Assembly (NCBI GenBank): GCA_003225055.1
Contig: QIAU01000088.1
Coordinates: forward strand, 1 to 34,067
From: Acidobacteriota bacterium
Lineage (GTDB): Bacteria > Acidobacteriota > Terriglobia > Terriglobales > Acidobacteriaceae
Reading direction: 5' to 3'
DNA: 34,067 nt
Position numbers and translations under genes: made by a program. Under the pieces are notes generated by a model that saw only the letters and a program-made list of their open reading frames with translations, was not told where the DNA came from and did not search any database. Shown here piece by piece: positions 1 to 34,067 of this stretch (positions are counted from its first letter, which is position 1; each line of letters starts with the position of its first letter).

Positions 1-72
1 CGGGATGAGAAGGCTTGGGTATGTTGAGCCCGGTTTGAGCGTCAGACCCCCGTTCTCAGAGCAACTTTTCGC

Positions 73-102
73 TTGACATTGTAACTCGGAATCCGATATA
101 AC
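73..102 (+). promoter_or_regulatory. Sigma-70-type promoter of the PadR gene
   Basis: A perfect -35 box TTGACA lies at 73-78 and a -10 box TATAAC at 97-102, separated by 18 bases. The expected start of transcription is near 109, only about five bases before the ATG at 114, and no Shine-Dalgarno sequence fits in that space. The transcript is therefore inferred to be leaderless or nearly so. Confidence 0.7.
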
Positions 103-113
103 GGATACCGAGT
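84..113. promoter_or_regulatory. Inverted repeat, probable PadR operator
   Basis: The arms ACTCGGAATCCG (84-95) and CGGATACCGAGT (102-113) are reverse complements except for one base and are separated by six bases. The repeat covers the -10 box and ends directly before the ATG at 114, the usual position for autorepression. PadR proteins bind palindromes as dimers, so self-regulation is a reasonable inference. Binding itself is not shown. Confidence 0.7.
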
Positions 114-473
114 ATGAAGGAAGAGGTCAGCCGGTTCCTCCCGCTTTCACCCGCCACCCTGCATATCTTGCTGTCCCTCGCAGGCGAAGACCGGCACGGT
201 TACGGCATCATGCAGGAAGTAGCGCGCCAATCCGAAGGCCGCTACAAGCTTGGACCCGGGACTCTGTACGACAATCTGCAAAAGCTGCTGGACTGGCGGC
301 TAGTCGAAGATCTTGGGCAGCGTGCGGGGGACCAGGATCCAAGGCGCCGCTACTACCGGCTGGCTCCTATGGGGCGCGCCGTGCTATCCGCCGAAGTGGC
401 GCGCCTCGACGAAGTCGTCCGGGAAGCCAAGCTGCGTTTGCAAGCGGCAAAGCCAAAGCCAAGGAGGGCCTGA
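114..473 (+). CDS. PadR family transcriptional regulator
   Basis: This 119-residue protein has the PadR winged-helix pattern: an N-terminal segment LSPATLHILLSLAGEDRHGY, the motif GPGTLYDNLQKLL around residues 47-59, and a wing region ending RRRYYRLAPMGRAVL. The family acts as small dimeric DNA-binding repressors, often controlling membrane proteins or exporters. The start at 114 is supported by the promoter and palindrome immediately upstream. The stop codon overlaps the start of the next gene (TGATG at 471-475), so the two are probably cotranscribed and translationally coupled. The ligand is unknown. Confidence 0.9.
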   Translation: MKEEVSRFLPLSPATLHILLSLAGEDRHGYGIMQEVARQSEGRYKLGPGTLYDNLQKLLDWRLVEDLGQRAGDQDPRRRYYRLAPMGRAVLSAEVARLDEVVREAKLRLQAAKPKPRRA

Positions 474-1276
474 TGCTGCGGCTGCTTTACCTGCGCCTGC
501 TTCAATTACATCCGGCCTGCTTTCGCGCGCGTTTCGGCCAAGAGATGATGTCGATCTTTGACCACACCGAAGGCGGCATAGCGCGGGCCCGGCTGGTTGC
601 GGATGGCCTCGTCTCCCTCACCCGCCAATGGATGCTGCGTCCCCACTACGCCCGAGTTCGAACGGCAGCCTTGTCTGAGGGTGGGCTGGGATTCCATGTG
701 TTCCACAACTCCAAACCGCGGACTATTGCTTTGCTAGAAGGAGCCATACTCACGGCTATCACTTTTACCTTCGTCTGCCTCACCATGGGATACAACTGGC
801 GGCACCCCATCTTGATCCCGATCAAACCTCCGCACTGGGGAGTACCGAACGCAGCCCGCGGTCCCCTTTACTATCCTCCCATCGCAGAGCCTCTTCCCAC
901 CCAATCTGTTACCTCTGCGCCCACCGCAGAAGACTCCAGCAAGACTTCCCTCCCCGCCGTGACTGGCGCAAAAGCATCACCCAGCCGAATCGCTGTGCCG
1001 CTAGCACCCATACCGCTCGATACGCTCCGGTCTTATGTCGGGAACTATGCTCTCGAATTGCCAGCGGGCGGCAGCGTCCTGATCACCCTTGCTGACGGGA
1101 TTCTTTCTCTCCAGATGCCGCGGCATTCACCCATCGCCCTCATGGCCACATCCGCGACTACCTTTTCCGCTTTCGGAGATAGCGATTTGTGGATCGCATT
1201 TGAAAAGCCAGCCGGAAAACAACTCCACATCCATCAGGACGGCCGTCTGTTCACAGCCACCCGCCGCTCGAAATAG
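473..1276 (+). CDS. Membrane protein with C-terminal DUF3471-like domain
   Basis: The protein has 267 residues. Its N-terminus (LRLLYLRLLQLHPACFRARF, then GQEMMSIF) resembles the opening segment of acidobacterial permease-like proteins encoded beside PadR regulators. One hydrophobic segment (AILTAITFTFVCLTMGYNW, about residues 90-110) is a likely transmembrane helix. A Pro/Ser/Thr-rich linker follows. The last 85 residues (LDTLRSYVGNYAL onward) look like the small beta-rich domain often found after serine-hydrolase domains (DUF3471 type). No catalytic domain is present. Start overlap with padR indicates one operon and suggests that PadR controls it. The function is unknown. Confidence 0.75.
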   Translation: MLRLLYLRLLQLHPACFRARFGQEMMSIFDHTEGGIARARLVADGLVSLTRQWMLRPHYARVRTAALSEGGLGFHVFHNSKPRTIALLEGAILTAITFTFVCLTMGYNWRHPILIPIKPPHWGVPNAARGPLYYPPIAEPLPTQSVTSAPTAEDSSKTSLPAVTGAKASPSRIAVPLAPIPLDTLRSYVGNYALELPAGGSVLITLADGILSLQMPRHSPIALMATSATTFSAFGDSDLWIAFEKPAGKQLHIHQDGRLFTATRRSK

Positions 1277-1555
1277 CTGTTGTGGCGCTAAAGCCACCGT
1301 GAATTTTTGTCAGGACGCGAGCAATAACTTCTCGCTGGGAGTCCCCCGCCCAAGCCGCAACATTAAAGCTAAGTTGCTGATTTTTCTTCGGTTACTTGCC
1401 CCGGCGCAAAAGGCGCGCAGTATGCTCCTCGCTAACATGTAAATACCAAGCGGAAGACTACTTCCGGTGACTTTGGTAACGAGCACCACGGGCTGTGTTG
1501 TGGTCTTTCAGGCTGCATAAATTTACCAGGACCACTCAGCAAGGATTCCAGCCAC

Positions 1556-2458
1556 ATGAGCAACAGACGAACCACGCTGGGGCTTGTTCTCCTTGTCGTC
1601 GTCTCTAGCGCACTCCTGGCGGCACAGTCTACACAGGGCGCGAAGCCCGCCGCTCAGGGCGATAAGGGCTTTACTTCGTACGCGGAGTTTGGCGGCACCT
1701 CCAACGGCGACGGCCAGGTTTATCGCCTGGAATCGAGCATCGGCTACAACTTCAGCCAGCACTTGGGAATGGACGTCGGAGTGCCGATCTATTTTGTCCG
1801 TCCTTCCGGCGCCACCACGGGCAGCAGCACGTCCAACGGGCTGGGTAATCCGTGGCTGGGCTTGCACTTGAAATTTAATAATCCGGTAGCCAATTTCGGT
1901 TCTGCCTTAACGGGCTTTGCTCCGACGGCGGACAGCAAGCGCGGCTTGAGCACGGGCCGGGCCACTTTCGATTGGACCAACCATTTCGATCACGCGTTCT
2001 CGCGGCTCACGCCGTTTGGGGATGTCGGAGTTGGCAACACCATCACCGACTCGCGCCTCTTTATGCGCCCCTACACCACACTCGGCTTCAACACGCATTT
2101 CCAGGCCGGCGCCAACTATGACTTGTGGAAGATTTTCAGCCTAGGGGGGTCAGGATACGACATTCTGCCCGCCGGCCAGCAAACGGTTTTCAGCCGGCTG
2201 GCGCCGGCGTCGGCGAGGGCCAGGTCGCACGGCCGTGTTTTCCAGCAAAACCAGCAAACCACCGGCAGCGCCGATATCGCCAAGGACAACGGATTTTCGG
2301 CTTGGGTGGAGGCTGATCCTGCAGCCTATCTCGACTTCGAGCTCGGTTATACGCGCAGTGTGTACTACGATTTGAATTCGGTCTCCTTTACTGTGGGCGT
2401 TGATGTGGGCCATCTGGCCCGCAGGCGCGCCAGTGATTCGGTTTCGACAAACAGGTGA
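1556..2458 (+). CDS. Secreted outer-membrane beta-barrel-like protein
   Basis: The 300-residue product begins with a signal peptide (basic SNRRT, hydrophobic LGLVLLVVVSSALLAA, probable cleavage near residue 22). The rest alternates short amphipathic strands rich in Gly, Asn and aromatic residues (GYNFSQHLGMDVGVPIYFV, LGNPWLGLHLKF, AYLDFELGYTRSVYYDL), as in transmembrane barrels. I do not recognise a specific family. It could be a porin-like or transporter-like outer-membrane protein. AAGGA lies about 15 bases upstream of the ATG. The next gene starts 19 bases after the stop, so the two are probably one operon. The last dozen residues (ARRRASDSVSTNR) do not end on a typical barrel terminal aromatic. 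Confidence 0.7.
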   Translation: MSNRRTTLGLVLLVVVSSALLAAQSTQGAKPAAQGDKGFTSYAEFGGTSNGDGQVYRLESSIGYNFSQHLGMDVGVPIYFVRPSGATTGSSTSNGLGNPWLGLHLKFNNPVANFGSALTGFAPTADSKRGLSTGRATFDWTNHFDHAFSRLTPFGDVGVGNTITDSRLFMRPYTTLGFNTHFQAGANYDLWKIFSLGGSGYDILPAGQQTVFSRLAPASARARSHGRVFQQNQQTTGSADIAKDNGFSAWVEADPAAYLDFELGYTRSVYYDLNSVSFTVGVDVGHLARRRASDSVSTNR

Positions 2459-2477
2459 AAGCCAGGAGGAAACTCGG

Positions 2478-2999
2478 ATGAAACGCGCGAAGATACCAAT
2501 GTTGGCCTTGGCCGTCCTGCTCTACTCGGGCGCTGCTCTCGCCCAACATGGGCACGGCGCCGGCGCGGGCATGGGTCATAGCAGCATGGGACGTGGAATG
2601 AGCGCTCCCAGTCACGGGCACGGGGACGGCAAAAGCAGCGGCATCCGCGGGACAACGATGACGGGTCCTATGAAGATCAACCCGACCGTCGCCGGTAAGA
2701 TCGAGAAGATGACCGGCATGCCGGCACAACAGGCCTGCCAGGGGTTCAAGAACGTTGGGCAGTGCGTGGCGGCAGCCCACGTCAGCAAGAATCTCGGGAT
2801 CCGGTTCGATTGCCTGCGAGCGGACATGACCGGTACGGCTCCTAGCAATCCGACTCTGTGCCCCGCGGGAACCGGTTCCGGCAAAATGAGCCTGGGAAAA
2901 TCCATCCAGACGCTTCGCCCGACGGCGAATCACAGCGCCGAGGCCAAAAAGGGGCAGAGGCAGGCCGACCAGGACATGAAGGACTCCAAGAGTTCGTAA
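2478..2999 (+). CDS. Small secreted protein, function unknown
   Basis: Start at 2478 is chosen over an upstream in-frame ATG at 2400 because a strong AGGAGGA lies at 2464-2470 and because it puts a signal peptide (MKRAKIPMLALAVLLYSGAA) at the N-terminus. The mature part begins with a His/Gly/Met-rich stretch (QHGHGAGAGMGHSSMGRGMS), which could bind metal but may only be low complexity. A conserved-looking core follows with four cysteines (QQACQGFKNVGQCVAAA, FDCLRADMTG, TLCPAGTG), suggesting two disulfides in the periplasm. The tail is Lys-rich. The total is 173 residues. It directly follows the barrel-like gene. Confidence 0.75.
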   Translation: MKRAKIPMLALAVLLYSGAALAQHGHGAGAGMGHSSMGRGMSAPSHGHGDGKSSGIRGTTMTGPMKINPTVAGKIEKMTGMPAQQACQGFKNVGQCVAAAHVSKNLGIRFDCLRADMTGTAPSNPTLCPAGTGSGKMSLGKSIQTLRPTANHSAEAKKGQRQADQDMKDSKSS

Positions 3000-3036
3000 C
3001 TAGCAAACTAGACAAGCTTTTTTCCGTGGTGATTAT

Positions 3037-3063
3037 GCCCCGCCCTTCGAGTGGGGCTTTGGT
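3037..3063 (+). terminator. Weak hairpin, possible terminator
   Basis: GCCCCGC (3037-3043) pairs with GTGGGGC (3051-3057) around a seven-base loop, including one G-T pair. The following T tract is interrupted (TTTGGTTTGG), so this is a weak candidate for ending the operon that stops at 2999. Confidence 0.4.
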
Positions 3064-3139
3064 TTGGCTGCTGTGAAAGCGGAGCTTCGACCTGCTGGCC
3101 TGGTCAGAGACCCGGCCCCACACCGAGCCGACCTCCCAC

Positions 3140-3543
3140 TCAGCGAACGGACTGCCCACGAACTTCCTTCATCAGTGCCGGCAGATTCTGCTCGGAATCA
3201 CGAAAGAAGGCCATCCACCGATCGTGGTCGGGCATGCGGGCAATCGGTGCGGGTCGCCCTCGAATTCGACGCCCTGTTCCTCGATGGCCCGATGAGCGCT
3301 CTTGATCTCCGGCACATTGAAGTACAGAACCGAGCTGGCATGGTCGAACTCAGGCTTCTCCGGGCGGGTCAGCATGAGGCGAACTCCTCCGCAGTCCAAA
3401 AATGCCATGCCGCCTGTGGTGAACAACAGGGGCAAGCCCAGTCTATCTCGGTAAAATCTGGCAGCGCGTTCCCGGTCGTGTACATGGATCGGGACCTGCA
3501 GGCGGGAGATGCCAACGCGCATGCCTGCGGTCGTCATCGCCAT
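3140..3543 (-). pseudogene. Frameshifted VOC (glyoxalase/bleomycin-resistance fold) protein
   Basis: The intact frame reads SRLQVPIHVHDRERAARFYR through VLYFNVPEIKSAHRAIEEQG, which is typical of a single-domain VOC protein of about 130 residues. After GDPH the original frame ends in unrelated sequence at 3172. A shift of one base near 3244-3247 restores the expected family ending (ARMPDHDRWMAFFRDSEQN) and runs to a stop at 3140. This is consistent with a one-base deletion. The start may be the ATG at 3543 or at 3522. The gene is divergent from a MarR gene across a shared palindrome. Real decay and assembly error cannot be distinguished from sequence alone. Confidence 0.75.
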
Positions 3544-3561
3544 TTACCTGCCCGGCAAAAT

Positions 3562-3580
3562 TAGTTAGCATAGCTAACTA
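3562..3580. promoter_or_regulatory. Perfect palindrome, probable MarR operator
   Basis: TAGTTAGC (3562-3569) and GCTAACTA (3573-3580) form perfect eight-base arms around ATA. The site sits between the divergent starts of the VOC gene and the MarR gene, seven bases before the MarR ATG. MarR dimers bind palindromes of this size, so this is inferred to be the operator for both genes. Confidence 0.75.
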
Positions 3581-3586
3581 CATTTC

Positions 3587-4040
3587 ATGAGCCAAAGCAG
3601 CAAAAAAAATCACCGGTCGAAGAAAGTGGCGGACATGGCCGACCGGCTGCACTCGGCGGCGCCACCCACCTTCTCCGGCGGCTGCGGGTGCGTGATCAGG
3701 CAGGCGGTATCGGCCCGGCGCAGTTGTCGGCGCTTCTGTTCTCCTGTTCGGTGGTCCTCGGTCGCCGGGCGAACTGGCCGAAGCCGAACAGGTGCGCCCC
3801 CCCCACTATGAGACGCATCGTCCAAGGTCTCGAGCGCTCTGGTCTAGTCTGCCGCTAGAGACCGAAGACAAACGTCGCATGCTTCTCGAGGCGAGTGCCA
3901 AGGGCACTAAAATCTTGCAGCAAGGACGGAAACGGCGGGTGCAGTCGTTGACGGGGGCATTGCAGTCGTTGAACGAATTGGGTCGCGACAGCTTGCCGCT
4001 TATTGAAGTTCTGGAACGAATTGTGCGGGAGTTCGACTAG
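3587..4040 (+). pseudogene. MarR family regulator, broken by four single-base frameshifts
   Basis: Reading across frames reconstructs a full MarR-type protein of about 150 residues. It runs from SKKVADMADRLHSA, through THLLRRLRVRDQAGGIGPAQ and LFGGPRSPGELAEAEQVRPP, to TMRRIVQGLERSGLVCR and LETEDKRRMLLEASAKGTK. That order gives the dimer helix, the winged helix-turn-helix and the wing. Frame changes are needed near 3655-3661, near 3734 (one T missing), in an eight-C run at 3797-3804 (one C extra), and near 3852 (one base missing). The gene keeps its start and a perfect operator just upstream. Either it is a recent pseudogene or this stretch is poorly assembled. Confidence 0.75.
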
Positions 4041-4373
4041 GGGCTAGTGGCCAGTCTGGCGACTTCCTGCGCATGTTCCCATCCTTTACTTACGCCCGAC
4101 TCGGGTGGTTCCACTTTGAAACTCTGGTAACTCGCCAGTAACTGCCCGGTTCCTAAGTGGTTGTTTAATCAGCGACCCTCCACACATTCCAAGCCCAACG
4201 TAACTATCGAACCGGTCTCCGCAGGGCTACGCTTACCGACGGCCTCGCAACTTCTCACGTTCGGTGAGGTTCTTACCAGTGGAAGGCAAGTACGCAGCGT
4301 GATGTATACGACTGCAAGTTCTTCAGCGTGGTCGAGGGCTCAAGTGAAGTCCCCGAACGGAGGCGGGCAGCTT
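4041..4373. other. Intergenic region, no gene seen
   Basis: A 333-base gap separates the MarR remnant from the FecR-domain gene. An open frame runs in from 4161, but its codons give no signal peptide or recognisable domain before 4374. I see no convincing promoter. The short motif CTAGTGGCCAGT near 4044 resembles the heptad-type repeat at 30604-30631. Confidence 0.5.
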
Positions 4374-6605
4374 ATGAAAACCATCAGCAGTTTCGCGTCG
4401 CGTATTGTTTGGCTCTTGTTTATTTTGTCGGCGGCGGTCACCGCCTTCGCGGACCCGCCCAGCCGTGTGGCTCGCCTGCAATACGTGTCAGGCGAAATTT
4501 CGGTGCAGCCGGGAGGCGTGAACGATTGGGTTCCGGCTGTGGTCAATCGCCCGCTCACGACCGCTGATCGCGTGTGGGCGGACCAGGATTCGCGCACCGA
4601 GTTGCACCTCGGCAATGCCTACCTGCGCATGAATGCCGAGACCAGCCTGACGCTGACCAACCTGACGGATCAGACGGTCCAGGTCGAACTCGACCAGGGC
4701 GCGCTCAACCTGCGGATTCGGCATCTCTACGATGGAGAGATTTATGAAGTCGATACCCCGAACCTCGCCTTCACGGTGACCGAGTCGGGCGACTATCGCT
4801 TCGATGTTGATCCCAACAGCGATGTCACTTTTGTTAGCGTGTGGAAAGGCGAGGGCGTCGCCACGGGCCAGGGTCCGAGCGTCGAAGTTCACCGAGGCGA
4901 CCAGGCGCGGTTCAGCGATGGCGACTCCCTTAATCATGAGATCGCCGGTGTTCCCGATTTCGACGGCTTTGACGACTGGTGCCGCGTTCGCAACCAGCGC
5001 GAAGATCATTACCAGTCGGCTCGCTACGTTTCACCCGATGTGATTGGCGCCGAAGACCTCGATGACTACGGTACGTGGCGTGTGCTGCCCACCTACGGCG
5101 CGGTTTGGGTACCGAGAGTCGATGCGGGTTGGGCTCCTTATCGCTACGGGCACTGGGTGTGGGTGGAACCTTGGGGCTGGACCTGGGTGGACGACGCGCC
5201 GTGGGGTTTCGCGCCTTGCCACTATGGACGATGGATTTTCTACCGTGGATACTGGGGTTGGGTGCCAGGGCCAGCGCGGGTCCGCCCTGTCTATGCACCT
5301 GCGCTGGTCGCGTGGGTGGGCGGAAGCCACTTGAGTGTAAGTGTGAGTTTCGGCGGCGGCAGCGGGATCGCGTGGTTCCCCTTGGGCTACGGCGAGCCGT
5401 ACATTCCTCCCTACGGAGCCAGCCGGAATTATTTTCACAACGTGAACGTCAGCAATACGCGCATCACCAACATCACGAACATCACCAACAACTACTACGT
5501 CACGAACAACACCACCAATGTCACAACTATCACCGCCATAAACGGTAACCACAACAACGTACACATCAACTACGCAAACCAGGCCGTGCCGGGGGCAGTT
5601 ACAGCGGTGTCGAACACCGTATTGGTAAATTCGCAGCCGGTGGGCAGGCATGCAGTGCGGATTTCCGAGCGCGAAATTCATAGCGCCCCGGTGGCGGTGG
5701 GACCGGCGGTTGCGCCCTCGCAGGCCAGCGTTCTGGGCGTAAATGCGGGTGCGGCGAGCTCGATGGCCCCCCGGCCCATGGTTACACGGCCGGTGGTTGC
5801 GAAAATGCCGGCCCCGCCCAAGCCAGTTCCCTTCGCCATGAAACAGCAAGCGCTGGCGGAGCATCCGGGACGTCCGTTGGATGACAGGACGGAGCAGCAG
5901 ATGCGAATCGAGATTGCCCAACGGAGGAATGGCGCAGCGAATGCGCCGCGAGCGACTCCGTCTGCTGGCCCCATGAAACCTGCGCCGCGTTGGGATGACG
6001 GCAACAGGGGCAGGACCCAGCCCGCGCCAGGCGCCTCGCTGCGCAACGTGCCCAGACCGCCGGACAGGAATTCGGGCCAGACGCAGCCCATGCACACGCT
6101 TCCGGCAGTGGCAACGCCGAGACCGGGTCCCATGACGCCGGCTCCGCGCACGAGCGATGAGAATCGGGCAACAGCGCAGCCCTCGACGGGCTCCCCGGTA
6201 CGGGCGGTTCCGCGTCCTCCAACGGCGAGCGAGACACCCAGACCGACGCCGGTGAGCGCTCCTGAGCGGCCGGCAGTCGAGACGAGGCCCAGCAGGCAGG
6301 TAACAACCTCTGAGCCTCCGCGTCGAGAGCAGCAGAGAGCACCAGAGCCGAGCCCGCGTCAGGAAGTGAGCGACCGGCGCCCGGATCCGGGCTATAGACC
6401 TGTTACGCGGCAGGAAACCCAGGCGCCGCGCGCTCCGGAACCGCCACGCCCGGTGATGCGGGAGGCTCCGCGGCAGCAGCCTGCTCCCCGGGTTGAGCAA
6501 CAACAGGCAGCCAGACGCGAGGCTCCGGCGAGATCGAGCGGCGGGTCCCAGGGTGGCCATAACCAGGCCGGAAAGGACGATTCGCGCGGACAGCACCAGA
6601 AATAG
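4374..6605 (+). CDS. Secreted FecR-domain / DUF6600 protein
   Basis: The start at 4374 is chosen because GGAGG lies at 4359-4363 and because it begins a signal peptide (SRIVWLLFILSAAVTAFA). The 743-residue product then has a FecR-like beta domain (about residues 30-185: RVARLQYVSGEISV, ELHLGNAYLRM). A Trp/Gly/Tyr-rich DUF6600 region follows (235-300: GAVWVPRVDAGWAPYRYGHW, WGWTWVDDAPWGFAPCHYG). Next comes an Asn/Thr-rich stretch (355-402). The last 300 residues are Pro/Arg/Ala/Gln-rich and probably disordered. Unlike classical FecR it has no cytoplasmic segment or neighbouring sigma factor, so iron signalling is unlikely. An extracytoplasmic or cell-envelope role is inferred. It is transcribed alone and ends at a strong terminator. 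Confidence 0.85.
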   Translation: MKTISSFASRIVWLLFILSAAVTAFADPPSRVARLQYVSGEISVQPGGVNDWVPAVVNRPLTTADRVWADQDSRTELHLGNAYLRMNAETSLTLTNLTDQTVQVELDQGALNLRIRHLYDGEIYEVDTPNLAFTVTESGDYRFDVDPNSDVTFVSVWKGEGVATGQGPSVEVHRGDQARFSDGDSLNHEIAGVPDFDGFDDWCRVRNQREDHYQSARYVSPDVIGAEDLDDYGTWRVLPTYGAVWVPRVDAGWAPYRYGHWVWVEPWGWTWVDDAPWGFAPCHYGRWIFYRGYWGWVPGPARVRPVYAPALVAWVGGSHLSVSVSFGGGSGIAWFPLGYGEPYIPPYGASRNYFHNVNVSNTRITNITNITNNYYVTNNTTNVTTITAINGNHNNVHINYANQAVPGAVTAVSNTVLVNSQPVGRHAVRISEREIHSAPVAVGPAVAPSQASVLGVNAGAASSMAPRPMVTRPVVAKMPAPPKPVPFAMKQQALAEHPGRPLDDRTEQQMRIEIAQRRNGAANAPRATPSAGPMKPAPRWDDGNRGRTQPAPGASLRNVPRPPDRNSGQTQPMHTLPAVATPRPGPMTPAPRTSDENRATAQPSTGSPVRAVPRPPTASETPRPTPVSAPERPAVETRPSRQVTTSEPPRREQQRAPEPSPRQEVSDRRPDPGYRPVTRQETQAPRAPEPPRPVMREAPRQQPAPRVEQQQAARREAPARSSGGSQGGHNQAGKDDSRGQHQK

Positions 6606-6630
6606 TTTTTCGTCTGGCGCGAGTGTCATC

Positions 6631-6665
6631 ATGCCTGCTCGATCCCACCCCGGGCAGGCATTTTT
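6631..6665 (+). terminator. Rho-independent terminator after the FecR/DUF6600 gene
   Basis: ATGCCTGCTCG (6631-6641) pairs with CGGGCAGGCAT (6651-6661), an 11-pair stem with one G-T pair and a nine-base loop, followed by TTTTT ending at 6665. It lies 25 bases beyond the stop codon at 6605. Confidence 0.9.
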
Positions 6666-6689
6666 GTAATTAGAAATTGCGCTTAAGGC

Positions 6690-6722
6690 GTCATCAAGCC
6701 CGGCGCAGCGGGCGAAGGATCT
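6690..6722 (+). repeat. REP-like dispersed repeat, copy 1
   Basis: The element begins GTCATC and ends GAAGGATCT, with a GC-rich self-complementary middle (GCCCGGCGCAGCGGGC). It shares this layout with the elements at 10912-10937 and 15295-15334. All three are intergenic. Confidence 0.6.
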
Positions 6723-6777
6723 CACGTGCACAACCGGTGAACTCGATGGCCGGGGACAGGATAGCCCACCCTGCATG

Positions 6778-8718
6778 CTAGTCAGCGTGGGCGGTTTGGG
6801 GCGCCGTGACGCGTGCTGCACCAGAGAGTGTCTCCCATCCGCGCCGGGAGAGGTCCCAGAAGATCAAGTAACCGGCAACCGCCGCGATCACAAGCAGCAC
6901 AACCCCCCAAAGCCATTTCCCGAACACCAGCTTGCCAATTCCGAACAAGCATCCGTAGACCAAAATGCAACCCATTACCCAATTGAAGGCGTTGCTAGCG
7001 AGGTCGCACACTTCCGGCAGTTCGGGCACAAGCCGCGCGATTCGACGCCATCCGTATACGGTGGGATGCACCCGACGGTAGAAACCGGCGAGCGTCTCAT
7101 CCGATTCGGGGGGCGTTAGGAAGGTTGCCAAAACCCAAGCTATGGTGGTTACCAGGCCGGTGATAAGGGCTGTCTTGGCATAAACCAGCGCGATATTGCC
7201 GCTAAAGGTGATGCGGCTCAGACCGATAGTCATCGCGGCAGCTACTGCCATGGCGACGATCTCGCTCCAGGCGTTAATGCGCGACCAGTACCAGCGCAGG
7301 ATATAGACCGCTCCGGTTCCGAAACCGACATTCAGGACGAGATTCCACCCCTGGTTGATGGAGTGGAGTTGCATAGCGGTGTAGCCGGTTCCGAGCACCA
7401 GCAGCACCGTGAAGATCTTGCTGATGATCACGTAGTGAGGCTCGGTTGCGCCCCGCACCAGGAAGCGCTTGTAGAGATCATTCACCAAGTAAGAACTCCC
7501 CCAGTTCAACTGCGTGCCAATGGTGGACATGAACGCCGCGAGGAATGCCGCTACCATCAAGCCGCGCAGGGCAGGAGGCAAGTAGTCGCGAAGCACCATC
7601 ACATAACCCTGCTCCGGGTTCTGGGTGAAGGCGGCGCTGGGGTGCAGGCCACCGTTTTGGGAATACACCACGATGGCTACCAGTCCAGTCACCACCCAAG
7701 GCCACGGCCGCAACGCATAGTGAGCAATGTTGAACCAGAGCGTAGCTGCCAACGAATTCTTTTCATCCTTGGCGCTGAACATGCGCTGGGCTACGTATCC
7801 GCCGCCGCCGGGCTCGGCTCCCGGATACCAGGCCAGCCACCATTGCATTCCCAGATAGACGATGAAGGTGAGCACGGGCAATGTCCAGAGCGCATCGGTG
7901 GTCAGGCCGAGATGGAAATTGGGAAGAAACGCCGTTGGGTCGGCAGTCTTAATCCCACTCTGGTGAACGTTGTTCTCGATCACCTGCAATTGCACTTCGA
8001 GAGCGTGCATGCCGCCGATTTTGGCGACCGCTACCCAGGCCAGCACGATGATCATCGCCATCTTCAGGACGAACTGAAAAAGGTCGGTCACCAGAACGCC
8101 CCATAGGCCGCCAATGAACGTGTAGAGCCCGGTGAACGGGATCAGGATCAGCACGCAGATCATGAGCGCGGTATAACGCGGATCGCCCAGCGTGTGGCGG
8201 AACAGATGACCGCCAAGGGTCATCTCGAGCACGCGTCCCTGCGCAATCATGGGACCGAGCAGAACCGTAATGATGTTCACCATGGCCTGCGTCACCCAGC
8301 CCAGGATGAAGCAATTCATAAAAAGACCCAAATACACCGACTTGAACCCGCGCAGAAATGCGGCGGGTTTGCCACCGTAGCGGATCTCCACCAGTTGCAC
8401 GTCGGTCAAGATCTCGGCGCGCCGCCAGTAACGGGCGAAGAAGAAGACGGTCAGCATTCCTCCGACACAGGAACCCCACCAGATCCAGTTGCCGGCAATT
8501 CCCTGCCGGGCGACTAAACCGGTGACCAACAACGGAGTGTCGGCGGCGAAGGTCGTGGCCACCATGGAAGTTCCTGCCAACCACCAGGAGACGTCCCGGC
8601 CAGAGATGAAGAATTCTTCCGTGTTGCCGCTGGCCCGGCGGCGGTAGTAGACGCCGATCAGCAGGTTGACCACGAGGTAGGCGACAATCACGATCCAATC
8701 GATTGAGGTGAGGGGCAT
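6778..8718 (-). CDS. Sodium:solute symporter (SSS) family transporter
   Basis: The 646-residue protein has about thirteen to fourteen hydrophobic helices. It carries the typical SSS opening: helix 1 (WIVIVAYLVVNLLIGVYY), then NTEEFFISGRDVSWWLAG and ATTFAADTPLLVTG. The family imports organic solutes such as sugars, amino acids or carboxylates with sodium. The substrate cannot be read from the sequence. The C-terminal part (SDETLAGFYRRVHPTVYGW, then a cytoplasmic segment and two or three more helices) is like the longer bacterial members. The gene is monocistronic and divergent from a Crp/Fnr regulator, which might control it. Confidence 0.9.
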   Translation of the reverse strand: MPLTSIDWIVIVAYLVVNLLIGVYYRRRASGNTEEFFISGRDVSWWLAGTSMVATTFAADTPLLVTGLVARQGIAGNWIWWGSCVGGMLTVFFFARYWRRAEILTDVQLVEIRYGGKPAAFLRGFKSVYLGLFMNCFILGWVTQAMVNIITVLLGPMIAQGRVLEMTLGGHLFRHTLGDPRYTALMICVLILIPFTGLYTFIGGLWGVLVTDLFQFVLKMAMIIVLAWVAVAKIGGMHALEVQLQVIENNVHQSGIKTADPTAFLPNFHLGLTTDALWTLPVLTFIVYLGMQWWLAWYPGAEPGGGGYVAQRMFSAKDEKNSLAATLWFNIAHYALRPWPWVVTGLVAIVVYSQNGGLHPSAAFTQNPEQGYVMVLRDYLPPALRGLMVAAFLAAFMSTIGTQLNWGSSYLVNDLYKRFLVRGATEPHYVIISKIFTVLLVLGTGYTAMQLHSINQGWNLVLNVGFGTGAVYILRWYWSRINAWSEIVAMAVAAAMTIGLSRITFSGNIALVYAKTALITGLVTTIAWVLATFLTPPESDETLAGFYRRVHPTVYGWRRIARLVPELPEVCDLASNAFNWVMGCILVYGCLFGIGKLVFGKWLWGVVLLVIAAVAGYLIFWDLSRRGWETLSGAARVTAPQTAHAD

Positions 8719-8990
8719 AGGCTCCCGGCGACCGGCTTTTTGGGGTTTCTAGGAGCTATATAGCACATGCGAAAAGAGGTCAAGACAAAAATGGAAGGGG
8801 AAGGGACAAACGAGCCCTGCTGGAATCGCTTCTTCCCTCGCAAAGCCTCGACTCTCTAAGGGTGTGTCATTCAGGTGAAGTTCCTAGGGTATTGCCTGTA
8901 ATGACATGAGGCCGGATTGGTAGTAGATAGAACGAGGGGCTTCCGCGCGCATCCAACGGGTTTTCGGAGGAGGATTGCGAAGGAGCAATC

Positions 8991-9797
8991 GTGGCAACGG
9001 AGAACCCGAACTTAAACGAAGTTCGTCCTGATAGCGCGGCCGGGATGCCGCGTGCTGGCGCTCGCACCGACACCATCGGAAACGCCGTAAACAACAAGAT
9101 CCTGAATGCACTTCCGGACCGCGAGTTCGATGAATTTCGCTCGCACCTGGAGTTCGTCCAGCTGCAATATCACCAGAACATTTACGAGTCCACGGAAAAA
9201 ATCGACTACGCCGGGTTTCTCAACCGAGGCATGGTGTCGCTGGTAGTCTCGACCAGCGATGGCCGCAGCGTCGAAGTGGGAGTTGTCGGCCGCGAGGGTT
9301 GCGTAGGCGCGCCCTTGGCAGCAGACATCGATAAGAGTCCCTATCGCGCCATTGTTCAAATCCCCGGAGACGGCGTACGGGTACGATCGGAAGTCCTGCT
9401 CAATATCCTGCGGTCGGCTCCGGAGCTGCGTTTGCTGCTCAACCGCTATGCCCATATTCAGGGAATGCAAGTGGCGCAACTGGCGGCCTGCAACCGTCTG
9501 CATGAAATTGAGCGTCGCTTGGCACGGTGGATGCTGATGTGCCAGGATCGCACCGACTCGGACCTGCTGCCTATGACACACGAATTCTTCGCGCAAATGC
9601 TGGGAGCGGGACGTCCTAGCGTGACCTTGGCTGCCGGCGCGCTGCAGAAGGCGGGTATCATCCGGTATTCTCGCGGCAAGGTGACCATCCTCAATCGCAG
9701 AGGTTTGGAAGATGCCGCTTGCGAGTGCTACCGGGTAATCCAGCGGTTTAATGGCGACTGCCTTACCGGCCATTTTCCGATATCAACAAGCAGATAG
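8991..9797 (+). CDS. Crp/Fnr family transcriptional regulator
   Basis: The 268-residue protein starts at GTG 8991, with AGGAG at 8981-8985. It has an N-terminal cyclic-nucleotide-binding-type beta roll (about 35-145, including FLNRGMVSLVVSTSDG and VEVGVVGREGCVG). A dimer helix (165-185, HEIERRLARWML) and a C-terminal winged helix-turn-helix follow (195-235, THEFFAQMLGAGRPSVTLAA). The cAMP-contact pattern of true Crp (GELxxxxxxxRxA) is absent, and so is a cysteine cluster for an Fnr iron-sulfur centre. The effector is therefore unknown. This variant (EVGVVGREGxVG) is common in soil bacteria. A long intergenic region separates it from the divergent transporter gene. Confidence 0.9.
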   Translation: MATENPNLNEVRPDSAAGMPRAGARTDTIGNAVNNKILNALPDREFDEFRSHLEFVQLQYHQNIYESTEKIDYAGFLNRGMVSLVVSTSDGRSVEVGVVGREGCVGAPLAADIDKSPYRAIVQIPGDGVRVRSEVLLNILRSAPELRLLLNRYAHIQGMQVAQLAACNRLHEIERRLARWMLMCQDRTDSDLLPMTHEFFAQMLGAGRPSVTLAAGALQKAGIIRYSRGKVTILNRRGLEDAACECYRVIQRFNGDCLTGHFPISTSR

Positions 9798-9887
9798 AAC
9801 GGCTGGAACCACGTCGTGGTCCAAAAAAAGACCGGGCCGGGTGTCAGGCCGCTGGAGGCAGGTGCCCAAGAATGAGGCAGGCACTCT

Positions 9888-10874
9888 CTAATAACCTTTC
9901 CTCTTATCGACGACCCCCAGCAGTGGTTCGTGCGCCAAATAGCGGCGGAGATTTTCGCGGATCAAGGCATAGTGCCGATCCCAGAGCTTTTCGGTAACGG
10001 CTGCCGTGTGAGGTGTGATTAGCAAGTTCTCAACATCCCACAGGGGAGAGTGTTGAGGCAAGGGCTCTTCACAGAAAACGTCCAGGGCAGCCCCGGCGAG
10101 TTTTCCACGACAAAGCGTATCGGTGAGTGCGGCTTCATCCACGAGCGGACCACGGCTGACGTTAATAAGGCAGGCGGTTGGCCTCATCCTGGAGAAGCGT
10201 TGGGCATTCATCAGAGCGCGCGTCCTGGACGTAAGCGGAACAGCGAGCACCACGTAGTCGGCTTGCCCTAGAGCGTCGTCCAATTGCGAAGGAGCAAAGA
10301 TCGCCGAGACACCCTCGACAGGTCCCTGGTCCGGATGTTCTCGGAGACCAATTACCCGCATGCCAAGAACGGAAGCTTTCTTGGCGACCTCGCGTCCAAT
10401 GCTACCGAGGCCAACCAGGGTGAGAGTCGCTCCGGCGATCTCCCGCGGCGGTGGCTTTTTCGTCCACATTGATTCCTGGCCCCAAATGTGCCGCGGTTGA
10501 AGCCGGATTGCCTGAGGCAGTTTCTTGGCGAGGGCCAGAATCTGTGCCATGACATGCTCAGCAACTACCGGGCCGTGCACTTCCCGAGCATTCGTAAGTA
10601 CGACATCGCTATTGACCAACTCGGGAAACAGGAGTTGATGCACAGCAGCCGCCGGAGAGTGAATCCAGCAGAGCTTGTTGGCCGCCAGGAATTGCTCTGG
10701 ACGGAGCGACCAGGAGATGGTGACTTGGGCATCGCGCAGATGGGCTTCTATGCCTTCATACGTGTCGAGGTGAATAACCTCAAGTTGCGGAAATTCCTTC
10801 TGCAGCCTCTCGGCCAGCCAGCGAGGAGCGTTCCAGAGCTCGAAGCGGTGATGCAGCACGATGAGGAGTTTCAT
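9888..10874 (-). CDS. D-2-hydroxyacid dehydrogenase (NAD-dependent)
   Basis: The 328-residue protein shows the D-isomer 2-hydroxyacid dehydrogenase plan: a catalytic domain split around a Rossmann domain. The nucleotide motif GLGSIG is at 155-160. The catalytic residues are seen as Arg241 (INVSRGPLVDE), Glu270 (DVFCEEPLP) and His289 (LLITPHTAA). It reversibly reduces a 2-keto acid to a D-2-hydroxyacid with NAD(P)H. The exact substrate (glyoxylate, hydroxypyruvate, phosphoglycerate or other) is not evident. There is no ACT domain, so it is not a long-form SerA. It lies downstream of gpmI, separated by a REP-like repeat. Confidence 0.9.
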   Translation of the reverse strand: MKLLIVLHHRFELWNAPRWLAERLQKEFPQLEVIHLDTYEGIEAHLRDAQVTISWSLRPEQFLAANKLCWIHSPAAAVHQLLFPELVNSDVVLTNAREVHGPVVAEHVMAQILALAKKLPQAIRLQPRHIWGQESMWTKKPPPREIAGATLTLVGLGSIGREVAKKASVLGMRVIGLREHPDQGPVEGVSAIFAPSQLDDALGQADYVVLAVPLTSRTRALMNAQRFSRMRPTACLINVSRGPLVDEAALTDTLCRGKLAGAALDVFCEEPLPQHSPLWDVENLLITPHTAAVTEKLWDRHYALIRENLRRYLAHEPLLGVVDKRKGY

Positions 10875-10911
10875 CCGGGAGAAATACTAATGGGGAAAGA
10901 TTAACAAAAGC

Positions 10912-10937
10912 AGATCCCTCGCTGCGCTCGCGATGAC
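10912..10937 (-). repeat. REP-like dispersed repeat, copy 2
   Basis: On the minus strand this reads GTCATCGCGAGCGCAGCG then AGGGATCT. It has the same ends as the copies at 6690 and 15295 and lies between the gpmI stop and the dehydrogenase start. Confidence 0.6.
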
Positions 10938-10971
10938 CGGTTATTGCTGGTCCAAAAACCCTCGCCGCCGC

Positions 10972-12582
10972 TCATTTCTTCGCCAAGTTCGTGCGCAGAT
11001 CTTGGCCGGTCATCTCGTTTGGCTGGGGAAGGCCTAGCATGCCTAAGACCGTCGGTGAGATGTCCCGGAGAGAACCATCCCTCTGCAGCGATAACTGCTT
11101 GCTGTTTTCTGAGACCACGATGAACGGCACCGGATTGGCGGTGTGCGCGGTATGCGGACCGCCGGTGGCGGGGTCGACCATCATCTCGGCATTGCCGTGG
11201 TCGGCGGTAACCAGCATAGCGCCACCCGTTTGACGGACAGCTTTCTCGATGCGGGCAAGACAGGAGTCCACCGTCTCAACGGCTTTGACCGTGGGCTCGA
11301 TCTTTCCGGAGTGTCCGACCATGTCGGCGTTAGCAAAATTCACAATCATCACATCGAAGGTCCCTTCTTCGACAGCCTTCACCAGCGCGTCGGCAATTCC
11401 AACCGCACTCATCTCCGGCTTCAGGTCGTAGGTGGCGACCTTCGGCGAAGGCACAAGGATGCGGTCCTCGCCCGGAAATGGCTGTTCCACACCACCGTTG
11501 AAAAAATAAGTTACATGGGCGTACTTCTCGGTTTCGGCGACGCGCAGATTGCGCAGCTTCATCTGGCCCATGACGTTGGCGAGAATGTTATCCAGCGACT
11601 CCGGCGGAATCACGACCGGCAAGGTGAACTGCTTGTCGTAGCGGGTCATCGAGACGTAATGGAGGTTCTTGGGGACGCGGTCGCGGGGAATCGTGGCATC
11701 GAGATCGTCAGCGCCGGGCAAATCACGGCCACCGTGCGGATTCAGCCCACTGTTTCGGCACAGCGCGCGGGTGATTTGGCGTACGCGGTCGGCGCGGAAG
11801 TTAAAACAGATGCAGGCATCTTCCTCGCGGATCGTAGCCAGAGGCTCGCCACTTTTGTCCACGCCGACGAAGGGAACGATAAACTCGTCGGTCACTCCCT
11901 GGTTGTAGGACTGTTTCACGCCCTCGACCGGGTCCACGTATTTTCCGGCTTCGCCGTCGCCATAAACCATGGCGTTGAAGGCTTTCGCGATGCGCTCCCA
12001 ACGGCGGTCCCGGTCCATGGCGTAATATCGGCCATGGACCGTGGCAATCTTGCCGGAGTTGTGTTCGCGGATCTTGTGCTGAAGTTGCTGGAGATATCCG
12101 GCGCCGTTAGTGGGCAAAGTATCGCGGCCATCCATGAAAGCATGGATGAAAACGCGATCCACGCCATTCTGCTTAGCCATCTTCAGCAGCGCATAAAGAT
12201 GTGTCTGCTGGGAGTGGACACCACCGTCGGAAACCAGGCCAAACAAATGCAGACGGCGACCCCCGGTGCGGGCATGCTTCATCGCGCCGAGCAGCGTAGG
12301 ATTGGAGAAGAATTCGCCGTTCTCGATCATGTGATCGATGCGGGTGATATCCATGTGCACGATTCGCCCCGCGCCAATGTTGAGGTGCCCGACTTCGCTG
12401 TTGCCCATCTGGCCATTGGGCAAACCAACGTATTTGCCGCTGGTGTGAATGAGCGTGTTGGGATATTCGCGGAGCAGGCGGTCGTAGGTAGGCTTGCGGG
12501 CGATGGCGATGGCGTTTGCTTCTGTGTTTGGGCTGTAACCCCAGCCATCGAGGATGATCAGGACGAGCGGTTTGGGTCGCAT
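10972..12582 (-). CDS. gpmI: 2,3-bisphosphoglycerate-independent phosphoglycerate mutase
   Basis: The 536-residue product matches the family length (about 510-540). It opens with [20 protein letters not shown], where Asp12 is a manganese ligand. It carries the phosphoserine motif [16 protein letters not shown] (Ser62), the segment [17 protein letters not shown], and the C-terminal metal motif [10 protein letters not shown]. It interconverts 3- and 2-phosphoglycerate in the cytoplasm through a phosphoserine intermediate, needing manganese but no bisphosphoglycerate cofactor. The gene follows a DUF2059 gene by 85 bases and shares strand and neighbourhood with enolase, the next glycolytic step. 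Its leader contains five tandem heptads immediately before the ATG. Confidence 0.97.
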
Positions 12583-12584
12583 GT

Positions 12585-12622
12585 AGCTCTCAGCTTTCAG
12601 CTTTCAGGTCTCAGGTCTCAGG
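12585..12622 (-). repeat. Five tandem heptamer repeats in the gpmI leader
   Basis: On the plus strand the units are AGCTCTC, AGCTTTC, AGCTTTC, AGGTCTC and AGGTCTC, followed by a partial AGG. In the gpmI mRNA this is a purine-rich run (GAGACCT twice, GAAAGCT twice, GAGAGCT) that ends two bases before the ATG. It therefore replaces or supplies the ribosome-binding region. Confidence 0.8.
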
Positions 12623-12667
12623 AAAGGAGCCGCGGATCAGTACAGATAAGCACCGATCCTGGCGCCG

Positions 12668-13222
12668 TCATGCGCTCGGCGACGGGTCTGGTTTGGGAGC
12701 GGGTTTCTTCCTTTGCTGCTGTTTCCTCGCCTTCTCCTCGATACGCTGCATGGCCGCGTCCATGTGCTTCTGGATGTCGGGATACATGGCCTGCATTCCT
12801 TCACTCATAATGGCAGGCATCTCGCGGAGAAGCTTCCGGCCGGTTGGAGAAGAATAGAAGCTGATCATGGCATCCACGTCTGTCTTGGTGAGGTGCTTCT
12901 GGTAGACGGGAACCGCGTCTTCCAGCATCTGGTCCACCGGAAAATTCTTCCACATTTCTTCTGCGTCCTGATCGAGTTCGGCAAGCTCTTCATCAGTTAT
13001 TTTGGGGTTGCGTTCCCTAATCTGCTGGCGCATGAGCGCCTGCGACTGGCTCACCATCGACTCCATGGTTCGTCGCACCTGCTCCCGGTTTTGCATGACG
13101 TCAAATAGCCTGAGGACATCTTGGCGCGAGGCGGGAGCGGGGGTGACGGGAGAGGGTTGGCCGAACATCCAGCAACCTACAAGCAGCAGTAATGTACAAT
13201 TTAAGATCTCGCGTATCTTCAT
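12668..13222 (-). CDS. DUF2059 family exported protein
   Basis: The start at 13222 is chosen because GGAGAG lies about ten bases upstream on the minus strand and because it gives a signal peptide (MKIREILNCTLLLLVGCWMF). The longer upstream frame has no such features. The 184-residue product is mostly helical. It has the DUF2059 pattern: DVLRLFDVMQNREQVRRTME, then HLTKTDVDAMISFYSSPTGR, KLLREMPAIMSEGMQ and a Lys/Pro-rich tail. The family is periplasmic and of unknown function. A Cys at residue 17 in LLVGCW could suggest a lipoprotein, but the lipobox is poor. It is probably cotranscribed with gpmI. Confidence 0.85.
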   Translation of the reverse strand: MKIREILNCTLLLLVGCWMFGQPSPVTPAPASRQDVLRLFDVMQNREQVRRTMESMVSQSQALMRQQIRERNPKITDEELAELDQDAEEMWKNFPVDQMLEDAVPVYQKHLTKTDVDAMISFYSSPTGRKLLREMPAIMSEGMQAMYPDIQKHMDAAMQRIEEKARKQQQRKKPAPKPDPSPSA

Positions 13223-13801
13223 TTTACTTCTCTCCAGCTCTTCTCGACCGATCGAATCATCATAACCGGCCCCCACCGCCTGAACAGCTCGCGTTCGAAA
13301 TTCTCGCGCTCCACTTGAAAGATATGCAGCAACATCGGAAAGGATGGCACTTAAGGTGCCGAGCTTGAGAGAGGGATGAGCAGGGATCGTGTTGTGATGT
13401 TCGTGTTGTGATGTTCCCTGCCGCACGCGCTGGAGGTAAGGCGTAGATGACTACCGGTCTGACGCCTGATTTCGTAAACCATATCGCCGGAGTACCTCTG
13501 CCAGGCCATTGCCGCTAAGATCTCGCGGCAGCCTTCCAGCCGAACTTAGCTTATCCTTCCCAATATGCAAACCCATGACCGAAGGGGCAGACGAGGAATC
13601 GAAGTGGCAACGAACCGCATCCCGCATCATCGCGCGCCATTGCTCCATGCTCTCTGCCTGGGTGGGGATGATGCCCAAACGCGTGCCCTTCGGAGCCGCC
13701 CTCTGGTGATTCTTGCACGGAAAAAAGATTTCCGTCTCTTTACATATTCTTCGGATTATACCCATGGAGTACTCATATACCGAGGCTTACCTGAGCTTCA
13801 G
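13223..13801. other. Intergenic region between enolase and the DUF2059 gene
   Basis: The 579 bases contain no gene I can support. An open frame on the minus strand (13451-13765) gives no recognisable domain and has no ribosome-binding site. The region does contain a tandem duplication at 13387-13414. It separates eno from the DUF2059-gpmI pair, so these may be separate transcription units. Confidence 0.5.
13387..13414 (+). repeat. Tandem duplication of a 14-base unit
   Basis: TCGTGTTGTGATGT occurs twice head to tail (13387-13400 and 13401-13414) in non-coding sequence. It is probably a slippage duplication. Confidence 0.8.
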
Positions 13802-15453
<1,652 letters not shown>

Positions 15454-15954
15454 ATGCAGGACCAGACCGAGACTCTTCAGCTGGGATCGCCAGCTCCGGA
15501 TTTCACACTTATGGCGGCCAACCGTCCGGGGGAGTTTTCCTTATCACGATTCCTGGCCGCAGGCACGCTGATCCTTGAATTCCTGCGCGGCACCTGGTGA
15601 AAGAACTGCGTGAAGCGCATGGCTCAGTTGGAGTCACGGAAGGGAGAGTTGGAGAGCGCCAGGGTCCAGGCGGCTTATATCGCGGCGGAGAAGAGCAACG
15701 GCTTTCACAAGCCGGCCGAGTTTCTCGAGAAGAATCCGGTTTCGTTTCCTTTCCTGCTTGACGAGGACCGCAGCGTGACGAAAGCCTACGGGCTGTATCA
15801 CCGGATAGGGCTGGACGCCATCAACATCGCGTATCCGGCGACTCTGGTCATCGATGGCGGTGGGACGGTCCGCTACATTTATCGCGGCAGCAATCAATTT
15901 GACCGGGCTCCAGTGGAACAAGTTCTTGCAACAGCAAGGAAATTGAAGAATTGA
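15454..15954 (+). CDS. Probable selenocysteine-containing redoxin (AhpC/TSA-like, UxxC)
   Basis: Read straight through, the frame encodes 166 residues with a thioredoxin-fold peroxiredoxin-like sequence. It starts QLGSPAPDFTLMAANRPGEF, then LILEFLRGTW at residues 39-48. A TGA codon at 15598-15600 is residue 49. It is followed by KNC, so the TGA stands where homologous redoxins have the first Cys of CxxC (here U49-K50-N51-C52). The frame continues unbroken through FHKPAEFLEKNPVSFPFLLD and YPATLVIDGGGTVRYIYRG to the stop at 15954. A hairpin with the spacing of a bacterial SECIS lies at 15620-15636. The product would be a cytoplasmic thiol oxidoreductase or peroxidase. The alternatives are a nonsense mutation or a sequencing error. 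No selA, selB, selC or selD is in this window. A start-proximal ribosome-binding site is weak. Confidence 0.72.
15620..15636 (+). promoter_or_regulatory. SECIS-like hairpin in the redoxin mRNA
   Basis: TGGCTC (15620-15625) pairs with GAGTCA (15631-15636), six pairs with one G-T, closing a five-base loop AGTTG. The loop starts 25 bases after the TGA and has G at its second position followed by U. Both fit the general description of bacterial SECIS elements (apical loop about 16-37 bases from UGA, G in the first two loop bases). The element lies inside the coding sequence, as expected in bacteria. The lower stem is poor. Confidence 0.55.
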
Positions 15955-15982
15955 CAAATTTTCGAGTTTCGTAGGAGGCGCA

Positions 15983-16612
15983 ATGAAACGAATAGTCGTC
16001 CTGCTCGCTGCGTTGTTACTAACGATTCCTACGGTAGCCGAGACCAACCCGTCTCTGCCGGCCGGAACTCCTCTTAAAGTAAAACTTGAGACTACCTTGG
16101 CTACGTTCATGACCAAAACCGGCGAGCCGTTTTCCGGCCGGATTATGGAGCCAGTGGTAGTGAACGGCAAGACCGTGATTCCCGTAGGCGCTAGCCTGCA
16201 AGGACATGTGACCAAGGTCAACGAGCCACGGCGCCTTGCGGGCAAGCCGACTATCGATATCCATCCCGAGAGCGTAGTGCTGCCGAACGGAGATAAGTTC
16301 ATCCTGAGTGCCACCCTGGTGGACACCAGCGTGCGCAACGGAAGCGATGTGAACGAGGAAGGCGAGTTCAAAGGTGCTGGGCATGATGCGAAAGACCTCA
16401 TGGAAGTAGGCGCTGGGACCGGTGGCGGCATGCTTGTCGGAGGTCTCGCGGGCGGTGGCAAAGGTGTGCTTGTGGGCGGCGCCATCGGCGCGACCGCTAC
16501 GGTCGTCCATTGGTTGTCCAAGCGCAGATCAGCGATTCTGCCGGCCGGAACGGAACTCACGATGGAATTGAACCGGCCGATGAGTATGAGTGCGGCGAGT
16601 GGGGGGAAGTGA
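15983..16612 (+). CDS. Exported protein of unknown function, TrbI-like beta region
   Basis: The start at 15983 has a perfect AGGAGG at 15973-15978 and gives a signal peptide (KRIVVLLAALLLTIPTVA). The 209-residue product contains a beta-rich part (LPAGTPLKVKLETTLA, IPVGASLQGHVTKVNEP, LPNGDKFILSATLVDTS). This resembles the short beta domain of TrbI/VirB10-type proteins but is too short for that family. A Gly-rich hydrophobic segment follows (GGGMLVGGLAGGGKGVLVGG, about 150-172) that could insert in a membrane. The end repeats the LPAGTELTMELNRP motif. It follows the redoxin by 28 bases, so they may share a transcript. No function is assigned. Confidence 0.75.
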   Translation: MKRIVVLLAALLLTIPTVAETNPSLPAGTPLKVKLETTLATFMTKTGEPFSGRIMEPVVVNGKTVIPVGASLQGHVTKVNEPRRLAGKPTIDIHPESVVLPNGDKFILSATLVDTSVRNGSDVNEEGEFKGAGHDAKDLMEVGAGTGGGMLVGGLAGGGKGVLVGGAIGATATVVHWLSKRRSAILPAGTELTMELNRPMSMSAASGGK

Positions 16613-16817
16613 AGAACAGGTCCGTTTCTGCTTTCTGTTTGATCGGGAGTTTGGCTCCAGATTTTTTGTATAGAGGCGTCCCCTAATTCGCCCGGAGAGG
16701 GAGGGCATGGCTTCAGCCGTAGCCGCTGAGGTCACTGGAGGGTGCGGCTTCAAACCGCCCAATACGTGCCGCGCGAGCACGAAATTTATGAAACCGGCTC
16801 GGGAGAGAAGCAGAAAC

Positions 16818-19076
16818 CTAAAGGGCGTGGGACGCCAGGTCTTGCTCGCTGAGCAGTTCGAGTTCGATCCAGCCTTCCAGGGGTAGGGCATCGAGCGGCA
16901 GGCGGTTTTGCCATAGGCTGAAGCGGAGACGCAAGCGGGTGGCAATTGGCGCAGAAGCTTTCCCAACTGCGCTCAGCGAAGATAGCGGTGTGGCGAACAG
17001 CCAAGACAGCGGCAGTTTGAATTCGAAGTTGCGGCCGAGAACAAGCCTGGCTTCGTTCCCGGGCTGGCTCGATACGGCCAGCGGAGTCTCGTCGTCGACC
17101 ACGGATATTTTCCAGGAACCTAGTGTGCCGTCCTCTATGAGCGCCTCGAGGTGCAGCGCGCGGCGAGGACGCTCGGTCCCGTCCGCCCACGATTCGATGT
17201 TCACCACTAATTCGAAAGATGATTCAGGAACTTTTCCAGCGAAGTCGAGGCGTCCGTAAACGCTGGTTTCATCGATGCCCGCGTAAACGGAATCCAGCAA
17301 GAAGCTCTTTCCGTGCATGGCGCCTGAGCGCTGGTCGGCGGTATACATTGCCGCGCCGATCCATTCGAAATAGCGCACCATATCTCCGGCGACCCGGGGG
17401 TGGATGTAGGCGGTCTGCGGCACAAACGAGGGACGCGCCGCTGCGCCGATAATCGGTTGCGCCAGGTATTCGGGCGGGCTCGCTCCCAGCGCCTGATAGA
17501 CATTCGAGAGATGCTTGCGGTAGAGCTCGTCGAATTCGCGATCGTTCGCCGAGTGATGTTCCGGACCGTACCACCAGTTCCAGTCGCTGCCTTCCGCGAT
17601 CATAAGTTCCTCAAAGGCGAGCTGGCGCTGAGTTTCGCTTGCGGGGGCGGCGTTCTGGCGGTAGAAGTTGCGGGCGTGATACAGGTAGTCCCAGGAGCGA
17701 TTGTCCTCGGAAGCACCGATCCAGACATTGAAATTGGCCTGGATCCAGGAGCCGGGCACCAGAGACTTCAACCTGGGCTTGTCACTGTGATGCGCGATGG
17801 CCTCCGAGACGGTCACCGCCTCCAGGCCGGCCGTTTTCTGGAGAGCATCATAAAAGCGGCGGAGGAATTCGCGGCCTGAGTAGGGGTAGTACTCCCAAGC
17901 GTTCTCGCCATCAAGGATGATCGGGACGACAGCGTCTTTTCCCTTGGCAAGAAGCGGTTGCGCGGCTTGCTCAATGTTTTGGATGAGGTGCGCAGCGGCC
18001 TCCTGCGGGGGCATTCCCGAGTAGACGAAGCCGACCAGATCCGACAAGGTGTGGTCGCGGAACAGCATGTGCATCTGGGTTGCGCCGCTTTCGTAGCGAT
18101 AGATCGTGTACAGCTTCTCGGCGGCGGCATCACCCAAGCGGCCCTGGCCGTCGCGAGTAAAGAAAAATCCCAGGCTGCGCCCCAGGACACCTTCGTCAGT
18201 CGCCATCCATTTCACTCCCAACGTGCTGGCTATCCCCAAAACCTCTTCCGAGACACTACCTTCCGACGGCCAGACGCCCCGCGGGCGAATACCAAACACG
18301 CGCTCATGCAGGTCGAGGCCGCGCAGCAGCTGCGCCCGGGCATCTTCAGGACGGCGAAAGCGATTTTGAGGAAGCGGCAGGCCCGGAGTCGAGACGCGGC
18401 CCATATCCGTGTCGCAAAGAAGCGGCAAAATGGGATGGTAAAAGGGAGAAGTAGATATTTCGATGGACCCTCGCTTCGCTGCACGGGCATGCTCAGGAAG
18501 CACTTTGCCGAGCAACTCCTTTTCGCGCGCGATTACAAAACTCTGGTCGTCAAGCGAGTACGCTCGGCCCTTCTTAATCAGGGCGGCAACATCACCGTCC
18601 TCCAGGAAGAATTCGTCAAACCAGGCGATTTGCGAGAGCACTTGCAGGTCGGTAAAGTCCTGGGGCTGGAAGTAGCGTTCGGCGCGATCGGGGGAGTCAC
18701 CTGAGCCACGGAATCGCTCCCACAATTCCTGGTAACGCGGGTAGCGGCCTATCATGTGCACGGGATTGGCCTGGAATAAATACTCGAGGGCGAAGCGGCG
18801 CTCGTCGGGAGTCAAGTCTTTGGCTGGTTTGGCCGCCAGCTCGAGAAAGGGATCGCGAGCGGTGCCTGCAACATAGTCTTCGATTTGCGCGATGAGCGAG
18901 GGCACCAGGTTGAAAGTCTGGTGAATTTGGGGGAACTCCTCGAGCAGCTTGACCATACCGTAGTAGTCCTTGAGAGCATGCAGCCGCACCCAGGGCAGCC
19001 GGTATTCGCCGGTGACCAGATCCTTGTAGAAAGGCTGATGCTGGTGCCAAAAAACGACTACACGCACGACAGGCAT
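16818..19076 (-). CDS. Glycoside hydrolase family 57 protein (alpha-amylase/glucanotransferase type)
   Basis: The 752-residue protein carries the GH57 signatures. HQHQPF at 11-16 is motif 1. GVWPSEGSVSEEV at 267-279 contains the expected nucleophile Glu272. IILDGENAWEYYPYSG at 386-401 contains the expected acid Asp389. Their spacing matches the family. The C-terminal 230 residues (from about 520) form an extra beta-rich domain. GH57 enzymes cleave or transfer alpha-1,4 or alpha-1,6 glucan bonds. The exact activity is not decided by these motifs. There is no signal peptide, so it is probably cytoplasmic and acts on glycogen or maltodextrin. It is divergent from glgB, 369 bases away, which supports a storage-glucan role. 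Confidence 0.93.
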   Translation of the reverse strand: MPVVRVVVFWHQHQPFYKDLVTGEYRLPWVRLHALKDYYGMVKLLEEFPQIHQTFNLVPSLIAQIEDYVAGTARDPFLELAAKPAKDLTPDERRFALEYLFQANPVHMIGRYPRYQELWERFRGSGDSPDRAERYFQPQDFTDLQVLSQIAWFDEFFLEDGDVAALIKKGRAYSLDDQSFVIAREKELLGKVLPEHARAAKRGSIEISTSPFYHPILPLLCDTDMGRVSTPGLPLPQNRFRRPEDARAQLLRGLDLHERVFGIRPRGVWPSEGSVSEEVLGIASTLGVKWMATDEGVLGRSLGFFFTRDGQGRLGDAAAEKLYTIYRYESGATQMHMLFRDHTLSDLVGFVYSGMPPQEAAAHLIQNIEQAAQPLLAKGKDAVVPIILDGENAWEYYPYSGREFLRRFYDALQKTAGLEAVTVSEAIAHHSDKPRLKSLVPGSWIQANFNVWIGASEDNRSWDYLYHARNFYRQNAAPASETQRQLAFEELMIAEGSDWNWWYGPEHHSANDREFDELYRKHLSNVYQALGASPPEYLAQPIIGAAARPSFVPQTAYIHPRVAGDMVRYFEWIGAAMYTADQRSGAMHGKSFLLDSVYAGIDETSVYGRLDFAGKVPESSFELVVNIESWADGTERPRRALHLEALIEDGTLGSWKISVVDDETPLAVSSQPGNEARLVLGRNFEFKLPLSWLFATPLSSLSAVGKASAPIATRLRLRFSLWQNRLPLDALPLEGWIELELLSEQDLASHAL

Positions 19077-19445
19077 TTGCAGCAGGTCCTCTTGCTCAGG
19101 CAGAGTGATGAAGGTGAAAGAGTCAGTCTAGCATGGCAATGAATTTGCCTTCCGGAAGCGTGCCACCCGGGAATGGCTGGAGAGTCTCCGTCTGCCCGCC
19201 AACCGGCCGAACCGGCCGGCCGGATGCACTACGAATTCACGAAGTTCGGTACACTTAGGAGGCTGTTGCCTGAATCGAGAGCCAAACAGTGTGGGGGAAA
19301 ACGCCCAAGAGGTCGAGACCGGGCTTGCCTCGTCTCAGCGTGCTAATAAGCCGGATTCGTATCAGCACGCGCTTTCGAGCCATGCCCTGATACGATTTCT
19401 GCCTGCAGTTAAATCTTTCTACCGCTGGTTCGGGGCAAAAATGCC
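19077..19445. other. Divergent intergenic region between the GH57 gene and glgB
   Basis: The 369 bases contain no gene I can support. A striking GC-rich motif at 19201-19222 reads AACCGGCCG twice and then continues CCGGCC. It lies in the middle of the gap and might be a regulatory site shared by both genes. No clean -35/-10 pair is visible. Confidence 0.45.
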
Positions 19446-21362
19446 ATGCACATCACCGCTCCTGCCCGTCATGATGTAAGCCTTCTCAGTGACCAGGACC
19501 TCTATCTCTTCAACGAGGGGAGTCACTACCGCTTGTACGAAAAAATGGGCGCTCACCTTGTGAGCACCAAGGGCGAGCAGGGTGCGTACTTTGCGGTATG
19601 GGCTCCGGCAGCCCGCGAAGTTTTCGTGATGGGCGACTTCAACGGCTGGAATCATCGATCGCACCCATTACATTCGCGGGGCACCTCGGGGATCTGGGAG
19701 GGATTTGTTCCCGGGCTGGGTAAAGGCGCGCTCTATAAGTTCCACATCTATTCGCATCATCATGGATATCGCGTCGACAAAGCGGATCCCTTCGGCTTTT
19801 TTCATGAAAAGCCGCCGCGCACAGCTTCGGTCGTTTGGGACCTCAGCTACGCGTGGCATGATCAGGAGTGGCTCGGCAAACGGCGCGAACGCAATTCCCT
19901 GCACGCGCCGCAGGCGGTGTATGAAGTACATCTGGGTTCGTGGATGCGCGCGCCTGAGCACAATTCGCCTTTAAGCTATCGCGATACCGCTCCGCGTCTG
20001 GCCGAGTATGTGCAAAAAATGGGCTTCACTCACGTGGAGTTCCTCCCCGTCATGGAACATCCGTTCTATGGTTCGTGGGGTTATCAGACCAGCGGCTATT
20101 TCGCGCCTACATCGCGTTATGGAACTCCGCAGGATTTCATGTACCTGGTGGACTACCTGCACCAGCACGATATTGGAGTGCTGCTCGACTGGGTGCCTTC
20201 GCACTTCCCTTCTGACGCGCACGGCTTGGCGTACTTCGACGGCACCCATCTTTTCGAACACGCCGACACGCGGCAGGGCTTCCATCCCGACTGGAAGACG
20301 CACATTTTCAATTACGGGCGCAACGAGGTACGCAGCTTCCTGATGAGCAGCGCTATGTTCTGGCTGGACAAGTACCACGCCGATGGCTTGCGGGTCGATG
20401 CAGTGGCCTCCATGTTGTACCTCGACTACTCGCGGCACCAGGGGGAATGGATTCCCAACCGATATGGCGGGCGGGAGAACCTGCAAGCCATTGATTTTCT
20501 GCGCCGCTTCAACGAGGAGGTGTACAAGGAGCATCCAGACATTCAAACCGTGGCGGAAGAGTCTACAGCTTGGACCATGGTCTCCAAGCCAACCTACCTG
20601 GGCGGACTTGGTTTCGGGCTGAAGTGGGACATGGGATGGATGCATGACACTCTCGAATATTTTTCCCACGACCCGATCCACCGCATATATCACCACAACC
20701 AGCTAACTTTCCGCATGTTGTATGGGTTTACGGAAAACTTTTTGCTCCCCCTTTCGCATGACGAAGTCGTGCATGGCAAAGGTTCGCTGGTGGGCAAGAT
20801 GCCGGGGGACGACTGGCAGAAGTTTGCCAACCTGCGTCTGCTGTTCGGTTACATGTACGCCCAGCCTGGGAAAAAGCTGCTCTTCATGGGTGGTGAGTTC
20901 GGGCAATGGCGGGAATGGGCGCACGACACCAGCCTGGATTGGAACCTGCTCAACTGGTCCAATCATCGTGGTGCACAAACCTGGGTGGAAGTGCTTAACC
21001 GGCTGTATCGCAGCGAGCGGGCCTTGCACGAATTAGACAACGATCCCGCCGGATTTGAGTGGGTGGATTGCAATGACGCCGCATCTAGTGTGGTGTCTCT
21101 GTTGAGAAAAGGCAGAGCCGCGGAAGACGTCGTACTCATCGTATGCAACTTCACCCCCGTGCCGCGGGTCGGGTATCGAGTAGGCGTTCCGTCGGGAGGA
21201 CACTGGCGCGAACTGCTGAACAGCGACGCTAAAGAGTATGGTGGCAGCGGGATGGGAAATTTTGGCGGGGTGACGGCAGAACGAATGCCTGTACATGGAC
21301 GGCCCTATGCTTTGAATCTGACTTTGCCCCCGTTAGCCGCTGTGTTCTTCAAGAAAGGCTAG
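19446..21362 (+). CDS. glgB: 1,4-alpha-glucan branching enzyme (GH13)
   Basis: The 638-residue protein has a CBM48 domain at about 40-125 ([20 protein letters not shown]) and then a GH13 barrel. Visible motifs are [10 protein letters not shown], the nucleophile Asp318 in [20 protein letters not shown], the acid in VAEEST near 371, and [14 protein letters not shown] with His438 and Asp439. A C-terminal beta domain ends [17 protein letters not shown]. It makes alpha-1,6 branches in glycogen. It is about 90-110 residues shorter at the N-terminus than the long enterobacterial form, so the N1 domain is missing. That short form is common. ATG 19446 is chosen because an overlapping ATG at 19441 is out of frame. 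Confidence 0.96.
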
Positions 21363-21404
21363 AACCCGAGAAGAAACAGAATTCCACTTGCTTGCCGGAA
21401 TCCG

Positions 21405-21459
21405 AGCCGGTTGAAGCCGTACGTGCTTTCAAGGAATTTAGAGCACGCCTGAACCGGTT
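21405..21459. other. Nested inverted repeats after glgB
   Basis: CCGGTT (21407-21412) pairs with AACCGG (21452-21457), and inside it CGTGCT (21422-21427) pairs with AGCACG (21442-21447). The RNA could fold into a two-step stem downstream of glgB. There is no T tract, so it is not an intrinsic terminator. It may stabilise the mRNA end, or it may be chance. Confidence 0.35.
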
Positions 21460-21539
21460 GCGGTAAAAGGCCAGGTTCGCATCAGGGCACAGGTTTCAGC
21501 GGTGCCGCCAGCTCGGCAAATTAAATTAGGAACCAGAGA

Positions 21540-22616
21540 TCAACCGCCGAGTATGCCCGGTGTCTGCTGTACAGGATGGCCGTGCAACCATCGACCCGTC
21601 TGAAGACGTGTCCTGATACGAATCAACGGCCCAGAACGAGAAGCTTTTTGTCTAATCCGGCGTGGGACTGGACCCCGGGTTCGGACTCGGGGCTTGGGGT
21701 GGAGGCATGGGCGGAGGTGCGCCGGCCGGCGTTGTCCTGGGCGTTCGCCTTCTCTCGCAGCCGTAGCCGGGGGGTTGATATTCACCTCCTTCTCGGTGCG
21801 TACGACCTTCTGTCCACCCACTTTCATGGTCTCGACGCGGACCACTTCGTCGCCTACGAAGCGAATGAAATCCACGTCTGACGGCGGCTCGCCATAGATC
21901 CATTCCTCGTACTCCGTATCACCGTCCTTCTCCCGATCCTTCTTGGGAGGACGCCCCTTGGCGTAGATCACCATCTCGCGATTCATGCCCACCAGGACAT
22001 TGTGGTTCGTGATCGCCTCCTTCACCTTGGGCGGAACCGTTTCCAGGTAGGCCTCAACGGCTGATTTCGAATTGAAGTCAAAGACCGGACGGAGCAGATC
22101 CTTCAACTGCTGGGGTGTCATCTCTGGGACAGAACGCTCGAACACTAGGTCCACAAACGAGCCCCGCGGGTTAGCGCGCGAGTCGCTGGGCGCGACGGGC
22201 ACGGTGCCGCCCATGCCGCCGACTTCTATGCGCTGATACCACTTCTTCTTTTTCACCGGACCGCCGTTGATCTCGAAATGGATCAGGCGATCTTTTATGA
22301 CTATATCGGAGATCATGGCCATGTCACCGGGCTTGGCGGCTGGACCGTAGGTGGCCATCAGCAGCTGAAGCTGCTCGCGGTCGGGGGTGATTACTCCGTT
22401 TTCAAGTTTTAGTCCAGTCTTCCCCATGGGAAACGGAGAGCGGATATAGACCAATTCCGCGTTGAAGGCGCGGATCAGGTCCATGCGGGTCTGTTTGGAG
22501 ATGGGCGGGGCTTTTTCCAGCCACGAGGGGTTGGCCGGAGGTTGCTTATCATCGGCACTCGCCAAGGCCGCTGAAAGAAGCACCAGCGAGCAAATTCGAA
22601 ACAGGCGGCCTGACAT
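21540..22616 (-). CDS. Exported protein of unknown function, possible 3' frameshift
   Basis: The start at 22616 gives a signal peptide (MSGRLFRICSLVLLSAALAS). The mature part has a conserved-looking core (AFNAELVYIRSPFPMGKTGL, KPGDMAMISDIVIKDRLIHF, EINGGPVKKKKWYQRIEVGG, then EWIYGEPPSDVDFIRFVGDE). It resembles a family of acidobacterial exported proteins I cannot name. After EVNINPP near 21775 all three frames stay open. The original frame runs on as Arg-rich, unlikely sequence to 21540. A shift of one base at a six-C run would give a Pro-rich tail (APPPMPPPQAPSPNPGSS) ending at 21652, which looks more natural. The true C-terminus is therefore uncertain. Confidence 0.7.
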   Translation of the reverse strand: MSGRLFRICSLVLLSAALASADDKQPPANPSWLEKAPPISKQTRMDLIRAFNAELVYIRSPFPMGKTGLKLENGVITPDREQLQLLMATYGPAAKPGDMAMISDIVIKDRLIHFEINGGPVKKKKWYQRIEVGGMGGTVPVAPSDSRANPRGSFVDLVFERSVPEMTPQQLKDLLRPVFDFNSKSAVEAYLETVPPKVKEAITNHNVLVGMNREMVIYAKGRPPKKDREKDGDTEYEEWIYGEPPSDVDFIRFVGDEVVRVETMKVGGQKVVRTEKEVNINPPATAAREGERPGQRRPAHLRPCLHPKPRVRTRGPVPRRIRQKASRSGPLIRIRTRLQTGRWLHGHPVQQTPGILGG

Positions 22617-22834
22617 GGAACCCCCGGAGCCTAAACTTAGATTCATTATAGCTCTGAGAGGATGGACGGAGCGCAAGCACGGAGGACGCGAGCTTCTCAA
22701 TGAGGTGCACGCCTTTCTCATTAACCGCAAGCCGAGAAGTTCTTTCCCCGGCTTTTCTCGGAACTCGGCGCCCGCGGCGCTGAGGTGTTTTGGTGCGCCG
22801 CTCCGAGAGCCTGGAGCCCAGAGGCTGAAGACTA

Positions 22835-23863
22835 CTAGACTTCCACTCTCACCCCTTCCCTCGCGACTCGCATGGGAAGGACCTGCGCCCCGTTTTGCCC
22901 GATGATTTGAGCCACCCGGACTCTGGCTTCCTGCTCGACCATGAAAATCACACATCCTCCTCCGCCCGCTCCGCAGACTTTGGCGGCACGTGCGCCGTGC
23001 CGGCCCGCGATGGCAATCAGCTTGTCAATCAGAGGTGTAGTAATTCCAGGGGCGTTGGTTCGCCGGAGCTTCCACTCTTCCCGCAGCAGGCGCGCGACCT
23101 CATTCCAGTCGCGGTGAATCAGGGCGCGGTGCATGGCGCGGGCTATCAGGGAAATCTGTTCGAAGTTGCGGAATACGTGGCGGTCGCCATCGATGTGAGA
23201 CTTGAACACTTCCCAATTGTTGATGCCGGATTTGCGTGGCGCCCCCGTATAGGCGAGCACGAACCGGGTTTCAATCTCCTCTGGGGCAATAGGGATAGCC
23301 TCGCGGTGAATGCCGTCGATGTCGAGGTGGATGGCACTGACCCCGCCGTAAAGGGCCGGATAGTAGTCCTGGCAGCCCGTGGGCACGTCGATGATCTGCG
23401 CTTCGACGTTCTGGGCAATCATCCGCATCTGCTCCCAGGTAAGCATTCGCCCAGTAAAACGGGCGAGAGCGGCGGTGGTGGCAATCATCAGAGCGGAGGA
23501 ACCGGAAATGCCGGCGCCGGCGGGAGATTGCGAATCGGTTTCGATCAGCAATCCCTGCTGCGGCAGAAAGAATTGCAGCAGGCGGGCGGCCACAGGATGG
23601 CGTAATTTTGGGGCGGCATTGAGTTCGTCGAGGCTGCGAAACTCCTCTTCCCGCTTGGTATCGACCGAACGCAAGTGAATACGCTTACCGCGCAGAGGTC
23701 GAATGCGGCAGGTGGTCAGGATTTCCAGGGCGAAATTCACGGTTATGGCGCCGGGATGGAACAGATACAGGGGCCAGAGATCGAGGGTGCCGCCGGCCAG
23801 GTCGGCGCGGCAGGGGGCATGGGCAACCACCGAAAACTCGTTTTCGAAACCATCGCTTGGCAT
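22835..23863 (-). CDS. GHMP family sugar kinase
   Basis: From ATG 23863 the product has 342 residues (a GTG at 23881 would add six). It has the three GHMP motifs: APCRADLAGGTLDLW near residues 16-30, the ATP-binding SPAGAGISGSSALM at 113-126, and KVCGAGGGGCVIF near the C-terminus. The family phosphorylates small alcohols or sugars. The opening motif and the PTGCQDYYPALYGG segment are closest in style to heptose-phosphate or fucose/galactose-type kinases, but the substrate is not clear. It lies 38 bases after the decarboxylase on the same strand, so the two are probably cotranscribed. No strong ribosome-binding site is seen at either start. Confidence 0.85.
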   Translation of the reverse strand: MPSDGFENEFSVVAHAPCRADLAGGTLDLWPLYLFHPGAITVNFALEILTTCRIRPLRGKRIHLRSVDTKREEEFRSLDELNAAPKLRHPVAARLLQFFLPQQGLLIETDSQSPAGAGISGSSALMIATTAALARFTGRMLTWEQMRMIAQNVEAQIIDVPTGCQDYYPALYGGVSAIHLDIDGIHREAIPIAPEEIETRFVLAYTGAPRKSGINNWEVFKSHIDGDRHVFRNFEQISLIARAMHRALIHRDWNEVARLLREEWKLRRTNAPGITTPLIDKLIAIAGRHGARAAKVCGAGGGGCVIFMVEQEARVRVAQIIGQNGAQVLPMRVAREGVRVEV

Positions 23864-23901
23864 GGGGTCACTTTGTACCACGAGAAGCGTACGTTCGCAC
23901 T

Positions 23902-25314
23902 CTACGACAGAACCTCGCGAGCCGACTCCAGGACTTCCGGGACGACACTATCGATGTCGGCGTCCGAGGTCCGATGGTTCACGATGCAAGCGCGCAGACA
24001 AAATTTCGCGCGCAGCAAGGCATTCGAAAGATAAATCCGGCCGCGTTCCGTGACCCTCTTCAGTATGGCGGCATTGAAACGGTTGAGGTCGGTCTCGGAA
24101 TATCCTCCCGGACCTAGGTAGCGAAAGCAAACCGCGCTGAGTTCGACGGGCGTAACCAATTCGAGCATCGGTTCCTCGACAATCGCCTCTGCCAAACGAC
24201 GCGCGTGCCCCAAATCTTTCTTGATCGCTTCCCGGAAAGCACCGAATCCGTGATAGCGCAGCGAAAGCCACAACTTTAGCGCCCGGAACCTGCGGGAAAG
24301 CTCGAGCGACTCTTCAAAGAAGGCGAAACTCTCTATCGGATCGTTGCTCAAAGCGCGTGCATATTCTCCTGTGTGAGAAAAAGCTGTGCGGGCAGCTTGC
24401 GCATCGCGATAGAGCAAACAGCCGCAGTCCAGCGGTTGATAGAGCCATTTGTGTGGATCCAGGGAAATGGAATCGGCTTGCTCGAAGCCGGCAAACTTGT
24501 TGCGCGAGGCTATCGCCGCGAGCGCTCCGTAAGCGCCGTCCACATGCAACCAGACGTCGTGACTTTTGGCGACTGCCGAAATGGCAGCCAGAGGATCGAT
24601 GGCGCCGGTATTCACGGTGCCGGCGTTTGCCACGATCGCGAGGGGTTTCTTGCCCGCTTCTTTGTCGCGCCGAATTGCGCGCTCGAGTTCCTCGGGCACC
24701 ATGTGGAAGGATTCGTCGGTCTGAATCAGGCGCAAGTTCTGGCGGCCGATTCCCAGCAGCGCCACGGCCTTGGGAATCGACATGTGCACTTCTTCCGACG
24801 CGTACACGGCGCCCTGGCCGCTCATGCCCTTTTCGTTCGCGGGAGTTTTGGCTTCGCGTGCCATGGCCAAGCCCATAAGGTTCGCCGAGGAACCCCCGCC
24901 AGTCAGGCTGCCGGTGAAACCGTGGCAGCCGATCACGTCGGCCAGCCAGCCAACTACGGTTCGCTCCAGGGTCACCGCCGCGGGTCCGGACCGCCAGGCA
25001 GTAACGTTCTGGTTCAGGATGCTCGCCAACAGGTCGGCCATCGCGCCCAACGGTTCTCCTGAACCCAGTACATATCCAAAGAATCGCCCATTTTGCGCGC
25101 GGGAGTGTTGAATCACTGGCTGCAGCTCTTTCCAGACTTCCTCACCGGCTCCCTCTTCCGGAAGGACGGAGCGAAAAAGCCTTTCTGTATCGGCTCCGGT
25201 GGCCTGGGGAGAAATAGGCCGCGAGTCCATGCTCTCCAGATACTCCGCAGCTAGGTCTGTCACCTGTTTCGCTATCCGCCGGAAATCATCGGGGGAAAGT
25301 TGGAGTGCAGTCAT
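23902..25314 (-). CDS. PLP-dependent group II amino-acid decarboxylase
   Basis: The start at 25314 gives 470 residues beginning TALQLSPDDFRRIAKQVTDL, the usual N-terminus of aromatic-L-amino-acid decarboxylase-like proteins. Visible PLP features are TGGGSSANLMGL (138-149), His177 in EEVHMSIPKA that stacks on the cofactor, Asp259 in LHVDGAYGAL, and the Schiff-base Lys289 in SLDPHKWLYQPLDCG. The C-terminal domain ends FCLRACIVNHRTSDADID. Such enzymes decarboxylate aromatic or related amino acids in the cytoplasm. The residues seen do not fix the substrate, and aldehyde synthases share these motifs. An upstream in-frame extension has no homology-like sequence and is left out. Confidence 0.92.
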   Translation of the reverse strand: MTALQLSPDDFRRIAKQVTDLAAEYLESMDSRPISPQATGADTERLFRSVLPEEGAGEEVWKELQPVIQHSRAQNGRFFGYVLGSGEPLGAMADLLASILNQNVTAWRSGPAAVTLERTVVGWLADVIGCHGFTGSLTGGGSSANLMGLAMAREAKTPANEKGMSGQGAVYASEEVHMSIPKAVALLGIGRQNLRLIQTDESFHMVPEELERAIRRDKEAGKKPLAIVANAGTVNTGAIDPLAAISAVAKSHDVWLHVDGAYGALAAIASRNKFAGFEQADSISLDPHKWLYQPLDCGCLLYRDAQAARTAFSHTGEYARALSNDPIESFAFFEESLELSRRFRALKLWLSLRYHGFGAFREAIKKDLGHARRLAEAIVEEPMLELVTPVELSAVCFRYLGPGGYSETDLNRFNAAILKRVTERGRIYLSNALLRAKFCLRACIVNHRTSDADIDSVVPEVLESAREVLS

Positions 25315-25627
25315 GGTCCCGGATTCTACACTTCGCCGGCAGGTCTCACGGTAACTGATCGATATCGCTTGGGATCCCGAAAGAGGCCACACCAGTTCTT
25401 TAAGCGGGCTGCTTACCTTAGTAACCTGGTTTCCCAATTTCATGACTGGTGAGGGCCCGAACTCCGGCGTTCCCAACTGCGCCCACCGCGGCCCTGTGTG
25501 AGACCCCAAAAAGCGGCTCAAGCGAAGTTACCTTGCCGCGTTGACGTCGAACAAATTAGCGGGTATGCCTTTACGGTCGGGATAGTGACTTTGCGTATAT
25601 AGGTGAGCGGGCGGGTCCCGCCTATCA
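25315..25627. other. Divergent region between the decarboxylase and the pilin cluster
   Basis: The 313 bases contain no gene I can support. A weak promoter-like pair TTGACG (25541-25546) and TATGCC (25564-25569), 17 bases apart, points toward the pilins. A small hairpin GGCGG/CCGCC sits at 25610-25622, just before the first pilin frame. Neither is strong evidence. Confidence 0.4.
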
Positions 25628-25994
25628 TTGCTCAGGATCAGATGGCATTCGAATACGCGCGTTAAGTGCATCAAGGCGGCGGGGCTCAGCCTGATCGAAA
25701 TCGTTATCGTCGTGACCATTTGCCTGCTTTTGACGGCACCAGCCGTTCCCATTTTTCAGAGTGTCTACTGCAGCCTGCGCCTGAGAGCTGCGACCAGCGC
25801 CCTATCCGGGCTCATGCAGCAGGCACGCATTCAAGCGGCAAGACAAAATTAAGACTTACACAATCCGCTTTCCGGAAGGGCGGAGCGAGGCATACATCGA
25901 TCTCAATGGCAATAGTTTGCTGACCAAAGTAACCTTCGCCAAAAACTATTCGATCGTTGCTGGGAGGCCGATAGCGGCGCACTCGCACAAGTAA
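25628..25994 (+). pseudogene. Frameshifted FimT/GspH-like minor pilin
   Basis: The frame contains a type IV prepilin signature: KAAG then LSLIEIVIVVTICLLLTAP. Gly precedes the cleavage site, Glu is at position 5, and a hydrophobic helix follows. It then reads LRLRAATSALSGLMQQARIQ, typical of FimT/GspH. A TAA interrupts after ARQN at 25850-25852. Skipping one base restores KTYTIRFPEGRSEAYIDLNG and TKVTFAKNYSIVAGRP to a stop at 25994. A one-base insertion in AAAATTAA explains this. There is no good start codon. TTG 25628 is only the first possible in-frame start. This is either decay or an assembly error. Confidence 0.65.
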
Positions 25995-26196
25995 CTGCAC
26001 GCAGCGCACTTTGGTTATCTTGTTGATACTAAGCGTCGGTTCATAATGCCCTTGAAGCTCAGAAAAGCTGAGACAGAGCAGAAGAGTTCAACGATCCTCC
26101 CTCAATGCAGGCTTCAGACAGACTCGCAAGCAATCTTTAAGCTTGCATAGCTGTTTCCGACGGTTGTCAACTCGGGTGCTCGAGAGTACGACGCTC

Positions 26197-26880
26197 ATGT
26201 TCGAGAACATAAAGATCGAGGCGAGCTGCAGGATGGGTCCCAAGGTGTCCACACGCGAAGGCGCAGGAGATCGGTGTCAGCAGCAGAGAGGCGTTTCTCT
26301 GCTCGAAATGGTGATAGTGCTGTGCGTCTCACTGATCATTGGAGCGATCGCCGTTCTGAACGTACAAACTACGTCGCGGGTCATTCACTTACATGAAAGT
26401 GGCAGCGAATACGCCAATCTTTTGCAAACCGCACGTATTCGTGCGATTCAGGGTGACAGCTACTACATCGTAAAGACGGACACTAGCGTAAATCCGGCCC
26501 GGGCCTTTGTCGACATTGCCGGAACTGGGTTCTACTCCAACGGCGATCCCTTGATGGTGTTTGCTTCCGACGTAACCTCAATGCCATTCGCCTCCGGACC
26601 AGGGTTGGCTAATTTGAAATCGCAATTCTTGCCTCCGGGCGCCGCGGCACAAGGTTCCGTGGATCCAAATAACCCCAATCCAACCTTTGGGTCGCGAGGC
26701 CTGCCGTGCACGCCCAATGCTGGCACGTGTCCTTATCTGACGGCCGCCAATACTGTCACCTCTTACGTCACATTTATCCAAAACACCCAGAGCGGGAAAT
26801 GGGAGGCGATCACGGTGAACCCGGCCGGGAGAATTCGCCTATGGGCATACGAAGGCACGACTTGGTCACCGTTGAACTGA
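26197..26880 (+). CDS. FimT/GspH-type minor pilin of the type IV pilus
   Basis: The prepilin motif QQQRG then VSLLEMVIVLCVSLIIGAIA is clear, with Gly at -1, Glu at +5 and a hydrophobic helix. The helix continues into SEYANLLQTARIRAIQ, the FimT/GspH pattern. The C-terminal globular part carries paired cysteines (GLPCTPNAGTCPYL) and ends ITVNPAGRIRLWAYEGTTW. The peptidase PilD would cleave after RG. Minor pilins start assembly at the inner membrane. The leader is unusually long from ATG 26197; ATG 26233 gives a shorter leader and is equally possible. The next gene begins four bases after the stop, so the genes form one operon. Confidence 0.85.
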   Translation: MFENIKIEASCRMGPKVSTREGAGDRCQQQRGVSLLEMVIVLCVSLIIGAIAVLNVQTTSRVIHLHESGSEYANLLQTARIRAIQGDSYYIVKTDTSVNPARAFVDIAGTGFYSNGDPLMVFASDVTSMPFASGPGLANLKSQFLPPGAAAQGSVDPNNPNPTFGSRGLPCTPNAGTCPYLTAANTVTSYVTFIQNTQSGKWEAITVNPAGRIRLWAYEGTTWSPLN

Positions 26881-26884
26881 GACT

Positions 26885-27472
26885 ATGAGGATCGGCAAAC
26901 AATTTCGTGCAACAGATTCGCAGGAGTGCTCCGAGCGCGGTTCGATGTTAATCGAACTCATGATTGCCATGATTGTATTGGCCATCGGTCTCGGTGGGAT
27001 CTTCACTTTGTTGGCCGCCTCGATGTGCACGAATGCCAAAGCGGGGAACGACACCACTTCCACGATGCTGGCAGAACATGTGATGGAGCAGATCAGCGCG
27101 CAGCCGGCGAACTCAAGCGCGCCTTTAACGATTATCGATTGCGCCGGCACGGCGCAGAATATCAACACAGCAGGCTTAGCCATTGGAGCCGGCAGCGGAG
27201 GCGCCAATGGCGGAAACGGCGCGAATTTGACCGCGAACAATATCGTTGATTGGACGCAAAGCTACGCTGACGTTCCCGACGGCTACAAGATGCAATACGT
27301 AGCTTGTGGAGCGGGTAGCCGGCAGACAACTTACGACGTGCGCTGGGATGTGATTACGGTGACCCCCTATAGCCGTGTGATCCTGGTTTCAGCTCGCCCG
27401 AGTATGTCCGCAAGTGTGGGCGGTCTGCGGTTTGTAATGCCGGTTAACCTGCGCACCATTGGGGGAATGTGA
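26885..27472 (+). CDS. pilV: PilV-type minor pilin
   Basis: The 195-residue product has the leader MRIGKQFRATDSQECSERG then SMLIELMIAMIVLAIGLGGI, a prepilin cleavage motif with Glu at +5 and a PilV-like helix. The region TSTMLAEHVMEQISAQPANS, and later YDVRWDVITVTPYSRVILVS, match the PilV/PilW-style layout. A Gly/Asn-rich insert (GAGSGGANGGNGANLTANN) breaks the globular part. It begins four bases after the FimT-like gene and overlaps the start region of the PilW gene. It would be a low-abundance pilus subunit needed for assembly or adhesion. Confidence 0.85.
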   Translation: MRIGKQFRATDSQECSERGSMLIELMIAMIVLAIGLGGIFTLLAASMCTNAKAGNDTTSTMLAEHVMEQISAQPANSSAPLTIIDCAGTAQNINTAGLAIGAGSGGANGGNGANLTANNIVDWTQSYADVPDGYKMQYVACGAGSRQTTYDVRWDVITVTPYSRVILVSARPSMSASVGGLRFVMPVNLRTIGGM

Positions 27473-27474
27473 GG

Positions 27475-28278
27475 ATGGGTACAGCAATGTTGCACGACGT
27501 GAATAGCCGCCCTAGTCGTCCACAACGAGGTTTCTCACTGTTGGAGCTCTTGCTGGTGGTGACAATTCTGACGATTGTTCTCGGGGTGGTGATGGATGGC
27601 ATGGTGCAAATGCAGCAGCGCAACTCCGCCGAAAGTTCCAAGGTGGACACGGTGCAAGAGACCCGTGACTTCATCGACCAAGTGGTGCGGGACATTCACG
27701 AGGTGGGCTATCCCCCGGGACGAGTGGTTAATAACAATCCGTCTTGCGATCCCCTTGCCAACCCAAATGCGGCCTCCGTCTCCTGCGGGCTGATTTATTT
27801 CAGTCCGACGCAAATACAGTACGAGGGTGACCTGGACGGAAAAGGCACTGTGTACCGGGTTTGGGTAAACCTGCAGGTGCCCGCTTCCGGTAATTGCCCG
27901 TGCATCTTGCAGCGTGGCGTGCTCACCAAGACAAGCGCCATCGGAGGCAATGTTCCGACCTACTTCACTGAAGTGAATGGCGTGCTCAATAGTGGAAATG
28001 GGGCGGGCGCTGGAACGTTTCCAATAAGCCTGGGAGGCCCGGGGTCTTACGCCACCTACGCCACGGCCGACGTGTTTGATTCCTATGATGTGAACGGAAC
28101 TTTGAATCCGGTGGGCACCTGCAGCACTGCGCCTGCCTGCTCCAGCATCCGCAGTTTGCAGATTACCGCCAACGTGGCGCCAAACTACATGGATCCAAAA
28201 ACGAGTACCTATCCGGTTTACTCCATTACCTCCCGCGCCCGGATGAATAATGGCTGTTCGATTCCCGGTACCTGCTGA
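27475..28278 (+). CDS. pilW: PilW-type minor pilin
   Basis: From ATG 27475 the protein has 267 residues. The leader ends RPSRPQRG and is followed by FSLLELLLVVTILTIVLGVV, a classical type IV prepilin signature with Glu at +5. The sequence after the helix (GMVQMQQRNSAESSKVDTVQ, then RDFIDQVVRDIHEVGYPPGR) is typical of PilW. The stop of pilV (27470-27472) lies two bases upstream, and a GTG at 27469 overlaps it, indicating translational coupling. The globular part has several Cys pairs (SCDPLANP ... SCGL, GNCPCIL, GTCSTAPACSS). It is a minor pilin acting with PilV and PilX at pilus initiation. Confidence 0.87.
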   Translation: MGTAMLHDVNSRPSRPQRGFSLLELLLVVTILTIVLGVVMDGMVQMQQRNSAESSKVDTVQETRDFIDQVVRDIHEVGYPPGRVVNNNPSCDPLANPNAASVSCGLIYFSPTQIQYEGDLDGKGTVYRVWVNLQVPASGNCPCILQRGVLTKTSAIGGNVPTYFTEVNGVLNSGNGAGAGTFPISLGGPGSYATYATADVFDSYDVNGTLNPVGTCSTAPACSSIRSLQITANVAPNYMDPKTSTYPVYSITSRARMNNGCSIPGTC

Positions 28279-28310
28279 TTAGGAGAGGGTCTCAAAAGGG
28301 GGACTAGAGT

Positions 28311-29933
28311 ATGCGAAGAGTTGACCGCAAATCGGAAAGAGGAGTCTCGCTCCTGTTCTCGATGCTCGCCCTGCTGCTGCTGACAGCCATTGCGGCGGGG
28401 ATGATGTTTATGTCCTCGACCGAGACCTCCATTAGCAGCAATTTCAAGGCGGAAGAGACCGCGTATTTCGCGTCCCGCGCAGGTGTGGAAGAAGTACGCG
28501 ACCGCATGCTCAAGACCAACCCGAATACGATTAACTGCACGACGCAAGTGACGGATTGTGGGCTGATGCCTACCGCGCTGCCGAGCGCTGCCGGCGGTGT
28601 CCTCTACATTCTGCAAAACGGAGTCACAGGGGCTGATATCACCAACATCGTGTCTTCCAATCAGGTGGCTGACGATGAGCTCTGTCACGATTTTCCGTAT
28701 AACGGCGCCGGCTACGGTGGCATGACGCCAGTGGGCGCGAATGTGCGATGCACCACCTTGCCTGCCGGCCCGCTGTGGTACACAACGACGGCCAGCACCG
28801 CGCCGTTTGCGGGCTCCAACAACCCGTTGGATTACAAGTGGGTGCGGGTCACCCTGAAGGCGGCGAACAGCACGGCTTATCCGGTCGACCCTACCCAGCC
28901 CGCTGCTACGAACCAGGTGTGCTGGAACGGAACCTCCGAGGTTCTCTTGCCGGGCGGGACGGCCACCTGCAACCTCATGGTGCCCGAAACCTTTCCGGTG
29001 TACATGGTTACGTCGCTGGCGACTACCGCGAGTGGTGGCCGGAGATTGATCCAACAGGAAATCGCGCAGACTCCACCGCCCGCTCCACCCGGAGGCTTGT
29101 TCGCAACGGGAACCGGTTGCGGGGCGCTTAACGTCGCAGGCAATGCCAGAACCGGTAGCTTTAACTCGTCAACGCAGACGCCGGGAGTCAGTCCGCCCAG
29201 CAATCTGACGAACAACAACGGAGACATCGGCGCGAACGGAAACTTGAGTGTGGGGGGAAGCAGTGCACACGTAAACGGAAATTTGTCAACCAATATGCAG
29301 GCGACAATCGGCGGCTGCCCGGGGAACGGCGTATCCACGAGCGGGAACCCTGGTTTGGGGCCCCTGGTTCACTTTAACACCCCCTACTTGCCTCCCGTAC
29401 CACCACTGCCCAACCCGCTGCCGCCACAGACGTCGGTTACCTATAATGGCGGAACAATAACACCGGGGTCGTATGGCAATGTCACTTTCAAGGGCAACGT
29501 AACCTTGCAAGGGGGGACCGCGGCACATCCGGCGGTTTACACGATGAACAGCATCACCTTCAATGGCAACGCGACGGTGACGGTGAATGGTCCAGTACTT
29601 ATCAATCTGGCGGGAATCAATCAAAGCACGGTCTTGACCATGACGGGCAACTCCAGTTTTGCCAACTCGACCTTCGTACCGAGTAACTTGGTCATTAATT
29701 ATGGTGGCACCGACAGCATGGCTATCGCCGGTGGTTCCAGTATGTACGCTATTGTTAGCGCTCCGAATGCCCCCATTACCATCAATGGCGGGTCCGACAT
29801 TTATGGCCAGATCATCGGCAACACGATCGATGATCAGGGCGGAGTGAATTTCTACTGGGACCTGGCTGCGAATGCGCCCGTGCAGAACACAAGCTCGTTT
29901 TTCGAGATCAGTATGCGGGAGCTGAGTTACTAG
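28311..29933 (+). CDS. pilX: PilX-type minor pilin with large beta-helix-like C-terminal domain
   Basis: The 540-residue product starts MRRVDRKSERG then VSLLFSMLALLLLTAIAAG. This is a prepilin-like leader with Phe instead of Glu at +5, as is common in PilX/GspK-type subunits. MMFMSSTETSISSNFKAEET and ASRAGVEEVRDRML are the PilX N-domain. After a proline linker (QTPPPAPPGG, near 260) the last 275 residues are Gly/Asn/Thr-rich repeats (NLTNNNGDIGANGNLSVGG, TFKGNVTLQGG, NSITFNGNATVTVNGPVLIN). This suggests a right-handed beta-helix or adhesin-type domain. PilX is usually under 200 residues. It is 32 bases after pilW. A PilY1 gene, which normally follows, is absent. Confidence 0.85.
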   Translation: MRRVDRKSERGVSLLFSMLALLLLTAIAAGMMFMSSTETSISSNFKAEETAYFASRAGVEEVRDRMLKTNPNTINCTTQVTDCGLMPTALPSAAGGVLYILQNGVTGADITNIVSSNQVADDELCHDFPYNGAGYGGMTPVGANVRCTTLPAGPLWYTTTASTAPFAGSNNPLDYKWVRVTLKAANSTAYPVDPTQPAATNQVCWNGTSEVLLPGGTATCNLMVPETFPVYMVTSLATTASGGRRLIQQEIAQTPPPAPPGGLFATGTGCGALNVAGNARTGSFNSSTQTPGVSPPSNLTNNNGDIGANGNLSVGGSSAHVNGNLSTNMQATIGGCPGNGVSTSGNPGLGPLVHFNTPYLPPVPPLPNPLPPQTSVTYNGGTITPGSYGNVTFKGNVTLQGGTAAHPAVYTMNSITFNGNATVTVNGPVLINLAGINQSTVLTMTGNSSFANSTFVPSNLVINYGGTDSMAIAGGSSMYAIVSAPNAPITINGGSDIYGQIIGNTIDDQGGVNFYWDLAANAPVQNTSSFFEISMRELSY

Positions 29934-30074
29934 GCTGACAGCCTGCAGGTTCATCGAACGTTTAATGTTAAAGGCGCAGGATCAATCATGCGCCCAACTC
30001 CCGAACAAAGCTGCACGCTATGGCTGATTGCTTCGTGGGAAGATTCATTAGCGGATAGTCAGCGGGATTCGGGG

Positions 30075-30425
30075 GAACCCGTCACCACCTTCAGTCCAAC
30101 CATTACGCCCGCGCTCCCGCCGCTCCCAACGGTAGCGGCGGACAGCCGAGTCCCTATGTTCTGGTCGGGGACTCGGGTAGCACTTCGTACGACAGTACGA
30201 CCAACTCTGGGCTTACTCGTCACGCGGGTTGCCTTGCGCTTACTTTGCCGGGGTGTGCAGCACTCCTGCCGCTGGCTATTTGGTTTATTACCTCGAGGAC
30301 CAACATTACCGTAGGCGCAGCTCGCAAGAGCGTACGCGTTGGCCGGGCTGAAGAGATATCCGCATGCCGCAATAGAGCTGCGAACCAACCTGCGTAAGCA
30401 ATCATCAAGCGATGACACGCAGTAG
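30075..30425 (+). pseudogene. Decayed FimT-like minor pilin remnant
   Basis: Pieces of a pilin-like protein can be read in different frames. SPYVLVGDSGSTSYDSTTNS is near 30149-30208. AYSSRGLPCAYFAGVC followed by AAGYLVYYLEDQ begins at 30211. LAGLKRYPHAA is near 30339-30371. The middle piece mirrors the SRGLPC...AGTC segment and the last mirrors the PAGRIRLW segment of the intact FimT-like gene at 26197. At least two frame changes are needed. The N-terminal helix is not recognisable. The boundaries are approximate. This is an inference from local similarity inside the window only. Confidence 0.5.
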
Positions 30426-30603
30426 GCGGGGGACCCGCACAATCAGATCCAGAGTGCCCGGATGCGGGCTCCCCGATCCTGGCGACCCGTCGGGACCGCC
30501 CAGTAACGCACTCCAATAAGCCGGGCAAGACTTTCAGCGTGGCCTCGCAATCACAACTTGGTAGGACCTCTGCAAGCCGTTTGCTTCAGCTTCCAGTGAG
30601 GAG

Positions 30604-30631
30604 CGACCAGCCACTGACCACTAGCCACTAA
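30604..30631 (-). repeat. Heptad-periodic repeat at the 3' end of the M50 gene
   Basis: CCACTGA, CCACTAG and CCACTAA follow one another at 30611-30631, preceded by the related CGACCAG. On the minus strand this is TTAGTGG, CTAGTGG, TCAGTGG. The run overlaps the last three codons and the stop of the M50 gene. It is a second heptad array, different in sequence from the one at 12585. Confidence 0.6.
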
Positions 30632-31535
30632 CGAGACCTGCAACCAGCCAGTTGCTCATAGGATTCGGGCTGCCACAGTCCAGACACTTGGTCACGGCAA
30701 ACTGGGCTGCGCAATACGGGCAAACCGCTCGCGTCTGGAAGGTGTCGAATGCCTTCCGGCATTGGGCACACACCCAAAACTCTCCCACCGGTGGCGCGGT
30801 CTTGCACGATGGGCAGGCAAACCCCTCATGACGCGGGAGCTTGGCCAGCCGCGATAACAGCCGCGCTTCCCGCAGGCCTCGCCAGCAATTCATTAGAATA
30901 AAGACGCAGAGAATGCCCAGCCAGACCTCCAGTCTCCACAAGGCGAGCGCGATGAGGCCGGCCACGCCCAAGAAGCCGACCATGACGGCTGCCATCAGGC
31001 TGCGGGCGCGCCCGACAACAAACCAGAGCAGAGAGCGGAGAATTTGGCCGCCATCCAGAGGATAGATGGGCAGCATATTGAAAATAAGCAGGCCCAGATT
31101 GATCACCCACACCGCCCGCAGCAGCGCGTGGGCGTTGGGCATGGCTAATGCCATTCCTGACGATCGACTCCACAGGCCGAGTAGCGTCAGGATGGGAAGA
31201 AGCACGACGTTGACCAGCGGCCCTGCCGCAATCGCCCACAGCGTGGCGCCGGGACGCGGCGGCGGGTCCACATACGCTACTCCGCCAAGCGGCCATAGCA
31301 CGATCTGATTCGCTCTTCCGCCCACCTGCCGACACGCCAGAGCGTGGCCATACTCGTGGAGCATCACGATAAAGAACAGCGACAGATACTCCAGCACGTT
31401 CCAGGATAGAGAGGAATAGCTTCCGGATCGGCCACTGATCTCGAACGCCGCCACCAGAAACCAGGACCAATGTAAAAACAGATCAACCCCGGCGAAGCGG
31501 AATAGACGGATCGACCCTTGCTGCGCGGTGGGCAT
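30621..31535 (-). CDS. M50 family metalloprotease (site-2 protease type) with zinc ribbons
   Basis: The 304-residue membrane protein has the zinc protease motif HEYGHA (His60, Glu61, His64) in a helix and the third ligand in LPIYPLDGGQ (Asp161). About six hydrophobic segments span residues 20-215. The C-terminal 75 residues form zinc-ribbon-like Cys pairs (CPSCKTAP, VCAQCRKA, VCPYCAAQ, KCLDCGSP). Such intramembrane proteases cut membrane-bound regulators or remnants. The family resembles the FtsH-independent SpoIVFB/S2P group without a PDZ domain. The target is unknown. The cytosolic ribbon domain may bind a partner. The gene is alone on this strand next to decayed pilins. Confidence 0.88.
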   Translation of the reverse strand: MPTAQQGSIRLFRFAGVDLFLHWSWFLVAAFEISGRSGSYSSLSWNVLEYLSLFFIVMLHEYGHALACRQVGGRANQIVLWPLGGVAYVDPPPRPGATLWAIAAGPLVNVVLLPILTLLGLWSRSSGMALAMPNAHALLRAVWVINLGLLIFNMLPIYPLDGGQILRSLLWFVVGRARSLMAAVMVGFLGVAGLIALALWRLEVWLGILCVFILMNCWRGLREARLLSRLAKLPRHEGFACPSCKTAPPVGEFWVCAQCRKAFDTFQTRAVCPYCAAQFAVTKCLDCGSPNPMSNWLVAGLVSG

Positions 31536-31816
31536 GCAGGAAGAGTTATAACACGATATATCCTCTCCACCCTCGGCTTACCCTCTAGATCTCTGAAAAC
31601 AAAAGATGTCCAGCCGAACTGCCCTAAAAGCAAAGCCGCCTAAATCGCGCGTGAGCCGCTACCGGTCCGTCAGTCTGTCGCCAATACCCCGAGACGCCAA
31701 CCAGGTGCATTCGCGGCGACCGTCTTGAGTCTAGCGACTTTCGCCTTCCGCTAATGCCCGCAAGACGAACGGCGCGCAGCCAACGGAACTATGTCTACGA
31801 TCGTCGATCTAGGAAT

Positions 31817-32098
31817 CTAAGACGGTCGTTCAGGAAGGAACTGCACAGAGGGCCGCGATTGAGGTCCTGTTAACGCGGGTCGATGCGCAGCCTTCAGTAG
31901 GAATCGGTTCCATACTGAATATTTGACACCGTGAGCTTGGAGGGAGCTACTCTCTTCAGTAACGTGGGAGTTATTGGATTGCACAACGCTTTGGGTTTCT
32001 TTTCGGCATAGAACGTCTTCAGACCTTTGGTCGAGGAGAGCCTTCAGGATTTCAGGCGTGATCGTGATGTTCTTGAGCTCGCGGATTCGGATATCCAT
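31817..32098 (-). CDS. Short hypothetical protein near integrase remnants
   Basis: The frame from ATG 32098 encodes 93 residues beginning MDIRIRELKNITITPEILKA. The N-terminal 40 residues look like a real charged helix-containing sequence. The C-terminal half (SVWNRFLLKAAHRPALTGPQ) is less convincing. I recognise no family. The start codon lies inside one copy of a 26-base repeat (32091-32116), which could be a binding site controlling it. The gene may be a small regulator of a decayed integrative element, or the frame may be fortuitous. Confidence 0.35.
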   Translation of the reverse strand: MDIRIRELKNITITPEILKALLDQRSEDVLCRKETQSVVQSNNSHVTEESSSLQAHGVKYSVWNRFLLKAAHRPALTGPQSRPSVQFLPERPS

Positions 32099-32163
32099 TT
32101 TCACCCATTTTTACCCGATTCGAGGATATTGACAAGCATATCCATTCATACCCGTTTACACCC
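32091..32163. repeat. Two 26-base imperfect direct repeats with 10-base internal phasing
   Basis: Copy A (32091-32116) and copy B (32138-32163) match at 20 of 26 positions. Each reads ATATCCATT, then ACCC, then ACCC again ten bases later. They start 47 bases apart. Repeats phased on the DNA helix turn are typical of protein-binding sites such as operators or integrase arm sites. No protein is identified. Confidence 0.6.
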
Positions 32164-32309
32164 TTTTCAAACTGCTTCTGAAAATTCGGTACTAGCAGCT
32201 AGGGGAAAGAGGTGCAAAACTCCTGCTGTTCAAACAACCTCGGATTCGCTGCAGAGCAAAGGGTTCCCCGAAAGGCCACCCGGCCCGATACTTCCATCTC
32301 AGGTTGTGA

Positions 32310-32688
32310 GCACCAGAACAGCCTCTCAAGGACATCATCGTGCCGACGCGCGACACGCGCATGAGAAACGCTGGTGAACTTTACCGGATGCGGGTTGAAA
32401 AGATCGATTTGGAACATTGGAACAATCGCGTGCGGTCTGGTGAACAAAGAGTGGGTCAAGGCGAGGAAGAAAGCAGGTTTGCCCGAGGACCTGGTTCTGT
32501 ACTGCGCCCGTCATGACTTCGGCACCTGCGTATTGCAGAAAACCGGCAACATCGCCGCAGTCATGAACAGCACGGCTCACTCGGATGTGAAGACGGCAAT
32601 GACGTATCAGCACCCGGAATTGAACGTGGTACGTGACGCGATCAATTCACGGCACATTTTACGGCACACCGCCGAAACCGTTAATTAG
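32310..32688 (+). pseudogene. Tyrosine recombinase (integrase) remnant 1
   Basis: The first piece (QPLKDIIVPTRDTRMRNAGE then LYRMRVEKIDLEHWNN, from 32319) matches the region around the first catalytic Arg of phage-type integrases. The frame then breaks. A second frame (LVNKEWVKARKKAGLPEDLV, then YCARHDFGTCVLQKTGNIAA and HSDVKTAMTYQHPE) is the C-terminal catalytic part with the second Arg, the late His and the Tyr nucleophile. The stretch between is too short, so part of the core domain is deleted as well as frameshifted. It ends 15 bases before a tRNA-end repeat, the usual place for an integrase at an attachment site. It is not functional as it stands. Confidence 0.75.
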
Positions 32689-32702
32689 GTAAGTGAAAAG
32701 AT

Positions 32703-32746
32703 TGGCTGCCCCCCAGGGGATTCGAACCCCGATATGCTGATCCAGA
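32703..32746 (-). repeat. tRNA 3'-end repeat, copy 1 (att-like)
   Basis: This 44-base segment is nearly identical to 33670-33712. On the minus strand it ends with a tRNA T-loop (GGTTCGAATCC) and CAGCCA. It carries one extra G compared with copy 2, which disturbs the T-stem and acceptor alignment. No full tRNA can be built with the flanking sequence. It is therefore a duplicated tRNA end left by integration. Confidence 0.75.
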
Positions 32747-32932
32747 CGACTCCGAAGTGCAGTGAAGTTGCGACTATCAGTCCGCCAGCTATTGCACAAC
32801 CGGCCGATTTTAGGCTGCTCCAGACGCCTGCGTCATCGAGTGGGCCCCTGGTCCGCTTGGAATCTTCGCAAATAAGCTATGGAAAAGAGAGTTATTTACT
32901 CGGTATTGTTTGTGACATCGTGCACTGGACAC

Positions 32933-33181
32933 TCAATGCTCTGCTTCCCTCGTCTCTTTATTCCGTCTTGCTTTCACCGCCTTGCGCGCATTGGCTTTCG
33001 AGATCCTGAGGAGATTCATGGTTCCCTCAGTGATCTCTCTGGCCAGCTCTCTCTGCTTCGCCCAGCGAGCCTCCACGGCCTTACGGGCAGCTTCTCGACG
33101 CTCTTCCGGCGTGAGCTTGCGTGCACGAGCCTTTCCACCCCTACGGCCGAGTTCCACGGCAGCGGAGTTCTTCGGTGTCAT
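32933..33181 (-). CDS. Small basic protein with GGKARA repeat-type motif
   Basis: The 82-residue product begins MTPKNSAAVELGRRGGKARA followed by RKLTPEERREAARKAVEARW. This is a recognisable motif of small basic proteins often found in bacterial mobile DNA and of unknown function. It is very rich in Arg, Lys, Ala and Glu and is probably helical. It may bind nucleic acid. It lies between the two tRNA-end repeats and is divergent from a small broken gene at 33298. The region between contains a long-range inverted repeat. No strong ribosome-binding site is visible. Confidence 0.6.
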   Translation of the reverse strand: MTPKNSAAVELGRRGGKARARKLTPEERREAARKAVEARWAKQRELAREITEGTMNLLRISKANARKAVKARRNKETREAEH

Positions 33182-33222
33182 CAGTACATTTTTACCATGT
33201 GCTCACGCGGGAGTCTTCTAAG

Positions 33223-33278
33223 CGCTACGTAAATAATAAGACGTGATGGCTAAATCCAGTTCTTGACAATACGTAGCG
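33223..33278. promoter_or_regulatory. Inverted repeat in a divergent promoter region
   Basis: CGCTACGTA (33223-33231) and TACGTAGCG (33270-33278) are exact reverse complements, 38 bases apart. A further ACGTAG is at 33281-33286. TTGACA at 33263-33268 overlaps the gap next to the right arm and could be a -35 box for the gene at 33298. The right arm lies where -35/-10 spacer DNA would be. This suggests a repressor site between the divergent small genes. Confidence 0.5.
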
Positions 33279-33297
33279 GTACGTAGAGTGTGATGGC

Positions 33298-33459
33298 ATG
33301 ACAATTGATGAGCGAATCGCAAAGCTGACGGAACGACACGAGGCTCTAACTCAAAGCATCGAGCTCCTAGCTTAGCTAGCGAATGATTTAAGTGAATTGC
33401 GGGGTTTGGTGACCCAGGTCGCCGAAGGAACCGCACGCCTTTTGCACGTTCAGGACTGA
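33298..33459 (+). pseudogene. Small coiled-coil protein interrupted by TAG
   Basis: The frame reads MTIDERIAKLTERHEALTQS then IELLA, a TAG at 33373-33375, then LANDLSELRGLVTQVAEGTA and RLLHVQD before a TGA at 33457. Both halves fit one heptad-rich coiled coil. It resembles small proteins of about 60-90 residues seen in soil bacteria. CAG to TAG is a simple explanation. The sequence directly after the stop continues as integrase remnant 2. Confidence 0.5.
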
Positions 33460-33756
33460 GCTTCACTTGCTTATGTCAGACACCAGATGGGCCACAGCTC
33501 GATTCAGATCACGGTTGACACCTACGGGCACCTGATTCCAGGCGCAAGCATCGCGTGGGTCGACCGGCTAGAGCTAGACAGCGGAACAAGTCGGCACCAA
33601 TCCGCACCCGAGACGCACCAACCGCAGAACGAATCACATGTGGAATCCGTGGAAGTAGTTGAAAATATTTGGCTGCCCCCCAGGGATTCGAACCCCGATA
33701 TGCTGATCCAGAGTTACGCAGCAATCAGGAGCGATTTCCTGGTGACCCACTTTTGA
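33460..33756 (+). pseudogene. Tyrosine recombinase (integrase) remnant 2, C-terminal end
   Basis: Directly after a TGA, the frame reads YVRHQMGHSSIQITVDTYGH then LIPGASIAWVDRLE. This is the C-terminal active-site region of a second, different integrase family: the late His in GHSS and the Tyr nucleophile in TYGH. The catalytic arginines and the rest of the protein are missing. The frame runs on through the tRNA-end repeat (WLPPRDSNPDMLIQS) to a stop at 33756. That last part is only a translation of tRNA sequence. This shows that its native 3' end lay at the attachment site. Confidence 0.75.
33670..33712 (-). repeat. tRNA 3'-end repeat, copy 2 (att-like)
   Basis: Read on the minus strand, this copy gives a well-formed tRNA end. 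The T-stem is CGGGG/CCCTG around loop TTCGAAT, the acceptor strand is GGGGGCA, the discriminator base is G and CCA is encoded. The acceptor would need TGCCCCC at the 5' end. I find no such sequence at the right distance, so the 5' part of the tRNA is absent. The isotype cannot be assigned. Confidence 0.75.
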
Positions 33757-33934
33757 ACTCAATCACTTGCACAGACCAGGCCCGCACGGAAGCATCGTGG
33801 CACAGGTGGCGCAAAATCGCGTATTGGCGCGCATCGACTCGAAACGCATGGCACGTTTATGGCGCAGGTAATGTTCTCGACAAATCGACCATGGTCGATC
33901 GATCGCCATCCGCCGCGATAACGGTTTAACCTTC

Positions 33935-34067
33935 TCATCCTCGAGGAATTCCAATGCGACGAACAAGCTCCTTAAATCTGGGATCCCCTCGGAGAGGGTT
34001 CAGTCGGGGATCCACCCCGATCCATGGTATTCAAGTTGAGCGCTGAAGGAAGGCTTGCTCCAGCGAT
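33935..34067 (-). pseudogene. Decayed 3' end of a leftward gene, cut by the window edge
   Basis: The frame reads LEQAFLQRST, an in-frame TGA at 34031-34033, then IPWIGVDPRLNPLRGDPRFK and ELVRRIGIPRG before a stop at 33935. The VDPRLNPLRGDPRF motif is the usual C-terminus of large acidobacterial TPR-containing regulators or kinases, where the interrupted position is normally Trp. TGG to TGA explains the break. Only the last 44 codons are in the window. Confidence 0.55.

Follow-up and report, generated by a model that had tools for sequence, protein, structure and literature searches.

The locus raises the question of whether a redoxin reading frame interrupted by one TGA is a damaged gene, or whether the TGA is read as selenocysteine (Sec). 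The frame lies on the forward strand of the window, by which is meant the whole 34,067-nucleotide stretch of Acidobacteriota DNA that was analysed. Judging from sequence comparisons, the redoxin at 15454-15954 is almost certainly a selenoprotein, and the features of the gene on which the argument depends are as follows:

15454..15954, + strand: predicted selenoprotein coding sequence, 166 residues, terminal stop TGA included
15598..15600, + strand: predicted Sec UGA (residue 49), at the first position of the UxxC in W-U-x-x-C; the 45 same-family orthologues have TGA (44) or TGC (1)
15607..15609, + strand: Cys52 codon; Cys52 is the predicted UxxC partner of Sec49 and lies at the peroxidatic Cys in alignments to the peroxiredoxins 2cx3 and 2ywn
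15835..15837, + strand: Pro128 codon, at the thioredoxin-type (cis-)proline position; Arg there in peroxiredoxins

Translated, 15454-15954 (+) yields 166 residues and is interrupted by a single stop, the TGA at 15598-15600 (codon 49), which stands between the residues FLRGTW and KNC. The read-through protein matches Pfam Redoxin at 74.1 bits (cut-off 26.6) and Pfam AhpC-TSA at 71.4 bits (cut-off 26), and both matches span the TGA, bearing out the sequence-only reading of a single redoxin frame with one TGA at the first position of its CxxC motif. That reading had added that an ordinary gene caller would break the gene; the only piece of the frame in the list of open reading frames (at least 90 aa) is 15610-15954, 114 aa, opened by a GTG at 15610 directly 3' of the active-site Cys codon, so the remark fits that list. 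The terminal stop at 15952-15954 is also TGA, and a single redoxin message would thus carry both the Sec UGA and the stop UGA.

Conservation among the aligned orthologues is seen on either side of the TGA, with pN/pS of 0.40 upstream of it and 0.35 from codon +12 onward. Cys52 and Pro128 are invariant in alignments of 30 and of 35 sequences, and the motif W-U-P-N/T-C occurs in 28 of the 30, the first x being K in the window and R in G059, from the same genus. At residue 50 (15601-15603) there is therefore a basic residue adjoining Sec49 in these two, Lys in the window and Arg in G059, where the other 28 of 30 have Pro.

The codon-49 column was followed in three overlapping genome sets, whose counts are not independent. 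When the read-through protein was searched against 200 genomes of the same GTDB family, 43 matched at an E of 1e-46 or better, with TGA at codon 49 in 42 and TGC in 1. The addition of G001 (frame broken) and G061 (gene cut by the contig end), both with TGA, brings the orthologues to 45 of 200 genomes, 44 with TGA and 1 with TGC. G119 also has a second, partial match, which begins after codon 49 and was left out of the count. The next-best family matches, partial pieces aside, have about 33% identity among the matches listed. A phylum search (396 genomes, E<=1e-30) matched 11 genomes, all with TGA, of which 6 lie outside the family; SelB is over its cut-off in 6/6 of these and tRNA-Sec in 5/6. 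A scan of an 84,980-species collection with a pattern of two peptides, one of which carried the active site in its Cys form, found 37 loci. One of these (L093, 26% identical, motif absent) was dropped, and the other 36 comprise 35 with TGA and 1 with TGC; their taxa are given as Acidobacteriaceae, Acidobacteriales, Terriglobales, Terriglobia and similar. Homologues thus hold a Sec codon (44/45) or a Cys codon (1/45) at residue 49, as the earlier reading had anticipated, and the in-frame UGA at a redox position shows the alternation of Sec and Cys that marks selenoprotein families. Frames broken near or behind the active site were seen in L105/L090 (L105 being the G009 copy), L091 and L106.

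The source genome, G000 (7.41 Mb, 301 contigs, estimated completeness 98.73), contains a tRNA-Sec at 69.4 bits with anticodon TCA (ARAGORN), the second-best match to the model (48 bits) being a tRNA-Ser. SelB scores 355.6 bits (cut-off 242.25), SelA 528.4 bits summed over two pieces (cut-off 267.9), and SelD 347.8 bits with one in-frame TGA in the context KAAG-U-ASKL. The genome therefore holds the tRNA-Sec(UCA), SelA, SelB and SelD that belong with bacterial selenoprotein genes, and on which the proposal of Sec at this codon had been made to depend. The TGA of SelD (C256:82082-83050; L012, L111) lies near the N-terminus, which would make SelD a predicted selenoprotein as well. The genome has 28 AhpC-TSA matches, and five besides the window's have one in-frame TGA at a redox position: L112 (C23), L114 (C195) and L118 (C23) in TxxU placement, and L119 (C232) and L136 (C135) in W-UxxC placement, the L136 frame stopping early, after its motif.

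Across the family, 109 of the 200 genomes have SelB (E<=1e-60). Of the 44 that carry the TGA redoxin, 38 are SelB-positive and 6 belong to the 91 SelB-negative (Fisher p 8.5e-7, uncorrected for relatedness). All six SelB-negative TGA genomes (G029, G036, G071, G077, G092, G154) have a tRNA-Sec (66-76 bits) and SelA, and SelB fragments are seen in G036 and G077. The SelB search of G029, G071, G092 and G154 (84-99% estimated completeness) returned matches of about 400 aa only, which are taken to be EF-Tu-like, and with the G000 SelB as query these four genomes gave EF-Tu-like and other GTPase-like matches only. In G001 and G391, both with SelB and SelA, no tRNA-Sec was over the cut-off (44.9 and 45.3 bits). 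Assembly gaps likely lie behind the SelB or tRNA-Sec missing from these genomes.

Two features of the message lie directly downstream of the UGA:

15601..15633, + strand: codons +1 to +11 behind the UGA, the stretch with the strongest suppression of synonymous change (30-sequence codon alignment)
15620..15636, + strand: candidate bacterial SECIS hairpin with a 6-bp stem, 15620-15625 pairing with 15631-15636

The excess of synonymous identity over codon usage is 0.49 in codons +1 to +12 vs 0.066 elsewhere (30 sequences), and of all 12-codon windows in the gene the one that begins with the UGA is the highest, at 0.539 (median 0.074). A smaller excess (ratio 1.2-2.0) is found at codons -5 to -2 before the UGA. 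In agreement with this, pS in the codons right behind the UGA is 0.415 vs 0.69 and 0.73 in the other parts of the gene. The loop of the candidate hairpin, AGUUG, occupies 15626-15630 with 25 nt between the UGA and the loop; loops other than AGUUN occur in 6 of 30 sequences. The five pairs of its core (alignment columns 24-28/34-38, 15621-15635) hold in 98.0% of cells across 30 sequences and 97.8% across 46, and when the core is slid along the 46 sequences at most 46.5% of cells pair.

None of 500 shuffles of the 46 sequences reached the hairpin's percentage paired, its cells changed on both sides or its covariation score, whereas 103/500 reached its number of pairs changed on both sides and 95/500 its further pair types; related sequences can exceed such shuffles without any structure. 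Compensatory changes are seen in two pairs. Pair 25-37 occurs as G-C in 31 of the 46 sequences, G-U in 12 and A-U in 3, while pair 27-35 is U-A in 38, C-G in 2, G-C in 1 (L053) and mismatched in 5. The C-G form (L101, L102) turns the Glu60 codon into Gly, altering the protein and keeping the RNA pair. The hairpin alone folds at -5.8 kcal/mol and a 43-nt stretch at -11.2, the latter equalled by 37/200 shuffles, and against shuffled sequences the RNA downstream of the UGA does not stand out in folding energy (z -0.91, 0.25, 0.52). In a 2026 review, as far as its available passages go, the bacterial SECIS model has an apical loop of 3-9 nt, an upper stem of 4-16 bp, a G in the first two loop positions, a distance of 16-37 nt from the UGA and an MFE of <= -7.5 kcal/mol (PMC13188914). 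The candidate agrees with this description in loop, stem, G position and spacing, while on energy the hairpin alone (-5.8 kcal/mol) falls short of the -7.5 bound and the 43-nt stretch (-11.2) does not.

A similar element stands behind the UGAs of L119 and L136, again with a 6-bp stem and an AGUUG loop at 16 nt from the UGA; 41/60 bases behind the UGA are alike. A rule for this type of hairpin (loop [AG]?G[GT]T, 4-6 nt, stem of at least 5 bp), set after the first cases had been seen, is satisfied behind 47 of 56 Sec UGAs, most of which are orthologues, vs 83 of 3769 other TGA contexts (G000 loci). The nine Sec UGAs that fail it are six orthologues (five with the 27-35 mismatch, one with the loop AGGCU), L114, L118 and SelD. 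Two other structures were considered and set aside. A hairpin at columns 10-14/18-22 is 87-89% paired yet no better than shuffles, with covariation absent; a long stem at columns 4-11/28-36, overlapping the candidate, has some covariation, but the window and G059 (L036) each fail to form two of its pairs, so the hairpin at columns 24-38 is preferred. Rfam gave no family at its gathering score on the window, and PADLOC gave nothing at E<=0.001. With the Sec machinery, the conservation of the codon, and the downstream RNA constraint and hairpin in its favour, the selenoprotein reading first made from this one sequence appears well supported.

The lone TGC orthologue comes from G067 (L094; L086 gives the same alignment), the Edaphobacter aggregans SulCav MAG, estimated to be 100% complete and 6% contaminated. 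SelA had no match in this genome, the SelB search gave nothing beyond other GTPases (best 96.5 bits), and the best match to the tRNA-Sec model is a tRNA-Ser. The neighbours of the window's redoxin gene, an enolase gene and a gene for a 209-aa protein, flank the TGC copy L086 as well, and it is therefore at the same locus. Against the consensus of the hairpin (columns 24-38), G067 differs at 9 of 14 columns, where 46 Sec sequences differ at 0-3; over the 36 columns from the UGA it has 12 differences, where the Sec sequences have 0-11 (median 2), the one with 11 being the distant L053. By this comparison the downstream hairpin is decayed in the TGC form.

The whole explanation, that a UGA is read as Sec with the aid of a SECIS hairpin to make an enzyme of thiol/selenol-disulfide exchange, is very probably correct. 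With the ribosome at the codon-49 UGA, SelB carrying Sec-tRNA(Sec, UCA) would bind the hairpin at 15620-15636 (loop AGUUG), and Sec would be inserted in place of termination, yielding a single protein of 166 residues. The product would have a predicted PrxQ/AhpE-like fold with the motif W-Sec49-x-x-Cys52 and Pro128. The selenolate of Sec49 would attack an oxidised substrate, Cys52 would resolve the mixed intermediate to give a Sec49-Cys52 selenenylsulfide, from which the redoxin would be regenerated by thioredoxin or another such reductant.

What the enzyme does was approached through its predicted structure. An AlphaFold2 model built with 35 sequences (the window and the loci of the pattern scan) has a pLDDT of 90.4 and a pTM of 0.89, with low confidence around residues 111-130; the block 121-130, which contains Pro128, has a mean pLDDT of 72. 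The best solved match to the model is Bcp4/PrxQ (Z 23.9 over 156 residues), followed by AhpE (Z 22.5) and 2-Cys peroxiredoxins, with matches that cover almost the entire chain, so the model predicts a peroxiredoxin fold. The active site differs from that fold's usual one. In profile alignments to 2cx3 and 2ywn, the Cys of these peroxiredoxins lines up with Cys52, their Ser/Thr with Sec49, their Pro with Arg45 and their Arg with the invariant Pro128; the signature PxxxT(S)xxC/U is thus absent, with Arg45 and Sec49 at its Pro and Thr positions, and Pro128 stands where the active-site Arg of peroxiredoxins would be. This Arg is conserved in catalytic peroxiredoxins and has a role there. In an alignment to ResA, the GTWCPxC motif matches the redoxin centre directly, and Pro128, which may be cis, aligns with the Pro of DsbE 2b1k. 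The protein would therefore have a peroxiredoxin body with a thioredoxin-type centre. As the catalytic Pro, Thr and Arg positions of peroxiredoxins are all replaced, these residues suggest a thiol/selenol-disulfide oxidoreductase rather than a peroxidase, a reading that is reasonably probable although the nearest folds are those of peroxidases.

The main rival accepts the selenoprotein and makes it a peroxidase, in which Sec49 or Cys52 would reduce hydroperoxides and the other residue would resolve. It draws on the peroxiredoxin fold, with its best matches to PrxQ/Bcp and AhpE, and on Cys52, which takes the place of the peroxidatic Cys in the alignments to 2cx3 and 2ywn. Against it are the loss of PxxxTxxC (Arg45, Sec49) and the invariant Pro128 at the Arg position; moreover, the three TxxU genes of peroxiredoxin type in G000 might already serve this purpose. 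A peroxidase is accordingly possible and rather unlikely.

The alternatives that deny Sec altogether fare far worse. A pseudogene or an assembly error, with Cys49 turned to TGA by chance, would look alike in one genome, as a lone nonsense codon in a long frame, and the frame is indeed broken in a few relatives (L090/L105, L091, L106). It is largely contradicted, however, by the TGA at codon 49 in 44 of 45 orthologues, by purifying selection before and after the TGA (pN/pS 0.40 and 0.35), by the Sec machinery in the genome and by the decayed hairpin of the TGC copy, and is to be regarded as extremely improbable. The recurrence of the codon in many separate assemblies also upholds the initial argument that a chance nonsense mutation was unlikely. 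It could be proposed instead that the UGA is a true regulatory stop, giving two products, a 48-aa peptide and, by re-initiation, the 114-aa frame opened by the GTG at 15610; some termination is known to occur at Sec UGAs. Such a stop would nevertheless cut the redox motif apart, the GTG stands directly behind the motif, and the lone switch to Cys sits in a genome with no detected Sec machinery, which leaves this proposal with hardly any likelihood. Reading of the UGA as Trp or Cys by a suppressor tRNA is equally far-fetched, near-cognate read-through being possible in principle while the TCA-anticodon tRNA found is of the tRNA-Sec type and SelA, SelB and SelD are present.

The selenoprotein can be placed among known systems. 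In the available passages of the surveys, peroxiredoxin-like (Prx-like) selenoproteins with UxxC have been described since 2005, beginning with the Sargasso Sea (PMC1088965), and the GOS survey contains several Prx-like UxxC groups (PMC2398784); the table of the 2026 review lists a 'Prx-like thiol:disulfide oxidoreductase' (PF00578) and a 'Redoxin family protein' (PF08534), both with UxxC (PMC13188914). As the first description of this locus had held, UxxC redoxins are, on these listings, an established class of selenoproteins, and the kind is therefore already known. The window redoxin is ordinary in kind and belongs to this known bacterial type. As those sources describe the Prx-like UxxC selenoproteins, it shares with them distant peroxiredoxin homology and a thioredoxin-like UxxC instead of TxxU, a replacement borne out here by the Pfam matches and the 2cx3/2ywn alignment, and differs in having K, not P, after Sec; the comparison is with published descriptions of the class, whose catalogued representatives include WP_010940744.1 and HEU0032618.1. 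The Sec form dominates as in the tabulated Sargasso set (22 Sec, 4 Cys; PMC1088965), unlike Prx-like 1 and 3 in the GOS table, where Cys forms are far commoner (Sec to Cys, 225 to 2,740 and 68 to 2,608; PMC2398784) than the 1 in 45 of the window's orthologous group.

Compared with PrxQ/Bcp and AhpE (3hjp, 4x0x, 2ywn), the predicted fold is alike (Z 20.8-23.9, 19-23% identity), whereas the PxxxTxxC and Arg positions are replaced; assignment to the canonical peroxiredoxins was rejected, the fold agreeing and the catalytic positions not. The motif GTWCPxC is shared with ResA (3c71) and the Pro before the strand with DsbE (2b1k), but Sec replaces the first Cys, the best overall folds are peroxiredoxins and no signal peptide is seen by eye. 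The ResA model (NF002854) has a cut-off of 170 bits and gives the window protein 42.4. The model for the SelL-related redox protein (NCBIfam NF040769) matches each of the 35 members scanned at E<=0.001, and the window protein scores 39.5 bits against that model's cut-off of 120. With scores this low, both families were rejected; the window protein has 11 listed NCBIfam models, and 0 of them reach their cut-off. Within the same genome, the TxxU genes L112, L114 and L118 share the superfamily and an in-frame TGA at a redox position, though theirs falls three residues further on than the window's, at the peroxidatic position.

For the phylum, the consulted parts of a 2006 survey give Acidobacteria with 4 selenoproteins from 3 families (PMC1794560), and those of deep-Sep give 3 known selenoproteins in one acidobacterium (PMC12013277). 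No acidobacterial UxxC redoxin was found in titles and the starts of abstracts, and the titles, abstract starts and passages covered contained no description of this orthologous group, of the near absence of its Cys form or of the hairpin.

The gene also has a recurring setting, in which the two neighbours in the window are:

13802..15250, - strand: enolase (Pfam), divergent neighbour that usually adjoins the redoxin gene
15983..16612, + strand: 209-aa protein, often downstream of the redoxin gene

In 36 related loci (L057-L092), some of them cut by contig ends, the enolase is beside the redoxin in 32 and the 209-aa gene in 26. Enolase, redoxin and 209-aa gene (13802-16612 in the window) thus tend to stay together; the 209-aa protein matched no Pfam family.

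A broader reading, for which the chances appear evenly balanced, is that this is a 'Sec-locked' Terriglobales redoxin family, in which Sec is near-obligatory and Cys appears only upon loss of the Sec system, together with a lineage-wide SECIS dialect of the form (A)G(U/G)U. Cys replacement at the same locus with a decaying hairpin rests on one case; the dialect would mean that the host SelB uses a hairpin common to non-orthologous UxxC redoxins. If the dialect is real, it could be used to find further acidobacterial selenoproteins, and the single switch from Sec to Cys at an unchanged locus offers a natural experiment on the benefit of Sec and the decay of a SECIS. The six AhpC-TSA-type TGA genes, UxxC and TxxU, along with SelD, would link the thiol chemistry of G000 to its selenium supply. 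Acidobacteriota are abundant and mostly uncultured, and as a plain gene caller would split the gene, a conserved selenium-dependent enzyme of these bacteria would be easily missed.
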